Below are positions 1 through 64,000 of a DNA stretch of 64,000 nt, piece after piece. How positions within the stretch are numbered: the stretch's first letter is position 1; each line of letters starts with the position of its first letter. The notes beneath the pieces were generated by a model. The model was not told the DNA's origin. It saw only the letters and a list, made by a program, of their open reading frames with translations, and made no database searches. The position numbers were made by a program, and so were the translations under genes. The stretch covers positions 45,669-109,668 of the forward strand of contig NZ_FOWR01000001.1 of assembly GCF_900115495.1 (NCBI RefSeq), written 5' to 3'. This stretch comes from Enterovibrio norvegicus DSM 15893. GTDB lineage: Bacteria > Pseudomonadota > Gammaproteobacteria > Enterobacterales > Vibrionaceae.

Positions 1-40
1 TGCTTTGTCTGCTTTGTCTGCTTTGTCTGCTTTGTCTGCT
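1..40. repeat. 9-bp tandem repeat at window edge
   Basis: The unit TGCTTTGTC is repeated four times, followed by TGCT. The array begins at the first base of the window, so it may continue further left. It lies beyond the terminator of efpL. No coding role is visible. Confidence 0.8.
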
Positions 41-70
41 CCTTCTCGCAATCTCGCTCCTCGCATCTAA

Positions 71-102
71 AAACAAAAAAGCCCCGATATCGCTATCGAG
101 GC
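71..102 (-). terminator. Rho-independent terminator of efpL
   Basis: An inverted repeat at 81-102 (GCCCCGATA / TATCGAGGC with a TCGC-type loop) is followed on the minus strand by a T-rich run at 71-80. It lies about 30 bases after the efpL stop codon. Confidence 0.85.
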
Positions 103-132
103 TTCTGTTCGTTGAACGAGTTCGGCGTGAAA

Positions 133-699
133 TTATGCGCGGCTCATGAATTTGTGTTCAACGGTGTTGATGCGGATTTTGTCGCCATTACCGATGTACT
201 CAGGCACTTGAACAGTCAGGCCAGTAGAAACGGTAGCTGGCTTAGTACGAGCACTTGCTGATGCGCCTTTGATAGAAGGAGACGTGTCAGTAATAACCAT
301 ATCAACGGTTGATGGCAGTTCAATTGCTACAGGGCGACCGCTCACTGTTAGAACTTGAATACCTTTGGTTTCTTCAGTAATGAACAGGATTTCTTCTGCA
401 ATGGTTTCTTTGTTGAAGTGGTACGGCGTGTAATCTTCGCTATCCATGAAGATGTACTCGTCACCATCGATGTAAGAGAAATCCGCAGCGTGACGGCTGA
501 AGTCAGCCAGTGGAAGCATGTCATCCGCTTTGAAGCTTTCATCATACTTTGCACCAGTTGCTACATCGTAAAGACGCATTCTGTACAGGCTAGTGCCTGC
601 ACGGCCAGCTGGAGTCAGCTTAGCAATGTCTTTAACCGCCAGCACTTTGCCGCCATGTTCGATAACTGCGTTCTTTTTAATTTCACTTGCCTTTGGCAT
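133..699 (-). CDS. efpL: Elongation factor P-like protein EfpL (YeiP)
   Basis: This is a 188-residue paralogue of elongation factor P, which rescues ribosomes stalled at difficult peptide bonds. The sequence shows the three-domain EF-P layout: a KOW-like N-terminal domain beginning MPKASEIKK, then two OB-type domains. The third contains the family signature [13 protein letters not shown] and the tail VEHKFMSRA. The motif and the length match EfpL/YeiP better than EF-P proper. I chose the ATG at 699 because the family begins at this MPKASEIKK motif. An ATG two codons upstream is also possible, and the GGAAAA just before it fits the 699 start better. The longer open frame to 759 is probably 5' untranslated sequence. 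It is transcribed alone and ends at the terminator at 71-102. Confidence 0.93.
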
Positions 700-760
700 G
701 GTCATTTTTCCAATTGAGAAAATTTGGCAAGAAAATATCACGATTCTAAATTTTGGCAAG

Positions 761-874
761 ATGTTGGACGCAGAGATGGTGAAAGAACCACCGGTGAAGG
801 CGCTCTACGAGGCATTTATCACGTATTCAAGGCCTAAATACGTGCCTGAGACACCGTGTAAAAAGGGCCGCTGA
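761..874 (+). CDS. Possible 37-residue small ORF or gene remnant
   Basis: A short frame starting [13 protein letters not shown] and ending KKGR lies divergent to efpL. Its amino acid make-up ([18 protein letters not shown]) looks protein-like rather than random. The only candidate ribosome site is a GGCAAG close to the ATG. It has no recognisable family. It could be a real small protein, a 3' remnant of an older gene, or chance. Function unknown. Confidence 0.25.
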
Positions 875-977
875 AAAATTTGTTGAACAACAATGCAATC
901 AAAATTGCGACTGATTCGTTAATGAAGGAAAGCATTGTGTTTTACATGCGCCTTTATTCATTCACACAGGATCTCCT

Positions 978-1140
978 ATGAACAAAGACAGTACGCGATA
1001 CCTACATTAATCGCTTAGATTTTTCGGTGGTCACGCCGTCGCAGCTTCATGTGAAAGATTTGGATGGCGTGAGTGTGTCGCTGTGGGAAGAAAACGGTTT
1101 GTTGATGGGCCTCGCCAAAAAGCGTCAACCGGTATGTAAT
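978..1140 (+). pseudogene. Frameshifted gene fragment upstream of Nudix gene
   Basis: A good start context (AGGATCTCCT then ATG at 978) opens a frame that stops after ten codons. If one A is dropped from the CAAAG at 983-987 the frame runs on as MNKTVRDTYINRLDF and then VVTPSQLHVKDLDG, SLWEENGLLMGLAKKRQPV. That reads like genuine protein up to about 1137. The frame afterwards loses protein-like composition before the Nudix gene. I do not recognise the family. The likely reading is a gene broken by a one-base insertion and truncated at its 3' end. A sequencing error in the A-run is the alternative for the frameshift. Confidence 0.4.
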
Positions 1141-1263
1141 TCCGTGTGTTTTTGTACTTTTCCAACTGGGGACACGCGGGTATATTGCGTTGTATTCGAT
1201 ATCATTTTTTCGCCTATGACTTGTCTGAATAGGGTGTGCGAGAGAGCAAAACAGGGATGCACC

Positions 1264-1797
1264 GTGATAAAGCAACTCGAGAGTAAAATTGTTTACCAAA
1301 ACAAGTGGATGAGCGTGAGAGAAGATAGAGTTCTTCGACCAAGTGGAGCAGAAGGCATCTATGGGGTAGTAGATAAGCCAGATTGTGCAGCGATCATCGC
1401 CATCGACAACGGCTTCATTCATCTGGTTCAACAATATCGCTATACGGTGCAAGAGCGTTGCTGGGAAATACCACAAGGGGCGTGGGAGTCGTCGCCTGAC
1501 GCTGACCATCTTGATCTAGCAAAAGGGGAGTTGCGAGAAGAGACCGGGTTAGATGCGGCATCCATGACTTACTTAGGTGCTCAGTTCATCGCTTACGGCT
1601 TTCTTAACCAAACCTGCCATGTTTATCTCGCGACGTTCCTGACGCAAAAAGAAAACCAACTCGACAGTGAAGAAGAAGATTTGATCACACGCGCTTTTCC
1701 CGTGGATGAATTTGAACGCATGATCATTGATAACGACATCAAAGACTGCGTGACAATATCTGCTTATGGTTTGGCCAAATTGAAGGGGTTGGTGTAG
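1264..1797 (+). CDS. Nudix hydrolase (ADP-ribose pyrophosphatase-like)
   Basis: A 177-residue Nudix-fold protein, predicted to hydrolyse nucleoside diphosphates linked to another group, such as ADP-ribose. The Nudix box is visible as QGAWE, then LAKGELREETGL. It has the two-residue longer spacing and the GELREE form seen in one bacterial Nudix subfamily. The region before it (YQNKWMSVREDRV, GIYGVVDKPD) matches the beta-strand start of ADP-ribose pyrophosphatases. I chose the GTG at 1264, preceded by AGGGA, because the upstream part of the open frame (from 1027) does not look like Nudix sequence. An ATG at 1309 would also be in frame but would remove a conserved strand. The exact substrate cannot be told from sequence. 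Confidence 0.85.
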   Translation: MIKQLESKIVYQNKWMSVREDRVLRPSGAEGIYGVVDKPDCAAIIAIDNGFIHLVQQYRYTVQERCWEIPQGAWESSPDADHLDLAKGELREETGLDAASMTYLGAQFIAYGFLNQTCHVYLATFLTQKENQLDSEEEDLITRAFPVDEFERMIIDNDIKDCVTISAYGLAKLKGLV

Positions 1798-2205
1798 CGA
1801 GATTGACAATGGTAAACGGCCATTCATTCCCTTCAGGTTAGCTTGTCCCCTCATTACGCTAATGGCATTGTTTTACTTTTGGATAATCTCGACCTGATAT
1901 TGTTGTTGGGTGGTATTTGTTTTGTGTTTTTGCGACGGAAGATTGGCAAAATGTCGTTTAAATATACACATTTATGACATTTTTATGGCGCTGAGTGAGG
2001 GATATCGCAGAGACGGCTAAAAACCACAATATATCCGTGTGCACAACAAAGTTTCGTTCTTATAATGGCAAGAAAATGTATTAAATCGACTTTAAAAACA
2101 TCGATTTAGATAATACGTGTCATAACAAGAAGCAGTTGAGCAAAGACGCCCAGTTTTACACTTCCATGTAAGCGTGGAGAAACGTTTCGCTCATGGAAAA
2201 ATAAT
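1798..2205. other. Intergenic region before TonB receptor
   Basis: About 400 AT-rich bases with no supportable gene. It must carry the promoter of the receptor operon. The ribosome site GGAAAAATA sits just before the ATG at 2206. I saw no clear Fur box or other operator. Confidence 0.5.
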
Positions 2206-4368
2206 ATGCGTATAGCCTCTCTAGCAATCCTCATCGCAGGATTGAGTACCAATGTCCCCAAATCTGCATTCGCCGAATCAGAACTCGATGAATTGCTTAA
2301 TATGTCGCTTGAATCTCTTTCCGAAACCAAAGTCGTTTCCGCCACGCGTACTGCCCTCAGTTTGGCAGACACACCTGCCGCTGTGCATGTCATTACCGCC
2401 AAAGAAATCAAACGCTCAGGTGTTCGCTCAGTCGCGGATGCGTTGGTGCTTGCCCCAGGTCTGCATGTCGCAAAGTTCTCCAACTACGATTGGGGCATTT
2501 CTGCGCGAACCACCAATGAAGCTTTGAGTAACTCCATGTTGGTAATGGTGGACGGTCGAAGTGTTTTTAATGGCATGTTCTCCGGCGTGGATTGGGATCT
2601 TATTCCCGTTAGCCTTGATAATATCGACCGAATTGAAGTGGTGATGGGGCCTGTTGGCACCATTTGGGGTGGCAATGCCGTGCACGCCGTCATCAATATC
2701 ATCACGTTAGACGCAGAAGATGTGTTACGTCGTCACGTTTCTGTGTCCGTCGGTAATTATGAATACCAAGAGTATCAGCTTCACCATGGCGGTCAGATCA
2801 GCGAAAATCTGCATTTAAGTGGGTACGCCGAGTTTGTTCAACACAAACCTTGGACGAGTGACGAGGAACGCGTAAAGCCGCTCCAACAATACAAGGTGTA
2901 TACCGAACGGTTTGGACTGAGAAGTGACTATCAGCACCTCGACCGCACTGTCTCCGTGCAGCTTGGCGGCATTCGTTCCCGAGAAGACTATCAATGGGGG
3001 TACTACGAGCCTCACTTCCTTAACCCTGGGCATGATGGACCGGATTTCAGTGCTTTCGACACCGAGCTTTTGGCTGAAGAGTACTTTGCAGGCTTGAAAT
3101 GGCTTCAAGAAGTGGACGAACAGCGTCAGTGGGAGCAGCAATTCTGGCTCACTTACAGCAGCAGTGATGGTTCTGACCGCAATGCGTCGTTTACGCGATT
3201 TGACTCTGAAACGCGGTATACCGATCAGAATGTGTTTGGAGGAAGCCTGACACTCGGCTTGAACTACCGATTGATTGACGAGCACTTCGACTCCTATGAT
3301 ACGAAGTCGTCTTATACCCTGCCTTATGCGCGAGTGACGGATGAGCCGGATTTCACGAACCAAAGCGTGGCGGTGTATCTCAACTATTCCTACCCACTCA
3401 CTGACACCACAGAACTGATGGTGGGGAACCGTTGGCAGTACTTCAACTTGGTTGAAGACACGTTCGCGCAGCCACAAATTCGTGTGATGCAGAATTTGGG
3501 TGAAAATCAGCGGCTATGGGCTGGTTGGGGGCGTGCCGTGATCACACCGTCTCGCTTAGATCGCTCTACAGATTTCCATCAAAACATTTATGGCAGTGAT
3601 GTGATGTTTTGTACGGCAACGCAACCCGTACAATGTCTGCCAGATAATTATGATTATCTGAAAAGCATTAGATACCTCGGTAACGAAGATATCCCTGTCC
3701 CTAAAATTGATACCTTCGAGATTGGCTATCGCTTCTGGGATGACAGGCGCATTCAGTTTGATGCAAATCTGTTTTACAGCGAAGAAGATGGTATTCCTGC
3801 TTATCAGTTGCTCAGTGCTGATCGTTATCTCTTTGGTGAAAACTCATCACCTGGCACTGCGGGCACCGTTGTTGATGTTTACAGTTATCAATTGATCACG
3901 CCGCTTTCGGCGACAACCTACGGCGGCGAGTTAAGCATGAAGTGGTCAATGAATTCTCAGCTTCAGGTGAATGCCAGTTACGCCTATAAACAGATCGAAG
4001 CGAAATGCGAAGGAAGCATATGCGGAAAGACCGAAGCGCCGATGCGCTCATACGAGAATGAACCGATGCATCTAGCGGGTGCGCAGGTCATGTGGGACGT
4101 TACGCCAGAGTTTTGGGTGAGTAATGTGGTTCACTATGTATCGGGATCTCATCCTGACGATGCCATCCCAACAAAAGAGCAATATGCGTGGCCTGAAGTG
4201 GTAACGTGGGATCTGATTTTAGGGTGGCAATATTCGCCACGTGCCCCTTTGTTTACTTTGACGGTTGAAAACCTCTTGAACGACCAAGTGAACGAGTTTC
4301 CTGATTCCATGGGCGGTTTTGATAATGGCACGCAATACTGGCTAGAACTTGATTGGCAGTGGTACTGA
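2206..4368 (+). CDS. TonB-dependent outer membrane receptor
   Basis: A 720-residue outer membrane beta-barrel with an N-terminal signal peptide ending near SAFA. A plug domain follows at about residues 35-165, with the motif VVSATRTALSLADTPAAVHVI and MVDGRSVFNG, RIEVVMGP. The rest is barrel strands, ending in WLELDWQWY. The segment ELDELLNMSLESLSETKV is typical of a receptor subgroup whose genes lie beside YfiR-like proteins and PAS/GGDEF or kinase genes. That is exactly the context here. No obvious TonB box precedes the plug. The next gene starts only 7 bases downstream, so the three genes are one operon. The ligand is unknown. I infer a sensing or transport role linked to c-di-GMP rather than plain iron uptake, because no Fur box or iron genes are near. 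Confidence 0.9.
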   Translation: MRIASLAILIAGLSTNVPKSAFAESELDELLNMSLESLSETKVVSATRTALSLADTPAAVHVITAKEIKRSGVRSVADALVLAPGLHVAKFSNYDWGISARTTNEALSNSMLVMVDGRSVFNGMFSGVDWDLIPVSLDNIDRIEVVMGPVGTIWGGNAVHAVINIITLDAEDVLRRHVSVSVGNYEYQEYQLHHGGQISENLHLSGYAEFVQHKPWTSDEERVKPLQQYKVYTERFGLRSDYQHLDRTVSVQLGGIRSREDYQWGYYEPHFLNPGHDGPDFSAFDTELLAEEYFAGLKWLQEVDEQRQWEQQFWLTYSSSDGSDRNASFTRFDSETRYTDQNVFGGSLTLGLNYRLIDEHFDSYDTKSSYTLPYARVTDEPDFTNQSVAVYLNYSYPLTDTTELMVGNRWQYFNLVEDTFAQPQIRVMQNLGENQRLWAGWGRAVITPSRLDRSTDFHQNIYGSDVMFCTATQPVQCLPDNYDYLKSIRYLGNEDIPVPKIDTFEIGYRFWDDRRIQFDANLFYSEEDGIPAYQLLSADRYLFGENSSPGTAGTVVDVYSYQLITPLSATTYGGELSMKWSMNSQLQVNASYAYKQIEAKCEGSICGKTEAPMRSYENEPMHLAGAQVMWDVTPEFWVSNVVHYVSGSHPDDAIPTKEQYAWPEVVTWDLILGWQYSPRAPLFTLTVENLLNDQVNEFPDSMGGFDNGTQYWLELDWQWY

Positions 4369-4375
4369 TTATTTG

Positions 4376-4942
4376 ATGACAAGGCAGCGTTTCCGTCACA
4401 GACAAGATTCAACGCGCTTTCACCGGTTCATTCTTGGACTGGTGATGCTTGCGTTGTTGTCTGTGTGCTTGCCTGTTCGAAGTAACGACTTCCAAGACGA
4501 AGATTTAAAGGCAGTGTACTTGTACCGTTTTGCATTTTTGGTGAATTGGCGAGATATGCAGCCAGCAGACGGTCGTTACGATTTCTGCGTCTATGGCGAC
4601 AGCAGTGTGAGCCGTCGGCTTCAAGACATTGCAAACTCAAAACCTGAACAAGTGCAATATCACAACATAAAAGTCAGTGGTTCTTCTCAAGAACCTTGCC
4701 AAATCATTTACACCCCCGAGCGTGCCAAAGAACACATACGCACACTGCATAATCAATATCCCGATGCGTTGATTGTGGGTGAAGGTAAACGGTTCTCTAA
4801 GGCGGGTGGCATGATTTCGTTTATTAAAGTGAACAACCGCGTCAAATTACTCATTAATAGAAAGAATATTCAGGGTATGCCCTTTACTTTGCGCTCGCAG
4901 CTACTATCCATCGCCGTTATAGACGGGGAGGAGGAAATATGA
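4376..4942 (+). CDS. YfiR-like periplasmic regulator (DUF4154 family)
   Basis: A 188-residue protein with an N-terminal signal sequence (LVMLALLSVCLPVRS) and the DUF4154/YfiR fold. The fold shows as DLKAVYLYRFAFLVNW near the start of the mature part, then YDFCVYGDSSVSRRL, ALIVGEGKRF and ISFIKVNNRVKLLINRKN. In Pseudomonas and E. coli, YfiR proteins sit in the periplasm and repress the partner diguanylate cyclase YfiN/DgcN. Two cysteines remain in the mature domain (CVYG, EPCQ). An in-frame TTG at 4349 lies inside the receptor gene, and I reject it in favour of the ATG at 4376. The stop overlaps the start of the cyclase gene by four bases, which suggests translational coupling and partnership. 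Confidence 0.88.
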   Translation: MTRQRFRHRQDSTRFHRFILGLVMLALLSVCLPVRSNDFQDEDLKAVYLYRFAFLVNWRDMQPADGRYDFCVYGDSSVSRRLQDIANSKPEQVQYHNIKVSGSSQEPCQIIYTPERAKEHIRTLHNQYPDALIVGEGKRFSKAGGMISFIKVNNRVKLLINRKNIQGMPFTLRSQLLSIAVIDGEEEI

Positions 4943-6870
4943 ATCGTCGCTGGATTAACAGCCTTCCTCTTCGCGTAAAACTTATCATGCCGATCTGGCT
5001 CTTGCTGACGCTTGGCATTGCCGTTGTTGGGCTTGCAGTGACGCACATTGTGAGTAAGAACCTCGATCAAAGCTTACTGAGTCGAACAGAAATCATGGCG
5101 AACGGTGCTGCGAGTAACTTAACGGCGGCACTGGCGTTTGAAGACAGGGCTACGGGTAGAGAACAGCTCGCAGCCTTGAGTTATGATCCTGATTTGATGG
5201 CAGCCCGCGTAACCCGTGTTGATGGCTCAGAATTTGCGAACTTGATGCGCCTGCCTGATGATTGCTTCACCATGGGCGCAGGGATCATATGCTCGAAAAC
5301 CCCATTCACCAAAGTCTCGCGTTCCATTTCATTGGGAACGGATGTGCTTGGTCACATCGATTTGTTTATGTCACGCAGCGCCATCGTGAACGAACGAAAT
5401 AGGCTGATCTTGTTCCTTGCTCTTGGAACGGTATTGTTGTCTCTGTTTTCTTGGATGTTCGCGCAGTTATTACACCGTATAGTCTCTTACCCACTGGCTT
5501 CTCTTCACCGCTCAATGTCGAACATGATCCGATTGGGTATTCATGGTCACACGATCCCGATTTATCACAACGACGAACTCGGTCGCCTCACGGATTGTTT
5601 CAACGATTTGGTGAGTAGCCTTGAGGCGCGTGATAAGCAATTAAACGCGACGTTTAAACAGCTGGAAGAAAAGAATAGCTATATCAATCAGGTATTGGAC
5701 ACCATGGATCAGGGTGTCATGGTTATCGCACCGGGCGATCTGGTCACGTATTACAACCCTGCGGCCGCTGCACATTTGGCGCAGCTAGGCTGTGACCCAA
5801 ATGACTTGGGGCAACTTCTGCAAATTTTGGAACCTTCGTCAGTGATGCATCAAGTCTCAAATGCCATTGATGCGCATCAGCCGCTGACAGGACTGGAATT
5901 GCACCACCGCCACACGAACAGATTGTTCCGTGTAAGCACACACCCAATGGCGACCGCGAAGCACTCTTTGCTGCAATTTGAAGACATCACTCAGCAACAT
6001 GTTGCGGAACAACGCCGTAAAATGGCGGAGTACATCTTTGACCAGAGCAAAGATGCCACCTTGGTACTGTCCCGAACGTTAGTCATTGAAGCGCAAAATG
6101 CGGCGTGTATTCGTCTGTTTGGTCAACATCGTCATTGGTCAGAATTGAGCGTGGATCAACATTTACGCTTTGGACGCCCTGAAGTGAAAGCGCTGTTGTC
6201 TAATGGTAGTCATCAGTGGCAAACCCATATGCTCTCTGCATTAGGCACCAGTTTGCCGTGCCAAATTTCAGTGCGCACACTGACAAATCGCCAAGGGAAA
6301 ACCGAAGCCTTTGTGGTGTCCATTATCGATCAATCAGCGGCGATGGAAATTAAACGCCTCAACCATTTGGCAAACCATGACCCACTCACTGGCCTTGCAA
6401 ACCGTGTAAGGGCACAGAAGCAATTGCTCCGTAGCCATGATATGGGCTGGGATGTGCACGTGCTGTTCGTTGACCTTGATGGCTTCAAAATGGTGAACGA
6501 CCAATTTGGTCACCGAGTCGGTGACGAGTTGCTGAAAGTGGTCGCAAGACGATTATTGGCCAGCGTGGCTCAATCCGATATGGTGGCACGCCTCTCTGGG
6601 GATGAGTTCTTATTGATCATCAATAATGCTGCCGAGATTGAACCTGTCGCTGAGCGTGTTCTTCATAAATTAAGTCAGAGCATCATCATTGACGGCGCAA
6701 GGCCTCAAATCAGTGCGAGTATTGGTATCCGTCATTGGCGAGCGGGAGAGAGCGGTACGTTTAACGCGATCATCGAACAAGCGGATAAGGCCATGTACGC
6801 GGCGAAAGAAGCGGGTAAAAATCGCTATGCGATGGCGACTGAGGGAAGCCAAGAAAGCTCCGTATCCTAA
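4939..6870 (+). CDS. Membrane diguanylate cyclase, HAMP-PAS-PAS-GGDEF
   Basis: A 643-residue inner membrane protein. It has TM1 at about residues 14-37, a periplasmic sensor loop, TM2 at about 153-176, a HAMP linker, two PAS-like domains (about 250-345 and 355-465) and a C-terminal GGDEF domain. The active-site motif reads SGDEF (in ARLSGDEFLLI), a variant usually still active. The inhibitory I-site (RxxD) is replaced by AQSD, so product feedback is probably absent. Conserved NHDPLTGLANR and DLDGFKMVNDQFGH are present. The architecture is YfiN/TpbB-like with added PAS domains. ATGA overlap with the YfiR-like gene supports a signalling pair: the periplasmic protein restrains the cyclase until the signal is bound, which is inferred from the Pseudomonas system. 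The product c-di-GMP would favour adhesion. Confidence 0.9.
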   Translation: MNRRWINSLPLRVKLIMPIWLLLTLGIAVVGLAVTHIVSKNLDQSLLSRTEIMANGAASNLTAALAFEDRATGREQLAALSYDPDLMAARVTRVDGSEFANLMRLPDDCFTMGAGIICSKTPFTKVSRSISLGTDVLGHIDLFMSRSAIVNERNRLILFLALGTVLLSLFSWMFAQLLHRIVSYPLASLHRSMSNMIRLGIHGHTIPIYHNDELGRLTDCFNDLVSSLEARDKQLNATFKQLEEKNSYINQVLDTMDQGVMVIAPGDLVTYYNPAAAAHLAQLGCDPNDLGQLLQILEPSSVMHQVSNAIDAHQPLTGLELHHRHTNRLFRVSTHPMATAKHSLLQFEDITQQHVAEQRRKMAEYIFDQSKDATLVLSRTLVIEAQNAACIRLFGQHRHWSELSVDQHLRFGRPEVKALLSNGSHQWQTHMLSALGTSLPCQISVRTLTNRQGKTEAFVVSIIDQSAAMEIKRLNHLANHDPLTGLANRVRAQKQLLRSHDMGWDVHVLFVDLDGFKMVNDQFGHRVGDELLKVVARRLLASVAQSDMVARLSGDEFLLIINNAAEIEPVAERVLHKLSQSIIIDGARPQISASIGIRHWRAGESGTFNAIIEQADKAMYAAKEAGKNRYAMATEGSQESSVS

Positions 6871-6923
6871 CTGCCTTAAAACACGGCCGTGGAAAACGTC
6901 AAAGGTAGAAACGTCAAAGGTAG

Positions 6924-6976
6924 AAACGCCATAGATTGCGCACAAACGAAGCGGCAATCGATGGCGTTTTATTTTG
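6924..6976 (+). terminator. Terminator of the receptor-cyclase operon
   Basis: A long inverted repeat (AACGCCATAGATTGC at 6924-6938 with GCAATCGATGGCGTT at 6954-6969) followed by TTTTATTTTG. It is preceded by two direct copies of an ACGTCAAAGGTAGA unit at 6897-6924. Confidence 0.8.
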
Positions 6977-6990
6977 TGTTTTCGTTAACC

Positions 6991-7048
6991 TATACCCAAA
7001 CAACCTCAAGACACTTTGAATCCTGAATCCTGAGATTATTTGGGTATA
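6991..7048. repeat. Palindromic intergenic repeat (TATACCC...GGGTATA)
   Basis: The 18-base ends TATACCCAAACAACCTCA and TGAGATTATTTGGGTATA are inverted repeats with 16 of 18 matches and about 22 bases between them. This is the layout of short palindromic mobile repeats scattered in Vibrionaceae genomes. A decayed relative is at 29601-29647. It sits between a terminator and a convergent gene. Confidence 0.65.
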
Positions 7049-7051
7049 GTG

Positions 7052-7561
7052 TCAGAGAATCTTACTGGCTATTTTCTGGCAACGTGTAGTGACGCTACTC
7101 TCGTTTGACTTTGTAAATGCGGATTGAGATAGCCAAGAAATATCCCATTCTGATGATTTTGTGCGCATCAATCCTTTACGTAAAATAGGCACAAGTGGCT
7201 TTGACATGTCATTATTTGCTTTCACATCAAAGTCGATATTATTCTCCACCAATTTCCCGTCTTCTAATTTCCATTTTCCATGTGCAGACACATTAAAAGA
7301 ATATGCATCCATTGGCTTAGGGTTTTGAATTATCGAGATGGCTTGGGTATCTAAACCGCCATCACTGAGGTAGGTAATGTCTGCGTTAAACGCTGTTTTT
7401 TGGCTGGATGAGGATACAGTGGTGCATTGCCATGATCCCAGTATTTTTTCTTTTATATCAATGTATTGAAGATTACTACTGGCCAGTTGCTGTTGTGTGT
7501 TGTCAGTCGATGCGCAGCCTGAAACTGCCGCGCAAATCATGAGCGGTATGAGTCCCTTCAC
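7052..7561 (-). CDS. Putative lipoprotein, function unknown
   Basis: A 169-residue protein with a type II signal peptide: KGLIPLMICAAVSGC with the lipobox VSGC and mature Cys at residue 16. The next residue is Ala, not Asp, so by the usual rule it would go to the outer membrane. The mature part has a segment ILGSWQCTTV that recalls small lipocalin-like or stress lipoproteins, and further lines such as HGKWKLEDGKLVENN. I chose the GTG at 7561, which has AAAAGGGAC about 10 bases upstream and starts just before the signal peptide. The longer frame adds 20 residues that do not fit. I do not recognise a family. It is a single gene converging on the receptor operon. Confidence 0.75.
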   Translation of the reverse strand: MKGLIPLMICAAVSGCASTDNTQQQLASSNLQYIDIKEKILGSWQCTTVSSSSQKTAFNADITYLSDGGLDTQAISIIQNPKPMDAYSFNVSAHGKWKLEDGKLVENNIDFDVKANNDMSKPLVPILRKGLMRTKSSEWDISWLSQSAFTKSNESSVTTRCQKIASKIL

Positions 7562-8190
7562 GATACTGTGTCCCTTTTTGTCTAACCATTCATAATAAAT
7601 AGCGGTGCGAGGCACGGCCACTAATAGGGGAAATAATAAAACTGGATGATTCGGTATTACTGTTATTTTTATATGTCTTAATAGTCATCAATTGCCTAAT
7701 TTAGTAATCAATGAATAGGCAGTGTTAAATGCCATGGCAAACCCGTATATTCTATTTATTGTTTATCGAGTGTTGCGAGAAAAATAATATCTTGGTTTCA
7801 CATTGCAGAGTGTCAACAGGATGAGATTGCCGAAGATATTCCGCGACAGGTGTGTTAGGCATCACAGAAATGAATTGAAAATCGAAAGAGTGCGTAATCT
7901 CGCATCACATGCAAACTGTTTTCCCCCTGTTTATTGCTGACTAGAAAGCGATCGAGATGAAAGCGATAAGGCACGTTTTTAACGAGGGTGATTTTGCGAG
8001 GGAAGACATCGCAGGCAGTGAAACTGTCTCGTTAAACGGTTAATCAAGTTTTTGTTAATCCATACTTTGTGAATCTATGCTGTGCGAATCAAAGCTTCGT
8101 GGATGCCGTCATTGGGATTACAATGCGCCGGAATTTTTATTACCCCGCAAAACCGCCTTCCTGCGAGTATGCTTTCAGACGGACACCTTC
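7562..8190. other. Long intergenic region, nothing clear
   Basis: About 630 AT-rich bases between the divergent lipoprotein and trmK genes. No supportable ORF, RNA gene or terminator was seen. It presumably holds the two promoters. Confidence 0.45.
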
Positions 8191-8883
8191 TTGAAACTCA
8201 GTAAAAGATTGACGCAAATCGATGCGATGGTTGCATCAGGCTATGACCATGTGTGGGACTGCTGCTGTGACCACGGTTTTCTCGGTTCAGCCTTGCTTGC
8301 CCGCAGTGCCGCACCGCATATCCATTTTGTCGATATAGTTCCCGCACTCATGGACACGGTGAACCAGAAGCTACAGCGGTACTTTGTGCATGCCACTTCC
8401 GCATGGACCACGCACTGCATCGACGTCGCAGCACTGCCTTTATCGCAATATCAAGGTAAGCACTTAGTGATCATTGCTGGGGTTGGCGGTGATCTTATGG
8501 TGACGTTTATCTCAGCCATTCGCCGCCGTTATCCAACGCTGGAATTGGACTTTTTGCTTTGCCCTGTGCGCCACCAGTTTTCATTACGTGAGCACCTTAT
8601 CTCGCTCGAATTCTCCATGCTGCACGAGGCGTTAGTCGAGGAGAATAAGCGGCTTTATGAGGTGTTATTGGTTTCTACAGCGAGTGATGCTGGTTTCTCT
8701 GTTCATCCCGTCGGCGAGCGCTTTTGGCAAACGCAAACACCAGAGCAATCCAAAATTGCGTTGCATTATCTCAGTAACACGCTGAACCATTACCGCCGTC
8801 TGCAACAAAGCCAGCAAGAATCCGTTTCTCATATTGTTGAGGCGTACCAAGCGGTTAAGTTGCACGGCCTCTTTAGACGTTAG
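8191..8883 (+). CDS. trmK: tRNA (adenine-22-N1) methyltransferase TrmK family
   Basis: A 230-residue SAM-dependent methyltransferase of the TrmK family, which methylates N1 of A22 in tRNA in characterised members. The family start KLSKRLTQIDAMV is followed by the SAM-binding segment DHVWDCCCDHGFLG (about residues 16-33), then the acidic loop HFVDIVPALMD. After it comes LVIIAGVGGDLM, equivalent to the GMGG-type motif of the family, then LLCPVRHQFSLREHL. I chose TTG at 8191 because the family begins exactly at (M/L)KLSKRL. The open frame reaches back to an ATG at 8077, but those 38 codons do not resemble the family. Ribosome-site support for TTG is weak. The 3' end overlaps the convergent small membrane gene by 11 bases. 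Confidence 0.82.
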   Translation: MKLSKRLTQIDAMVASGYDHVWDCCCDHGFLGSALLARSAAPHIHFVDIVPALMDTVNQKLQRYFVHATSAWTTHCIDVAALPLSQYQGKHLVIIAGVGGDLMVTFISAIRRRYPTLELDFLLCPVRHQFSLREHLISLEFSMLHEALVEENKRLYEVLLVSTASDAGFSVHPVGERFWQTQTPEQSKIALHYLSNTLNHYRRLQQSQQESVSHIVEAYQAVKLHGLFRR

Positions 8884-9073
8884 GAAAGACGAAGAAGTAA
8901 AAACCACCGTAGAAAAAGATAAACAAGATGGACGCGAAGAGCCCTGCGAAGAAATGCGATTTGTTGTCGTAATAGTCGATGAACCCACCTGCAAACAGCA
9001 CGCGCTTGGTGGTGAACGCGTAAATCACGTTCGCGAATGACACGATAGTGGCGATGAGAAAAACGATGTCCAT
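8873..9073 (-). CDS. Small inner membrane protein, unknown function
   Basis: A 66-residue protein that is almost wholly hydrophobic: a first TM at about residues 3-18 (VFLIATIVSFANVIYAF), a loop with GGFIDYYDNKSH, and a second TM at about 40-62 (FFAGLFASILFIFFYGGFYFFV). Short two-TM proteins of this kind are often conserved in Vibrionaceae without assigned function. The ribosome site is weak. It converges on trmK with an 11-base overlap. Opposite-strand frames here have no protein-like character. Confidence 0.65.
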   Translation of the reverse strand: MDIVFLIATIVSFANVIYAFTTKRVLFAGGFIDYYDNKSHFFAGLFASILFIFFYGGFYFFVFPNV

Positions 9074-9227
9074 AAATGCATAACCAGTCTGTGAAAAGAT
9101 GTGATTCTACGTGAACGGTTCTCGACCATAAGATTTGCTCTTCCTCGCGAAAAACTTTCATCGATAGTGTTCACATTTCTGTGTTAGCTTCGCGGAATAA
9201 CAAAACAAAAAACACGGAGGAGTCGAC

Positions 9228-9851
9228 ATGACGTTGGAAGGGGCGGTGACGTTCACCATTGCGATATTCATTTTTGTTATCACGCCTGGACCTGGCATTT
9301 TTGCGTTAGTGGCTCGAGCCATGACGCGAGGTGCAAAAGACTGCTGGGCGTTGGCGTCTGGTATGGTGCTCAGCGATTTGGTGTACCTTATCTTGGCCTG
9401 TTTTGGTCTGGCGACCATCGCGGAAAATTATGCCACCTTGTTTGTGGTTATTCGTTATGTGGGTGCGGCGTACCTTATCTACTTGGGTTACAAAATGTTT
9501 GTCGCCTTGCCGCAAGCGCAAGACTTGGCAGATCAATCAGAGACCAAGCACTCAGGCCATGTGGCGGCCTTTATACAGGGCTTTTTGATTTCGGCATCAA
9601 ACCCTAAAGTGATTTTGTTTTATATCGCATTTTTGCCAACCTTCATGGATTTAACGGTATTGAGCTTAGGCGATGTTGCATTGGCGGTTGTGCTGGCGTG
9701 TTTTGCTTTGATGAGTGGTGCGATGCTGATGGCATTTGGCGCGGCGCGTATGGCTCGCATGCTGAAAACGGAAGCTGCACAGCGCAAACTGAACCGTTGT
9801 GCAGGTTCTGTCATGATTGGTGCAGGCGCGTATTTGGCCGTGAGCCGATAA
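9228..9851 (+). CDS. LysE/RhtB family amino acid exporter
   Basis: A 207-residue inner membrane protein with six predicted TM helices and the LysE/RhtB pattern. The N-terminal helix ends in VITPGPGIFALVARAMTRG, the family's conserved PGP motif. Later come GMVLSDLVYLILACFG, RYVGAAYLIYLGYKM and the GFLISASNPKVILFYIAFLPTF signature. Such proteins export amino acids such as threonine, homoserine or lysine. The substrate cannot be inferred. A strong ribosome site (CACGGAGGAGTCGAC) precedes the ATG. It is a single gene ending at the terminator at 9892-9919. Confidence 0.92.
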   Translation: MTLEGAVTFTIAIFIFVITPGPGIFALVARAMTRGAKDCWALASGMVLSDLVYLILACFGLATIAENYATLFVVIRYVGAAYLIYLGYKMFVALPQAQDLADQSETKHSGHVAAFIQGFLISASNPKVILFYIAFLPTFMDLTVLSLGDVALAVVLACFALMSGAMLMAFGAARMARMLKTEAAQRKLNRCAGSVMIGAGAYLAVSR

Positions 9852-9888
9852 AGGCTTAAAACGGCTTTCTGAAGCGCTATTTTCAAAC

Positions 9889-9921
9889 AACAAAAAAGCA
9901 GCCGACATGGCTGTTTTTTTA
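9889..9921. terminator. Bidirectional terminator between lysE-type and lysR genes
   Basis: The stem AAGCAGCC/GGCTGTTT around GACAT has an A-run on one side and a T-run on the other, so it can end both convergent transcripts. Confidence 0.85.
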
Positions 9922-9951
9922 TACCTGTTGCAGCGAGTTTTGCCACACCGT

Positions 9952-10821
9952 CTAAGCGATACTGGCTCGTTCGCTATACCTTGCGGCAAAGGTTTGTGCC
10001 AGCGAAGACACCACAGATGCAGACAACAATGGGTGAGCGCGCGTTGCCGTCACTAACACAATATCAATGGCGGGTAACGGCGGAAGATTCACATGGGTGA
10101 TCACGTTGAGATCGTCTGGCACGCTATTGGATGCCATGGCGGAGATCGCAACGTTACTTCTAACCAAACCTTTCAACGTGGAAGCGCTGGTGGTGAAGGC
10201 ATATAAGTCCACATCAATGCCAAATTTCCCCAGTCCATCCAAAGCGGTAGTGTGAAATTTACAATTCTTATCAAACAAGGCAAGGGGGAGCGGGCGACGA
10301 AGCGGAAGCTGTTTATCGCTGCCCATTATCCACACACCTTGGTCGTGCTGCAGCAACCAACCTTCATCGGAATCAGGGGCGCGCGTTACCACGACCACGT
10401 CGAGTTCTCCGCTGTCTAAACGTTGTCGAATACGCGTGCTGGATGCGCATAAAACATCAAAAGTAATGTGTCCATTTACGTGTGCCCGAAGTGATTCAAG
10501 AAGCCGTGGTAGCAGGCTTTCCGCATAATCATCAGGACAACCAATGCGGATAGGGCGAGAGGCATCTTCCTGTTTAAACGCGATCAAGGCTTCATCATGC
10601 CCAGCAACAAGGCGTCTTGCGTGGCTCACTAGACGTTGCCCCGACAAACTCAAACTGAGGGGGCGTTTATCGCGATTAAACAGCGTGCTACCCAATTCTT
10701 CTTCAAGCCGTTTAATCTGCATACTAATGGCAGATTGCGTGCGATGAATTTGTGCCGCTGCACGCGTGAAGCTGCCAGTATCGACAATGGCGAGGAAGCT
10801 TCTGAGTGAGTCGATGTCCAT
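9952..10821 (-). CDS. LysR family transcriptional regulator
   Basis: A 289-residue LysR-type regulator. The N-terminal winged helix-turn-helix covers about residues 1-62: DSLRSFLAIVDTGSFTRAAAQIHRTQSAISMQIKRLEEELG. The C-terminal part (about 90-285) is the periplasmic-binding-like effector domain, starting PIRIGCPDDYAESLLP. The start at 10821 is supported by AAGGAAA seven bases upstream. It is divergent from the GST-like gene at 10938 with a 116-base spacer, the usual arrangement for a LysR regulator and its target, so control of that gene is likely. The effector is unknown. Confidence 0.92.
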   Translation of the reverse strand: MDIDSLRSFLAIVDTGSFTRAAAQIHRTQSAISMQIKRLEEELGSTLFNRDKRPLSLSLSGQRLVSHARRLVAGHDEALIAFKQEDASRPIRIGCPDDYAESLLPRLLESLRAHVNGHITFDVLCASSTRIRQRLDSGELDVVVVTRAPDSDEGWLLQHDQGVWIMGSDKQLPLRRPLPLALFDKNCKFHTTALDGLGKFGIDVDLYAFTTSASTLKGLVRSNVAISAMASNSVPDDLNVITHVNLPPLPAIDIVLVTATRAHPLLSASVVSSLAQTFAARYSERASIA

Positions 10822-10937
10822 GACTGATTTTTCCTTACATCACAAAAGCGAATACTTAGTATCAATACTTTGCGTTAGAAACCTAACGGCTTGCTCAGCA
10901 TACTGGTTTCATCAACGTAAATGCAAAGGAGTGCAAA

Positions 10938-11603
10938 GTGAAATTATTTATTGCAAACAAAAACTATTCGACGTGGTCATTGCGTGGTTGGCTGGTACTT
11001 CGCGGTTTCGACATTGATTTTGAAGAAATTGAGCTGTCGCTTTTCACTGATGAGTTCTACGACGAACTGAAAAAATACAGCGGTGCGGCGAAGGTGCCAA
11101 TGCTGGTGGACAATGGTGTTCCGGTCTGGGAATCACTTGCTATTTGCGAATACGTGAACGAGCAATATTTGCAAGGAAAAGGCTGGCCAGAAAATGCTGC
11201 TGACCGCGCAAAAGCCCGTGCTATCTCCTCTGAAATGCACGCAGGTTTTGGTGGGGTTCGCAGTGAAATGCCAATGAACATTCGTGGTCGCCGCAAAATC
11301 ACGCCCTCTGAAACGTGCCTAAAAGATGTGCAGCGCATTGACGATATTTGGGCAGAGCAAATGGAGGCGTTTGCGGATAAAGGCGGCTATCTGTTTGGCG
11401 AATTTTCCATTGCGGACGCCATGTATGCACCCATTGCACTGCGTTTCCTCACTTACGGCGTTCAACTGTCCGAGAAGGCCCAAATCTATGCGGATAACAT
11501 TCTTGCAAATGCGGCGGTTCAGCAGTGGGTGGAAGAATCTAAGCAAGACTTGAGCGTGGTGCCGGAAGACGAAGCGGGCATCGAAATCAATGCGTATGCT
11601 TAG
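10938..11603 (+). CDS. Glutathione S-transferase family protein
   Basis: A 221-residue protein with an N-terminal thioredoxin-like GST domain (MKLFIANKNYSTWSLRGWLVLR, then AAKVPMLVDNG and the glutathione-contact segment VWESLAICEYVNE). A helical C-terminal domain follows, with GGYLFGEFSIADAMYAPIALRF. The STWSLR motif places a serine where zeta- and beta-like bacterial GSTs have their catalytic Ser or Cys. It starts with GTG at 10938, preceded by AAAGGAGTGCAAA. It is divergently transcribed from a LysR regulator. The substrate is not inferable, but detoxification or thiol transfer is usual. Confidence 0.9.
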   Translation: MKLFIANKNYSTWSLRGWLVLRGFDIDFEEIELSLFTDEFYDELKKYSGAAKVPMLVDNGVPVWESLAICEYVNEQYLQGKGWPENAADRAKARAISSEMHAGFGGVRSEMPMNIRGRRKITPSETCLKDVQRIDDIWAEQMEAFADKGGYLFGEFSIADAMYAPIALRFLTYGVQLSEKAQIYADNILANAAVQQWVEESKQDLSVVPEDEAGIEINAYA

Positions 11604-11674
11604 CGTCTCGACGACAAGCGTGAAACGGACCGAGTAATAACACCCTCTCAATCCTATCGATTTACCATACCTTT

Positions 11675-11699
11675 GACGGGCGTAAGCCCGTCTTTTTTT
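11675..11699 (+). terminator. Terminator after GST gene
   Basis: GACGGGC GTAA GCCCGTC followed by seven T residues. Confidence 0.9.
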
Positions 11700-11816
11700 G
11701 CCCCAAACCGTCAGTTTGTCACCAAATCGGCCATTTCTTTGATGTAACCCATCTAATCGGTTTTTCACTTCCGTTTAAGGTGTGGCTTCATCCCGCAGAA
11801 AAGAAGTCGCACACCG

Positions 11817-12923
11817 ATGACAAACATTAATCAAGAAAGACTGGTAGAGCATTTTATTGAGCTGGTGAAAATTGACAGCGAGTCAGGTAACGAGAAAGCC
11901 GTTGCCGAAGTGCTTGCGGAACAACTGGGCCAAATGGGCTTTGAAGTGACTAAGCTTCCTGTCCCAGACACCATTTCAAATGGCTTTAACATCTACGCGA
12001 AACTGCAAGGCGAGCGAGAAGGCAGCATTGTTTTCAGCAGCCATATGGATACGGTAACACCGGGTATCGGTATCGAGCCAATCATTGAAGACGGCATTAT
12101 CCGCTCTAAAGGCAACACCATTTTGGGTGGCGATGATAAATCGGGCATCGCAGCGGTGATGGAAGCGGTTCGCACCATCAAGGCGAATGGCGAAGCGCAC
12201 AAGACCATTGAAGTCGCGTTCACCGTGTATGAAGAGCTTGGTCTTGAAGGCGCGAAGCACTTTGACATGAGCAAGATTGAGTCGAACCAAGCGATCGTGC
12301 TTGATTCAGGCGGCAACATTGGCACCATCATTACCACGGCTCCAGGTCAGCAGAGTCTGAAAGTGACTATCAAAGGTAAGCCTGCGCACGCAGGTCTGGC
12401 ACCTGAAACAGGCATTAACGCGCTGACCGTAGCCGCTGATGCGATCAGCAACATGACGCTAAGCCGTATTGACCATGAAACCACCGCAAACATTGGCGTA
12501 GTGCGTGGCGGGCAAGCGACGAACATCGTGATGCCTGAGCTATACATTGAAGCGGAAGCGCGTTCACTGGACGACGAAAAGCTGGCGAAGCAAGTGGCGC
12601 ACATGGTGTCAACGTTTGAAGCCGCGGCTGAAAAACACGGTGCCGAGATCGAAATCGAGTCTACCCGTTCTTACAATGCTTACCGCATCGCGGATGATAA
12701 CCCTCATGTTGTCGCGATTAAAGCCGCATTCGAAGCCATAGGCATTGAACCAATGACCAAGCCAACGGGCGGCGGTTCTGATGCGAACGTCTTTAACGAG
12801 AAAGGCCTCACCACGGTTAACTTGTCTACCGGTATGTCAAAAGTTCACACCACTGATGAGTTCATCGCGATTGCTGATATGGTGTCTGTGACTGAATTTA
12901 TTCGTTCATACCTGACGCGTTAA
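11817..12923 (+). CDS. M20 family metallopeptidase, PepT-like
   Basis: A 368-residue zinc peptidase of the M20 family, tripeptidase T-like branch, cytosolic. Metal ligands and catalytic residues are in SSHMDTV (about residues 78-84), GGDDKSGIAA (about 105-113), the YEELGLEGA catalytic Glu region (about 141-149), LDSGG, and a late His in KVHTTDEF. A dimerisation lid is inserted between (PAHAGLAPETG). The length is a little shorter than E. coli PepT (about 408), as in the PepT2-like group. It probably cleaves N-terminal residues from short peptides. It is a single gene with a terminator on each side. Confidence 0.9.
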   Translation: MTNINQERLVEHFIELVKIDSESGNEKAVAEVLAEQLGQMGFEVTKLPVPDTISNGFNIYAKLQGEREGSIVFSSHMDTVTPGIGIEPIIEDGIIRSKGNTILGGDDKSGIAAVMEAVRTIKANGEAHKTIEVAFTVYEELGLEGAKHFDMSKIESNQAIVLDSGGNIGTIITTAPGQQSLKVTIKGKPAHAGLAPETGINALTVAADAISNMTLSRIDHETTANIGVVRGGQATNIVMPELYIEAEARSLDDEKLAKQVAHMVSTFEAAAEKHGAEIEIESTRSYNAYRIADDNPHVVAIKAAFEAIGIEPMTKPTGGGSDANVFNEKGLTTVNLSTGMSKVHTTDEFIAIADMVSVTEFIRSYLTR

Positions 12924-12952
12924 TTTCAATCATACGATTTTTCAAAGCATCA

Positions 12953-12981
12953 AATGCCGCCTACATGGGCGGTATTTTTTT
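12953..12981 (+). terminator. Terminator after PepT-like gene
   Basis: ATGCCGCC TACATG GGCGGTAT followed by seven T residues. Confidence 0.88.
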
Positions 12982-13010
12982 ATCCAAGCACCTTGTATGA
13001 AAACCTGCTT

Positions 13011-13214
13011 CTAGGGAAACCAGACACTTAGGCTATGTTCTATGCAAATGGAAACAGCAACGTATGCCAACAGTACCGCCATCACCCGAGTGAAATACGC
13101 AAAGTAACGGGGGTGTTCGATTTGCCGTCCAAGCGCTCCGCCAATGAGTGAGTAGGAAAGGGGCGCACCAAAGGCCAATATCGACAGGGCGGTTGACCAC
13201 AACCCCCCAGCCAT
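13011..13214 (-). pseudogene. Remnant of a LysE-family transporter (C-terminal part)
   Basis: A 67-codon frame reads WSTALSILAFGAPLSYSLIGG, then ALGRQIEHPRYFAYFTRVMAV and a final TM. This matches the last two helices of LysE/RhtB transporters. The frame hits a stop codon about 20 codons upstream of the ATG and lacks the N-terminal four helices and the PGP motif. It therefore looks like the decayed 3' end of a transporter gene. A genuine tiny protein is less likely. Confidence 0.5.
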
Positions 13215-13365
13215 GCCTCTGATTTTGCCAGTCGTGACAAAAAGCGCATCGTGACAGTGAAGGACGTATCGCTTTTAGGTGTAGCAGCTGCGAGTTGGTG
13301 TGATACTAAACGGTTGGTTCGATATAAACCGATGAGTGACATCCGCAGACAGACGGAAAAACAGA

Positions 13366-13397
13366 CAAAAAAGAGGCAGCGTCTTTAGACACTGCCC
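13366..13397 (-). terminator. Terminator of the zinc-ribbon gene
   Basis: On the minus strand GGGCAGTGTC TAAA GACGCTGCC is followed by TCTTTTTTG. Confidence 0.87.
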
Positions 13398-13432
13398 CTA
13401 TTAAACAATCATTTCTTAGTGCTTAGGCCGTA

Positions 13433-13657
13433 TTAAAAACCGCCGCCACTTTCAGGATAACCAAATGTTGAACCGCAGTGGTCACATTGTTGGTAAGAAG
13501 ATCCAAGCATCACATCGATGGAGTTCGATATTACGATGGTTGCGCGGTGGAAAAGCGTGCTGTTTGCGTCCGCTTTCAGTGGCTCTAGGTCGATACGTTG
13601 GTGCGAAGTCATACACGCACACTCGTTACAAAATAGTTTGTTTTCTTGGTCTGCCAT
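13433..13657 (-). CDS. Small zinc-ribbon protein, unknown function
   Basis: A 74-residue protein with two CxxC knuckles: FCNECACM at about residues 9-16 and QCDHCGS at about 59-65. These together would bind one zinc ion in a ribbon fold. Between them is a basic and hydrophobic stretch with no family signature I recognise. The ATG at 13657 is preceded by AAGGAAGGCGAC, a strong ribosome site. The longer frame to 13699 is rejected. It lies downstream of the exosortase cluster but is separated by a weak hairpin and 149 bases, so a functional link is only a possibility. Confidence 0.8.
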   Translation of the reverse strand: MADQENKLFCNECACMTSHQRIDLEPLKADANSTLFHRATIVISNSIDVMLGSSYQQCDHCGSTFGYPESGGGF

Positions 13658-13717
13658 GTCGCCTTCCTTGGTTCGGTGAACAGATTCGGATGACTTCACC
13701 CTACGTAGCGTGACGCT

Positions 13718-13739
13718 GAAAAATAGGCCAACGCCCTAT
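13718..13739 (-). terminator. Weak terminator-like hairpin after exosortase cluster
   Basis: On the minus strand ATAGG with CCTAT around GGCGTTG-type loop sequence is followed by TTTT. The stem is only five pairs. Confidence 0.4.
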
Positions 13740-13806
13740 ATTTGAGACTCATATCACTGTATCTGACGATGACTGCTGACGATTTGAACACCACGAACAG
13801 AAATGT

Positions 13807-14337
13807 TTACGAAGACGTTGAATGCTGGACGCTCTCTTGTTTTGCGATCTTCTTTCGTACATTGATGGCGCAGCCTTTGTCATTCACTGGGCCTGATACC
13901 GCTAAAAATAGGGGAGGGGTAGCTGTATCTGGAGACAGCAAACCTTCGACGCTATATTTCAATCTTGCCGTATATGCATGAGCTGTGAGCATTGAATTTA
14001 TTGGTTCTCCGTCTAGGAAGTATTGGATGTCATTCTTATTAAGGTACTGTGCGAGTAGCATGTTATCGCTCGCGTCCTTACCCAAAATATTAACCAATAT
14101 TTCCTGGTGGCATTGGGCTCGTGAGAGCACATACACATAGCTGCTGTTATTGGTGTTTAATGCTGCTTTTAGATCAAGTGTCCAGCCTGAACTTGCTACG
14201 GTCTCTAAGAAGTGTGTCTCTGTTTTTTCATGTTGCGTGATAGAGGCAGTGCTCGTATAGCGAGCCACCTTTTGACCAAGACTCACTGTGGCGATGAGGA
14301 TGAACAGGAAAATACAAACGAAGTGGGTTCGCATCAT
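13807..14337 (-). CDS. Exosortase-linked envelope protein, unknown function
   Basis: A 176-residue protein with an N-terminal hydrophobic helix (FVCIFLFILIATVSLG) that is either an uncleaved membrane anchor or a signal peptide, and a soluble extracytoplasmic remainder. I recognise no domain. Lines such as SSGWTLDLKAALNTNNSSYVYVL and RAQCHQEILVNILGK look structured, and two cysteines are present. The start ATG at 14337 lies one base after the exosortase stop and has GGGAGG seven bases upstream, so the two genes are translationally linked. Its position recalls EpsI-type companion proteins found with some exosortases, but no sequence match to that family is evident to me. It may help present or modify the sorted protein. 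Confidence 0.75.
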   Translation of the reverse strand: MMRTHFVCIFLFILIATVSLGQKVARYTSTASITQHEKTETHFLETVASSGWTLDLKAALNTNNSSYVYVLSRAQCHQEILVNILGKDASDNMLLAQYLNKNDIQYFLDGEPINSMLTAHAYTARLKYSVEGLLSPDTATPPLFLAVSGPVNDKGCAINVRKKIAKQESVQHSTSS

Positions 14338-14338
14338 G

Positions 14339-15160
14339 TTATGCCTCCCTAGCAGCATTTATTGGCGTTTTTTTGTCACTGAACAGCAAAGCAGATGCGG
14401 CAATTAGGGTGAGCAATACATTGTAAACTTCGAGCCCGACACCTTCATGGACAACCAGGTAAATGTCGTAACTTATTGCCATTATGCCGATGCGCACGAT
14501 GTTCAGTGACATCAATAGAACAATGATGGCGATTGGCCAAAGTGGGCGAATGGACTGTCCGCCTTTCAAAAAGAACAAAGACACCCATCCCAGCATGACG
14601 AAAGCAACATTGGAAAAACATGAACAGCCAATGCCGATGGAAAGATCATGGTTTCCGGTAAAAAGAAGGTGATTTCCGTTGATAATGAGCCCGTCATAAA
14701 GTAGCGAAAGCGCAGACCCAATGAGCCAAGTCTCAGCATCTAGTATTGAAGATGATGTGATTTTGAAAAGACAGGATTTCCAGATAAAACTGCCAGCAAT
14801 CATCAGCCATAGAAGGTGCTGCGGTTTGGCTTGTTGACAGAAGTAGATGCGCCATACTGATGCAAACGCTAAACCGACCCATGCCACCAAGGTGCTAGGA
14901 ATCAGACAAGCAAGTGAGAGAACGAGACAGGGAACGATAACATTATCTGGGTTGTGGCTGTCTTTCCCCCGCTTCCAGTGAAGACACATAATGGTAAACA
15001 ACGAGACAATCAAGACGGCGGGGAGGGGGTCGTTGGATTCTCCGTTAACCCAAAGAATGAGATTGTAAGAGAGCCCATTCGCGACCGTTAGCAAGGCCAA
15101 AAAAACATAAACGGTTTCGGTAAAGAAAAGGGTTTTGCCATTGCGATTCTGGGCTTTCAT
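14339..15160 (-). CDS. Exosortase-family transpeptidase
   Basis: A 273-residue integral membrane protein with about eight hydrophobic helices and the exosortase/archaeosortase catalytic set. The set is Cys at about residue 179 in GIGCSCFSNV, Arg at about 223 in SLNIVRIGIM, and His at about 238 in LVVHEGVG. In the family these act like the Cys/His/Arg of sortases: they cut a substrate protein just before its C-terminal TM helix and attach it to another molecule. The gene directly upstream encodes a tiny protein with just such a tail, 28 bases away. I chose ATG at 15160 (GGTGATAAG upstream) over a GTG at 15169. It is not the usual long PEP-CTERM EpsH protein. It looks like a dedicated one-substrate variant. 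Confidence 0.82.
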   Translation of the reverse strand: MKAQNRNGKTLFFTETVYVFLALLTVANGLSYNLILWVNGESNDPLPAVLIVSLFTIMCLHWKRGKDSHNPDNVIVPCLVLSLACLIPSTLVAWVGLAFASVWRIYFCQQAKPQHLLWLMIAGSFIWKSCLFKITSSSILDAETWLIGSALSLLYDGLIINGNHLLFTGNHDLSIGIGCSCFSNVAFVMLGWVSLFFLKGGQSIRPLWPIAIIVLLMSLNIVRIGIMAISYDIYLVVHEGVGLEVYNVLLTLIAASALLFSDKKTPINAAREA

Positions 15161-15188
15161 TCTTATCACCGTCAGGTCTGTTTAGAGA

Positions 15189-15446
15189 CTAGGCCGCTGT
15201 GTTATCAGCATGTGAAACCTTGGCTTTTCTGCGCTGTAATACAAAGCCAACTGCGCCTGCAAGAAGTAATACACCCGAACTAATAGCACTTGCGCCAAAA
15301 TCGCCCATTGGAGCACTAGAACTTGAGGCACAGTGTGGATTACCGACATGTTTACCGTTTCCACAAACGGCATCAGGCACTGCATAGGCCGCTGTCGAAC
15401 ACGCCAGTAAAGTGACAAAACCAAGGGCTCGATAATATGTTTTCAT
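15189..15446 (-). CDS. Short secreted protein with C-terminal sorting-type tail
   Basis: An 85-residue protein. Residues 1-22 form a Sec signal peptide ending in AYA. The mature part is only about 30 residues before the membrane helix and contains two cysteines (VCGNGKHVGNPHC) and a serine run (CASSSSAP). Then comes PMGDFGASAISS, a helix GVLLLAGAVGFVL at about residues 56-70, and a basic cluster QRRKAK followed by a short hydrophilic tail. Signal peptide, TM helix and Arg-rich end are the tripartite layout of exosortase substrates. The gene is the first of the operon and is directly followed by an exosortase gene, so it is very probably the dedicated substrate. The ribosome site TAGGAGATCACA is good. 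The residues just before the helix differ from the PEP-CTERM motif. Confidence 0.8.
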   Translation of the reverse strand: MKTYYRALGFVTLLACSTAAYAVPDAVCGNGKHVGNPHCASSSSAPMGDFGASAISSGVLLLAGAVGFVLQRRKAKVSHADNTAA

Positions 15447-15664
15447 TGTGATCTCCTAAATGTGATGTGCGTAGCTGTCTGGTTTCAAAATGAAATTAAA
15501 TTTGAAGAGAGATTTTCAATTTGCACTTATCCAAGGGTGAATTGCGTAAAATTGCTCTTATCCATTGATACAATTCAAGCGCTGTGCCAATAAAAGGTGT
15601 TGTATGTTTTTTTTAATTAAACTGTGAAAATAGATGGACGGTGAGGAAGGGCCGAAGCGCAACC

Positions 15665-15740
15665 TGAGAAGAGAGAAGAGAGAAGAGAGAAGAGAGAAGA
15701 GAGAAGAGAGAAGAGAGAAGAGAGAAGAGAGAAGAGAGAG
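15665..15740. repeat. 7-bp tandem repeat (GAGAAGA) array
   Basis: About ten copies of a purine-only 7-mer lie in tandem between the exosortase operon promoter region and the RTX gene terminator. Because seven is not a multiple of three and the array is nearly perfect, it is likely to vary in length by slippage. No gene clearly spans it. Confidence 0.9.
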
Positions 15741-15761
15741 TATGGGAATGAGGAAACAAGA

Positions 15762-15787
15762 AAAAGGCCTGAAGATACAGGCCTTTC
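15762..15787 (-). terminator. Terminator of the RTX adhesin gene
   Basis: On the minus strand AAAGGCCTG TATCTT CAGGCCTTT followed by TTC and more T residues. It lies about 20 bases after the stop codon. Confidence 0.88.
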
Positions 15788-15808
15788 AGCATACATTACT
15801 GTCTCAGG

Positions 15809-18800
15809 TTAATCGACGCTGATGAGTATGCGACTCTCTTCCAACATGGTTGAGATAACGTCGGAGCCGGATGATGTTCCCGCCATTCCAAGGTTTTCTG
15901 CCAGCTCAGACACCGAGGTGTTACTGAACACGATTTGCTGGTCGATCACGTCGCCATCTGTTGAGATAGAAAGAATGGCTTCGTTTTCGTCGTTGTCTTC
16001 GAGAGATACAAGATAGTCACCAATACTTTCATTCTGGATGCCATCAAGGACATCGGTGAAATCCAGCACATCCATTGATGGCGAGTAATCTGTGATGGTG
16101 TCGATAGTCAATGGCGCTGCATCACCCTGAAGGAAAGCAAAAGTATCTGAACCTTCGCCACCAGTGAGAGTGTCAGACCCTGCACCACCAACGATGAGGT
16201 CACTGCCCAAACCACCATCGATGTCATCATCACCCAGGCTACCGTAGAGGCCGTCGTTGCCTTCTTCGCCACGAATGACGTTATTGTCTTCGTCGCCAAC
16301 GAGCAGGTTATTGCCTTCAGTGCCGAGAAGCTCATTATCATCTACCAGCGCTTGAAGGTCTTTATCGACATCTTCGCCAGCTTTAATGTCTAGTGTGCTG
16401 TCTGCGTGCTCACCAAGATCGTTCACTAAGACGAGGTCAAAATGCTCAACTTGATCGTCCGCAATCGCATCATCGATCAAATGATAAGCGTATTCACCTT
16501 CTGCGTGACGTGGGTCGTCGCGTCCAAAGATGGTGAGTTCACCTTTGTCGGTTTCGATCACCACGGTTGATTCCGGCATTTCGTAAACGGTGCCATCAAT
16601 GTTGATAGACTCGATGTGCCAATGGCCAATCATGTCCGCTTCAGAGAGTAGGGCCCCCGTCGCAAGGAAGTTGTCGTCTACTTGTGAAACAATGGCATGT
16701 TCTTCAAAAGAGAGCGCACCTGATTGGGCAATCAAATCGTTGAAGTCTTCTTCTGACACAAAATCAAAGTTGCTTTCATCAAGATCATCCACTGCGACAT
16801 CAACTAAGCGCAGCGTATTGCTGCCCAATGTAATCAAGGTGTCTAACCCATCTTGCGTGAGTGTCAACCCCGCAAGCGTGAAAGCACCGACTGATCGAGG
16901 CAACGAGATTTTATCATCGCGGACGCTGAAGTCTGCAACGGTGTCATTCCCTTTACCATCGAACAGCACCACATTATTGCCGCTGCCTAGGGTAATGGTG
17001 TTGTTACCTTCACCACCGTAAACCACGTCGCTGCCGCTGCTGCCGTAAAGGTTATCGTTACCTTTGCCACCAACCATAATGTCATCACCGCTGCCGCCGT
17101 TCAGGTCATCATCGCCTAAGCCGCCGGATAGAATGTCATTATCGTTACCGCCATAAAGGGTATCGTTGCCGTCACCACCGTTGATAGAGTCATTGCCGTT
17201 GCTGCCGTACAGGGTGTCTGCGCCGTCGCCACCATTGACGATATCGTTACCAACGCCGCCGTATATCAAATCATCACCTAGACCGCCGTCTAAGTTGTCA
17301 TTACCGATGTCGCCCCAAAGGCTATCGTTGCCTTGTCCGCCTATTTGCGTGTCATTGCCGATACCGCCATAAAGCAGGTCATCGCCTCTGCCCCCCATGA
17401 GAAGGTCATTATCTTCTGCGCCGTAGAGTGCGTCATTTCCATCGTTACCGTGAAGAACGTCATCACCAGTGCCGCCTTGTAATTCATCTGCACCGAGACC
17501 GCCATTGAGGGTGTCGTTGCCTTCATCACCATGAATCAAGTCAGCACCTCGGCCACCATTTAAGGTATCTTGGCCAGTGCCACCTTTGAGTTCATCATTG
17601 CCACGACCGCCATAGAGCATGTCGTCACCTGCGTCACCTTTGACGTAATCACTGCCTTTACCGCCGCGCACAACGTCGTTGTCATCGCCGCCAAATAAAC
17701 GGTCGTTGCCTATGCCACCATGGAGCGTATCTTCGCCCGATGCGCCATATACTTCGTCGTTACCTCTGCCACCGTTAAGAGTGTCATCACCGGTGCCGCC
17801 TTGTAATTCATCGTTACCCCGGCCACCTAACAGTGTATCGTCGCCCGCATCGCCGTGGAGAACATCGGCGCCTCTTCCACCGTTGAGAACGTCGTTACCG
17901 ATACCGCCATCGAGGTTGTCATTCCCTTTGCCGCCAAAGAGTGTGTCGTCACCTTCCTCGCCTTTGAGCAGGTCGTTGCCTAAGCCACCGTTGAGCGTAT
18001 CTTGGCCTGTACCACCTTTCAGTTCATCACTGCCGCGACCGCCGTAGAGCATGTCGTCGCCCGCATCGCCTTTCACATAGTCATTGCCTTTCCCGCCATG
18101 AACGACGTCGTTATCGTCGCCGCCAAACAGACGGTCAGCACCAAGGCCACCTTTTAAGTTATCTTCGCCTGCGGCGCCATAAAGCTCATCGTTTCCTCGG
18201 TTACCTTTCAACGTGTCATTGCCAACACCGCCTTGAAGCTCATCAGCACCTAAGCCGCCAAGCAAGGTATCATCGCCTTCATCACCGTGAAGGATGTCAG
18301 CGCCTTTTCCACCATTGAGCACGTCGTTACCGATACCACCGTCGAGGTTATCGTTCCCTTTACCGCCGAGTAGGGTGTCGTCACCTTCCTCACCTTTAAG
18401 CAGGTCGTTGCCCAGGCCACCGTTGAGCGTATCTTGGCCTGTACCACCTTTTAGTTCATCGCTGCCGCGACCGCCGTAAAGCATGTCATCGCCCGCATCG
18501 CCTTTGAGGTAATCATTGCCTTTACCGCCTTTCACAACATCGTTGTCATCACCACCAAACAAACGGTCAGCGCCGATGCCGCCATTAAGGATGTCTTCAC
18601 CTGAGCCGCCGTAGAGTGAGTCTTGGCCTTGATTGCCATGCAGAATATCGTTGCCATCGCCGCCTTGTAGTTCATCAGCGCCACGACCGCCGTTGAGGGT
18701 ATCTTGGCCTTCTTCACCGCGAAGCAAATCAGCACCACGTCCACCGTTTAGGGTGTCATTACCGTCGCTGCCACGAAGCTCATCATTACCGCGTCCGCCG

Positions 18801-21235
18801 AAGAGTGTGTCATCCCCGTCGTCGCCTTTGACATAATCATCGCCTTGACCGCCATGGAGAACATCGTTGTCGTCACCGCCGTAAAGTCGGTCTGCGCCTC
18901 GGCCGCCGTGCAGGCTGTCTTCCCCTTCTGCGCCATAAAGCATGTCGCTGCCTTGGTTACCTCGCAGCACATCGTCCCCGAGGCCGCCTTGCAATTCATC
19001 TGCGCCGCGTCCGCCTTTAAGGAGATCATCGCCTTCATTGCCGTGGAGTTCATCGTTCCCTTTACCGCCGTGCAGAATATCGTTACCGGTACCCCCGTTG
19101 AGGTCATCAGCACCTCGGCCACCGAACAGGCGATCATCACCGGATTCACCAAAGATTTTGTCATCACCTTGGTTTCCGTAGAGGGTGTCGGCATGGCCAG
19201 TAAACTCGTAGACAACGCCGTCGATTTCCACGGTTTCGTAGACTTCAGCCAGCGAAACTTGGTCAATCAGCGCGCCGTAGCTGTCTGATTGTCCCTCGCC
19301 TTTGAACGTGACGGTGAGGCTTTCTGTGCCTTCAGGCACAACAAATAAGGCTTCAAAAGAATGGAAGCTTTCATTTGATTGGGTGTTATCGAAAAATTGG
19401 GAATAAAGGACATTGCCTTCATTGTCTTCTACTTCAACCGAGAATTGGCTTGTCTCTGTGTTGCCACCGCGATAGCGGTTCGCGTAATCAAAGCTCAAAG
19501 AAAGGGGGGAGGTTGAATCTGCAGAAATGCCCGATACATCAACGGTTTGTTGAACGGTCGCATTCGCCGTCGAATCCAGCTCCATCACAGTGTTTGATGT
19601 GCTGTTTTGTGGGCCACCACCAAAGCTGCCTTGTTGGAATTCCATGCGAACGTTGTCTGGTGTGCTCCAGCCTTCCACTTGATCGTCTTGAAAGAGCCCC
19701 CAGCGGTTGCCTGCATCATTACCCCACGCTTCAAACTCGCCGTTTGTCAGCGTGCTTTCGCCGCGTGTTGCGTTGTCGCCGTCATCGCCAAAGATCACGT
19801 CGTCGCCACGACCGCCGCGGATGGTGTCATTGTCGCTATTACTGTCGTCAATGACGGGGTTTTGTGTGACATTGAGATCGAACGTAACATCGTTGTAGTT
19901 TGCGTCTCCCAAATCCCACAGGTCTTCCCAACGAGAGCGGGTACCATCAAAGTTCTCGTGGTCCTCGCCGTCACCATTGGCGTTATCGTCAGAGACATAA
20001 ACATCCAGTGATGACCCGTTTTGAGTGACGGTTGGGCGGGCGAGGCTTAAGTCAAGTTCGACATCACCCACTTCAAATCCGTTATTCCCACCGTTTGGCA
20101 CCAAGAAAAATCCAAGGGTTTCTGCGCCAGAGGGCGAAATATTTATATCAATATTGTCTGCAGTTTTTGCGTTGGTAATGAGTACCTGCGCTTCAGTGAC
20201 ATTGCCATCACCATCTAGCAGGTAGTAACCCATGCTGTTTTTGTACCCTGCGACGCTTTCTACATCGGAGATGGAGATGTTTACGTCCCCATCACCTTGA
20301 AGCGTGAACAAGCTACTGTTTGTTTGGTGACCCAGTTCTATCGGATCTGCATCAATGTTGTTTGAACTAGGCGCGCTGTCCGGTTCACCTGCATTCCCGT
20401 AGAGGCGATCATCACCTTGGCCACCATTGATAATGTCGTCACCGGCGTCTCCTTTGAGGGTATCTTCCCCTTTACCGCCGACGATTTTGTCTCTTTGTTG
20501 TGTGCCATCCAATGCATCATCGCCGGAAGTGCCTTGAATGACATTATCGAAGGCAGGCGGTGCTTCTTGTTGTGGAATCTCGGGCTCCACAGCTTCAGTG
20601 GGGTCTACTGCGTCTTGAACTGGCGCGTCATCTTCCGGCGGCGCTTGATTGAGCGCAGCGATAGAAACGGGCTCTTCTTCAACAACGGTAGGTTCTGCAT
20701 TATTGTCATTCTGATCATCATTATTCACTGCTGCGCGACGAGAAGGTGAGAAGGCATCAAAGCGGGTAGTTACCAGTGAATTGAATTGATTCGCAGAAAG
20801 ACTAAAATCGGGATTGAGATCGTTGATGTCGTTGAAAAGAGACTCGAGAAGGGATTCCTGTTCTTCATCAACATCGTCTTCTTCATTACCGAAGCCAGCA
20901 AAGAAGGTCGATTGACTAACAGGTTGCCCTGCTGCTGGATCGCTTCCGTCTAGGCTAGTAGGGTCTTCGCCATTTGCAATGGCTTCAACAATACCTTCAA
21001 CACCCTCGGGCAATTGAAGTTCCTTGTCTTCACCGTTTTCATCGATGAAAACCACTTCACCGTTGAGGGCAACAGAACTGTCTGATGTGTCAACGAATGT
21101 GGTTTTACCTTGTTGAGAAGTTAACAGATCTCCACGACCAATTTGATCGCCAGCTACTATCTCTTGCGTGCCACCATCTGGCGATACCGCAAAAGCTTGC
21201 CCCTGTACCTGAGTAACTAAAAGCTTCTCATCCAT
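15809..21235 (-). CDS. Giant RTX adhesin secreted by a type I system
   Basis: A 1808-residue calcium-binding repeat protein. Residues 1-120 look like the N-terminal retention module of LapA-type adhesins (VTQVQGQAFAVSPDGG, GDLLTS, ANGEDPTSLDGSDPAAG). The PAAG at 100-103 matches the LapG protease site form. Residues 190-235 are an acidic, Pro-rich linker. A first short RTX block follows, then a DUF4114-like domain (about 290-470) containing DGDGEDHENFDGTRS-type sequence. Next is a carbohydrate-binding-like beta domain (about 495-665, ending with GALIDQVSLAEV). About 80 GGxGxDxLx nonapeptides fill about 680-1420. The tail has a second small RTX block and a type I secretion end (DYSPSMDVLDFTDVLDG). 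No transporter or lapD/lapG gene is in the window. Ribosome site AAGGTAAAAAGT precedes the ATG. Confidence 0.93.
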   Translation of the reverse strand: MDEKLLVTQVQGQAFAVSPDGGTQEIVAGDQIGRGDLLTSQQGKTTFVDTSDSSVALNGEVVFIDENGEDKELQLPEGVEGIVEAIANGEDPTSLDGSDPAAGQPVSQSTFFAGFGNEEDDVDEEQESLLESLFNDINDLNPDFSLSANQFNSLVTTRFDAFSPSRRAAVNNDDQNDNNAEPTVVEEEPVSIAALNQAPPEDDAPVQDAVDPTEAVEPEIPQQEAPPAFDNVIQGTSGDDALDGTQQRDKIVGGKGEDTLKGDAGDDIINGGQGDDRLYGNAGEPDSAPSSNNIDADPIELGHQTNSSLFTLQGDGDVNISISDVESVAGYKNSMGYYLLDGDGNVTEAQVLITNAKTADNIDINISPSGAETLGFFLVPNGGNNGFEVGDVELDLSLARPTVTQNGSSLDVYVSDDNANGDGEDHENFDGTRSRWEDLWDLGDANYNDVTFDLNVTQNPVIDDSNSDNDTIRGGRGDDVIFGDDGDNATRGESTLTNGEFEAWGNDAGNRWGLFQDDQVEGWSTPDNVRMEFQQGSFGGGPQNSTSNTVMELDSTANATVQQTVDVSGISADSTSPLSLSFDYANRYRGGNTETSQFSVEVEDNEGNVLYSQFFDNTQSNESFHSFEALFVVPEGTESLTVTFKGEGQSDSYGALIDQVSLAEVYETVEIDGVVYEFTGHADTLYGNQGDDKIFGESGDDRLFGGRGADDLNGGTGNDILHGGKGNDELHGNEGDDLLKGGRGADELQGGLGDDVLRGNQGSDMLYGAEGEDSLHGGRGADRLYGGDDNDVLHGGQGDDYVKGDDGDDTLFGGRGNDELRGSDGNDTLNGGRGADLLRGEEGQDTLNGGRGADELQGGDGNDILHGNQGQDSLYGGSGEDILNGGIGADRLFGGDDNDVVKGGKGNDYLKGDAGDDMLYGGRGSDELKGGTGQDTLNGGLGNDLLKGEEGDDTLLGGKGNDNLDGGIGNDVLNGGKGADILHGDEGDDTLLGGLGADELQGGVGNDTLKGNRGNDELYGAAGEDNLKGGLGADRLFGGDDNDVVHGGKGNDYVKGDAGDDMLYGGRGSDELKGGTGQDTLNGGLGNDLLKGEEGDDTLFGGKGNDNLDGGIGNDVLNGGRGADVLHGDAGDDTLLGGRGNDELQGGTGDDTLNGGRGNDEVYGASGEDTLHGGIGNDRLFGGDDNDVVRGGKGSDYVKGDAGDDMLYGGRGNDELKGGTGQDTLNGGRGADLIHGDEGNDTLNGGLGADELQGGTGDDVLHGNDGNDALYGAEDNDLLMGGRGDDLLYGGIGNDTQIGGQGNDSLWGDIGNDNLDGGLGDDLIYGGVGNDIVNGGDGADTLYGSNGNDSINGGDGNDTLYGGNDNDILSGGLGDDDLNGGSGDDIMVGGKGNDNLYGSSGSDVVYGGEGNNTITLGSGNNVVLFDGKGNDTVADFSVRDDKISLPRSVGAFTLAGLTLTQDGLDTLITLGSNTLRLVDVAVDDLDESNFDFVSEEDFNDLIAQSGALSFEEHAIVSQVDDNFLATGALLSEADMIGHWHIESINIDGTVYEMPESTVVIETDKGELTIFGRDDPRHAEGEYAYHLIDDAIADDQVEHFDLVLVNDLGEHADSTLDIKAGEDVDKDLQALVDDNELLGTEGNNLLVGDEDNNVIRGEEGNDGLYGSLGDDDIDGGLGSDLIVGGAGSDTLTGGEGSDTFAFLQGDAAPLTIDTITDYSPSMDVLDFTDVLDGIQNESIGDYLVSLEDNDENEAILSISTDGDVIDQQIVFSNTSVSELAENLGMAGTSSGSDVISTMLEESRILISVD
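16980..19200 (-). repeat. RTX nonapeptide array with 432-bp higher-order repeat
   Basis: About 80 tandem 27-base units encode GGxGxDxLx motifs. On top of these, blocks of 16 units (432 bases) recur. The block starting LFGGDDNDV is seen near 17690, 18120 and 18550, with a shorter 12-unit relative near 18880. The blocks share long near-identical stretches such as LYGGRGSDELKGGTGQDTL. Confidence 0.85.
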
Positions 21236-21662
21236 ACTTTTTACCTTCTTCTCGTTTCCCTAGTGCTCAAAAAGCGCACAGTGCTTCAACGTAAAAAGTA
21301 GGCTTAAGATACGAGTGACTCAAATATAAAATTAACGTCTTATAAGTGAGAATTTAAAATGGAGCAATTTATCGGTTTTGGAGGGTAAATTAATTGAACT
21401 CTTACAACATGTTAATATTATTTTTGGCTGGGACGGAAAATAAATGGCATAACCAACGGTAAATCCACAAAACACAGTCATTAAAAAAAAGTGTAAAAAA
21501 TTAGACAAAAATGATATTTTACTATGCAATCAGTGGCATTGATGTGTGATGGTGCTGTGGTGTGTTTCACTGTTACTTTCATCGCATTTAATCAAATCGA
21601 AATACGAGGCTAAAACGTGGTGTGCTGAAATATTTATTTAGCCTAAGGATAAGGAGTATGCC
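21236..21662. other. Intergenic region between RTX and esterase genes
   Basis: About 430 strongly AT-rich bases carrying divergent promoters for the RTX gene and the esterase. No ORF or RNA gene is supportable. Confidence 0.5.
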
Positions 21663-22679
21663 ATGCGCTCAGAGGTTGAAGCGATCATTCAAATGAGGGA
21701 AGAGCACGTTACCTCTGTGAATGTTAATACAAATAAGAGCGTGATTGAGCGATTCTCTTTTCAAGCGCCTTCACTGATTGATAATGCAGCAGGGGAAACC
21801 GCGAACCGCGACATTGTTGTTTACCTTCCGCCAAGTTATGAAGCATCGCCTGATTGTTTTTACCCGATTGTTTACGTCCTGCATGGCTATGATGCCTCAC
21901 CTGAAAGTTGGTTTACGCAAGCTGAAGGCGTGCCAGCGCTTAATGAGATCATGGATTCGCTCATTGAGTCTGGTGAGGTGGAAGAGATGATCCTTGTGGC
22001 AGTTGACGGTACAAACTCTTTGTTCGGAAGCTGGTACTTGAATTCAGATGTATCTGGCAACGCCATGGACTACGTCGCGAGAGATCTTATCGCTGAAGTA
22101 GAGAGCCGATATCGCGCCTGTAGCGATAAACGCGCATTGTTTGGGCACTCCATGGGGGGATTTGGCGCGTTTAATATTGCCTTTCATTTTCCGAATACCT
22201 ATCAAGCCATTGCTGCTCTGAGCCCCGCCGCCATGATGCTTGTTCCTCATGACTACCAAAAGCATGCAGATTTCTTTGGCGATCAAATACGTCGGTACTG
22301 CAATGACGAAGATGTAGCGTGGTTTATCATCGCCTATCTGTCGATTCTACGTGGCGTTGCCCCGAATGCAGACAATGCCCCCAGTTTTATTGCGACCAAC
22401 ATGAAGGACGCAATGGCGGCGCTCGAAGCCCTTGGGCTTTCACAGCTATCGAAAACTCACGCGAGAAACGTCGGTTTACTGCCGTTTTACACCGAAATAG
22501 GTACGCAAGAAGACGATGTGTTCGACATGCCTGTGTTGACACAATTTGAGCAAATGGTATCCACCATGAAAGAAAATGGTTTGAATATCACGCATACCAC
22601 CTTCGAAGGCGGTCATGTTGATAAGATCACGGACCAAATCATTCGAGCGTTAACGTTTATCGGGCCATTTTTGCGATAA
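21663..22679 (+). CDS. Esterase D/antigen 85-type alpha/beta hydrolase
   Basis: A 338-residue cytosolic alpha/beta hydrolase of the putative esterase family that includes S-formylglutathione hydrolase and enterochelin esterase. The core reads DIVVYLPPSYEASPDCFYPIVYVLHGY, with the oxyanion loop at LHGYDA. The nucleophile elbow is GHSMGGFGA (Ser at about residue 163), and a late catalytic His sits in FEGGHVDK (about 318). No signal peptide is visible. The ATG at 21663 has AAGGATAAGGAGTATGCC upstream, a strong site. The natural substrate is unknown. The gene stands just before the glutathione-related cluster but is separated from it by a terminator at 22797-22826. Confidence 0.88.
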   Translation: MRSEVEAIIQMREEHVTSVNVNTNKSVIERFSFQAPSLIDNAAGETANRDIVVYLPPSYEASPDCFYPIVYVLHGYDASPESWFTQAEGVPALNEIMDSLIESGEVEEMILVAVDGTNSLFGSWYLNSDVSGNAMDYVARDLIAEVESRYRACSDKRALFGHSMGGFGAFNIAFHFPNTYQAIAALSPAAMMLVPHDYQKHADFFGDQIRRYCNDEDVAWFIIAYLSILRGVAPNADNAPSFIATNMKDAMAALEALGLSQLSKTHARNVGLLPFYTEIGTQEDDVFDMPVLTQFEQMVSTMKENGLNITHTTFEGGHVDKITDQIIRALTFIGPFLR

Positions 22680-22796
22680 CGCTAGGGTGTGAGCGCGTCA
22701 TGAAGCGTGACGCCTGATTTCGTGTGTTGCTCTTTTTTTCAAATTTCCGTCGTCTTTTTTCTCGCTACTCCGTCTTATAAGCAAAGAAACAATAAA

Positions 22797-22826
22797 CGCC
22801 ACATGCATAGCGTGTGGCGATTTTTA
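22797..22826 (+). terminator. Terminator after esterase gene
   Basis: CGCCACA TGCATAGCG TGTGGCG followed by ATTTTTATT. A GTG that would extend gshA upstream lies inside this stem, which argues against that start. Confidence 0.8.
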
Positions 22827-22852
22827 TTAAGTTATTGCTACATATAAGAAAA

Positions 22853-24391
22853 ATGACAATGAAATTAAACCATGATTTGGTAGGGACGCTAGGAGGCATC
22901 CGCCGAGGTATTGAAAAGGAAACCCTTCGCACCACGAAGCGCGGCACATTAGCCCAAACCCCGCACCCTAAATCACTAGGCGCAGCGCTCACTCATCCGT
23001 TCATCACCACAGACTTTGCCGAAGCGCAGCTGGAGCTTATTACCCCGGCATTTACCGACAAACTGAAGATGTTTGAACACTTGGCGTCGCTGCATCACTT
23101 TGTGGCGACTGAATTGCCACAGGGTGAAACGCTGTGGGCGGGTAGCTTGCCGCCAGTATTGCCAAACGACGACGATATTACGATTGCACAATATGGCACC
23201 TCGAATGCCGCACAGATGAAAATGAAATACCGCCGAGGGCTGGCGAACCGTTATGGCAAACGGATGCAAACCATTTCCGGCATTCACTATAACTTTTCAT
23301 TTCCAGAGGTGTTTTGGCAGCAGCTGCATGCACACGAGAACAGTGAGCAGACACTGTCTGATTTTATCTCTGAAAAGTATTTTCATATGATCCGCAATGT
23401 GATTCGCCACGGTTGGATCATTCCTTTCCTCTTTGGCGCGTCCCCCGCCGTCGATAAAAGCTATGTCCTCGGGCGCGAACATCACCTAGAGGCGATGGGG
23501 GATGACACCCTGTATTTGCCTTGGGCAACATCGCTGCGTCTAAGCAATCTTGGTTATACCAATAGCGAGCAATCAAACTATCCCCTCAATTACGACAGCA
23601 AGATGGCGTATTTGAAGGGCGTGTCTGATCTGCTTGCAATGACGAGTGATAAGTATCGCCATCTCGACGCTAGCCAGCAGTTAAACGCGTCAGTGTTGCA
23701 ACTCGAAAACGAGCTTTACAGTTCGGTACGTCCGAAAGTGGTCAGTGCAGAGCTACGCCCGTTAGACGCCATGTGCCAACACGGCGTGGAATACGTTGAG
23801 CTGCGTACAGTCGACAACAACCCGTATTTGCCACTGGGCATCAACGACATGCAGAGTCATTTCCTCGATGTGTTTTTGACGCACTGTGCCGTGTCGTCAA
23901 GCCCATCGTTGACCCCGCAAGAGTTCGCCATTATTCAGCAACGTGTTGAGCAGGTTGCCACGCAGGGTAGAAAACCTGATGTACTGCTGCCAACCCTTGA
24001 GGGTGAGCAGCGTTTGGCGGACATGGGGCAGACCTTGCTGGCTTCAATGAAAGAGGTGGCTGCGCTGTTTGATACCGCGTTTAACACGCAAGCATATTCT
24101 CTCAGCGTGTCATTGGAACGCCAGAAGTTCGCTGACACCTCACTCACGCCATCCGCCATGCTGCTGGCAGACATGCGTGCGACAGGCCTTGGCTATCGCG
24201 CGCTGGTTCAGCGTTTATCCGACGGACACATGCTAACGCATACCGCGCATTCGGTGTCTGATGACACACGCGCTGAGCTGCAACAGTGGGTGGCGAAATC
24301 TTTACGCGATCAAGAGACGCTGGAAAGGGCAGACGATGTGCCATTCGATGCCTTCTTGCGCCGTAAAACCGCCATGACGTGTGATTGCTAA
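22853..24391 (+). CDS. gshA: Glutamate-cysteine ligase, proteobacterial type
   Basis: A 512-residue type 1 glutamate-cysteine ligase, which joins Glu to Cys through the gamma carboxyl using ATP, the first step of glutathione synthesis. Family motifs visible are GIRRGIEKETLR near the N-terminus, TDFAEAQLELIT, LWAGSLPPVL, QTISGIHYNFSFP, WIIPFLFGASPAVD, YVELRTVDNNPYLPLGI and a final Asp/Arg-rich tail. The ATG at 22853 is the first start after the upstream terminator. The ATG at 22859 is an alternative. Two ABC half-transporter genes and a glutathione synthetase homologue follow at short spacing, so this copy probably serves a dedicated pathway. Whether the genome holds a second, housekeeping gshA cannot be seen here. 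Confidence 0.93.
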   Translation: MTMKLNHDLVGTLGGIRRGIEKETLRTTKRGTLAQTPHPKSLGAALTHPFITTDFAEAQLELITPAFTDKLKMFEHLASLHHFVATELPQGETLWAGSLPPVLPNDDDITIAQYGTSNAAQMKMKYRRGLANRYGKRMQTISGIHYNFSFPEVFWQQLHAHENSEQTLSDFISEKYFHMIRNVIRHGWIIPFLFGASPAVDKSYVLGREHHLEAMGDDTLYLPWATSLRLSNLGYTNSEQSNYPLNYDSKMAYLKGVSDLLAMTSDKYRHLDASQQLNASVLQLENELYSSVRPKVVSAELRPLDAMCQHGVEYVELRTVDNNPYLPLGINDMQSHFLDVFLTHCAVSSSPSLTPQEFAIIQQRVEQVATQGRKPDVLLPTLEGEQRLADMGQTLLASMKEVAALFDTAFNTQAYSLSVSLERQKFADTSLTPSAMLLADMRATGLGYRALVQRLSDGHMLTHTAHSVSDDTRAELQQWVAKSLRDQETLERADDVPFDAFLRRKTAMTCDC

Positions 24392-24420
24392 TCCTGCGAC
24401 AACTAACAGATAGATAACCC

Positions 24421-26223
24421 ATGGAACTTATTTGGAAAATGCGCGGGTACATGAAGCTATTTACCCGCCGATACTTGATTGCGTTTGTCGCCTTGCAGAC
24501 GGTGGCAATCTTAAACCTTGCACCGCCTTGGCTTATTGGACGCATTGTTGATGCGATCAGTGCCGACACCTTAACGAGGCGGTTTCTGTTCTCACACCTT
24601 GCGGGCATTCTTGTCGCAGCGATTGCGATGTATGCGCTGCGCTATGTGTGGAATAGCCAGTTGTATGGTGCAGCCGTCGAGATCTCGCGCGTGATCCGCC
24701 GCGATCTGTTCTTGCACTTCACCGCCATGTCGCCATCATTTTATGGCAAACACAGCGCGGGGGATTTGATGGCGCACGCCACCAATGATCTGAATGCAGT
24801 CGAAACCGCCGCGGGTGATGGTGTCATGACCTTGGTAGACTCGCTCATTGCGGGCTTTACCGTGATTTTCGGGATGGTGTTCTTGGTCAGCGGCCATTTA
24901 ACGGCTGTCGCGTTGTTACCTTTTCCGTTACTGGTGTTTGTGACGAATCGCTACGGCGCGGGCATGCAAAAACACTTTGGTCGCGCACAACAAGCCTTCT
25001 CTCACCTCAATGAAGAAGTGCGAGAAACCGTTGCCGGTATTCGCGCCGTGCGCTCGCACGGCATCAATCAGCGCCAGCAGCAACGTTTTGGCGAAAAACT
25101 GGATGAAACCTTAGACGCAAACATTGCTGTGGCAAAAGTCGACGCGTTATTTGGCCCGACAATTCAGCTAATTTACGGCACGTCCTTTGTGATCACCTTG
25201 GCGTACGGCGGTTGGCTGATCAGCAACAACACCATCACGGTGGGGTTGTTTACCAGCTTCACCTTGTACTTGACGCAGTTGCTTGGGCCTTTTTTGCAGT
25301 TTGGTTGGCAGTTCAACGTGTTCCAACGTGGGAATACCTCGTGGAAGCGCCTTGAAGCCTTGTTTGCCCAAAAGCCGAACGTGGTGGAAGGGAATAAAAC
25401 CCTGCCTTCTGGTCAAGCCGCAACACTGGCGGTCAACATTCGCGCCTTTTCTTATTCGCACACCAAGGTGTTGGAAGACATTCACTTTACCTTGCATGCT
25501 CGCGGGCTTATTGGTGTCACCGGGCCAACAGGTGGGGGCAAGAGCACGTTGATCTGCCTGATCATGCGTCAGTATGGTCTGTCTGATCCTCAATCAGAGA
25601 TAACGCTTGCGGGGGTGAACACCGAGACGCTTACCTTTGATGCACTGCGTGGCAGGCTGGCATGGGTGCCACAAAAGCCGATGCTTTTTTCTGGTTCCAT
25701 TGCGGAAAATATTGCCCTTGGAAAGCCAAATGCGACCCATGAAGAGATTGCATTCGCGGCAGAAATGGCGGGCATTAAGGGGGAAATTGACGCCATGAGA
25801 GAAGGTTTCAATACCCAGCTCAGCGAAAATGGCGCAAACCTATCGGGTGGTCAGAAACAACGCATTGCGCTCGCAAGAGCATTGATGACAGATGCCGACA
25901 TCTTGCTGCTCGACGACCCATTTAGCGCGCTCGACATGAAAACCGAATCGCTCGTGAGGCATAACTTGCGCATGCACTTCAGCCACAAATCCATGCTGCT
26001 GGTGACACAACGTTTGCCTAACCTTCGCCATGCGGATGACATTCTCGTGTTAGAGCAGGGGAAGGTCGTTGAACGCGGCAACCACCTCGATCTTATGGCG
26101 GCAGACGGTTGGTATGCCAAGGTCTATGAGCGACAAGCACACGCGAATATTCAGTTGAAATCTCACACGGTAAACCCATTGGTTGCGGAGAAGAATCACC
26201 AAGGAGTCTGCCATGTTGAGTAA
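24421..26223 (+). CDS. ABC exporter half-transporter (MdlA-like)
   Basis: A 600-residue fused membrane-ATPase protein. The six-helix exporter domain (type I ABC TMD) covers about residues 18-310, and the nucleotide-binding domain about 340-580. Walker A is GPTGGGKST (about 368-376), the ABC signature LSGGQKQ (about 473), and Walker B ILLLDDP. The residue after the Walker B Asp is Asp rather than the catalytic Glu, so this half is probably the degenerate site of a heterodimer, as in MdlA/TmrA-type proteins. The 3' end overlaps the next half-transporter by 11 bases, supporting a heterodimer. Being placed between gshA and a glutathione synthetase homologue, it may export their product. That is inference. 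Confidence 0.92.
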   Translation: MELIWKMRGYMKLFTRRYLIAFVALQTVAILNLAPPWLIGRIVDAISADTLTRRFLFSHLAGILVAAIAMYALRYVWNSQLYGAAVEISRVIRRDLFLHFTAMSPSFYGKHSAGDLMAHATNDLNAVETAAGDGVMTLVDSLIAGFTVIFGMVFLVSGHLTAVALLPFPLLVFVTNRYGAGMQKHFGRAQQAFSHLNEEVRETVAGIRAVRSHGINQRQQQRFGEKLDETLDANIAVAKVDALFGPTIQLIYGTSFVITLAYGGWLISNNTITVGLFTSFTLYLTQLLGPFLQFGWQFNVFQRGNTSWKRLEALFAQKPNVVEGNKTLPSGQAATLAVNIRAFSYSHTKVLEDIHFTLHARGLIGVTGPTGGGKSTLICLIMRQYGLSDPQSEITLAGVNTETLTFDALRGRLAWVPQKPMLFSGSIAENIALGKPNATHEEIAFAAEMAGIKGEIDAMREGFNTQLSENGANLSGGQKQRIALARALMTDADILLLDDPFSALDMKTESLVRHNLRMHFSHKSMLLVTQRLPNLRHADDILVLEQGKVVERGNHLDLMAADGWYAKVYERQAHANIQLKSHTVNPLVAEKNHQGVCHVE

Positions 26224-27997
26224 GTCCATGAAGCGATTGGTCCGCTACACTTTGCCCCACAAAGTAAGGTTCGCAGTGGCATTTTCATTCTTGCTGGTGG
26301 CAGTCACCGCAGAAATGGCCATCCCTTGGTTGGCAAAAGTCATCATTGATGAAGTGATTGTGCCGCAGCAATTTGAATGGCAGCACCTTGGCTATTTGAG
26401 CGCGGCAGTGTTGGCGCTGTATCTGGTGCAAGCGGGTTTCCAATACCTGCAATCGCTCTCGTTCAAACACAGTGCCTTACTGGTGGTGAATGACGTTAGA
26501 AAGCAATTGTTTGACCACGTACTCCGGCTGCCCATCGCGGCGTTTGATCGTTTGTCGACGGGGCGCATGGTCTCTTATGTCACCAACGACACTGAGTCAT
26601 TGCGTGACCTGTTTGTTTCGACGTTTCCGACCATTGTTCAGGGCAGTTTGCGTATTATCGGTATTTTCATTGCCATTGCGTTATTGGATTGGCGTTTAGC
26701 GCTGATCAGTTTGGCGCTGATTCCTGTGTTGCTGGCAACCATGCAGATCTATCGCAAGGTTTCCACGCCAGTATTTGATGGTATTCGTGTACAGATCAGC
26801 CACATCAACAACACCATCAGTGAATCGCTGCAAGGCATGTCCTTGGTGCAGGCGTTTCGACAAGAAAATACCTTCAAGGCCAGGTTCGAAAAAGACAACG
26901 ATGCATGGTTTGGGTTTCGTACCCGTTCCATCGCGGTAGATAGCCTCATGTTGCTGCCGTTTACCCGCCTTGTGGGCTCATTGACGGCACTGGGTATCGT
27001 GGCATGGTTTGGCAGCGCATCGCTGCAAACCGTGGTGGAAATCGGCACGCTTTACGCCTTCCTCAACTACATCGAACGTTTCTTCGAACCGTTCAGGCAA
27101 CTGTCGATGGAGCTACGGAAAATGCAGGTCGCCTTGGTGTCATCTGCGCGTATTTTCGAAATTCTTGATGAACCTACACAACATAATCACCAAGAAAACG
27201 CACCAATCTTGCCACTTGCGCGAGATAAAGACATCGAGTTCAACGATGTTCGACTAGCGTATGAAGAGGGTGTTAATGCACTAGATGGAGTGAGTTTCGT
27301 CGCTAAAAACGGTCAGTTCACCGCCATTGTTGGCCCAAGTGGCAGCGGGAAAAGCTCGGTGGTTAACTTGCTGATGCGTTTTTATCCGCACCAAGAAGGT
27401 GAAATTCTGGTGGGTGGGCAGTCGATTGATGCATTGCCAGATGCGCAGATCCGTCGCTTGTTCGGGTTGGTGTCACAAGACCCTTATATGTTTAGCGGAT
27501 CGGTTCGCGAGAACATCGATTTGTTGTCGCAAGGTGCCAATGTTGAAACGGCGGTGACTGCGGCAACTGTCGTAAATGCTTCACGGTTTATCGATCGCTT
27601 ACCTGAAGGGTATGAGCATCATCCAGGTCATGGTGGTGCGTCTTTGTCGGTAGGCGAGAAACAACTTATTGCCTTAGCGAGGGTGTTTGCCCACAGCCCT
27701 GACATCTATTTGTTGGATGAAGCGACCGCAAATATTGACAGTGAAACGGAAGAGGCAGTAAAAAGCGCGCTATCGAATATTCAGCATGGACGCACGCTTA
27801 TCGCAGTCGCGCATCGGTTATCAACGATTAAGAATGCCGACCAAATTTTGGTGATGAGCAAAGGGAAGATTGTTCAACGAGGTACACACGACGAGCTTGT
27901 CTCGCAGTCGGGTGAATATCGCGAGTTATACCTCGCGCAGAAAGAACAAGAAGAACATGAAACTGAAAATGCCCATCTCGGTTTGGCAACAGCATGA
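26213..27997 (+). CDS. ABC exporter half-transporter (MdlB-like)
   Basis: A 594-residue second half of the exporter. Six TM helices in residues 15-310 are followed by an ATPase domain. It has Walker A GPSGSGKSS (about 377), signature LSVGEKQ (about 479), and Walker B IYLLDEATANID, with the catalytic Glu intact. A full site in this half and an altered one in the partner is the usual division of labour in heterodimeric exporters. ATG at 26213 is preceded by AAGGAGTCTGCC, so I prefer it to the longer frame from 26183. It overlaps both neighbours. The downstream synthetase gene probably starts inside its last 41 bases. Confidence 0.92.
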   Translation: MLSKSMKRLVRYTLPHKVRFAVAFSFLLVAVTAEMAIPWLAKVIIDEVIVPQQFEWQHLGYLSAAVLALYLVQAGFQYLQSLSFKHSALLVVNDVRKQLFDHVLRLPIAAFDRLSTGRMVSYVTNDTESLRDLFVSTFPTIVQGSLRIIGIFIAIALLDWRLALISLALIPVLLATMQIYRKVSTPVFDGIRVQISHINNTISESLQGMSLVQAFRQENTFKARFEKDNDAWFGFRTRSIAVDSLMLLPFTRLVGSLTALGIVAWFGSASLQTVVEIGTLYAFLNYIERFFEPFRQLSMELRKMQVALVSSARIFEILDEPTQHNHQENAPILPLARDKDIEFNDVRLAYEEGVNALDGVSFVAKNGQFTAIVGPSGSGKSSVVNLLMRFYPHQEGEILVGGQSIDALPDAQIRRLFGLVSQDPYMFSGSVRENIDLLSQGANVETAVTAATVVNASRFIDRLPEGYEHHPGHGGASLSVGEKQLIALARVFAHSPDIYLLDEATANIDSETEEAVKSALSNIQHGRTLIAVAHRLSTIKNADQILVMSKGKIVQRGTHDELVSQSGEYRELYLAQKEQEEHETENAHLGLATA

Positions 27998-29582
27998 GGC
28001 CACGGAGAGTGCGCTTTCCAATGGCTTTCATAACGGTATTCAACAACGCACAAATGCGTGCGTGAAACGTGAAACGGTAGACATGATGAAGACATCAATA
28101 CTCGAAAAGCAATGCGTTGAAGAGCAATACCTCAATACACAAACCGTTGATGAGGTCTGCGAGTGGCAAATCATGCACGGTGTTGCCATAAAAAACAGCG
28201 ATGGCACCACTGCACGCCATTGCCCTTTTAGCATTGCGCCGATGACCATGAAACGTCGCGTGTTTGAGCACTTGAAAACAGTGACGCCGATGCTGACAAA
28301 CCTTATCAGCAAGGTGTCAGAAGACATGCCTTTCTTGCAGTCTTCGTTGAGTAGCATGGCGAACGCTGATCCCTTCTTTGGTCGCTTGATGAAAATGCAC
28401 GCGCAGATCCACGGCACAGAAGCTGCGCCTAAAACCGCGCTGCGTAAGCCTTTGCTTCTGATGCGTACCGATTTCATGGATGATCGCCAACAAGGCGCGA
28501 AAGTGATCGAGTTTAACGGCATTGCTGCAGGCATGGGGCCATTTGGCCAACGTGCCAATGAAATGCACGATTACATGCGTAGACAGTGGCCTGAGATATA
28601 TCGCGATTGGGTGGAATCGCCAGCGGCTATACCTGCGGATAATGCATGTTTGGAACAACTGGCGCACGGCATTGCGACGGCAGCGCAAGACATTCGCGCA
28701 ACGTATGGCACGCCAACTGGACAACAAGAACAGCGCACCTTCTTGATGGTTGTGCAGAAACACGAAGACAATGTGTACGACCAACATTTGCTGGAGGTTG
28801 CGCTGCAGCAGCGTGGTGTGCGCACCGTTCGTCGAACCTTTGACCAACTTTCGTCGCAGCTTTCGACAGGTGAAAACCAACGCCTGATCTTGAAAGACAT
28901 TGGCGCGGTGGATGTGGTATACCTTCGCGCTGGCTACCAATATTCTGATTATTTCGCGCCTGAACTGCGTGAAGCCAATTGCTGTCACACCCTGAGCCAA
29001 ACGCGTGTGTTCATTGAGCAGCATAACGTGGCAGTGAACGCGACAGTCGGCCAACAACTCGCCACCAGCAAGACCATGCAAATGATCCTCACCATGATGA
29101 CCGCGCAAGAGTTAACGCATTGGGGATTGAGCGAAGAGAATGCCACACTGGTCAAAAGTGTATTGGCAGATATGTTGCCGATTCATGCGGAGGCGATTGC
29201 ATGGTTTAATCGCGATGCTGAAAAGCGCGAGTGGGTGCTAAAGAACCAAGGCGAGGGCGGTGGTCACTGCGTGTTTGGTGACGATATTTCAGCCAAGTTA
29301 GCGACGCTGAAACCCGAAGATTATGATGCATGGGCCTTGATGCAGCGTTTGTATCCCCATGAACGTGAGCGTCCAACCGTTGCTGTGCGAAACGGTGAGC
29401 AAACGCTGGTGGACGATCTTGTCAGTGAAATTGGCCTGTTTACCGCGTATTTCGACGGGAAACCCGTCACTGACTTCGAAGGTTATGCTGGGTATTTGGT
29501 GCGCAGCAAGCCAGCAAAAGAAAATGAAGGCGGCATTCATAGCGGTAAGGGGATACTCGATTCTATTACTCTTATCGACTAG
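27957..29582 (+). CDS. Eukaryotic-type glutathione synthetase homologue
   Basis: A protein of about 541 residues with the layout of the eukaryotic glutathione synthetase family, not of bacterial GshB. Matching segments are LLMRTDFMDD and KVIEFNGIAAGMGPFG (compare RSDYMF and IEINTISASFG). Next come VDVVYLRAGYQYSDYF, then SQTRVFIEQHNVAVNATVGQ and QLATSKTMQMIL. The glycine-rich ATP loop is VLKNQGEGGGHCVFG (about residue 430), and the late YLVRSKP and GGIHSGKGILD complete the set. The family adds Gly, or another amine, to gamma-Glu-Cys. Asn-Asn after the EGGG in typical enzymes is His-Cys here, so substrate choice may differ. The start is uncertain: 27957 overlaps the ABC gene, and 27969 or 28084 are alternatives. 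It closes the gshA-ABC-ABC cluster. Confidence 0.85.
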   Translation: MKLKMPISVWQQHEATESALSNGFHNGIQQRTNACVKRETVDMMKTSILEKQCVEEQYLNTQTVDEVCEWQIMHGVAIKNSDGTTARHCPFSIAPMTMKRRVFEHLKTVTPMLTNLISKVSEDMPFLQSSLSSMANADPFFGRLMKMHAQIHGTEAAPKTALRKPLLLMRTDFMDDRQQGAKVIEFNGIAAGMGPFGQRANEMHDYMRRQWPEIYRDWVESPAAIPADNACLEQLAHGIATAAQDIRATYGTPTGQQEQRTFLMVVQKHEDNVYDQHLLEVALQQRGVRTVRRTFDQLSSQLSTGENQRLILKDIGAVDVVYLRAGYQYSDYFAPELREANCCHTLSQTRVFIEQHNVAVNATVGQQLATSKTMQMILTMMTAQELTHWGLSEENATLVKSVLADMLPIHAEAIAWFNRDAEKREWVLKNQGEGGGHCVFGDDISAKLATLKPEDYDAWALMQRLYPHERERPTVAVRNGEQTLVDDLVSEIGLFTAYFDGKPVTDFEGYAGYLVRSKPAKENEGGIHSGKGILDSITLID

Positions 29583-29600
29583 CATTCCTCTAAGTAGAGT

Positions 29601-29647
29601 TACCCAAGCAAATTTTCACTGAAAAGCATGTTGAGGTTGTTTGGGTT
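29601..29647. repeat. Decayed copy of the palindromic repeat
   Basis: TACCCAAGCAA at the left end pairs with TTGTTTGGGT at the right end. The right arm TTGAGGTTGTTTGGGT is identical to the complement of one arm of the repeat at 6991-7048. Confidence 0.5.
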
Positions 29648-29652
29648 TTGAA

Positions 29653-29680
29653 CGATAGCCGCGGAATATCGCGGCTATCG
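29653..29680. promoter_or_regulatory. Perfect 11-bp hairpin before sigma factor gene
   Basis: CGATAGCCGCG GAATAT CGCGGCTATCG forms a perfect stem with a six-base loop, ending 18 bases before the ATG of the sigma factor gene and close to its ribosome site. There is no T-run, so it is not a standard terminator. It could be a protein-binding site, an attenuator or an RNA switch. Confidence 0.6.
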
Positions 29681-29698
29681 AATAATAAGAGTAAAACG

Positions 29699-30241
29699 AT
29701 GACGATCGAAGCTGTTTGGCATGAATATCAATCAAGCGTAAAAGCCTTTCTCCACGCAAAAGTGTCGAATCCCGACGATGTTGACGACCTTCTTCAAGAC
29801 ATTCTTTTGAAAACCTACCTTCATCTCAACGAAGTGAAAGACAGAACCAAGGTGAAATCCTGGCTGTTCCAAATTGCCAACAATGCCATTGTCGATTTCT
29901 ATCGTGAGAAAGGGCGTTCGAAGCGTATTTCTCAAGATGACTTGTGGTTTGAGCGTGAGAAAGAACAGGTGCGCGAAGATCTCGTGTCATGCTTGCTTCC
30001 GTTTATTCAAGCGCTTCCTCATGAAGATGCTGAGATGCTCACTTCCATCGAACTGAATGGACAATCTCAAAAAGCGTATGCGAAAGAACAAGGCATTAAC
30101 TACTCCACCTTGAAATCTCGTCTGCAAAAAAGCCGCGAAAAAATCAATGCGCTGTTTCAGGATTGCTGTGAGCTCTCACTCGACAAAAATGGCAGTGTCA
30201 TTGATTACGAAGCGCGCTCAAAAAACGGGAAGTATTGTTAG
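29699..30241 (+). CDS. ECF-type RNA polymerase sigma factor (SigZ-like)
   Basis: A 180-residue sigma-70 family factor of the extracytoplasmic group. Region 2 covers about residues 5-75 and shows NPDDVDDLLQDILLKTYLHL and KVKSWLFQIANNAIVDFYREKGR, the promoter -10 recognising helices. Region 4 covers about 105-155 and shows LPHEDAEMLTSIELNGQSQKAYAKEQG, then YSTLKSRLQKSREKINALF, the -35 helix-turn-helix. A cysteine-containing tail follows (QDCCELSL). The ATG at 29699 fits the family. No anti-sigma gene lies next to it, which fits SigZ-like factors, whose activity control is unclear. It may be co-transcribed with the glutathione-type cluster, 117 bases upstream, unless the hairpin at 29653 blocks it. 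Confidence 0.88.
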   Translation: MTIEAVWHEYQSSVKAFLHAKVSNPDDVDDLLQDILLKTYLHLNEVKDRTKVKSWLFQIANNAIVDFYREKGRSKRISQDDLWFEREKEQVREDLVSCLLPFIQALPHEDAEMLTSIELNGQSQKAYAKEQGINYSTLKSRLQKSREKINALFQDCCELSLDKNGSVIDYEARSKNGKYC

Positions 30242-30708
30242 AGTCTGTTGATCTTTGGTGGCGAAGTTTTGCTTAAAATTTGCCCTTTCATAACACGTTC
30301 ATTAAATGGCACGGAATGTGTTGGTATTGGCTTATGCAACCCGACCCTCTCTTTGCCTAATAACTTAATCACCTGTCTCCTATATCGGCACCCTTGCAGC
30401 GTTAATGACGCGTTTTTTTGCGTTGATATGCATAAAAATAGTGAGCGAAAACGGGTGATTAGCAGTATTGAGAAAGAAGTCAAGCGATGTTGTGTCAGGA
30501 ATTCTAGGTTGGCTATAAGCCGCATTCTCGCTGCTTTTCGTCCTGAAATAGCGACATTGAACAAGCCGAGAATCTAGTCAATATTTTGCTAAATTGTAAA
30601 GATTCCCAAACTTACAAAACCTCACTATTGTTACATCGGTCATAATCAGCCTACTAATGGCATACGCGTCAATGCCAGCGTTTTTCTATAACAGGAAGAG
30701 GCTAGACC
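30242..30708. other. Intergenic region before cqsA
   Basis: About 470 bases with no supportable gene. A 110-codon plus-strand frame here has poor protein-like composition. The last 100 bases are AT-rich and must hold the cqsA promoter. I looked for a Qrr small RNA and a sigma-54 promoter and found no convincing match. Confidence 0.45.
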
Positions 30709-31890
30709 ATGCACAATCAACCGAGAACCAAAGATCTCCCTTCTTTTATCGAACAACGCCTGAATTTCTTCGTTCAAGACTTGTTTGAACCCTTTAACGA
30801 CAACATTCCGTTGCCTGTGGGTCAAAAACCAAGTCGTGACGCCGTAACGATGCAAAGCAATGATTATCTTGCTTTGTCTTTGAACGATGAAATTCAGTCT
30901 GCTCACATGCAAGCTATCTCGAACAGTGATGAGAACGTCGTGATGTCGGCGGTCTTTTTACAAGATGAGGCATCTAAACCTGATCTCGAGAAACGGCTCG
31001 CCTCCTATGTTGGCATGGAAAGCTGTGTGCTTTCTCAGTCTGGCTGGGCGGCGAACATTGGCTTGCTACAGACCATTTGCGCCCCAGAAACTCCGGTGTA
31101 TATCGATTTCTTCGCGCATATGTCGATGTGGGAAGGTGCGAGAATTTCCGGAGCGAAGATCCGCCCATTTATGCACAACAACGTTGCTCATCTGCGAAAG
31201 CAGATTAAGCGTCACGGTGCGGGTATTATTTTGGTGGACTCCGTTTACAGTACAATCGGCACGGTTGCACCCCTTGAAGCCATCTACGAAGTGGCAAAAG
31301 AGTTCGATTGTGCGCTGGTGGTGGATGAATCCCATTCGTTGGGTACGCACGGCCCTGAAGGTTCCGGCCTTGTTAGGGAGTTGGGGCTTGAGCAAGACGT
31401 GGATTTTATCACCACCAGTCTTGCAAAGGCATTTGCTTACCGTGCGGGTGCCATTATGGGCCCTGATAAACTGATGCAAGCGCTGCCTTTCGTGTCATTT
31501 CCAGCCATTTTTAGTTCGATGGTACTGCCACAAGAAATCGTCAGACTAGAATCTACGCTGGACGTCATTCAACGTTCTGATGATAAACGAAAGCGGCTCT
31601 TTGAAGTGGCGGAAATATTGCGTACAGGGCTGAAAAACATTGGTTTTACGGTTCGTAGTGAGTCGCAAATTATAGCACTGGAATGTGGTAGCGAAAAAAA
31701 CACTGAGCGCGTGAGAGACTTTCTTGAAAACAGACATGTCTTTGGTTCTGTGTTTTGTCGACCAGCAACACCTAGGAATAAAGCCATTATTCGTTTCTCG
31801 TTAAGTGCTGATATGACGAATCGTGATATCGATTATGTGTTAACAGTTTGCCAAGCTGCGTATGACAGCCCTGACCTTGAGTTTGTGTAG
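30709..31890 (+). CDS. cqsA: CAI-1 autoinducer synthase CqsA
   Basis: A 393-residue PLP-dependent alpha-oxoamine synthase that makes the (S)-3-aminotridecanone-type precursor of the CAI-1 family of autoinducers from an acyl-CoA and an amino acid donor. Family features are the N-terminal DLPSFIEQRLNFFVQDLF, the MQSNDYLALSLND segment, the PLP pocket VVDESHSLGTHGPEGSGLV, and the Schiff-base lysine in TTSLAKAFAYRAG. The length is close to the 389 residues of the Vibrio cholerae enzyme. The ATG is preceded by CAGGAAGAGGC. The cognate receptor gene cqsS lies convergently just downstream, with a shared terminator, which makes the identification firm. The tail length of the product depends on which acyl-CoA is used. 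Confidence 0.95.
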   Translation: MHNQPRTKDLPSFIEQRLNFFVQDLFEPFNDNIPLPVGQKPSRDAVTMQSNDYLALSLNDEIQSAHMQAISNSDENVVMSAVFLQDEASKPDLEKRLASYVGMESCVLSQSGWAANIGLLQTICAPETPVYIDFFAHMSMWEGARISGAKIRPFMHNNVAHLRKQIKRHGAGIILVDSVYSTIGTVAPLEAIYEVAKEFDCALVVDESHSLGTHGPEGSGLVRELGLEQDVDFITTSLAKAFAYRAGAIMGPDKLMQALPFVSFPAIFSSMVLPQEIVRLESTLDVIQRSDDKRKRLFEVAEILRTGLKNIGFTVRSESQIIALECGSEKNTERVRDFLENRHVFGSVFCRPATPRNKAIIRFSLSADMTNRDIDYVLTVCQAAYDSPDLEFV

Positions 31891-31925
31891 TCTCTATGAT
31901 GTCACTAACACATTCGCGTTAACGT

Positions 31926-31956
31926 AAAAGCTCAGCCTTGTGCTGAGCTTTTTTTT
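31926..31956. terminator. Bidirectional terminator between cqsA and cqsS
   Basis: AAAGCTCAGC CTTGT GCTGAGCTTT followed by a T-run, with an A-run on the left side. Confidence 0.9.
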
Positions 31957-31988
31957 CTGTGTATCGATAGCATTTCGAAACCCAAATA

Positions 31989-34040
31989 TCAGGAAACCCA
32001 AGTCACAATCTTATCGTGGAGGCGTTTTCTATCGGAAGGTTTCACGATGAAATCAGACATGCCAGAAGACGCCACTTTGTCTAAGGTAGACCTTGAACTG
32101 TCTCCCGTGTGCGCAATGATAGGTACGCTAGAATAACTTTTCCCCGAGTCTCGAATAATACGTGACGCTTCCACGCCGCTCATTACCGGCATTTCTATGT
32201 CCATGAGTACTAAATCAACGCGCTTGTTATCTAAGGTTTCAATGGCTTCTCCACCGTCTTTGCATTGGATAACGTTGAACCCCAACTTCTCTAGAAGCTT
32301 CGCGGTAAATTTTCGCAAGGTTTCACTGTCATCGACGACCAAAATGGTGTGCTTTTGAGGCTCTAAAACACACTGAAGCGGTGCCATCATATCCTGCTCT
32401 GTCGCATCAAACAGCAGACCTTTAATGGCTGATGGCGTATTGAGCAGCCAGGAACGCGCTTCAATCCACACCGGATTAAACACCGCATTGGTCTGATAAT
32501 CCGTCGCACAATGCTGGAATAAGTAAATAATACGCGCATTGGTAAAGGAAAGCAGGGGTTCAATGTGCGTGAGGATATCGCCATTGGCGACCATGCTTTC
32601 TAAGTCAATAAAGACTAAATCGTACTCAAATTCATGTTCTTTCTTTTGCAGCATGGAAAGGGTACTCATACTGTCCACACGCATGCTCAGCGCTTTACCG
32701 GTATCAATCGCTTTGGACGTGAGAATACTTTGGTCGCTAACAATCAGCATGGATTTCAGGTGGAGGACATTTCGCTCAATGACATCAACTTCGTCAGAAT
32801 TCAGTGCGGGGAAGTGCAAGGTGAATTCTGACCATGCCCCAAGCTCTGAAGTGCATGAGATATTCCCACCAAATGCCACCATCACCTTCTTACAGAAAGG
32901 TAACCCTAGCCCATAACTGCCTGAGCGCCCGGTGGTGTAGAAATTGTCGAAGATGTGCTCGATGATTTCTTCTGGAATGCCTGACCCATTGTCTCTCACG
33001 ATAATGCGGCTTTCGCGCTCGTCAGATTCCAGCGTGACATTGATGTGGAAGTTTTCTGGACTTCGATGATGAAAAGCATTTTTAAACAGATTGTAGATAA
33101 CGTACTTGAGTAGGGTGTCACTGCCTAAAAATTCAAATTCATCCCGAATATCGATGGAAATCAAGAAACGATCCGTTGCGCTCTTATAGCCAAAACTTGT
33201 CATCGCATTTTCTAGCACATGCTGCGCCGAGTGCTTTTTGAACGTCGATCGTGACACGCGGTTCTCATCGATAGAGGTCAGCAACAGATCTATGGTCTCA
33301 TTACCCGCGCGAATGATGTTCATAGCATCATGGCTGATCTCACGCAGTAAAAGCGCATCTTCCGCAGAGAGTGTGTAGTTTGCTTTCTTTTGATCGTGGG
33401 GGTTGGGCAGGATGGCTTGAATCAAATCAATGGAGGTACATAGCCCACTGAGCGGATTGCGCATCTCATGAGCGATGCCTGCCCCGAACACTTTGGCAAT
33501 CGAGACTTTGGTTTCGTGTTCCATTTGATTGCGAAAGTAGAAGAGATTCCCAAACATATACATGAACAGGAAGATAGGAACATAGGTCCAATTCATGGTT
33601 AATGCGAGGTGGTAGTCTTTTGAAACCCACGCGAAGAAGATGGCAAGGGTGATACCAATAAAGGTTTGGATAAACATCACCCGCGTGATGTGTACCATCA
33701 ATATATGGACGAAAATCGCAGCCATACAAGAGAGTAGCCACACGCTCGACCAATCATTCATAAAAAGCATATAGAAAAAGAAGAAGGGGAGGCAGACGGT
33801 CATGGCAACTTGATAATACAAATGCATATTATCCTGCCATGCGAGCTTCACTTTATTGCGGAACAAAATGATGAGAAAAAGAACGGAACAGAAGAGGCGG
33901 AGTGGCAGGTTTTCATAAGGTTGCGGGAAGATATATTGCCAGATAACAAAATATGCGGGGAAGCCGATGAGCCCCATCCATCCGATTAACGTCAGATTAG
34001 GCTCAGCATATTGATATACTTTGCGAAACGCCGCATCCAT
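31989..34040 (-). CDS. cqsS: CAI-1 receptor, hybrid sensor kinase CqsS
   Basis: A 683-residue membrane hybrid kinase. Six to seven TM helices lie in residues 15-170 with CqsS sequence throughout: KVYQYAEPNLTLIGWMG, FMNDWSSVWLLS, VPIFLFMYMFGNLFYFRNQ. Then come the phospho-acceptor His at about 191 (GAGIAHEMRNPLSG), the ATPase domain (NLFKNAF, DNGSGIP, GSYGLGLPFC), and a receiver domain with the phospho-Asp in VDLVLMDIEMPVMSG. Without ligand it should send phosphate towards LuxU, and with CAI-1 it acts as a phosphatase. I set the start at 34040 (GAGAGC upstream) by comparison with the cholera protein. A TTG at 34073 extends the frame. A Phe stands where the cholera receptor has Cys170 (see findings). 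Confidence 0.95.
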   Translation of the reverse strand: MDAAFRKVYQYAEPNLTLIGWMGLIGFPAYFVIWQYIFPQPYENLPLRLFCSVLFLIILFRNKVKLAWQDNMHLYYQVAMTVCLPFFFFYMLFMNDWSSVWLLSCMAAIFVHILMVHITRVMFIQTFIGITLAIFFAWVSKDYHLALTMNWTYVPIFLFMYMFGNLFYFRNQMEHETKVSIAKVFGAGIAHEMRNPLSGLCTSIDLIQAILPNPHDQKKANYTLSAEDALLLREISHDAMNIIRAGNETIDLLLTSIDENRVSRSTFKKHSAQHVLENAMTSFGYKSATDRFLISIDIRDEFEFLGSDTLLKYVIYNLFKNAFHHRSPENFHINVTLESDERESRIIVRDNGSGIPEEIIEHIFDNFYTTGRSGSYGLGLPFCKKVMVAFGGNISCTSELGAWSEFTLHFPALNSDEVDVIERNVLHLKSMLIVSDQSILTSKAIDTGKALSMRVDSMSTLSMLQKKEHEFEYDLVFIDLESMVANGDILTHIEPLLSFTNARIIYLFQHCATDYQTNAVFNPVWIEARSWLLNTPSAIKGLLFDATEQDMMAPLQCVLEPQKHTILVVDDSETLRKFTAKLLEKLGFNVIQCKDGGEAIETLDNKRVDLVLMDIEMPVMSGVEASRIIRDSGKSYSSVPIIAHTGDSSRSTLDKVASSGMSDFIVKPSDRKRLHDKIVTWVS

Positions 34041-34555
34041 GCTCTCGATAGTAATTTTCCTAACCCTCACCAAACATTGTATAAACTGGCTAACTCTTTG
34101 AGTGCTTTGCGCGGAAATGTCACTGCAAGCCGTCTCTGTACGTTGCTCTTATTATTTCGTCGCTTTTTTCATACTGTTTTTTAAACCACAGCAAAACCGC
34201 GAGTACGTAAGCGTTCTCTTATACATCCGACTCGAAAATAAGGCGGGGTATGAAAAATTTTATACAACGCTTCGATATTGCAGTGTCTCTCTTTTTGTAC
34301 AAAGCGATTAAATGCTGATTGGTATTAGATTTCGCTGTGACTTTGAGATCTAGACACAGGAAATGGGCGTAGGGGCTGGGTGTGAAGCGCAAGAATAAAG
34401 GCTTGGAGCCAAATAGATACTGCAATTCCAGTGGGTTGCAAACCCTCGAATTGCGTTAATAGTGTGAGCTGTGATAGGTAAGTGGTTAGTTGATTACACT
34501 CCATACACAAAAAAATGCAGCATTTACACAATGACTAATAATGCAAACTTTATGA
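34041..34555. other. Intergenic region between cqsS and gcvP
   Basis: About 515 bases with no supportable gene. A 69-codon plus-strand frame from 34102 overlaps the cqsS promoter and has no ribosome site. Only the gcvP terminator at its right end is clear. Confidence 0.45.
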
Positions 34556-34585
34556 AAGAAAAAACGAGCCAGATAGGCTCGTTTT
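34556..34585 (-). terminator. Terminator of the gcvP transcript
   Basis: On the minus strand AAAACGAGCC TATCT GGCTCGTTTT followed by TTTC, 29 bases after the gcvP stop. Confidence 0.9.
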
Positions 34586-34613
34586 GGTTTTGTTTAAAAC
34601 GAAGCGGTGCTGA

Positions 34614-37478
34614 TCAGTCTTCCATGTAACTTTCAATGCTCGGGCAAGAACAAATCAAGTTGCGGTCGCCATACACGTTGTCGACACGGTTTACTGTTGG
34701 CCAGTATTTAGCATCTTTCGCTTGCGCACTCGGGAAGCATGCCAGTTCACGGGTGTAAGGACGTTCCCACACGTCAGACATCAAGTCTGATTGGGTGTGT
34801 GGTGCATTAACCAATGGGTTGTTTTCCAATGGCCATTCGCCGTCTTGCACTTTCGCGACCTCTTCACGAATCGCAATCATGGCATCACAGAAACGGTCCA
34901 ACTCAGCTTTGTCTTCACTTTCTGTTGGCTCAATCATGAGCGTGCCAGCAACAGGGAATGACATGGTTGGTGCGTGGAAGCCATAGTCCATCAGGCGTTT
35001 TGCGATATCTTCTTCGCTAATGCCTGACTCGTCTTTGAGAGGACGAATATCAATGATGCATTCGTGCGCAATACGCCCGTGTGTACCGCGGTACAGCACT
35101 GGGTAGTATGGGCACAGACGCTCCATCACATAATTCGCGCTCAAAATCGCTACTTTAGTGGCTTCGGTCAGGCCTTGTTCGCCCATCATGGCAATGTATG
35201 CCCATGAGATTGGTAAAATAGAGGCGCTACCGATTTGTGCAGCAGATACTGCGAATTCAGTGCCGTTCACAGCGTGGCCTGGAAGGAAAGGGGCGAGGTG
35301 CGCTTTCACACCGATAGGCCCCATACCTGGACCGCCACCACCGTGAGGGATACAGAAGGTTTTGTGCAAGTTCAAGTGAGAAACGTCTGAACCAATGAAG
35401 CCAGGGCTCGTTAGACCAACCTGTGCGTTCATGTTCGCGCCATCAAGGTAAACCTGACCACCCGCTTCATGAACCAATTCGCACACTTCTTGAACCGCTT
35501 CTTCGTAAACGCCGTGCGTTGATGGGTAGGTGATCATGATGCAAGAAAGGTTGTCGCGATGTTTCTCAATCTTTGCTTTCAGATCTTCCACATCGACGTT
35601 ACCGCTGTCATCACAACCCACGACAACTACTTTCATTGACACCATGGCGGCAGACGCTGGGTTTGTACCGTGCGCAGAGCTTGGGATCAAACACACGTTG
35701 CGGTGCGCATCGCCACGGCTTTCGTGGTAACGCTGAATCGCGATTAAGCCCGCGTATTCGCCTTGTGCACCAGAGTTTGGTTGCAGAGACATCTCATCGT
35801 AGCCAGTGATTTCACAAAGCATTTTGTTGAGTGAGTCAGCAAGCTCGGTGTAACCCAAGGCTTGATCTGCTGGTACGAACGGGTGCAATGCACCGAATTC
35901 CGGCCACGTGACGGGGATCATTTCAGCAGCCGCATTTAGCTTCATGGTGCAGCTACCTAGCGGGATCATGCCGTGCGTCAAAGAGAAGTCTTTGTTTTCT
36001 AGCTTCTTCATGTAACGCATCAGCTGTGTTTCACTATGGTGCGTATTGAAGACGGGGTGCGTCAGGTACGCACTGGTACGACGACAAGATTCTGGAATCG
36101 CCGCAAACTCGTCAGCTTCGATAGACGCGGCGAATTGGGTGACATCGCTTTCATCAGTGATGGCGGCTAACAAGCCGTTGATGTCTTCCAATGTGGTTGT
36201 TTCATCCACACTCACACCGAGTTGACCATCAAGCTTACGCAGGTTGTAGCCTGCATCTTGTGCTTTCTTGAACAGAGCGTCCGTTTGATCGCCCGTGTTC
36301 AGGGTAATGGTGTCGAAGAAATCATGGAATGCCACTTCTACGCCAGCATGATTGAATGCTGCCGCCGCTAAAGCGGTGAGGTGGTGAACACGACGTGCAA
36401 TTTTCTTAAGGCCTTCTGGGCCGTGGTAAACCGCGAAGAATGCCGCCATGTTGGCCAATAACGCCTGAGCAGTACAAATGTTCGACGTCGCTTTTTCACG
36501 GCGAATATGCTGCTCGCGGGTTTGCATTGCCATGCGCAGCGCTTGCTTGCCTTTGTTATCGATAGACACACCGATCACGCGGCCAGGCATGGTGCGTTTG
36601 AGTTTGTCACGGGTTGCCATGAACGCAGCGTGAGGACCACCGTAGCCCATTGGCACGCCGAAACGTTGTGCTGAGCCAATCACGACATCTGCACCCATCT
36701 CACCCGGTGCTTTTAGCAAGGCGAGAGAAAGCAGGTCTGCGGCGACAATAACCAATGTTTTATTGGCTTGTGCTTGGGCAATCAAATCCGTCAAATCACG
36801 GACTTGGCCAGTCGTACCTGGGTATTGCAGCAGCGCACCAAACACGTCGTGCTGTGGCAAGGTATCTGCAGCGCCAGTGATCACGTCGAAGCCCATGAAG
36901 CCCGCGCGTGTATTAATTACGTCCAAGGTTTGCGGGTGCACGTCATCTGCAACGAAGAAGGTATTGCTCTTACTCTTACCACCACGCTTACATAGCGTCA
37001 TGGCTTCAGCAGCGGCTGTCGCTTCATCCAGCAGTGAGGCATTCGCCAATTCCATGCTGGTCAAATCCATCACCATTTGCTGGAAATTCAGCAGTGATTC
37101 AAGACGACCTTGAGAAATTTCTGGTTGGTATGGCGTATAGGCCGTGTACCAACCTGGATTCTCTAAGACGTTGCGCAGAATGGGTGTAGGCGTATGCGTG
37201 CCATAGTAACCTTGGCCGATGAAGCTTTGCTTGATGACATTCTTGCTGGCAATGCCTTTCAGTTTGTCTAGCATGGCAACTTCGCTGAGTGCATCGTCTA
37301 GCTCAAGCGGTCGAGGTAAACGAATGTGAGCAGGTACCGTTTCTTCAATCAAATGCTCAAGGCTCGTGGCATTCACGGTACGCAGCATCTCGGCTTGATC
37401 AGTGTCACGCGGGCCATTGTGGCGCGTTACAAACTCATCATGAGGTTGGAGTTGGTCGAGTAGGCGTGATTCGGTCAT
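34614..37478 (-). CDS. gcvP: Glycine dehydrogenase (decarboxylating), P protein
   Basis: A 954-residue single-chain P protein of the glycine cleavage system. It decarboxylates glycine with PLP and passes the aminomethyl group to the lipoyl arm of GcvH. It has both homologous halves: the N-terminal half with [19 protein letters not shown] and [18 protein letters not shown], and the C-terminal half with [15 protein letters not shown]. The PLP lysine lies in [21 protein letters not shown]. Length and motifs are normal for the E. coli-type protein. AGGACGACTGTC precedes the ATG. It lies 15 bases after gcvH in an sdaA-gcvH-gcvP block, so it is co-transcribed at least with gcvH. Confidence 0.98.
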
Positions 37479-37493
37479 GACAGTCGTCCTGAA

Positions 37494-37871
37494 TTAGTCT
37501 TCGATAGTTTCTTGGTAAGCGTCAGCAGACATCAAGTGATCTAGGTTGCTGTCTTCAGCAAGCTTGATTTTTGCAATCCAACCACCTTCAAACGGCGCTT
37601 CGTTAACAAGTTCTGGGCTGTCTTCCAGATCTTCGTTCACTTCAACGACTTCGCCGTTTACTGGGCCATAAATGTCAGAAGCTGCTTTTACTGATTCTAC
37701 CAATGAGAAACCTTCGCCCACTTCTACTTCGCTGCCTACGTCTGGCAGATCCACAAAAACGACATCGCCGAGAAGCGATTGCGCGTGCTCAGAAATGCCA
37801 ACGGTTACAGTACCGTCACCGTTGTCTTTTACCCACTCGTGGCTCTCAGCAAACTTCAGGGTTGCATCCAT
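37494..37871 (-). CDS. gcvH: Glycine cleavage system H protein
   Basis: A 125-residue lipoyl carrier that shuttles the aminomethyl group between the P, T and L proteins. The lipoylated lysine is in [19 protein letters not shown] (Lys at about residue 63), preceded by the [21 protein letters not shown] start typical of GcvH. The ribosome site ACGGAG precedes ATG at 37871. It sits between sdaA (140 bases upstream) and gcvP (15 bases downstream). The 140-base gap holds a GCGCGCT/AGCGCGC hairpin at 37948-37968, which may separate part of the transcription of sdaA from gcvHP. Confidence 0.97.
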
Positions 37872-38011
37872 TTCTTCATCTCCGTTTGAAACGTGGTTAT
37901 TCGTCTTCGCTTACTCAGCGAAAAAACGCGATTTTGTGTTCTATTCGGCGCGCTTTATGACAGCGCGCAAATACTATGTTCGTTATTTTTTTGACCTTGC
38001 TGGCACGCGAC

Positions 38012-39412
38012 TCAACATGCGACAACATTGATGGCGATGGTGTTTGTTGCAAGGCCACCTTGTGAGGTTTCCTTGTACTTGCTCATCATGTCGAGCCCGG
38101 TTTCGTGCATCGTTTTTATGACGCTATCTAACGAAACGTGGTGTTCACCATCACCGTTCAACGCCAATCTTGTGGCGTTGATGGCTTTTACTGCGCCCAT
38201 GGTGTTGCGCTCAATGCAAGGCACTTGAACCAAACCATTTATTGGATCGCACGTTAGGCCCAAGTTATGTTCCATGCCGATTTCAGCGGCATTTTCAATT
38301 TGTGCTGGTGTCGCACCCATTGCGGCGGCCAATCCTGCGGCTGCCATGGAGCACGCCACGCCAATTTCGCCTTGGCATCCCACCTCTGCAGCAGAAATCG
38401 ACGCATTGGTTTTATAAAGCGAACCAATTGCGGCTGCGACGGCGAGGAAAGTACGAATACCGTCCATGTTGTTTGGCGACACAAACTTGTTGTAGTACGC
38501 CAACACTGCCGGAATAACACCCGCGGCACCGTTTGTTGGTGCAGTGACTACACGTCCGCCAGCTGCGTTTTCTTCATTGACTGCCATGGCATACATGTTG
38601 ACCCAATCATTCGAATCAACGGGCAGTCCGTCGGTGTCTTTACGCTTGATGCAGTCGTGTAATTTTTTCGCACGACGTTTTAGCTGTAAACCACCCGGTA
38701 GCGTGCCTTCCTGTTCAATGCCGCGCTCGATACAGGCCAACATCACTTGCCAGATGGCATCGATTTGTTGATTGACTGCCTCCATCGTTGCCTTTTTGTC
38801 TTGATGTTTGGCACGCGCCAACTCATTGGCAAACATGATGTCAGCAATCGATTTGTTTTGCGTTTTACAGTGCTCAAGAAGTTCAACGGCACTGCTAAAT
38901 GTATTCGGTGGTGAAAAATCCGACGCCAATGCATCGGTTTCACCTTTTTCAACCACAAAACCACCCCCTACCGAGAAATACGTTTTGCTGAGCAAGATCT
39001 CATCGTTTTCACCCAGTGCCGTCAACGTCATGCCATTTGGGTGCTCAGGCAACACTTTGTCGAAATGGAAGACCAAGTCTACATCCCAATCAAACGGAAT
39101 AAATCGATGTCCGTCGAGAGGCAGCTCTTTGCTTCCTTTAACCATGTTGCACATGGTTGGAATGTCGTCTGAGTTAATGCTATCGGGCCATTCACCCATC
39201 AATCCCATGACGCAGGCAACATCGGTAGCGTGTCCCTTTCCCGTCAAGGCTAATGAACCGAATAACTCGATAGATACCTTGTGGGTATTGTGGAGCAATG
39301 CTTCTTCGCGAAGATTGGCAGCAAATCGGGCAGCTGCGACCATCGGCCCAACGGTGTGGGAGCTTGATGGACCAACGCCAATTTTGAACAGGTCAAACAT
39401 GCTATGGCTCAT
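38012..39412 (-). CDS. sdaA: L-serine dehydratase, iron-sulfur type
   Basis: A 466-residue single-chain L-serine ammonia-lyase that converts L-serine to pyruvate and ammonia using a [4Fe-4S] cluster. It begins with the family motif [19 protein letters not shown]. Probable cluster cysteines are in [14 protein letters not shown] and [18 protein letters not shown]. Both the beta (N-terminal) and alpha (C-terminal) domains are present, as in E. coli SdaA and SdaB. GAGG lies nine bases before the ATG. It leads the minus-strand arm of the glycine gene block, where some related species carry glyA instead. Serine made from glycine would thus be drained to pyruvate. Confidence 0.96.
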
Positions 39413-39561
39413 TGCACGTATCCTCGTTTTGTAGGGTACACACCATCCCTTGATGGGGGATGACAGTCCGGAGCCTATTATTTAAGTATTGGCTTTTTAT
39501 GCGTTGCCGGAGTCAACATTTGTGTAACATACAAAACGTACCACCACTTCGTAAAACAAAA

Positions 39562-39575
39562 TTTCCTATAGGAAA
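39562..39575. promoter_or_regulatory. Palindromic operator candidate 1 (TTTCCTATAGGAAA)
   Basis: A perfect 14-base palindrome about 150 bases upstream of sdaA. It shares the core TTTCCNATAGGAAA with the site at 39841-39860, so both are probably bound by the same dimeric regulator, most simply the neighbouring XRE-cupin protein. Confidence 0.6.
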
Positions 39576-39840
39576 CTCGTGTTGTGATCGCCTAGCCATA
39601 TTTCGAAAATAGCCATCCACACGAAGCATTCTGGTTTTCGTTTTTGCGCAAACGTTTGCTTTTTTACCTTTTGGCATCCATGATTGCAACGGTTATTTCA
39701 TCGTTATTCATTAATAGTAATTAAAATCAGCGACTTATGATTTTTGCTATTTTGTTGGATTTTTGAGTGATCTATCGAAGCCATGGGTTGATGTAATTTC
39801 AATTAGTTAGTGCTCATCGTCTGTCAGTACGTTTTTTCGT

Positions 39841-39860
39841 AAGTTTCCAATAGGAAACTT
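39841..39860. promoter_or_regulatory. Palindromic operator candidate 2 (TTTCCAATAGGAAA)
   Basis: AAGTTTCC AATA GGAAACTT, a 20-base inverted repeat about 100 bases upstream of the XRE-cupin gene. It has the same half-site as the palindrome at 39562. Suggests autoregulation. Confidence 0.6.
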
Positions 39861-39959
39861 TTTGTTAAAAGTGTTAACTTGCGCTTATCGGCTAGCACAG
39901 TCTCTGTGTAAGAATGAGCCAACGCTGACGGCCCATGAGATAATGTAAAGGGGAGTCGA

Positions 39960-40601
39960 ATGACAACAGAGACAGATACACAGGACGTGTATCCACCAGT
40001 AACCGTTGAACGCGGAAGCTTGAGTGCAAGCGGTGACGCGCACGTTGCGCCCCTGAAGTTGGGTGAACGCTTGAAAGAAATCCGAACCGCGGGTGGTTTG
40101 ACCTTGGAAGAGGCGAGCAAACTGACGGGCTTGGCGAGATCGACATTATCAAAAATCGAAAACGAACAGATTTCGCCAACCTTTCAAGCGATGCAAAAGC
40201 TGGCTGCGGGTTTGAACATTGGTATTCCCCAATTGTTCACGCCACCAAAACAACGAAAAGCCACAGGCCGACGCGACATTACGCGCGTTGGTGAAGGTAA
40301 GGCGCGACCGACTGCGACTTACGAGCATGAGTTACTTGCTACGCAGCTAACTAACAAGAAGATGTTTCCGTTCAAGTCCCGTGTGCATGCGCGCTCATTC
40401 GACGAATACGATGAGTGGATTAGACACGATGGCGAAGAGTTCCTATTAGTGCTTGAAGGAAGCATCGTATTTTATTCAGAGTTCTATGAAGCGATTACCT
40501 TAGAAGAAGGTGACAGTGTGTATTACGACGCGGCGATGGGGCACATGCTGACCTCTGCCAGTGAAGAAGACGCACTCATCCTTTGGGTAACAGCTTCTTA
40601 G
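39960..40601 (+). CDS. XRE-cupin transcriptional regulator of the gcv block
   Basis: A 213-residue regulator with an XRE helix-turn-helix at about residues 33-88 (LGERLKEIRTAGGLTLEEASKLTGLARSTLSKIENEQISPTFQAMQKLA) and a C-terminal cupin effector domain at about 135-210 (HDGEEFLLVLEGSIVFYSEFYEAITLEEGDSVYYDAAMGHML). XRE-cupin proteins sense small molecules through the beta-barrel. Position between the sdaA-gcvH-gcvP arm and gcvT, and two shared palindromes in the divergent promoter region, suggest it controls this glycine/serine block. The effector could be glycine, serine or a derivative, which is inference. GGGGAGTCGA precedes the ATG. Confidence 0.9.
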   Translation: MTTETDTQDVYPPVTVERGSLSASGDAHVAPLKLGERLKEIRTAGGLTLEEASKLTGLARSTLSKIENEQISPTFQAMQKLAAGLNIGIPQLFTPPKQRKATGRRDITRVGEGKARPTATYEHELLATQLTNKKMFPFKSRVHARSFDEYDEWIRHDGEEFLLVLEGSIVFYSEFYEAITLEEGDSVYYDAAMGHMLTSASEEDALILWVTAS

Positions 40602-40623
40602 TATTTTCCTCTAGAGAGAGGCT

Positions 40624-40675
40624 GTTCATCCTCGTAAGAAGGATGAACAAAACACCAACCCGCCAAATGGCGGAC
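40624..40675 (+). other. Two hairpins between regulator and gcvT
   Basis: GTTCATCCT / AGGATGAAC at 40624-40648 and CCGCC AAAT GGCGG at 40660-40673 lie in the 118-base gap before gcvT. Neither has a T-run. They could weaken read-through from the regulator gene or shape the gcvT leader. Confidence 0.45.
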
Positions 40676-40719
40676 AATTTCTCAGTACGTCGGCTATTGC
40701 CATGATCATGGAGTGAAAC

Positions 40720-41838
40720 ATGTCACAGGATCTTCTCAAAACCCCGTTACATGCCCTACACATTGAAACGGGTGCCAAAATGGTACCATTCGCAGGTTAT
40801 GACATGCCTGTTCAATACGAATTGGGTGTGCGTAAAGAACATATCCATTGTCGCGAACATGCGGGTCTGTTTGATGTGTCGCACATGGGTCAGCTTCGTT
40901 TACATGGCGAAAACGCAGCAAAAGCACTTGAGGCGTTAGTGCCCGTTGACATCATCGATTTGCCAGCCGGTAAGCAGCGTTATGCGCTGTTCACCAATGA
41001 GCAAGGCGGCTTGATGGATGACTTGATGGTGACAAACTTTGGCGATCACTTGTTCGTGGTCGTGAATGCCGCGTGTAAAGCGCAAGATATTGCGCACCTT
41101 CGTGCCAACCTGCCAAGCGACGTACAACTGGAAGAAATCGAAGACCGTGCGCTGCTAGCCTTGCAAGGTCCAGAAGCCGCAACCGTACTTGCGACGCTCA
41201 ACCCTGCAGTTGCTGACATGGTATTCATGGATGCCGCCTCGATGGATTTGGGTGGCGTTGAGTGTTTGGTGAGCCGTTCTGGTTACACCGGTGAAGATGG
41301 CTACGAAATTTCTGTTCCTGCCGACCAAGCCGATGCGTTTGCACGTACGCTATTAGCAAATGATGCCGTTGAATGGATTGGCTTGGGTGCGCGTGATTCA
41401 CTGCGCCTTGAGTGTGGTTTATGTCTATATGGTCATGATATTGACACGACAACCACGCCTGTTGAAGCAAGCTTACTGTGGGCGCTGAGCAAGCCACGCC
41501 GTGCAGACGGCGAGCGTGCCGGTGGGTTCCCTGGTGCAGACATCATTCTGGATCAAATTGCGACCAAAGATGTTTCGCGCAAGCGTGTTGGTTTGCTGGG
41601 GGGAAGTAAAGCACCTGTTCGTGAAGGGGCAGTGCTGTTTGATGCTGATGACAATGAAATTGGCGTAGTCACCAGCGGCACGTTTGGCCCAACGAAAGGC
41701 CAGCCTGTGGCCATGGGTTACGTTTCAACTGCACTCGCAGTGATTGGCACAGAAGTGTTTGCAGAGGTGCGCGGTAAGAAGTTGCCGATGACTATCGAAA
41801 AGATGCCATTCGTACCACAGCGTTACTACCGCGGCTAA
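40720..41838 (+). CDS. gcvT: Glycine cleavage system T protein (aminomethyltransferase)
   Basis: A 372-residue tetrahydrofolate-dependent aminomethyltransferase. It takes the aminomethyl group from GcvH, releasing ammonia and making 5,10-methylene-THF. Family features are MVPFAGYDMPVQY, HAGLFDVSHMGQL, the folate-binding SRSGYTGEDGYEISVP, LGARDSLRLECGLCLYGHD, and the C-terminal barrel with RKRVGLLGG and the TSGTFGPTKGQPVAMGYV signature. GGAGTGAAAC lies just before ATG. It works with the gcvH and gcvP genes of the divergent arm. The L protein (lipoamide dehydrogenase) is not in the window. Confidence 0.97.
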   Translation: MSQDLLKTPLHALHIETGAKMVPFAGYDMPVQYELGVRKEHIHCREHAGLFDVSHMGQLRLHGENAAKALEALVPVDIIDLPAGKQRYALFTNEQGGLMDDLMVTNFGDHLFVVVNAACKAQDIAHLRANLPSDVQLEEIEDRALLALQGPEAATVLATLNPAVADMVFMDAASMDLGGVECLVSRSGYTGEDGYEISVPADQADAFARTLLANDAVEWIGLGARDSLRLECGLCLYGHDIDTTTTPVEASLLWALSKPRRADGERAGGFPGADIILDQIATKDVSRKRVGLLGGSKAPVREGAVLFDADDNEIGVVTSGTFGPTKGQPVAMGYVSTALAVIGTEVFAEVRGKKLPMTIEKMPFVPQRYYRG

Positions 41839-41993
41839 TGTCGCTGCCTGCGGCGTATTGACCTCGGAAAAGATTTTACGGTCCGGCGTCAAAAAACGCA
41901 AATGGCAGTGAACACGCCAAATAAGTGTCACAAAATTGCCGCTTTATGCAATTTAAGCGAACACCTTGCATCCGCGATATCGGATTCGAAAAG

Positions 41994-42024
41994 AAAGGCC
42001 AGTGATTATCACCGGCCTTTTTCT
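41994..42024 (+). terminator. Terminator after gcvT
   Basis: AAAGGCC AGTGA TTA TCACC GGCCTTT followed by T-rich sequence. Confidence 0.87.
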
Positions 42025-42062
42025 TTTTGTACTCAATGGCCTAAATGCAACCATTTTGACAC

Positions 42063-42276
42063 TGTAAAATATTTTTACACATCGTCTCGTGATTGGCATC
42101 GACTATGCATGCATTTAATACAGCAAATGAGTGTTCTGTTAGTAGGGGTGAAACCTCCTGCCAAGGAGCAAAGTGCTGTGAGTCGGCGCAGAAGAACGGA
42201 AATTCGCAGGCGTTACACAGCATAATGGATTAATGTCTTATATGTACGACATGTCGTCGATAGGAGAATTTACAGT
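42063..42276 (+). promoter_or_regulatory. Structured leader and palindromes before DnaJ-related gene
   Basis: TGTAAAATATTTTTACA at 42063-42079 is a 17-base palindrome. The following roughly 200 bases hold several potential stems: AGGGGT/ACCTCCT near 42144, AGCA/TGCT at 42167, CTGC/GCAG closing about 42158-42191, and the perfect palindrome ACGACATGTCGT at 42246-42257. A long structured 5' leader is possible. No known riboswitch consensus fits fully. Confidence 0.4.
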
Positions 42277-42885
42277 ATGCTTGCTGAACAACGGGATGAC
42301 ATTGATAACCCCCTGATCTGGCCGATTCTGAGCGTGCTTGAAGAATCTCACCAAAGCTGGAAGGTTCACTACCTGATGTCTGAGCTACAGAAGAAGACCA
42401 TCATGGATCATTTAGACGATGACCTTCAACTGGATCTCTTCAAGCGTAATTTTCTCATCATGAACGCCCTATACCAACTGCAAGAAATGCTGCTTCCTCA
42501 GCAGTGGTTGCAAGTAGAGTCGATGGACATTCAATTAAAATGGCGCGGCGCAAGCTCAGGGTTTGTCCAACATGAAATCAATCGCGACGATCCCTTGCGT
42601 GAATATTACATGGACTGGAAAAACTACGATGCGCAACTCGAAGATGTGCGTGATTTGCTTTCCTCTTTCTGGAAGCGTTATCAGCAGCACGTTGGACATT
42701 GCAGTGAGACAACGGTCGAGCGTAAAAATGCGCTGTCAGCGTTGGGATTGTCGGTGGATGCGTCGGATTTAGAGATACGCCGTCAGTGGCGAAAAATGGC
42801 GCTAAAATGGCACCCAGACCGTCCAGAAGGCGATGCCGCTACATTCCGCACTATGTGTGAAGCGTGGCAAAGTTTACGCCTTTAG
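42277..42885 (+). CDS. DnaJ-related co-chaperone-like protein
   Basis: A 202-residue protein of the DnaJ-related family. The N-terminal two thirds is the family-specific helical domain (NPLIWPILSVLEE, VHYLMSELQ, FKRNFLIMNALYQLQEML). The C-terminal 55 residues form a J domain read as ALSALGLSVDASDLEIRRQWRKMALKWHPDRPEGD, with the diagnostic HPD triad at WHPDRP. J domains stimulate DnaK ATPase. Having the J domain at the C-terminus is normal for this group. The ribosome site AGGAGAATTTACAGT is strong. The role in the cell is unknown. Confidence 0.9.
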   Translation: MLAEQRDDIDNPLIWPILSVLEESHQSWKVHYLMSELQKKTIMDHLDDDLQLDLFKRNFLIMNALYQLQEMLLPQQWLQVESMDIQLKWRGASSGFVQHEINRDDPLREYYMDWKNYDAQLEDVRDLLSSFWKRYQQHVGHCSETTVERKNALSALGLSVDASDLEIRRQWRKMALKWHPDRPEGDAATFRTMCEAWQSLRL

Positions 42886-42936
42886 GCGTGTCGCCAACAA
42901 TTAGGTCTGTCGCCAACAATGTACCCATGATTTCGA

Positions 42937-42967
42937 AAAGCCAGTATCAACCGATGCTGGCTTTTTT
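42937..42967. terminator. Bidirectional terminator overlapping the EamA gene end
   Basis: AAAAGCCAGTATC AACC GATGCTGGCTTTT followed by TT. The right arm encodes the last codons of the convergent EamA-family gene. Confidence 0.87.
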
Positions 42968-43831
42968 GTTGAGTGCGCGCTTTTCATTTGCCGCTGAGAC
43001 GGTGAACAATATCAGGGTCAATAAGACAATGCCTCCGCCGATCAGTACATTCTGGCTCGGCACTTCCCCCAACCCCCACCAAACGAATAATGGGCCCAAA
43101 ATCGCCTCCAAAAGCATGAACAAGTTGGCATGCGCCGCAGGTAGATAGCGAGGACCAATGGATATCAGTACGAAGGAAAGTGGCACTACACCCACACAAA
43201 GGATCAAGATATAAACCCACTCTTGTTTGGTGAGCGCGAAAGGTTCAGCGCCTGCAATAAGGGCAATGATCATGGTGAAAAAGCCGCCAAGCACAAGGTA
43301 CAAATGTGCATTCTTGCTTTGCGTTTTGCGTAGGATAACAAAGTAAGAGGCCAGCATAAAAGCCGTGACTAACGCCATCAAATTACCGATCGAGGCGTCA
43401 GGCAATGCGGTATCACTGAACACAAACACAATGCCTGCTGTCGCAGCGACAATGGCGATGAGAGTGCGTCTATCAACACGCTCTTTGAGGAAAAAGTAGG
43501 CGAGCAGGGCACTGATTAAGGGGCTGACATTAATGATGATTAATGTGCTGGCAACTTGTGTCATTTCAATAGAGAGCACAAAGCATATCGTCGACAAGGA
43601 GAACGCGATTGAGCCAAGAAATAAAGATTTTGTTGGCGCTTTAATAGCCGCAATCGTTTCTTTGGGTTGAATGACGAGTATCACTGCCAGAATAACCACC
43701 ACCGAAAAAAAACCACGCCAAAAAAGCAATGTCCACTCTGAGGAATGTATTAGTCGAATCAATAAGCTATCGACACTCAGCAAGGTGATGCCGACCAACA
43801 TCGCCCACGTCCCTTTATAAATCGGCGACAC
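42947..43831 (-). CDS. EamA/DMT family transporter
   Basis: A 294-residue inner membrane protein with about ten TM helices arranged as two EamA repeats (about residues 8-138 and 150-285), each ending in the typical ISALLAYFFLKERVD and LGPLFVWWGLGEVPS segments. Members export amino acids, nucleosides or other small metabolites, and the substrate here is unknown. The longest frame starts at GTG 43837, directly abutting AAGGAG, which leaves no spacing. GTG at 43831 gives the normal five- to six-base spacing, so I prefer it. Its last codons form one arm of a terminator shared with the DnaJ-related gene. Confidence 0.9.
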   Translation of the reverse strand: MSPIYKGTWAMLVGITLLSVDSLLIRLIHSSEWTLLFWRGFFSVVVILAVILVIQPKETIAAIKAPTKSLFLGSIAFSLSTICFVLSIEMTQVASTLIIINVSPLISALLAYFFLKERVDRRTLIAIVAATAGIVFVFSDTALPDASIGNLMALVTAFMLASYFVILRKTQSKNAHLYLVLGGFFTMIIALIAGAEPFALTKQEWVYILILCVGVVPLSFVLISIGPRYLPAAHANLFMLLEAILGPLFVWWGLGEVPSQNVLIGGGIVLLTLILFTVSAANEKRALNKKASIG

Positions 43832-44037
43832 AGCCACTCCTTAGCGTTTTGTTTTGGCGATTTGGTTTCGTCTCTCCCATTCTTGGGTCAACGTTTTATT
43901 TCAGGTATTCGGTAAACCGTTTTCAGTATAAATGTAGATGCAAACAGGCTTTTGCTTTTTCTCACTTTATCAACCGAATGTCGCCGTCTACGCTTATATA
44001 AAACAAATGTCACGAACATAAGATTTTCGGAGACGAA

Positions 44038-47000
44038 ATGAGATCAATTCGGCACGTATATTTTGCCTTCATGGGATTCATTCTTTTTCTAGGCGCATCC
44101 ATTATTTTTGCAGTTATCCGCTCTGAAGCGCTGAGTGAAGATATCAACGAGATTTATGAGCAACGTCATCAACAATATGCATTAGCCATTGAGCTTAAAC
44201 AAAGTTCTGACTTGTTAACGCTGTTCGCGCGCAACTATTCCGTCACGACAAACAATCGGTGGCGTTACTTGTTTGAGCAGGTAAAAGCGGTGCGAGATGG
44301 GCGGCTCCCTATGCCAGCAGGGTACAATTTCGACTATTGGTCACAGCTTTCTGATCCTAGCTACGAAGTGAGTCAGCCAGAGATCCCCATCCGCCCTGAC
44401 TATCCTTCTTTGCTGAGCAGATTGCGTGATGTGGGTATCAGTGAAGCGCATTTGGCGTTTTTGACACAAGCGCTCTCGCGCTCACAAGACCTGATCGATA
44501 TTGAACAGTCGGCAATGGATCTGATCCAAGGTCGCAAGCGCACTGCGCGTGGAATCGAACGCGTATTACCTGATTCAGAACTTGCACAGCAAATGCTGTT
44601 TGGGGCTGATTACATCCATGAAAAAAACAAGATCATGGGCCCAATTGGTGCTTTCTATGACACGATAGAAAAGAGCACGCGCTTAGAGTTAGAGAGCTTG
44701 ATACAGAGTAAGCGCAACATGGATGGCATTGTTGTTTCCATGGCTTATCTGCTGATAATCTCCGTCGCTGCGACAACCATTTTGCTTTGGGTACGTTTCT
44801 TGAAGCCGCTAGACAATATTCGCAGCACAATTGTCAGCAAGGTTAAGGACAAACAGTTTGAATTCAAGTTGGACGTGGAAAGCCAAGGTGAGCTTAAAGA
44901 TCTCGCTTCGGCGCAAAACAAGGTACTAGAAGAAATTGCAGAACGGTTTGAGTTTAGTCGCCAGATAAAAGCGTTTTCTGATTTGATTCGAGGCTGTGCC
45001 GATACGCGCTCCCTTGGTATTGAAGTGCCAACGTTCTTCTCGCAACGATTCGAAATCCCTTATTCAGCCATTTATTGCGTGAGAAATGAAAAGCTTCATC
45101 TCATTGGCGGTGTGGGTGTTGATGAACAAACAAAAGTGATGGAAGCGGAGAGTGTTTCATTCCATCGCACTATCATTCGTACCAAAGAATTCTTGCGCAT
45201 TCGTAACCAAGACGAAAAGTTCACCCTAACGCTACCAGCAGGGTTGTTAAAGCTCGAGGAAATGTATTTCATTCCACTGTTTGTAAACAGTGAAATGGTG
45301 GGCGTGTTGGAATTGGGCTCGGTGCGTGTGCTTTCTGACAAAGAAATAGATTGGCTCTCCGAAGCGCAAGAGGATTTGGCCGTGGGCATTCAGCTCACCA
45401 TGAACGCAGAGCTTCAGGTAGAAGCTGAGCGCAGAATCTCAGAACAGCTCAAACTTAACCAACAAATCATCAATGCAATGCCTAACCCAACCTACTTCCG
45501 CGACACAGAAGGCAAGTACATTGGGGTTAATGACGCGTTCACAGACTTCCTTGGTTTGTTCTTTGTTGATGTGGTGGATAAATCGCCCGATGAGCTCTTT
45601 AAAGAAGACGTTTCCACCATGTTTGCTGAGAAGGAAAAAGCCCTTCTCGAAAACCCAGGTTCACACGTTTATGACATCGAACTCGCCAACGCAGAAGGGG
45701 ATGTGCGCATCCTGACGGTGTATGAAGCAACCTATTATGGCGGTGATGGGCAACCACTCGGTATCGTGGGTCTCTTCGTTGATGTGACAACGCAAAAACG
45801 CCTAGAAACTGACTTGATTGGTGCGAAAGACCAAGCCACAGAAGCCAGTAAGGCCAAAGGCGAATTCTTGGCAAACATGAGCCACGAAATTCGTACACCA
45901 ATGAATGCCATCCTAGGGATGTCGCACTTAGCCTTGCTGACGGATCTCAACGACAAACAACGCAATTATGTTGGCAACATAGAAAAAGCGGGTAAATCGT
46001 TACTCGGCATCATCAATGACATTCTTGATTTCTCGAAAATCGAGGCGGGTAAACTCTCTGTTGAGCACATTGAGTTCAGGTTCAGCGAAGTGTTGGACAA
46101 CATTAGCAACATCATTTCAGTGAAAGCCAAAGAGAAAGAGCTCGAGCTTATCTTTGATATTGACCCAGACCTTCCTGACGACTTGGTGGGTGACCCATTA
46201 CGTCTTGGTCAGATCATTATCAATCTCACGGGTAACTCAGTGAAGTTCACCGACAGTGGGGAAATCATCATCCGTGCACGTAAAGTGTCTGATGGGGATG
46301 AAGTGGTCGAGATCCAGTTCGACATTGAGGATACCGGCATCGGTATGAGCGATGAGCAAATGGAGCGTCTGTTCCAGTCATTCTCTCAAGCAGATGGTTC
46401 TATCACCCGCAAATACGGCGGTACAGGACTTGGTCTCACCATTTCTAAGAGTTTCGTTGAACTCATGGGCGGTCGCATTTGGGTAGAAAGTGAGACGGGT
46501 AAAGGCTCTACGTTCTCGTTCACTATTCGTTGTGGCCGCAGTGATTCAAGTATCAAAGAACAAGTGGCGAAAAGCACCATTCTTAACGATAAACGCGTGT
46601 TGGTGGTGGATGATAACCAAGCCTCGCGCGATATCATGTATGCCTTGCTTGATAACTTAGATCTGCGCGTTGCGGCGGTATCTAACGGTGAGGAAGCTGT
46701 ATTCGAAGTTGAAAATGCCTGTAAAGGGAATGATGGCTTCGATGTGGTGGTCATGGACTGGAAAATGCCGGGCATTAACGGTGATGAAGCCACCATGCAA
46801 ATTCAAGAACTGCCTTTGAATAAAATGCCCAAAGTCATTCTTGCCAGTGCATACGGTGAAGATGCAGGCTTGATCACCGATGACATGCAGGATTTGTTTG
46901 ATGCAACCCTCGTGAAACCCATCAACCCGTCTTCTTTGTTTGATGCACTCATGGAAGCGTTCGGAAAAGAAGAGCTGAAACTGGTTAATGCGCGAGATAT

Positions 47001-48090
47001 TGAAGAGAAATCGTCAATTGTTTATGACTTTACCGGATTAAATATCCTGTTGGTTGAAGACAACATGATCAACCAGGAAGTCGCGAAGGGTATCTTGGAA
47101 ACCTATAACCCATCGATTGAAGTGGCAGATAACGGGCAAGTCGCCCTCGACCGGGTACAAGAAAAAGCATTTGATATCGTCCTTATGGATATGCAAATGC
47201 CTGTGATGGATGGCGTGACGGCTACGCAGAAAATTCGTGAAATTGAGTCTCTCTCGGGTCTGCCTATTGTCGCCATGACGGCCAATGCGATGGAGCGTGA
47301 TGTTAAGCAATGTAAAGAAGCGGGCATGAATGATCATGTGTCGAAACCTATCGATGTTGATGAATTGATCAGTGCTATCCATAAATGGACATCAGCGTCA
47401 CGGGAAGCGGTGAAGTCGTCAGTCGAGGCGAATGAGAAGAAAGAAACAGAACAGCAGGTTCATGATCTGAGTGATATCGATCCGCTAGTGCTTGATGCCA
47501 ATGAAGGCATTCGTCGAATTGGTGGTAATAGCGTGGCGTACTGGAAAGTCATGACCGCGTTTGTAGAGAGTAAACTGGCGAAAATAGACACGATCAGAGA
47601 AGGCATTGCGCAAGAAAATCGTGATGACGTTGAAATGTTTGCTCACTCCCTGAAAGGTGCCGCTGCGAATGTGTCAGCGAAAGGGTTAGCGGTTTTGGCG
47701 GGTAATTTGGAAGACCAAGCTACGAGTGATGGAAGAATGGAAGCAAGCTTAATGGATAAAATCCAAGCTACGCTGCTGGAAATTCAAAAATACATTCCGA
47801 GCGATGAACCTGTTGAGGAAAAACCGGCACAAGCTTCTTTTGCGGGGTACACACCAAGGGAGTTCCGCATTGAGTTAGAGCAACTCAAAATCCTCTTGAA
47901 TAATTTTGATACTCAAGCTGTTGATTTTGTTGCGGGGATTAAAGAAAGTTCGAAGAGCATGGATGTTGATCTTACGCCTGTAGAAGATGCTATTCGTAAG
48001 TTTGAATACGAGGTTGCCGCGAAGAAACTAGAGATTGTGTTGGAATCTTTAGGTATTGATGAAGAAGAGAATACACCAACATTGTTTTAG
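44038..48090 (+). CDS. Large hybrid sensor kinase with two receivers and HPt
   Basis: A 1350-residue inner membrane phosphorelay protein. TM1 lies at about residues 8-28 and a helical periplasmic sensor at 29-230. TM2 at about 232-255 leads to a HAMP-like linker, a GAF-like domain (about 310-465) and a PAS domain (about 475-590). HisKA has His at about 617 in NMSHEIRTPMNAILG, and the ATPase domain follows to about 835 (DDTGIGM-type N and G boxes, GGTGLGLTIS). Receiver 1 has Asp in VVVMDWKMPG. Receiver 2 has Asp in IVLMDMQMPVMDG. The HPt domain has His in AHSLKGAAAN, about 1203. The order resembles TorS/BarA-type tripartite kinases with an extra receiver. No response regulator gene is adjacent, so its output partner is unknown. 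CGGAGACGAA precedes the ATG. Confidence 0.95.
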   Translation: MRSIRHVYFAFMGFILFLGASIIFAVIRSEALSEDINEIYEQRHQQYALAIELKQSSDLLTLFARNYSVTTNNRWRYLFEQVKAVRDGRLPMPAGYNFDYWSQLSDPSYEVSQPEIPIRPDYPSLLSRLRDVGISEAHLAFLTQALSRSQDLIDIEQSAMDLIQGRKRTARGIERVLPDSELAQQMLFGADYIHEKNKIMGPIGAFYDTIEKSTRLELESLIQSKRNMDGIVVSMAYLLIISVAATTILLWVRFLKPLDNIRSTIVSKVKDKQFEFKLDVESQGELKDLASAQNKVLEEIAERFEFSRQIKAFSDLIRGCADTRSLGIEVPTFFSQRFEIPYSAIYCVRNEKLHLIGGVGVDEQTKVMEAESVSFHRTIIRTKEFLRIRNQDEKFTLTLPAGLLKLEEMYFIPLFVNSEMVGVLELGSVRVLSDKEIDWLSEAQEDLAVGIQLTMNAELQVEAERRISEQLKLNQQIINAMPNPTYFRDTEGKYIGVNDAFTDFLGLFFVDVVDKSPDELFKEDVSTMFAEKEKALLENPGSHVYDIELANAEGDVRILTVYEATYYGGDGQPLGIVGLFVDVTTQKRLETDLIGAKDQATEASKAKGEFLANMSHEIRTPMNAILGMSHLALLTDLNDKQRNYVGNIEKAGKSLLGIINDILDFSKIEAGKLSVEHIEFRFSEVLDNISNIISVKAKEKELELIFDIDPDLPDDLVGDPLRLGQIIINLTGNSVKFTDSGEIIIRARKVSDGDEVVEIQFDIEDTGIGMSDEQMERLFQSFSQADGSITRKYGGTGLGLTISKSFVELMGGRIWVESETGKGSTFSFTIRCGRSDSSIKEQVAKSTILNDKRVLVVDDNQASRDIMYALLDNLDLRVAAVSNGEEAVFEVENACKGNDGFDVVVMDWKMPGINGDEATMQIQELPLNKMPKVILASAYGEDAGLITDDMQDLFDATLVKPINPSSLFDALMEAFGKEELKLVNARDIEEKSSIVYDFTGLNILLVEDNMINQEVAKGILETYNPSIEVADNGQVALDRVQEKAFDIVLMDMQMPVMDGVTATQKIREIESLSGLPIVAMTANAMERDVKQCKEAGMNDHVSKPIDVDELISAIHKWTSASREAVKSSVEANEKKETEQQVHDLSDIDPLVLDANEGIRRIGGNSVAYWKVMTAFVESKLAKIDTIREGIAQENRDDVEMFAHSLKGAAANVSAKGLAVLAGNLEDQATSDGRMEASLMDKIQATLLEIQKYIPSDEPVEEKPAQASFAGYTPREFRIELEQLKILLNNFDTQAVDFVAGIKESSKSMDVDLTPVEDAIRKFEYEVAAKKLEIVLESLGIDEEENTPTLF

Positions 48091-48138
48091 GTTAGAGATG
48101 CACAACGCAGTACAACAGAAATAAAGCCAACGAAAACA

Positions 48139-48173
48139 AAAAGGCCGCTCAATGAATATTGTGCGGCTTTTTC
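48139..48173. terminator. Terminator after the hybrid kinase gene
   Basis: AAGGCCGC TCAAT GAAT ATTGT GCGGCTT with A- and T-runs on the two sides. It can serve both convergent genes. Confidence 0.87.
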
Positions 48174-48221
48174 AATGGGTCAGTTAGGTGACCAGAAAGC
48201 GATGTTAATCGTGAAACGCGA

Positions 48222-48518
48222 TTACTTCGCCAGAGAACGGCTACGCAGTTCAAAAATTAATTTTTCGGCGCTGCATTCAAATTTCAGGCGAACTTTTAGC
48301 GGATTAAGCGCCAGTTCTGCAGATTCATCCAGATCGTGCACCACAGCGTCATTGACTTGCTTCGCCAGTGCTAGGTATGCATTGAATTCAGCGATAGCGA
48401 TTGTTTTATCTTCTGCAAAGATCTCAACTTCAGCCACGTCATCGCCTTCGCTGATTACGTAACCCATTTCAGCGGTCACGCCGCACGCTTCGCATACTTG
48501 AAATTCTTCCTGACTCAT
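48222..48518 (-). CDS. YfcZ/YiiS family protein
   Basis: A 98-residue cytosolic protein of the YfcZ/YiiS (DUF406) family. It has the N-terminal CEACG motif (VCEACGVTAEMGYVISEGDD) and a conserved helical remainder (YLALAKQVNDAVVHDL, LKFECSAEKLIFELRSRSL). The function of the family is not established. E. coli YfcZ lies near fatty acid degradation genes, and here the next gene is an acyl-CoA synthetase homologue, though a terminator at 48678-48707 separates them. The ATG at 48518 with GAGAGAG upstream is preferred to the GTG two codons before. Confidence 0.9.
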   Translation of the reverse strand: MSQEEFQVCEACGVTAEMGYVISEGDDVAEVEIFAEDKTIAIAEFNAYLALAKQVNDAVVHDLDESAELALNPLKVRLKFECSAEKLIFELRSRSLAK

Positions 48519-48677
48519 GAGCACTCTCTCGATGATGGGGATAATAGTAAGATTCGCCCTTCGGCTATTTCGTAATATTACTACATTTAACGTTGGTCTT
48601 TGTAGGGTTTTTTCGTGGTTCTCGCGAAGAGTAAGGTGTGAATGTGTACGATCAGTGTGATTGAATTCATCGCCAAC

Positions 48678-48707
48678 AAAAAGAAAGCGGACCTATTAGT
48701 CCGCTTT
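48678..48707 (-). terminator. Terminator of the acyl-CoA synthetase gene
   Basis: On the minus strand AAAGCGGAC TAATAG GTCCGCTTT followed by CTTTTTG. Confidence 0.9.
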
Positions 48708-48734
48708 GATTTGAAAAGGATTAGAGAGAGAACA

Positions 48735-50381
48735 TTATTCTTCCCATTGCACCAATTTGTCTGATGGCCATGTCGCGCCCAGGTCGTGATACTTCTTCTC
48801 GATCAAGTGGCGACGGATCTTCAACGTTGGCGTGAGCAAGCCGTTTTCAACGCTCCATGGTTCTTTGATTAGCAGCACCCCCTTAATTTTTGCGTGTGCT
48901 TCTAATTCACCGTTAATGGTGTCGATGATGCGTTTTAAGCGACGCTCATAGCGTTCTGGGTCGAAGTTTGGAAACTCTTGAGGCAGAGCAAGCAATACAG
49001 GGCCTGGCATGCCTGAGCCCACGAGACACATCATTTCGATGTTGCTGAGTTCAAACAAACGTTTTTCGATCGGCACAGGGCTGACAAATTTCCCTTTGGC
49101 AGTCTTAAAGGTGTCGTTCTTGCGGCCTTGAATACTGAGGAAGCCTTCGCTATCCAAGTCACCGATATCACCGGTGTGAAGCCAACCATCAATGATAGTT
49201 TCAGCAGACGCCTCGGGATTCTTGTAATAGCCAGCAAACAAGCCTTCACCACTGACAAGGATTTCGCCATCAGCGGCGATTTTAATATCAACCCCAGGGC
49301 CTGCATTGCCCACAGTACCGATTTTGTCGGCACGGAACGGGTAGTTCAGTGTGCTGTAGGCAAATGACTCGGTCATGCCCCACGCTTCCGTGATGTTTAA
49401 TCCAAGACGTTCATACCAACGCAACAGCGCGGCAGAAACAGGCGCAGAGCCACAACCCAGCACGCGGGCTTGGTCGAGACCTAGGTTTTTGGCGACTTTC
49501 TTCTTAATCAAACCAGACACGAAAGGAATGCTGAGTAGCAAGTTCAGTTTGCCGTCTGGCAGTTTTTGCTGAATACGTTGCTGGAACAACGTCCACAAGC
49601 GCGGCACCGAGATAAACAGCGTTGGTTGCTGCATTTTCACATCATCGATAAAGGTATCGAGTGATTCAGGGAATGCAGTACAAATACCAGACATCATCGC
49701 AGAGCCCATGATGTAGACGCGCTCTGTAATGTGTGCGAGTGGCAAGTAAGAGAACAAACGCTCTCCGCCCACCATGCCGATATGGTCAATCAGGCGCTGC
49801 GCCGACCATGCGAATGCACCGTAGGTCAGCATTGCGCCTTTGGGTAAGCCTGATGTGCCCGAAGTGTAAACAATCGACATCAGATCATCGTCGGCGTGTT
49901 CAGGGTTGACATCCGCTCGGTCGTGTTGGGCGACCAAATCTGACCAATCATACCCGCAGTTGATGGTCGGGTAGGGCATGGCGATGGTTTGTAGGTTGCT
50001 GCGTGAGACCAAGGTGTCTTTCAGCGCTTTTGTGTCGTCGAGCTTGCCAACAAAGAGGGCTTTTGCCTCACTGTGGTCAAGCACATGTCCAATGGTATCT
50101 CCACCGGCGGTAGGGAAAATCGGTACGCTAACGTAGCTTCCCAACATCATTGCCAAATCAGCAATGAACCATTCGGCACAGTTTTTTGAGATTAGACCGA
50201 CTTTGTCACCCGGTTCTAAGCCCATTCCACGTAAGGCCGTAACGATCCTCAGTGCCTGATCGACGGCGTCTGAGTATGTGAAGTCTGTAAATTGGCGATT
50301 GATGATTTGTCGTAGAAAGATTTCATCAGGGCGTTCATCAGCCCATCGCAGCATTTGTTGATATGGTTTTGGTTGACCCAT
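48735..50381 (-). CDS. AMP-forming long-chain acyl-CoA synthetase-like protein
   Basis: A 548-residue member of the ANL superfamily. The AMP-binding loop reads IVYTSGTSGLPKGAML (about residues 170-185). Then come the A5 motif AWGMTESFA, the A7/A8 hinge WLHTGDIGDLDSEGFLSIQGRKND, and a variant C-terminal lysine region. The hinge is followed by FKTAKGKFVSPVPIEKRLF, typical of the long-chain (FAA1-like) branch found as a second acyl-CoA synthetase in Vibrionaceae. It activates fatty acids with ATP and CoA. A product role in membrane or storage lipid is possible but unproven. It is a single gene, divergent from luxT. Confidence 0.92.
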   Translation of the reverse strand: MGQPKPYQQMLRWADERPDEIFLRQIINRQFTDFTYSDAVDQALRIVTALRGMGLEPGDKVGLISKNCAEWFIADLAMMLGSYVSVPIFPTAGGDTIGHVLDHSEAKALFVGKLDDTKALKDTLVSRSNLQTIAMPYPTINCGYDWSDLVAQHDRADVNPEHADDDLMSIVYTSGTSGLPKGAMLTYGAFAWSAQRLIDHIGMVGGERLFSYLPLAHITERVYIMGSAMMSGICTAFPESLDTFIDDVKMQQPTLFISVPRLWTLFQQRIQQKLPDGKLNLLLSIPFVSGLIKKKVAKNLGLDQARVLGCGSAPVSAALLRWYERLGLNITEAWGMTESFAYSTLNYPFRADKIGTVGNAGPGVDIKIAADGEILVSGEGLFAGYYKNPEASAETIIDGWLHTGDIGDLDSEGFLSIQGRKNDTFKTAKGKFVSPVPIEKRLFELSNIEMMCLVGSGMPGPVLLALPQEFPNFDPERYERRLKRIIDTINGELEAHAKIKGVLLIKEPWSVENGLLTPTLKIRRHLIEKKYHDLGATWPSDKLVQWEE

Positions 50382-50857
50382 AACGGACCCCGTATAACTG
50401 AAGGGAAGAGGTTAATCGTTCTAATTATATGTTATTAAGTTGTTAAACTAAGATTCGAGCCATGGTTTGGTCAAGTTGTTCTTTCAAACGCTTGTTCAAA
50501 TTTTGAAGCTGGTAACGAAGACGCATTGACATTTGTGCACTCATACAAAGAATAACACCTTGGTTTCATGGTGTTATCGATTCATCTTACAATCTCCCGC
50601 GTCAAACCTTACTCGCTTCACGCTTCTTACAATTTCGCGAACAATATGCTCATATAATAGACATATGTACTATCTTTAAGATCGCGAGTTAACGATGGGT
50701 GGTCGGTAAATTACCCTCGATTTCCGCTACAACAAAAAGCAAATGCGCGCCTAAAAATACTATTCACTCAACAGCGCGCGTGCTGGTCGCAGAGAGGTCG
50801 GACGTTCTGAAGCCTGCACTTACTCCATATGGAAGCCAGGAAACAGGGATTAGAGAT
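50382..50857. other. Intergenic region between acyl-CoA synthetase and luxT
   Basis: About 475 bases. The open frame of luxT runs back to 50699, but this part is not protein-like and is probably leader. TATAATAGACATATG near 50655 looks like a -10 region for luxT. No RNA gene was recognised. Confidence 0.45.
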
Positions 50858-51319
50858 ATGCCAAAGAGAAGCAAAGAAGATACTGAAGTAACGATTCGAC
50901 TGATCCTAGATGCCGTGGTCGATCAACTCGTTACTTTGGGGTATGACAGAATGTCTTACACCACATTGAGCCAGCAAACAGGGATTTCACGAACAGGGAT
51001 AAGCCATCACTTTCCCAAGAAAACCGATTTCATCACACGTCTGGATGATAGGCTGATAGGGATTTTGATTGACCGTTTAGACCTCGATGGCGATAAACGC
51101 AGCTTCATAGACAGCTGGTTGAACGCATTGCGATCAGATAACCGTTTTACCGCCGTACTACGTTTGTTCTTCCTTCATACGGTCTCTTCAGAAAACGCGC
51201 AGGAATTTACAAGCCATGCGAGTAAAAAGCTGCATTCACTTTGCTGCGATCGCTATGGTGACGACTTTGAAAAAGAATTTGAGTGGTTATTAGGAAAGTC
51301 TCTGCTGACCATGGCGTAA
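50858..51319 (+). CDS. luxT: LuxT-type TetR-family regulator
   Basis: A 153-residue TetR-fold DNA-binding protein, the same length as LuxT of Vibrio harveyi. The start MPKRSKEDTEVTI and the helix-turn-helix YTTLSQQTGISRTGISHHFPKKTDF match LuxT closely. In Vibrio, LuxT (SwrZ) represses qrr1 and affects motility, luminescence and virulence gene expression. The ATG at 50858 has AGGGATTAGAGAT upstream and is set by family length. The C-terminal domain is short, with no known ligand. Together with cqsA/cqsS it points to quorum sensing control in this organism. Confidence 0.85.
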   Translation: MPKRSKEDTEVTIRLILDAVVDQLVTLGYDRMSYTTLSQQTGISRTGISHHFPKKTDFITRLDDRLIGILIDRLDLDGDKRSFIDSWLNALRSDNRFTAVLRLFFLHTVSSENAQEFTSHASKKLHSLCCDRYGDDFEKEFEWLLGKSLLTMA

Positions 51320-51394
51320 TCTTCGCCATCTAAGGCACATTAACACGAGAGCGAATACTCTCCCGACCTCGTAAGCTCTCGCCGCTGACACTGG

Positions 51395-51427
51395 AAAAAA
51401 GACGCTCATCTCGAGCGTCTTTTTTTA
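51395..51427 (+). terminator. Terminator after luxT
   Basis: GACGCTC ATCTC GAGCGTC flanked by an A-run and seven T residues. Confidence 0.9.
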
Positions 51428-51623
51428 TTCCATTCTTTGACGAATGATTTACAAAATGACGTTTTTTAACCACATTTTTAACGGCTAAATTGATCTGAAA
51501 CAGTAAATAGCCAAAAACCATTCAATCACCCAAATTTAAGTTGAATAGTTCAAATATAATTTAATAATGGGCGCTTCGGAATCCGAAATCTAGATTTACC
51601 TCCTTTTCCCAATGAGAGTTTTC

Positions 51624-52823
51624 ATGAGCAATTCATTAGTACTAGTCCTGAACGCCGGCAGTTCTTCTCTTAAATTCGCACTGATGGACGCACAAACAGG
51701 CGCAGCAATGTTGTCTGGTCTTGGTGAGTGTTTTGGTCTGGAAGATGCGCGCATCAGCTGGAAGCGTGACGGACAAGACAAACAAGAGCTCATGCTCGAG
51801 CAAGGTGGTAATCATCACGAAAAAGCGGTTGAGCTTATCGTTGAATTGGTTGAAAGCATGAACGTGAACGATCAGCTTGTAGCGATCGGTCACCGCGTTG
51901 TTCATGGCGGCGAAAAATTTGCACAAGCAACATTGCTGAATGACAGTGTGGTGAATGATATTGACGCACTGAGCGACCTTGCGCCCCTGCATAACCCAGC
52001 GAACGTGATGGGCATTCGCGCAGCAATGAAAGCATTCCCGTCATTGCCTCAAGTTGCAGTGTTCGATACAGCTTTCCACCAAACCATGCCGCAAAAAGCC
52101 TTTACCGGCGCCATCTGTAGCGAGCTTTACAAAGAATACGGTATTCGCCGTTACGGCTTCCACGGCACAAGCTACTACTTCGTCAGCCGCGAAGCCGCCA
52201 AGATGGTGAACAAGCCTGTTGAAGAAACTAACTTCATTTCGGTTCACCTTGGTAACGGTGCCTCTGTCTCTGCGGTTCGCAATGGTGAATCTGTTGATAC
52301 CTCTATGGGCTTTACGCCATTGGCAGGTTTGATGATGGGCACGCGTTCTGGCGACCTTGACCCAGGTATCATCGAGTTCCTGATGAAGAAAGGTTGGACG
52401 CACGAGCAAGTGTTCGACACGTTGAACAAGAAATCTGGCTTCCTCGGTGTTTCTGGCCTGACGTCTGACGCTCGTGGCATTCTTGAAGCCATGGAAAGCG
52501 GCCATGAAGGTGCTAAGCTGGCGTTTGAAGTCTTCACTTACCGTGTGGCGAAATTCATCGGTTCTTACATGATCCCATTGGATAGCCTAGATGCCGTTAT
52601 CTTCACGGGCGGCATTGGTGAAAACTCACTGCCTATTCGTCGCGAAATTCTGAAAAACCTAAAACTGCTTGGTTTTGTTGAAGACGTTGCGGGTAACGAA
52701 GCGGCACGTTTCGGTAACGCAGGTGTTATCGGTGCGTCTGAAATGCTAGGTGCACAAGTGTTGGTTATTCCAACCAACGAAGAATTCGTGATTGCATCGC
52801 AATCAGCTGAGTTTGCGAAGTAA
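51624..52823 (+). CDS. ackA: Acetate kinase
   Basis: A 399-residue acetate kinase, which interconverts acetyl phosphate plus ADP and acetate plus ATP. Signature motifs are VLNAGSSSLKFAL at the N-terminus, AIGHRVVHGGEKF, YGFHGTSYYFVS, ISVHLGNGASVSAV, GFTPLAGLMMGTRSGDLDPG and VIFTGGIGENS. Catalytic Asn, His and Arg residues of the family are all present. The ATG at 51624 (GAGAG upstream) fits the family start MSNSLVLVLN. No pta gene is nearby, so this may be the second, unlinked acetate kinase that Vibrionaceae often carry, which is inference. A TATAAT at about 51554 is a likely -10. Confidence 0.97.
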   Translation: MSNSLVLVLNAGSSSLKFALMDAQTGAAMLSGLGECFGLEDARISWKRDGQDKQELMLEQGGNHHEKAVELIVELVESMNVNDQLVAIGHRVVHGGEKFAQATLLNDSVVNDIDALSDLAPLHNPANVMGIRAAMKAFPSLPQVAVFDTAFHQTMPQKAFTGAICSELYKEYGIRRYGFHGTSYYFVSREAAKMVNKPVEETNFISVHLGNGASVSAVRNGESVDTSMGFTPLAGLMMGTRSGDLDPGIIEFLMKKGWTHEQVFDTLNKKSGFLGVSGLTSDARGILEAMESGHEGAKLAFEVFTYRVAKFIGSYMIPLDSLDAVIFTGGIGENSLPIRREILKNLKLLGFVEDVAGNEAARFGNAGVIGASEMLGAQVLVIPTNEEFVIASQSAEFAK

Positions 52824-52849
52824 TAAGAAAACGTAGAATTGAAAAGAGG

Positions 52850-52879
52850 AGCCGCTGACGAGAGTCAGCGGCTTTTTTT
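52850..52879 (+). terminator. Terminator after ackA
   Basis: AGCCGCTGAC GAGA GTCAGCGGCT followed by seven T residues. Confidence 0.92.
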
Positions 52880-52911
52880 ATTCTATCGAAGAACAATCAT
52901 AGTAAAGCGTG

Positions 52912-53688
52912 TTAGAAATGGTAGGCCACGGTTGCACCAACCATCCATTGGTCTTCACTGTCAACAATGGGAGAATCAGCAACTTCGTTGCCTAAACGCG
53001 TGTATTGCGTTGACTGTGTGAGATTCCAGTTGTCACTGAGCGGATAAATCAGTTTGTAACCCACCTCATAAGCGACACTGCTGTCGCCAGTATAAGCGGG
53101 GCGATTGATCCGCGCTTCGTTTTGATTCACGCCAAAATAGTAATCAACAAAGTCTTTGCTTTGCAGCATCACACCAGCGAAAGAAACGAAATCGGCATCG
53201 CCAATGGGAAAGATGTCAAAGTATCTTGCGCCAGCAACATACCCTTTATAAGCACCGGAAACATCGTGTTGGAAATAGGTGGAAATCACGCCTGTGCCGA
53301 CTCTGAAATCTGCATTCACGCCGAGATCGAGGCTCAAGTTCCGGTCATCCATGCCTTTTAGAAAGTCTGAGGTGTCTTTGTCATAGGCGATGCCTGACGT
53401 GGTCAGGATAACCCCAAGGTTGACCCAGTCACTGTCTGTGCCGTAGACACGATAGTTTGCGCCACTAAAATCGACATTTAGGTTTTCACCGTGGTAGCCA
53501 AAATTTAACAAGGGAACGACAGAGTTATCTTGTTCCTTATAGAGATCGCTGACACCCGCAGCGCCCACCTCCGCTATCCATGTGTTTTGTTTGGTGTAGA
53601 TACCACCGTTTAAAATATACGTGTCGCCTGCGGCATGAACGGCAGAAGCTGCGGCAAGGGTAGAACATAAAACGATAATGTTTTTCAT
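52912..53688 (-). CDS. MipA/OmpV family outer membrane protein
   Basis: A 258-residue outer membrane beta-barrel with a signal peptide ending AVHA (about residue 19) and a C-terminal aromatic end VAYHF typical of BamA-inserted barrels. Alternating strands such as FGYHGENLNVDFSGANYRVY, LSLDLGVNADFRVGTGVIS and GYVAGARYFDIF fit the MipA/OmpV family, proposed scaffold or small-solute proteins. ATG at 53688 has AGGACAGC upstream. It follows, on the same strand, an RstAB-like two-component system 92 bases upstream. Control of this porin-like gene by that system is a reasonable inference. Confidence 0.9.
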   Translation of the reverse strand: MKNIIVLCSTLAAASAVHAAGDTYILNGGIYTKQNTWIAEVGAAGVSDLYKEQDNSVVPLLNFGYHGENLNVDFSGANYRVYGTDSDWVNLGVILTTSGIAYDKDTSDFLKGMDDRNLSLDLGVNADFRVGTGVISTYFQHDVSGAYKGYVAGARYFDIFPIGDADFVSFAGVMLQSKDFVDYYFGVNQNEARINRPAYTGDSSVAYEVGYKLIYPLSDNWNLTQSTQYTRLGNEVADSPIVDSEDQWMVGATVAYHF

Positions 53689-53780
53689 GATGCTGTCCTG
53701 AGTTGTGCGTCCTGTGAACACCGTACGAAATCAGCCTGCTTGACGAAAGGGTCAGTGTGTCAGGGTTTGTTGGCGTTTTG

Positions 53781-55091
53781 TCACTGATTGTCAGCGCCAA
53801 GGTATGGAAACGTAAGAACGACTCTGGCGCCGCTTGAAGAAGGTTCTTCAAAGGCGGCATGACCGTCATGTTTCTCGATGATCAGTTTGACGATCGCCAA
53901 TCCCAATCCGTGGCCCATATTCGCCTTGTTTCTTGATGGATCGATACTAAAAAAGGGCTCGAAGAGGCGCTCTCGGTATTGCTCAGGAACCCCTGGGCCA
54001 TCGTCTTCAATGACAATCTGAATAGTTTGTTTATGTTGAAAACAATGCACTGCCATCTTGGATCGTGAGTACCTCATGGCATTGGCTAATACGTTTTCAA
54101 TCGCCCGCTTTAATAAGATTTTGTCAGCTCGAAATGAAATATTAGGGTCTACAGCTACGTCTATTTGACGGTGCTGAGGGTTAGGCAGGCGCTCAACTAA
54201 CTGTGTAACAAATGGTTGTGCACGTATGTTCTCTCGATTAAGCGGCGCGTCCTGACGACCCACTTTTGCGAAGTAAAGCAGTGCATCAACCAATTGTTCC
54301 ATTTCCTCTGTGTCTTCGATAATACTCGCGATTTTTTCTTTGAGCGCTGGGGTATCGGCTTCTTCATGAAGAATTTCTGCTTGCCACTGAATGCGAAAAA
54401 TAGGTGTTCGAAGATCATGGGCGACCGCTTGGGTGAGTGTGCGATTGCTGGTGATGAGCTGGGATATTTTGTCAGCCATTTCATTGAAGCTTTCGTTCAT
54501 TTTTCCCACTTTGTTTCCACTGTTGGTGGGAGCACGTACGTTTAGGTTTCCTTTGGCAAACTCTGCCGTTGCACGCTGTAACGCGCGCGTTCTGCGGCTG
54601 ATAAACCAGATAAGCCAACTTGAATAGATCAAGAAGCCGATCGCGGTAAACACGAAAAACAAAGAATCGCTAAATGCTATTTTCTGCCGAACCAGCGCGC
54701 CCTCATCGGGGGCGATGTGATAGAAACTCTCTGAGTTGGGAAAAGTTAGCCAAAGTGCCCGTTCTTCGTCATAAAAGGAATAAGGATGGGGCGGGGGGGT
54801 CATCGCAAAGTAGTGTTTCACCTCATTGGGGGCATTATCTAGGGGCACAATTTTCAAGATACTGGCTGTGGTGTCGGCATAGTTGGCAAGTAGCTGCGCT
54901 GTAAACGCACTGCCCTGTGGTTCCGATAGGGTATTTAAGGCGTGATGAAGGGCGGCAGCGTGCATGTCCTCCAGGACATAGTCGTAGTCTGGATTGAGTT
55001 GGTAGACAAAGAAATCAAAGGCAAACAGACTGACAATAAAGAGAAAAAACAGTCCGATAAATGATTCGATATAAATTCGCCACATAGTCAC
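53781..55091 (-). CDS. Sensor histidine kinase (RstB-like)
   Basis: A 436-residue inner membrane kinase. TM1 at about residues 8-30 and TM2 at about 145-168 flank a periplasmic sensor of about 115 residues. Then come a HAMP domain (RATAEFAKGNLNVRAP), the HisKA domain with His in TQAVAHDLRTPIFRIQW, and the ATPase domain with the N box ENVLANAMRYS, G1 DDGPGVPEQ and G2 GHGLGLAIVK. The GTG start at 55091 overlaps the regulator stop (GTGA). ATG at 55085 (MWRIYIESF) is equally possible. The periplasmic signal is unknown. Partner of the OmpR-type regulator just upstream. Confidence 0.92.
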   Translation of the reverse strand: MTMWRIYIESFIGLFFLFIVSLFAFDFFVYQLNPDYDYVLEDMHAAALHHALNTLSEPQGSAFTAQLLANYADTTASILKIVPLDNAPNEVKHYFAMTPPPHPYSFYDEERALWLTFPNSESFYHIAPDEGALVRQKIAFSDSLFFVFTAIGFLIYSSWLIWFISRRTRALQRATAEFAKGNLNVRAPTNSGNKVGKMNESFNEMADKISQLITSNRTLTQAVAHDLRTPIFRIQWQAEILHEEADTPALKEKIASIIEDTEEMEQLVDALLYFAKVGRQDAPLNRENIRAQPFVTQLVERLPNPQHRQIDVAVDPNISFRADKILLKRAIENVLANAMRYSRSKMAVHCFQHKQTIQIVIEDDGPGVPEQYRERLFEPFFSIDPSRNKANMGHGLGLAIVKLIIEKHDGHAAFEEPSSSGARVVLTFPYLGADNQ

Positions 55092-55828
55092 ACGTTATGT
55101 TGAAGGTCGTGCCAAGCATCTGGCACAAAAAGGTAACCCTTCCCCCTCACGGTAATGATCCGAGAGGGCGATGAGGGGTTGTCTCCTAGTTTTTTGCGCA
55201 AACTGACCACTTTGTTGTCAATGGTGCGATCCAATCCATCGTATTCAATGCCTCTTACTGCAAGGGTAAGTGTATCTCTGGATAACACTTCATCCGCCGA
55301 TTCCGCGAGCAACCACAAGAGATCAAACTCACTGTCTGACAAGGGAACATGCTTATCGGCTAATACACACCATTTCCGTGTTTTATTTAGCGATAAACTA
55401 CCATAAATCAGCGTGTTATTCGATTTTTGTGGCAAGTGCTCTACCGTTACTGACGGGTTATCACCTCGTCGCAGTAGTGCCCGCAATCTCGCCAGTAACA
55501 CTCTCGGTTTAATCGGCTTAGTAACAAAGTCGTCAGCCCCGATTTCGAGTGCCGCCACGTGGTCAAAATCATCATCACTGGCTGTCAGCATGAGTACCTT
55601 GCCAGAAAACTGGGGGCGGATCTGTCGGCAAATTGTCAGACCATCGATATCAGGTAGCATCAGATCAAGCATGACAATCTCGGGTTGCTCCAACAAAATC
55701 GCCTCAATCGCATCTTCCCCTTGCTCGAATGCCTTAACATCAAAGTCTTGTTCTTTGAAATAAGAAGACAGAAGCTGACGAAGCTTAGCGTCATCTTCAA
55801 CGATGAAAAGACGGGGAGTAGGTGCCAT
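55088..55828 (-). CDS. OmpR-family response regulator (RstA-like)
   Basis: A 246-residue two-domain regulator. The receiver domain (residues 5-120) has the phospho-Asp in EIVMLDLMLPDIDGLTI and the conserved Lys in DDFVTKPIKP. The C-terminal winged helix domain (about 145-240) reads LSDSEFDLLWLLAESADEVLSRDTL, then VRGIEYDGLDRTIDNKVVSLRKKLGD and TVRGKGYLFVPDAW. RGIEYDGLDR is the hallmark of the RstA branch. AAGGACGTCAG precedes the ATG. It forms an operon with the kinase and perhaps the OmpV-like gene. Confidence 0.93.
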   Translation of the reverse strand: MAPTPRLFIVEDDAKLRQLLSSYFKEQDFDVKAFEQGEDAIEAILLEQPEIVMLDLMLPDIDGLTICRQIRPQFSGKVLMLTASDDDFDHVAALEIGADDFVTKPIKPRVLLARLRALLRRGDNPSVTVEHLPQKSNNTLIYGSLSLNKTRKWCVLADKHVPLSDSEFDLLWLLAESADEVLSRDTLTLAVRGIEYDGLDRTIDNKVVSLRKKLGDNPSSPSRIITVRGKGYLFVPDAWHDLQHNV

Positions 55829-56040
55829 CTGACGTCCTTAATATTCATGTAAACAATATGTCCACACACTGTTTTAGCACAGCCTTTGGTGTTGAATGGT
55901 CACTCATTTCTAAATTATGGATAAAAAGGCAAAGAAAGTTCGCGTGTTGACAGTGTTGAAATTTTTGACCAAATGAGACGTTCAACCAAGCGCTGATGAG
56001 TTACAAACATTGCATTTGGATTTTTGCATCAAGATACTCT

Positions 56041-56056
56041 TGTGATTTTGGTCACA
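56041..56056 (+). promoter_or_regulatory. Perfect CRP-binding site
   Basis: TGTGATTTTGGTCACA has both half-sites of the CRP consensus (TGTGA-N6-TCACA) intact. It lies about 45 bases upstream of the ATG of a small membrane protein. Activation or repression of that gene by CRP is likely. Confidence 0.75.
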
Positions 56057-56101
56057 AAAAATTACCATCTCGCCCCCTTTTACATGCAGACCCCAAATCA
56101 A

Positions 56102-56362
56102 ATGAACATTTCAGAATGTATGTTAGCCGTAATCACAAATGACTACGTTTTAGCCTGCAGTATGCTTGCTGGCTTTATTGCGATCACGTATTTAGCGTTG
56201 AGCTATGCGCGTGTTAGCTATATGCCAAAAACCCCACAATGGTTGATGTCGATCATCGTCGCTGTGGCGATTGCTGGCGTTTCGGTTCCCCTTTATGTGG
56301 AACTCCACGTCAAAGAGCAAAACACAATCAATACACAGCAAGCACCGATCAACAAAAACTGA
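56102..56362 (+). CDS. Small two-TM membrane protein under CRP site
   Basis: An 86-residue protein with two predicted TM helices: YVLACSMLAGFIAITYLAL at about 15-33 and WLMSIIVAVAIAGVSVPLYV at about 48-68, joined by a short loop with KTPQ. A hydrophilic tail follows (VKEQNTINTQQAPINKN). I do not recognise a family. The longest frame starts with a TTG at 56024, but that would place the CRP site inside the gene, so I prefer ATG 56102. No good ribosome site is visible for any start, which lowers confidence in the exact start but not in the gene. Confidence 0.6.
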   Translation: MNISECMLAVITNDYVLACSMLAGFIAITYLALSYARVSYMPKTPQWLMSIIVAVAIAGVSVPLYVELHVKEQNTINTQQAPINKN

Positions 56363-56763
56363 TTTTTTCAACGTAGTTATTTGCCGTCGCCGATGAGTTT
56401 AGCGGACGAACTTATTGGCGATAGACAGTCGTTTATGCGACTAAACATGCCATTTACACAAAAACCATACGTTGTGTGCAGATATTTTGTAACGCGCGGT
56501 AACGAAGTTTGATGCTCGAAAGGATACCTAGAAACGCAATGAATGCGTTGAATGTATTACGTTTACTGCCTTGGGTCGGACTTTGTTGGCCTTTGCGTCT
56601 CTAAGTACACACACGTTGCCCCTCGATTATTCTCTAGACTCTTTCAATTCGACGGAAATATACTGCGCTTCCTGTTATTACATTAGGAATACTGTGTGGA
56701 CCCCTCCTCGAATCAATTGTGTAAACCGTTCTTGGTCTTTTGTTATCAAGGGAGAGCACGACA
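56363..56763. other. Intergenic region before the CNNM/CorC pair
   Basis: About 400 bases without a supportable gene. It must hold the promoter of the two CorC-type genes. Nothing else was recognised. Confidence 0.45.
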
Positions 56764-58140
56764 ATGATTGAGCCCCTTTTCACCCTGCTATTTGGCATTC
56801 TTCTTATCTTGGCGATTATTGCAGCAAACGGCTATTTCGTTGCGCAAGAGTTCGCATACATGGCCGTTGACCGAGCAAGACTCGCAACGTTAGCTGCCAC
56901 CGGCGATGAAGCAGCAAAACGCGCGTTAGCCGTCACCAAACGAACCAGCTTCATGCTTTCTGGTGCCCAACTTGGCATCACAGTGACTGGCCTTGTCCTT
57001 GGCTTTGTTGCTGAGCCGCTCGTGGGTCAATCCATGGGCGTTATATTGCAAAGCTTCGGGTTGTCGTTAGAAGCGGGTATTGCGATCGGTACGATTGTCA
57101 CTTTGGCCGTCGCGATGGTCGTTCAAATGATTTTTGGTGAGCTGTACCCGAAAAACCTTGCGATTGCTAACGCCGAGCCGATGTCTCGTATGATGTCTCG
57201 CTCAACACTGATCTACATGTCAGCGTTCGGCTGGATCATCAGCTTCTTCGACAAATCAGCCAACCTTCTTTTGCGTGCAGTTCGCATTGAACCTGTTCAC
57301 GATCTTGACGTGAGTGCATCAGAGGAAGATTTACACCATATCATCGCGAATTCGCGCGAAAGTGGTGACTTGGCCGTCGAGTTGTCGCTGATGATGGATC
57401 GTATTCTTGATTTCCCTGAGCGCGACGTTGAACACGCCATGGTGCCTCGCTCGCAGGTAGATTGGGTTGAGCCGGAAACCACACTGACCGAGCTTTTGTC
57501 GTTGATGGCACAAGCACACACGCGTTACCCCGTGATTAACGATGACGATGCACCTGTGGGCGTTGTGCATCTGTCGGATGTATTGGCGCATGTCGATGCG
57601 GGCAATACAGACGACACTGTTGAGACGGTCATGCGTCCTGCCATCGTTCTACCGACCTTGATGCGCCTGCCTGACGCACTTGATCAACTTGTCACGTCAA
57701 CCAATCAGTTGGCCTGTGTTATCGATGAATACGGCGGTTTTGCGGGTGTGCTGACCATTGAAGATTTGGCGATGGAGATCGTTGGTGAAATCACTGACGA
57801 ACACGATGCAGATAGCGGTGAAGCCGTTGTCTCTGAAAGTGACAACATTTGGTTGATGGAAGGGGATGTTCACATCGATGAGGTGGAACGTGCCATTGGT
57901 TATGACCTGCCAAGAGGTGATGTTGAAACCATCGCAGGTATGTTGATCTCTGAGCGCGGTGCGCTACCTGCTGAGGGCGAGACGGTAAACATTGAGCTAC
58001 CTGTAGACCCGTCAGAATTCGCGTCTGGTGAACTGTTCAAGCGTCACCTTGAAGTTGAAGTATTGCGTATTGAGCGACATGTGCCGACAGAAGTGCGCGT
58101 AAAACTGGTAGAGAATCTTGTTGAGGAGGGTGAAGAATGA
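56764..58140 (+). CDS. CNNM/CorC family membrane transporter
   Basis: A 458-residue protein with an N-terminal DUF21/CNNM membrane domain (about residues 1-195, with AANGYFVAQEFAYMAVDRARL and GELYPKNLAIANAEP). A CBS pair follows (about 215-345, MVPRSQVDWVEPETTL and VIDEYGGFAGVLTIEDL), then a C-terminal CorC_HlyC domain (about 360-450, WLMEGDVHIDEVERAIGYDLP). Such proteins are linked to magnesium or cobalt efflux. GGGAGAGC precedes ATG at 56764. It overlaps the next, paralogous gene by four bases (ATGA), so the two probably form a heteromeric unit, as in many bacteria. Confidence 0.93.
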   Translation: MIEPLFTLLFGILLILAIIAANGYFVAQEFAYMAVDRARLATLAATGDEAAKRALAVTKRTSFMLSGAQLGITVTGLVLGFVAEPLVGQSMGVILQSFGLSLEAGIAIGTIVTLAVAMVVQMIFGELYPKNLAIANAEPMSRMMSRSTLIYMSAFGWIISFFDKSANLLLRAVRIEPVHDLDVSASEEDLHHIIANSRESGDLAVELSLMMDRILDFPERDVEHAMVPRSQVDWVEPETTLTELLSLMAQAHTRYPVINDDDAPVGVVHLSDVLAHVDAGNTDDTVETVMRPAIVLPTLMRLPDALDQLVTSTNQLACVIDEYGGFAGVLTIEDLAMEIVGEITDEHDADSGEAVVSESDNIWLMEGDVHIDEVERAIGYDLPRGDVETIAGMLISERGALPAEGETVNIELPVDPSEFASGELFKRHLEVEVLRIERHVPTEVRVKLVENLVEEGEE

Positions 58141-59156
58141 TGACCGATCCGTTGATTGTCACACTCGTGACAACTGCCCTCATCGTTCTGAGTGGCTTCT
58201 TCGTTATTATCGAGTTTGCCTTGATGGGTGCTCGTCGTCACCGCCTAGAAGAAATGGCGGTGGAAAGTGCCTCAGCGCGAGCAGCATTGCGTGGTATGAA
58301 TGATCTTACGTTGATGCTAGCGGGTGCTCAGTTAGGTATTACCTTCTGTACGTTTGCCTTGGGTGCGGTGACCAAGCCTGCGGTTGACCTTTGGGTCAGT
58401 CCTGTCTTTCTCGCGATGGGCTTGCCGGACTGGGCGGCTGGCGGTGCATCGTTTGGCTTTGCACTGTTTGTTGTTACCTTCCTTCACCTCGTTGTGGGGG
58501 AAATGGCACCAAAATCTTGGTCTATTGCGCACCCTGAAAAATCGGCACTTGCCATTGGTATTGTTGCACGCGCTTACGTTTGGCCGCTGCGTCCGTTGCT
58601 GAATTGGATTAACCGCATTGCAAACCATTTGGTGAAAGCGTCAGGCGTTGAACCTTATGAAAGTGCGGCGGTTGGTGGGCAAAACGTTGATACCATTCGC
58701 CAGCTCGTTGAGCATTCTGGCAAGGTGGGTACGCTGAAACCGAACATTCAAAAGCAACTCTCCGGCCTTATCGACTTGAGTACCATTCCGGTTGAAACCT
58801 TGGTAACAGAAGGGCAGGTAATGGCACACGTTGATAAGCATGCAACGGTTGCCGATGTGCGTGTTGCGGCGATGGAGTCGGGTCATTTGCGTATTCTGGT
58901 GTTTGGAAAGCGTGGCTTGAAGCCGCTTGTTGTTCACGTGCGAGATACTTTGCTAGAGCCTGCTGACAGGCCGGCTCGAGAGGTTGCGCGTAAAGCCTAT
59001 GTACTGGATGCAAACACGCCTGTTTATGAGGCGCTGGCACGCATGCGTGAAGCGAGTGTTCAGTTAGCGGTTGTGAGCAAAGGCGACAAGATGATCGGTG
59101 TAGTGACCTTAGCAGATATCTTGAAATGCGTTCTACCGACGACAACTGCAAGTTAA
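58137..59156 (+). CDS. CNNM/CorC family membrane transporter, second copy
   Basis: A 339-residue paralogue of the upstream gene. It keeps the CNNM membrane domain (about residues 1-190, GFFVIIEFALMGARRHRLEE, VVGEMAPKSWSIAHPE) and a CBS pair (about 210-335, ending KMIGVVTLADILKCVLP). It lacks the C-terminal CorC_HlyC domain, which is the usual state of the shorter partner in such tandem pairs. Translation is coupled by the ATGA overlap and GGAGGGTGAAGA precedes the start. The start may equally be the second Met codon. Confidence 0.93.
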   Translation: MMTDPLIVTLVTTALIVLSGFFVIIEFALMGARRHRLEEMAVESASARAALRGMNDLTLMLAGAQLGITFCTFALGAVTKPAVDLWVSPVFLAMGLPDWAAGGASFGFALFVVTFLHLVVGEMAPKSWSIAHPEKSALAIGIVARAYVWPLRPLLNWINRIANHLVKASGVEPYESAAVGGQNVDTIRQLVEHSGKVGTLKPNIQKQLSGLIDLSTIPVETLVTEGQVMAHVDKHATVADVRVAAMESGHLRILVFGKRGLKPLVVHVRDTLLEPADRPAREVARKAYVLDANTPVYEALARMREASVQLAVVSKGDKMIGVVTLADILKCVLPTTTAS

Positions 59157-59178
59157 TCACACAGCCAGTCTGACGATA

Positions 59179-59210
59179 AAAAACGCCACCTGAAGGTGGC
59201 GTTTCTGTTT
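59179..59210. terminator. Bidirectional terminator between CNNM pair and carboxypeptidase
   Basis: AAACGCCACC TGAA GGTGGCGTTT with A- and T-rich flanks. Confidence 0.88.
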
Positions 59211-59212
59211 AT

Positions 59213-60340
59213 CTATTGAAGTTTTGGCAATGTCGCCCAAATGGCGGCGAGCATGTCATGACCAAACATGGCGCTGCGCTCTGGCGACCAACCATAAAGC
59301 TCATCAGCTTGGCTGATATGATCTTTAAAGGGCATCTCAACGGTGTAAGACAAACATTTGAAGGTTTCACCCACCCAGTTTGAACACAGGGTAAGGTTAG
59401 CTTTACCGGGTTCGTCTTTGTCATACCCAAATTCATCTTGGAATTCTGGTGTGATGGTCAGCAATGCTTGTTTGAAGTGATTTTCCAGCGCTTCTAACTC
59501 TTTGCTGTAGGAAGGAATGCCTTCGCTACCCGCAACAAAGTTATAAGGGATGGCTTCATCGCCATGAATATCCAGCATCATATCAACGCCCGTTTCTAGC
59601 ATGCGCTCACGCACGTAGTAAACTTCAGGGCTGTTTTCGACCGAAGGGGTTTCCCACTCGCGGTTCAAGTTCACGCCAATGGCATTGGTACGTAGGTGAC
59701 CACGGATCGCGCCATCTGGATTCATGTTTGGCACCACGCGTATCACCGCGTTGTCTATCAAAGCACGTCCAACTGTGTCAGTTTCATCAAGAAGGCGTAG
59801 CAACAAACCTTCGATGAACCACTCAGCCATGGTCTCCCCTGGGTGTTGGCGACCGATGACCCAAATGTTCTTTTTGCCTTCAGCAGGTTCGCCGATTGTC
59901 AGCATGCTGATGTCATTACCATCAAGGGTTTGGCCCAGTGTTTCTAGCTGACAGGCGTAGTGTACTTGTGCGCTGTGAATGAGATCTTGGTGGCGGTCGT
60001 ACGAGTAAGGTGCAAAGTAGGCAAAATACATCGAGCCGCACTCTGGAATGGCGGTGAAACTCAGTGTGTCGCCATCAAATTCTGCTGGAATACGGAACCA
60101 TTCATCGCGGTCGTAAGAAGCAACAACATCGTAATCTTTCCACCCTTCTGGGTAGGCAGATTTCGCGAGATTTAAGATCTTAAAGGAATGTGGTGTTTGT
60201 GGCGTGCTTTCTAGACGGAAGTGAAACCATTGTGCGATATCGGTTTGATTATCAACGGGAATGGCGAGCTGAATGTCGTTAGCTGTATCGGCTTTAACAA
60301 CTTGAATGTTACCGCTTTCGAAATTGCTGAATATTTTCAT
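59213..60340 (-). CDS. M14 zinc carboxypeptidase, cytosolic type
   Basis: A 375-residue carboxypeptidase of the M14 family, closest in form to the cytosolic carboxypeptidase (CCP/AGBL) branch. That branch has an N-terminal beta-sandwich domain (about residues 1-120: FSNFESGNIQVVKAD and QWFHFRLESTPQTPHSFKILN). Zinc ligands are in GRQHPGETMAEWFIEG (HxxE) and MLDIHGDEAIPYNF (His), and the substrate-binding Arg/Asn set is VNLNREW. The catalytic Glu is probably in YTVEMPFKD. No signal peptide. Eukaryotic members trim glutamates from tubulin tails. The bacterial substrate is unknown. The ribosome site is weak. Confidence 0.9.
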   Translation of the reverse strand: MKIFSNFESGNIQVVKADTANDIQLAIPVDNQTDIAQWFHFRLESTPQTPHSFKILNLAKSAYPEGWKDYDVVASYDRDEWFRIPAEFDGDTLSFTAIPECGSMYFAYFAPYSYDRHQDLIHSAQVHYACQLETLGQTLDGNDISMLTIGEPAEGKKNIWVIGRQHPGETMAEWFIEGLLLRLLDETDTVGRALIDNAVIRVVPNMNPDGAIRGHLRTNAIGVNLNREWETPSVENSPEVYYVRERMLETGVDMMLDIHGDEAIPYNFVAGSEGIPSYSKELEALENHFKQALLTITPEFQDEFGYDKDEPGKANLTLCSNWVGETFKCLSYTVEMPFKDHISQADELYGWSPERSAMFGHDMLAAIWATLPKLQ

Positions 60341-60716
60341 GTGAATGCACTGGTCAACTGAGAATAGTGACAGAGATTAGCACAGTTTTTGATGGTGAAA
60401 AGGGGGATGCCATCATTCGTTATAGACACATCAATAAAGCCGTATTTGAGTGTTCAATACTTGCTCTGATGGCGCAATACATACCGGTGTTTATTAGTAC
60501 ATTGTAATTAAGCGTCTAATATTGCGTCTTTCATGTCTCAAATAAAGGGCATGATTTTTTTAAGTTTTTGTGTCTACTGGTTATCTGGTTTAATGCTATC
60601 CACATAACCAGAAGGTACCGAACTCATCAGATTTGCATTATGACGTATAAATGCCAGTCACGTCAGGCTGCTGGGTATGGACGTATTCATAGAGAAAAAT
60701 AGTTAGGGAAGTAGAC
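60341..60716. other. Divergent promoter region, carboxypeptidase and hydrolase
   Basis: About 375 AT-rich bases, no supportable gene or RNA. The alpha/beta hydrolase gene has GGGAAGTAGAC before its ATG. Confidence 0.45.
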
Positions 60717-61532
60717 ATGCATTCATTAGACATTCATGGCAAGAAGATGGCATATCAGGACGTGGGTAACGGCCCCGTTTTGGTTTTTGGCCATAGTTTT
60801 CTCTGGGACAGTGCCATGTGGAAACCACAGGTTGATGTACTCAGTCAGCATTATCGCTGCATTGTGCCGGATCTCTGGGCGCACGGCGCGTCCGATTTCG
60901 CCCCTGACAGTACGACGAATCTTATAGATTATGCCGACGATGTGCTGGCATTGATTGATGCGCTTGAGATTGACACATTTTCGATCGTGGGTCTTTCTGT
61001 CGGAGGAATGTGGGGAGCAGAGCTTGCGATTACAGCGTCTTCCCGCGTCAATGCATTGGTGTTGATGGACACTTTCATTGGTTTTGAGCCTGAAGTTACG
61101 CATGCGAAATACTTTGCCATCATGGACATGATCGAGAGTGCAGAGATGGTTGCTCCACCGCTGGTGGATACGGTGGCGCCGATGTTTTTCTCGCGCAATG
61201 CCGCTGAAACTGCACCAGAGCTCGTTGCAGGGTTTCGTGAGAAATTATCAAACCTGAAAGGTGAGCAGGCAAAACAAGTGGTCAGAATTGGACGTATGGT
61301 GTTTGGCCGACGTGATACCTTTGATGATATCGCCAAGCTGACTGCACCGACGCTCATCTTAGTGGGTGATCAAGATATGCCGCGTCCACCGCTTGAATCC
61401 CAGTTGATGCACGATGAAATCAAGGGCAGCGAATACCACGTGATTCAAGGGGCAGGGCACATCAGCAACCTTGAACAAGTGGACAAAGTGACCGCTTATC
61501 TTTCTGATTTCTTGGCGCGTCAGCATGCGTAA
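60717..61532 (+). CDS. Alpha/beta hydrolase
   Basis: A 271-residue cytosolic alpha/beta hydrolase of the esterase/lipase group. The core is MAYQDVGNGPVLVFGHSFLWDS (oxyanion loop HSF), the nucleophile elbow is VGLSVGGMWG (Ser at about residue 94), the acid is in LVGDQDMPRPP (Asp at about 220), and the catalytic His is in GAGHISNLEQ (about 248). The cap region (about 125-200) is rich in Ala and Met. Substrate unknown. The gene stands alone, with a terminator just after it. Confidence 0.9.
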   Translation: MHSLDIHGKKMAYQDVGNGPVLVFGHSFLWDSAMWKPQVDVLSQHYRCIVPDLWAHGASDFAPDSTTNLIDYADDVLALIDALEIDTFSIVGLSVGGMWGAELAITASSRVNALVLMDTFIGFEPEVTHAKYFAIMDMIESAEMVAPPLVDTVAPMFFSRNAAETAPELVAGFREKLSNLKGEQAKQVVRIGRMVFGRRDTFDDIAKLTAPTLILVGDQDMPRPPLESQLMHDEIKGSEYHVIQGAGHISNLEQVDKVTAYLSDFLARQHA

Positions 61533-61564
61533 ATTGTCCTGTATAGCAATGAAATAGTGAGACA

Positions 61565-61597
61565 CAAAAAAGGCCGAACATAGCGTTCGGCCTTTTT
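61565..61597. terminator. Bidirectional terminator after hydrolase gene
   Basis: AAAAAGGCCGAAC ATAGC GTTCGGCCTTTTT, symmetrical, between convergent genes. Confidence 0.92.
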
Positions 61598-61641
61598 GTG
61601 TCTTGATGATCTTTAACGCTCTAAGAGAATGTTGTCGTCAC

Positions 61642-62028
61642 TTAGTTATCATTCGAAATCCATGCCATGGCTTCTGCTTCTGTGGCAAAGGTTTTCATTT
61701 CCCCTGAGATAAACCAACTGCCCACTTTGGCTGCGGCTTCCTGCCAAGTTTTACTGCCAATCATGGCGATTTTGCTGAAGTTTCTGCCATGTTTGAGCCC
61801 AAGTTTGAAATCGTCCCACGCTGCTCGAAGCTCCCAACCTTCAAAATGTGTCAGATCAACCACCACGTTGACCTCGGTATTAGGTACTTCTTTGATGGCG
61901 GAATCTAGCATTGGGGTGAAGACTTCATAATCTTCATGGGTAAGTTTCCCCACGACTGACAGTTTGACAAACAACTCACCATTTACACGTTCAATGCCGA
62001 CAGATAAACCATGATTGCTCGTTATCAT
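61642..62028 (-). CDS. SpoIIAA-like STAS-type protein
   Basis: A 128-residue cytosolic protein of the SpoIIAA-like (STAS-related) family: LFVKLSVVGKLTHEDYEVFTPMLDSAI, then VVVDLTHFEGWELRAAWDDFKLGLKHG and KIAMIGSKTWQEAAAKVGSWF. These carrier-like domains are small, and their function in Gram-negative bacteria is not established. The ATG at 62028 has AGAGGTTTAT upstream. The longer frame to 62106 is rejected because the family begins near MITSNHGLSVG. Confidence 0.9.
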   Translation of the reverse strand: MITSNHGLSVGIERVNGELFVKLSVVGKLTHEDYEVFTPMLDSAIKEVPNTEVNVVVDLTHFEGWELRAAWDDFKLGLKHGRNFSKIAMIGSKTWQEAAAKVGSWFISGEMKTFATEAEAMAWISNDN

Positions 62029-62208
62029 ATAAACCTCTGTGTTTGATGGTCGAAAAGAGAAAGGAAAAAACGTTTTCGTCTGATTAGTTAAACAGAGAGG
62101 TGGCATATTGCTATCTATACTCCTTGAAAATTTGATTCTCTGCGCATTTGTTACGGTGTCGCAGAGGGCGAATAAGCCCTTTTAGAAAACACTATGTAGG
62201 AGATAGGG

Positions 62209-63003
62209 ATGTTTGTATTGCGCTGCTCTTTTGTGATGGCACTCAGTGCCAGCCTTGTATCTCTTCATGCCGTCGCAAGCATTGAAGATTTGACGGCTCA
62301 CCGAGATAACTATTTTCTCCCTTTCTACAAAGAGCAAAAGGTGAACCAAGCACGTTTTGAGGCGCTAAATCCGAACGATACGCCTGCCAAAGACACCTTC
62401 ATTCAATTCCAAATCAGTTTGAAATACCGCTTGCTTGACCTTGATAATGAGGGAGACAGCGGAAGAGGTGGCGACGGACTGTATGTCGCGTACACCCAAC
62501 GTTCCAACTGGGAGGCCTATGATTCTTCAGCTTACTTTCGGGATTCCGACTACAACCCAGAATTGTTCTACCGACTGACCTTTGAAAACTGGCAGACATC
62601 CATTGGTTTTGAGCATCAATCAAATGGCGCGGGCGGCGATATCGAAGTGAGTTGGAACCGTGCATACATTGACGTTCAGTATGATTTTGAGCACGGTTTT
62701 GTTCGCTTCAAACCGTGGGCGCGGGTTGGTAGTGTGGACTACAACCCCGACATAGATGAATTTCTTGGCTATGGCGAAGTCGAACTTGGCTGGTTGCCGA
62801 CACAAAATAATGAAATCAAATTGCTAGCGAGGAATGTTTTTACCCAGGACTTTGAGCGTGGTTACTACAACTTAAGCTGGAATTTCCCCATTTATCAGGG
62901 GTTAAGAGGGTATGTGAAAGCGGAGACAGGATACGGTTTGACGATTTCAAATTACAATTTCAGGGATTCTGCGTATGGCCTGGGAGTTGCGTTTGATCTC
63001 TAG
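62209..63003 (+). CDS. pldA: Outer membrane phospholipase A (OMPLA)
   Basis: A 264-residue outer membrane enzyme that cleaves acyl chains of phospholipids that reach the outer leaflet. It has a signal peptide (residues 1-24, AVAS) and barrel strands. Family motifs: QISLKYRLLD, YVAYTQRSNWEAYDSSAYFRDSDYNPE, catalytic His and Ser in GFEHQSNG (about residues 136-138), the third residue Asn in VSWNRAY, and calcium-site serines nearby. Ends VAFDL. GGAGATAGGG precedes the ATG. Length is typical of OMPLA. Confidence 0.95.
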   Translation: MFVLRCSFVMALSASLVSLHAVASIEDLTAHRDNYFLPFYKEQKVNQARFEALNPNDTPAKDTFIQFQISLKYRLLDLDNEGDSGRGGDGLYVAYTQRSNWEAYDSSAYFRDSDYNPELFYRLTFENWQTSIGFEHQSNGAGGDIEVSWNRAYIDVQYDFEHGFVRFKPWARVGSVDYNPDIDEFLGYGEVELGWLPTQNNEIKLLARNVFTQDFERGYYNLSWNFPIYQGLRGYVKAETGYGLTISNYNFRDSAYGLGVAFDL

Positions 63004-63025
63004 TTTTACCTGCTGTTAAGCCAAG

Positions 63026-63057
63026 AAAAATGCCCTCCGAAGAGGGCATTTTTTTTC
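63026..63057 (+). terminator. Terminator after pldA
   Basis: AATGCCCTC CGAA GAGGGCATT followed by eight T residues. Confidence 0.93.
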
Positions 63058-63079
63058 TAAACCAACACTGAACTAACGC

Positions 63080-63214
63080 TTAGAAATACGATGGCGCAGT
63101 AAACACCGTCACGCTATTGATAGCGAGTGGGTTACGCGTTGGTTTTGGCAAGTTGAGTGCAGCAACGGCCTTTTTACCTTCTGACGTTATACCGCCTGTG
63201 TACTTTGGTGTTTG
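63080..63214 (-). pseudogene. C-terminal remnant of a lost gene
   Basis: A 44-codon stretch on the minus strand reads TPKYTGGITSEGKKAVAALN, then LPKPTRNPLAINSVTVF and TAPSYF before a TAA stop. It has protein-like composition but is preceded directly by a stop codon and has no start or ribosome site. It looks like the 3' end of a deleted gene. I do not recognise the family. Confidence 0.4.
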
Positions 63215-64000
63215 TTAAATTGAAATAAGAGGTTGTCACCTTGTACGGGTGATGATTTTCTGTTTCTTTTTGGTGTGTTAGTCAGTGTCGGAGTGAGCGT
63301 GTTTAGTGTGAGAGCTTCGGTGTGAGAGTCGATGCTTTGGCAGAAGAAGGATATGAAATGACAACCGAGCTTTGTTAAACAATATCAATAGTTGTTACTA
63401 GTATCAAAATCAGAAGGTATGCCATTTGGTCATTACATGAATTGACGTTGATATCGTTGTTTTATTTTCGCTAAAAATGGATATTTACTAAATTGTCTAT
63501 AGATAAATATGTTATTTAATTGTTTTCCCTATCTTCATTTTAAGTGCTGTGTTTCATAAATAATAAAGCGCGACTGAGGTCAGAGTTTTATATTTTACGA
63601 CTATAATTTAGTACATTTGATCTTGTAGCGCATCGTATTCTTGACTCATTATAAGGCCGTGGTCTGATTGGGTGTGTTAGCTTACTTTTCATTGTTTCTC
63701 TCAGACTGATAAAAAATAATTAGAAAATTGATGGTGCACAGTGTCTGTGTTCCAAACAGAGCATCAAAAAGATGCCATTGTAGTATTTTTAAGTTTTTCA
63801 GGTTGGCAAGGTTCTTAGGTGGTATCCATTAAAGTTCATTTATAACAATGAGTTGCGATTTCGCTCTCATGCATGTAGTTGTTGGTCGTCGTTCTTTTTG
63901 AGATGCTCGATGAATTAGTGCTTTTTGTTTGCACCTACTGTTAAAAGTGAACAACCCCCCTTTTATATCCCTCTGCTTGCATATGCTAAAGCCTTTTTAT
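63215..64000. other. AT-rich gene-free end of the window
   Basis: Nearly 800 bases, much richer in A and T than the coding regions, with no ORF above about 60 codons, no tRNA and no clear hairpin. It could hold the promoter of a gene beyond the window, or be a decayed insertion site. Confidence 0.45.

Follow-up and report, generated by a model that had tools for sequence, protein, structure and literature searches.

Exosortases and archaeosortases have conserved Cys, Arg and His residues in common (PMC4343526). In exosortase/PEP-CTERM systems (PF09721, TIGR04178; cyanoexosortase B), a Cys/Arg/His enzyme is paired with substrates carrying a signal peptide and a tripartite tail. A small protein beside the enzyme is found with cyanoexosortase B, where a CrtB-associated gene is described immediately downstream (PMC12188702). 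The term dedicated system has been used for genomes in which rhombosortase has a single GlyGly-CTERM target, encoded next to it, and it covers sortase, exosortase and rhombosortase (PMC3237569). Dedicated sorting systems are an established idea (PMC3237569, PMC8416519).

A locus of Enterovibrio norvegicus DSM 15893 was analyzed within a 64,000-nucleotide stretch of genomic DNA (contig NZ_FOWR01000001.1, positions 45,669 to 109,668), referred to below as the window. Like the exosortase/PEP-CTERM systems, it combines a Cys/Arg/His enzyme with a predicted substrate that has a signal peptide and a tripartite tail and, as with cyanoexosortase B, a small protein is encoded beside the enzyme. Unlike in those systems, the enzyme falls below all Pfam and NCBIfam cut-offs, AP[MI]-x-[DE] stands in place of PEP, a single tiny substrate is recognized, and polysaccharide genes were not recognized by eye around the cassette. 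As in the rhombosortase dedicated systems, the processing enzyme adjoins its single recognized target; the window, however, has another enzyme family, a target of about 25 residues and an extra accessory protein with two cysteines. Among the matches listed in a literature search, no title dealt with an exosortase-micropeptide cassette. New are two-Cys micropeptide-exosortase-accessory triplets in other proteobacteria, the two-Cys accessory beside 23/23 aligned exosortases, and the occurrence of the peptide motif after the signal peptide in phage-borne YadA-type and cyanophage proteins.

Results

Organization of the cassette

The triplet occupies 15446-13807 of the minus strand; its genes, nearly end to end, specify a secreted precursor of 85 aa, a divergent exosortase and a small two-Cys protein. 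The three packed genes of the initial annotation correspond to the ORFs 15446-15189, 15169-14339 and 14337-13807. Residue numbers of the exosortase are counted from the ATG at 15160, Cys179 being Cys182 when counted from the GTG. The features are as follows.

15189..15446, minus strand: 85-aa peptide precursor, predicted exosortase substrate; ATG ORF, full-length homologues beside an exosortase in 6/329 Vibrionaceae genomes
15381..15446, minus strand: predicted signal peptide, residues 1-22, AYA/VPDAV; by eye from the sequence, 5/21 identical to genome G003
15303..15380, minus strand: mature peptide VPDAVCGNGKHVGNPHCASSSSAPMG with Cys28, Cys39 and Ser run; 27/27 identical to G003 (including the preceding Ala)
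15192..15302, minus strand: C-terminal sorting tail, tripartite; (AP-M-G-)DF, hydrophobic helix, QRRK, end
14339..15169, minus strand: divergent exosortase, 276 aa from GTG, 273 aa from ATG 15160; profile link to PF09721 members
14624..14626, minus strand: predicted catalytic Cys179 codon; invariant in 23/23
14492..14494, minus strand: predicted catalytic Arg223 codon; invariant in 23/23
14447..14449, minus strand: predicted catalytic His238 codon; invariant in 23/23
13807..14337, minus strand: two-Cys accessory, 176 aa, N-terminal hydrophobic helix and alpha/beta domain; counterpart beside each exosortase read

A distance of 19 nt separates the stop codon of the peptide gene from the GTG of the enzyme, and the accessory ATG (14337) lies one base past the exosortase stop, as had been read initially. 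In the G041 genome, taking the first GTG as start of the enzyme makes its frame overlap that of the peptide. The operon limits rest on gene spacing, because a promoter and terminator scan at the cassette yielded sites no more frequent than in shuffles. RNA families were searched in 12900-16200 and zero were found. The triplet is not a chance arrangement, since it recurs in six genomes and its core differs from that of G003 by 18 synonymous codon differences only.

Immediately upstream of the cassette, an RTX-repeat protein of 1808 aa that contains a DUF4114 domain is encoded (15809-21235), and a TCTCT repeat run is located between this gene and the peptide gene (about 15670-15740). In three relatives, a homologue of the RTX gene has the same neighbors, the cassette being absent. 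The cassette is followed by a gene for an 88-aa protein with Cys pairs (13433-13699), which matches no Pfam family and is present in 12/18 genomes of the window's genus, mostly without the cassette.

Peptide precursor

The precursor consists of a signal-peptide-like N-terminus ending in AYA, two Cys, SSSS, a hydrophobic helix and QRRK. This architecture agrees with the signal peptide, two cysteines, serine run, helix and Arg-rich end first noticed in the ORF; the mature part, initially put at about 30 residues, is corrected to about 22-26. Cleavage of the signal peptide is predicted, by eye, after AYA. The same succession of signal peptide, motif, helix and basic end was seen by eye in the window and in five homologues. 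A short putative cleavage-site motif, AP[MI]-x-[DE]-[FL], precedes the helix across the six precursors, with the variant AAPMLEL in G041. The view that the residues before the helix are not a PEP-CTERM motif was borne out: the Pro-Glu-Pro motif is absent, no PEP-CTERM model was listed when the precursor was compared with NCBIfam, and all NCBIfam sorting-signal models remained below cut-off with the precursor tail (VPLPA, 13.8 bits vs a cut-off of 25.35).

Two species share an unchanged mature peptide, AVPDAVCGNGKHVGNPHCASSSSAPMG (27/27, window vs G003). Between their cores 18/27 codons differ, 18 synonymously and 0 non-synonymously; identity over the same pair is 5/21 for the signal peptide, 5/32 for the tail and 42-43% for the enzyme. 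Among the four distinct precursors (leaving out the near-copies G002 and G189), cores are identical at 20-27/27 positions, signal peptides at 4-8/21 and tails at 5-16/32. PDAVCGNG, VGNPHC and AP are kept in 6/6 precursors, and G122 and G189 have Ala at the position of the loop's first His. Because the core was left unchanged, with 0 non-synonymous differences, while signal peptide, tail and enzyme diverged, this comparison at the codon level shows purifying selection on the mature peptide. The core pattern of the mature peptide has a single match in the window and 0 in 100 shuffles.

Exosortase

Besides the Cys, Arg and His already identified in the initial annotation (Cys179, Arg223, His238), Asn220 is invariant in 23/23 aligned exosortases; a lack of conservation of Cys, Arg and His among orthologues had been named as grounds against a dedicated pair. 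The second Cys of CSCF is not conserved, the relatives reading CSVF. The profile HMMs of exosortase subfamilies that had been proposed as a check gave weak matches with the enzyme and remained below cut-off with the tail: the window enzyme had no Pfam match and matched NCBIfam XrtX at E 0.018, below cut-off, and XrtK was matched at E 0.00039, likewise below cut-off, by 2/6 Vibrionaceae enzymes. PF09721 was reached through homologues from another genus. With a profile of the window enzyme, 9/394 genomes in an order sample were found, namely the window's own and eight of one genus (g47), which we take to resemble Aeromonas. Two of the three g47 homologues scanned passed PF09721 (L012, 2e-10; L019, 5.8e-6) and L018 failed; the window profile had matched L012 at E 1.6e-22. 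The exosortase homologues L046 and L048 had no match at all to PF09721.

Two-Cys accessory protein

The third gene product had been put forward as a candidate accessory of an unrecognized family, and this description stands. A small protein is encoded next after the exosortase in 27/27 loci read (23 aligned and four more), and seven accessories, scanned against Pfam and NCBIfam including EpsI and other named exosortase-associated families, gave nothing above cut-off. Near the N-terminus of each accessory is a hydrophobic stretch, and each contains two Cys. The second, Cys156, is invariant in 23/23 aligned accessories; the first, Cys76, aligns in 20/20 in alignment A11 and in 19/23 in alignment A15, where in four rows it is shifted by about two columns. 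When the Vibrionaceae and g47 accessory profiles were compared directly, the similarity was weak (E 0.034, probability 1.5%), so that common descent of the accessories is judged from their position, their architecture and the Cys pair. In an AlphaFold2 model based on 20 sequences (mean pLDDT 78.5, pTM 0.66), the N-terminus is predicted to be a long helix, and the predicted strands of an alpha/beta domain span residues 53-59, 67-73, 76-84, 104-108, 111-113 and 144-148. PDB sequence searches gave a best E of 0.39 with the accessory and no match with the enzyme or the mature peptide.

Distribution, loss and mobility in Vibrionaceae

A search for conserved triplets found the same genes in the same order in 6/329 Vibrionaceae genomes, in four settings: G000 (the window's own), G002 and G003 of the window's genus, G041, and G122 and G189. 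Genome searches scored the best candidates of a first pass, and absences hold at that sensitivity. The enzyme profile matched 7/329 genomes; the seventh, G004 (E 9.5e-4), was rejected as chance, the match lying within a 404-aa multi-pass membrane protein. The precursor profile matched 32/329 genomes at E up to 0.1. Six of these matches are full length (E 8.7e-42 or better), and it is exclusively beside an exosortase, in the same six genomes, that full-length copies occur; precursor homologues lacking an exosortase had been sought as evidence against a dedicated pair. The remaining strong match, in G007 (E 3.4e-13), is a remnant without enzyme. Its precursor diverges past CGNGKHVG, and an accessory fragment starting near LVSILGKDASD comes next. 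As a precursor start and an accessory end are left without the enzyme, the unit was lost jointly in this one case. Matches in 25 further genomes were weak and were taken as chance, many containing stops (part of them checked). A regular expression run on nine regions of eight weak-match genomes and on five loci found no secreted protein with the motif.

The window enzyme is 93% identical to that of the E. baiacu locus. A gene at 11817-12923, peptidase-like by eye, is 89% identical in G003, vs 42-43% for the enzyme, and in G003 the peptidase and the small gene are about 145 kb away from the triplet. The window's neighbors (peptidase, 88-aa gene and RTX gene) are kept in G005, G015 and G012, the triplet being absent between them. 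The different sites and the two divergent versions within one genus suggest that the cassette spread by horizontal transfer. Plasmids searched with the enzyme and the precursor gave no match, and no polysaccharide genes were recognized by eye around the Vibrionaceae cassettes.

Number of substrates

A profile of four tails was run on the six carrier genomes and found one strong match in each (E 8.6e-19 or better), so that each genome has one gene with this tail; in 6/6 the precursor adjoins the enzyme. The next-best match, E 0.002 in G002, is a 26-residue frame inside no secreted gene. The profile missed a protein with a DUF4114 domain and a TAPMPP tail that is encoded in the window's genome and is probably an exosortase substrate. 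The profile is therefore insensitive to substrates with divergent tails; its result rules out further substrates with this tail, divergent tails lying beyond its reach. The initial idea of one enzyme serving one peptide is thus supported by the single strong match in 6/6 genomes and, at the low sensitivity of the profile, unproved. On the reading favored below, the exosortase would have no other substrate.

Wider exosortase group and parallel micropeptides

In samples that overlap one another, the exosortase group was found in 2/369 genomes of the class (the window's own, with two enzymes, and G775), 5/329 of the phylum, 3/36 of the family of G1290, 1/2 of the family of G775 and, using the widest profile, 8 of 164 Vibrionaceae genomes. 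Most exosortases of the group have a substrate-like gene adjacent. In all eight g47 loci (L012-L019), the exosortase and the two-Cys accessory are accompanied by a DUF1194-type protein that is encoded divergently and bears the tail AAP[IL]EE[IL]P, and five loci read of the window's genus contain DUF4114-type proteins with TAP[ML]P tails; both assignments come from a Pfam run on one protein each.

The accessory type also accompanies exosortases with larger substrates, one of them in a polysaccharide-type locus of the window's genome. This second system (L048; G000:C44:60000-76000) comprises an exosortase, a two-Cys accessory and a DUF4114 substrate with the TAPMPP tail, and its neighbors include, by eye, glycosyltransferase-, flippase- and chain-length-like genes. 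It resembles the window cassette in its homologous enzyme (E 9.1e-11 with a profile made without L048), its two-Cys accessory and its adjacent tailed substrate, and differs in the polysaccharide-type surroundings and the large DUF4114 substrate. The exosortase/accessory/DUF4114 trio was also seen in two genomes of the window's genus, G001 and G006 (as small as 2.1 and 2.6 Mb; loci among L106-L109), which may be reduced symbionts, although this is a guess. In G1177b a 129-aa candidate substrate is adjacent to the exosortase and a second protein of like tail is encoded 2 kb off; near the exosortase-accessory loci of G1260, G1177a and G1279, no recognizable substrate was found.

Triplets with a small two-Cys precursor are present in four further proteobacterial loci, one in G775 and three in a single family (G1290, G1346 and G1354). 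In the latter three, the mature part DNFN[ST]TA...ANC...C is kept at 18-24/30 positions, the signal peptide at 3-6 of 21-22 and the tail at 7-14 of 30-34. The G1290-type core is unlike the Vibrionaceae core (3/27; 790/1000 shuffles score equal or higher). A Poly_export gene lies near the G1290 triplet. On an enzyme tree of 20 rows, with long branches and most deep forks open, the peptide-type label needs three changes, and the strongly supported branches are compatible with one origin of the peptide-type enzymes.

Peptide motif outside exosortase systems

Searching with the precursor by tblastn returned a hypothetical protein of Synechococcus phage S-B68 at E 0.03, which is weak alone. The protein (L112 1408-1938; MK016664.1 2355-2885) reads ...APAFALPAAVCGNGQHVGNPHCQQ... 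straight after a signal-like start, bearing LPAAVCGNGQHVGNPHC directly past the signal peptide. The pattern CGNGxxxGNPHC was then matched in IMG/VR by the same gene on two contigs (L113 643-1287 and L114 5723-6367). Its product has IPDAVCGNGQHTGNPHC, shared with the peptide, a few residues past the signal peptide; it reads ...TADIPDAVCGNGQHTGNPHCAQVPPPP..., continues with collagen-like repeats (PF01391 below cut-off) and differs from the precursor by a YadA anchor (PF03895, E 7.2e-16). PDAV and the first H were absent from the search pattern, so the YadA-type match exceeds what the pattern required. Both carriers lack an exosortase tail, and the loop therefore also occurs outside exosortase systems; the consensus of the motif in the phage proteins is Px AVCGNGxHxGNPHC after the signal peptide. 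Contig L114 also has a regulator-like gene, phage-borne in appearance by eye.

In the IMG/VR pattern lists (37 and 22 stretches), the motif followed a signal peptide exclusively in L113/L114. Pattern matches in L124, L165, L167 and L178 were discarded as they had no open frame through the motif, and Salinibacter phage matches at E 3 were taken as chance. Related loci sought with the cyanophage protein were not found, and PHROGs gave nothing better than E 0.3.

Discussion

The reading we favor, and hold to be fairly probable, is that the cassette is a dedicated, mobile exosortase system displaying a disulfide-loop peptide at the cell surface. The precursor would be exported by Sec, presumably losing its signal peptide after AYA. 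The C-terminal helix would anchor it in the inner membrane, with the two-Cys loop (C-x10-C) and the Ser run outside, and the loop would probably become a disulfide in the periplasm. The exosortase, using its Cys, Arg and His, may then cut near AP[MI]-x-[DE]-[FL] via an acyl-enzyme, the new C-terminus of the peptide being transferred to water or to a lipid or glycan acceptor. The acyl-enzyme and the transfer are proposed in analogy to rhombosortase and archaeosortase: VesB, the rhombosortase product of Vibrio cholerae, is described with a glycerophosphoethanolamine-containing group attached (PMC6219818), and archaeosortase has been linked to lipid attachment (PMC4343526). The two-Cys accessory, with a domain predicted on the same side, may aid substrate or acceptor handling. 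The product would most likely reside on the envelope and consist of a head (the CGNGKHVGNPHC loop), a Ser linker and an anchor.

Alternatively, the exosortase could cut and release the peptide as a diffusible, bacteriocin-like or protective agent, with the accessory aiding release or self-handling. This we consider unlikely. A tiny, near-invariant mature peptide with two Cys is as one would predict for a secreted, receptor-binding peptide, and the cassette is present or absent as a unit at different sites; however, inspection of the four settings by eye revealed no receptor, regulator, exporter or immunity-like gene common to them with the triplet, and the Ser run that separates the loop from the cleavage motif resembles a linker to an anchor. 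Display is further favored by the YadA-type protein, which is anchored in the outer membrane and has the same loop close to its mature N-terminus. In a trimeric autotransporter, the N-terminal end is usually the outermost part, and the position of the loop in that carrier therefore favors the surface.

It is improbable that the motif is an N-terminal export or sorting signal common to unrelated secreted proteins instead of a functional product. It does stand directly or a few residues after the signal peptide in three kinds of carrier (by eye), but the Vibrionaceae precursor would retain almost nothing else for a signal to sort after processing, and the Vibrionaceae precursor-profile matches read (part of the weak ones) included no other secreted carrier. 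That the enzyme is a general exosortase serving several substrates, of which the 85-aa protein is just the adjacent one, is very improbable: one genome has 35 predicted PEP-CTERM proteins (PMC12188702), showing that some exosortases have many targets, and the tail profile missed the substrate of the second exosortase in the window's genome, but a single strong tail match was found in 6/6 genomes, with the next best in no secreted gene, and enzyme and precursor are confined to the same six genomes of 329.

A broader proposal can be offered tentatively: accessory-linked exosortases may have been harnessed on more than one occasion to attach micropeptides, in mobile cassettes that coat the envelope with a disulfide-loop ligand, and CGNGxHxGNPHC may be a portable surface head exchanged among the exosortase-anchored Vibrionaceae peptides and phage-borne secreted and YadA-type proteins. 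Given such exchange among carriers, the loop would probably bind a common target, for instance a cell-surface or phage component.

To our knowledge, the acceptors of exosortase products are poorly known, partly because the substrates of many exosortases are numerous, large and divergent. With a single enzyme, a single accessory and a precursor of 85 residues, the cassette comes close to a minimal exosortase model; as the whole product would be visible by mass spectrometry, the cleavage site and a C-terminal adduct would be directly measurable. The two-Cys accessory provides a handle on an unnamed component accompanying this exosortase group. Finally, the occurrence of one 12-residue loop in exosortase peptides as well as in phage-borne surface proteins hints that a small binding element has been reused.
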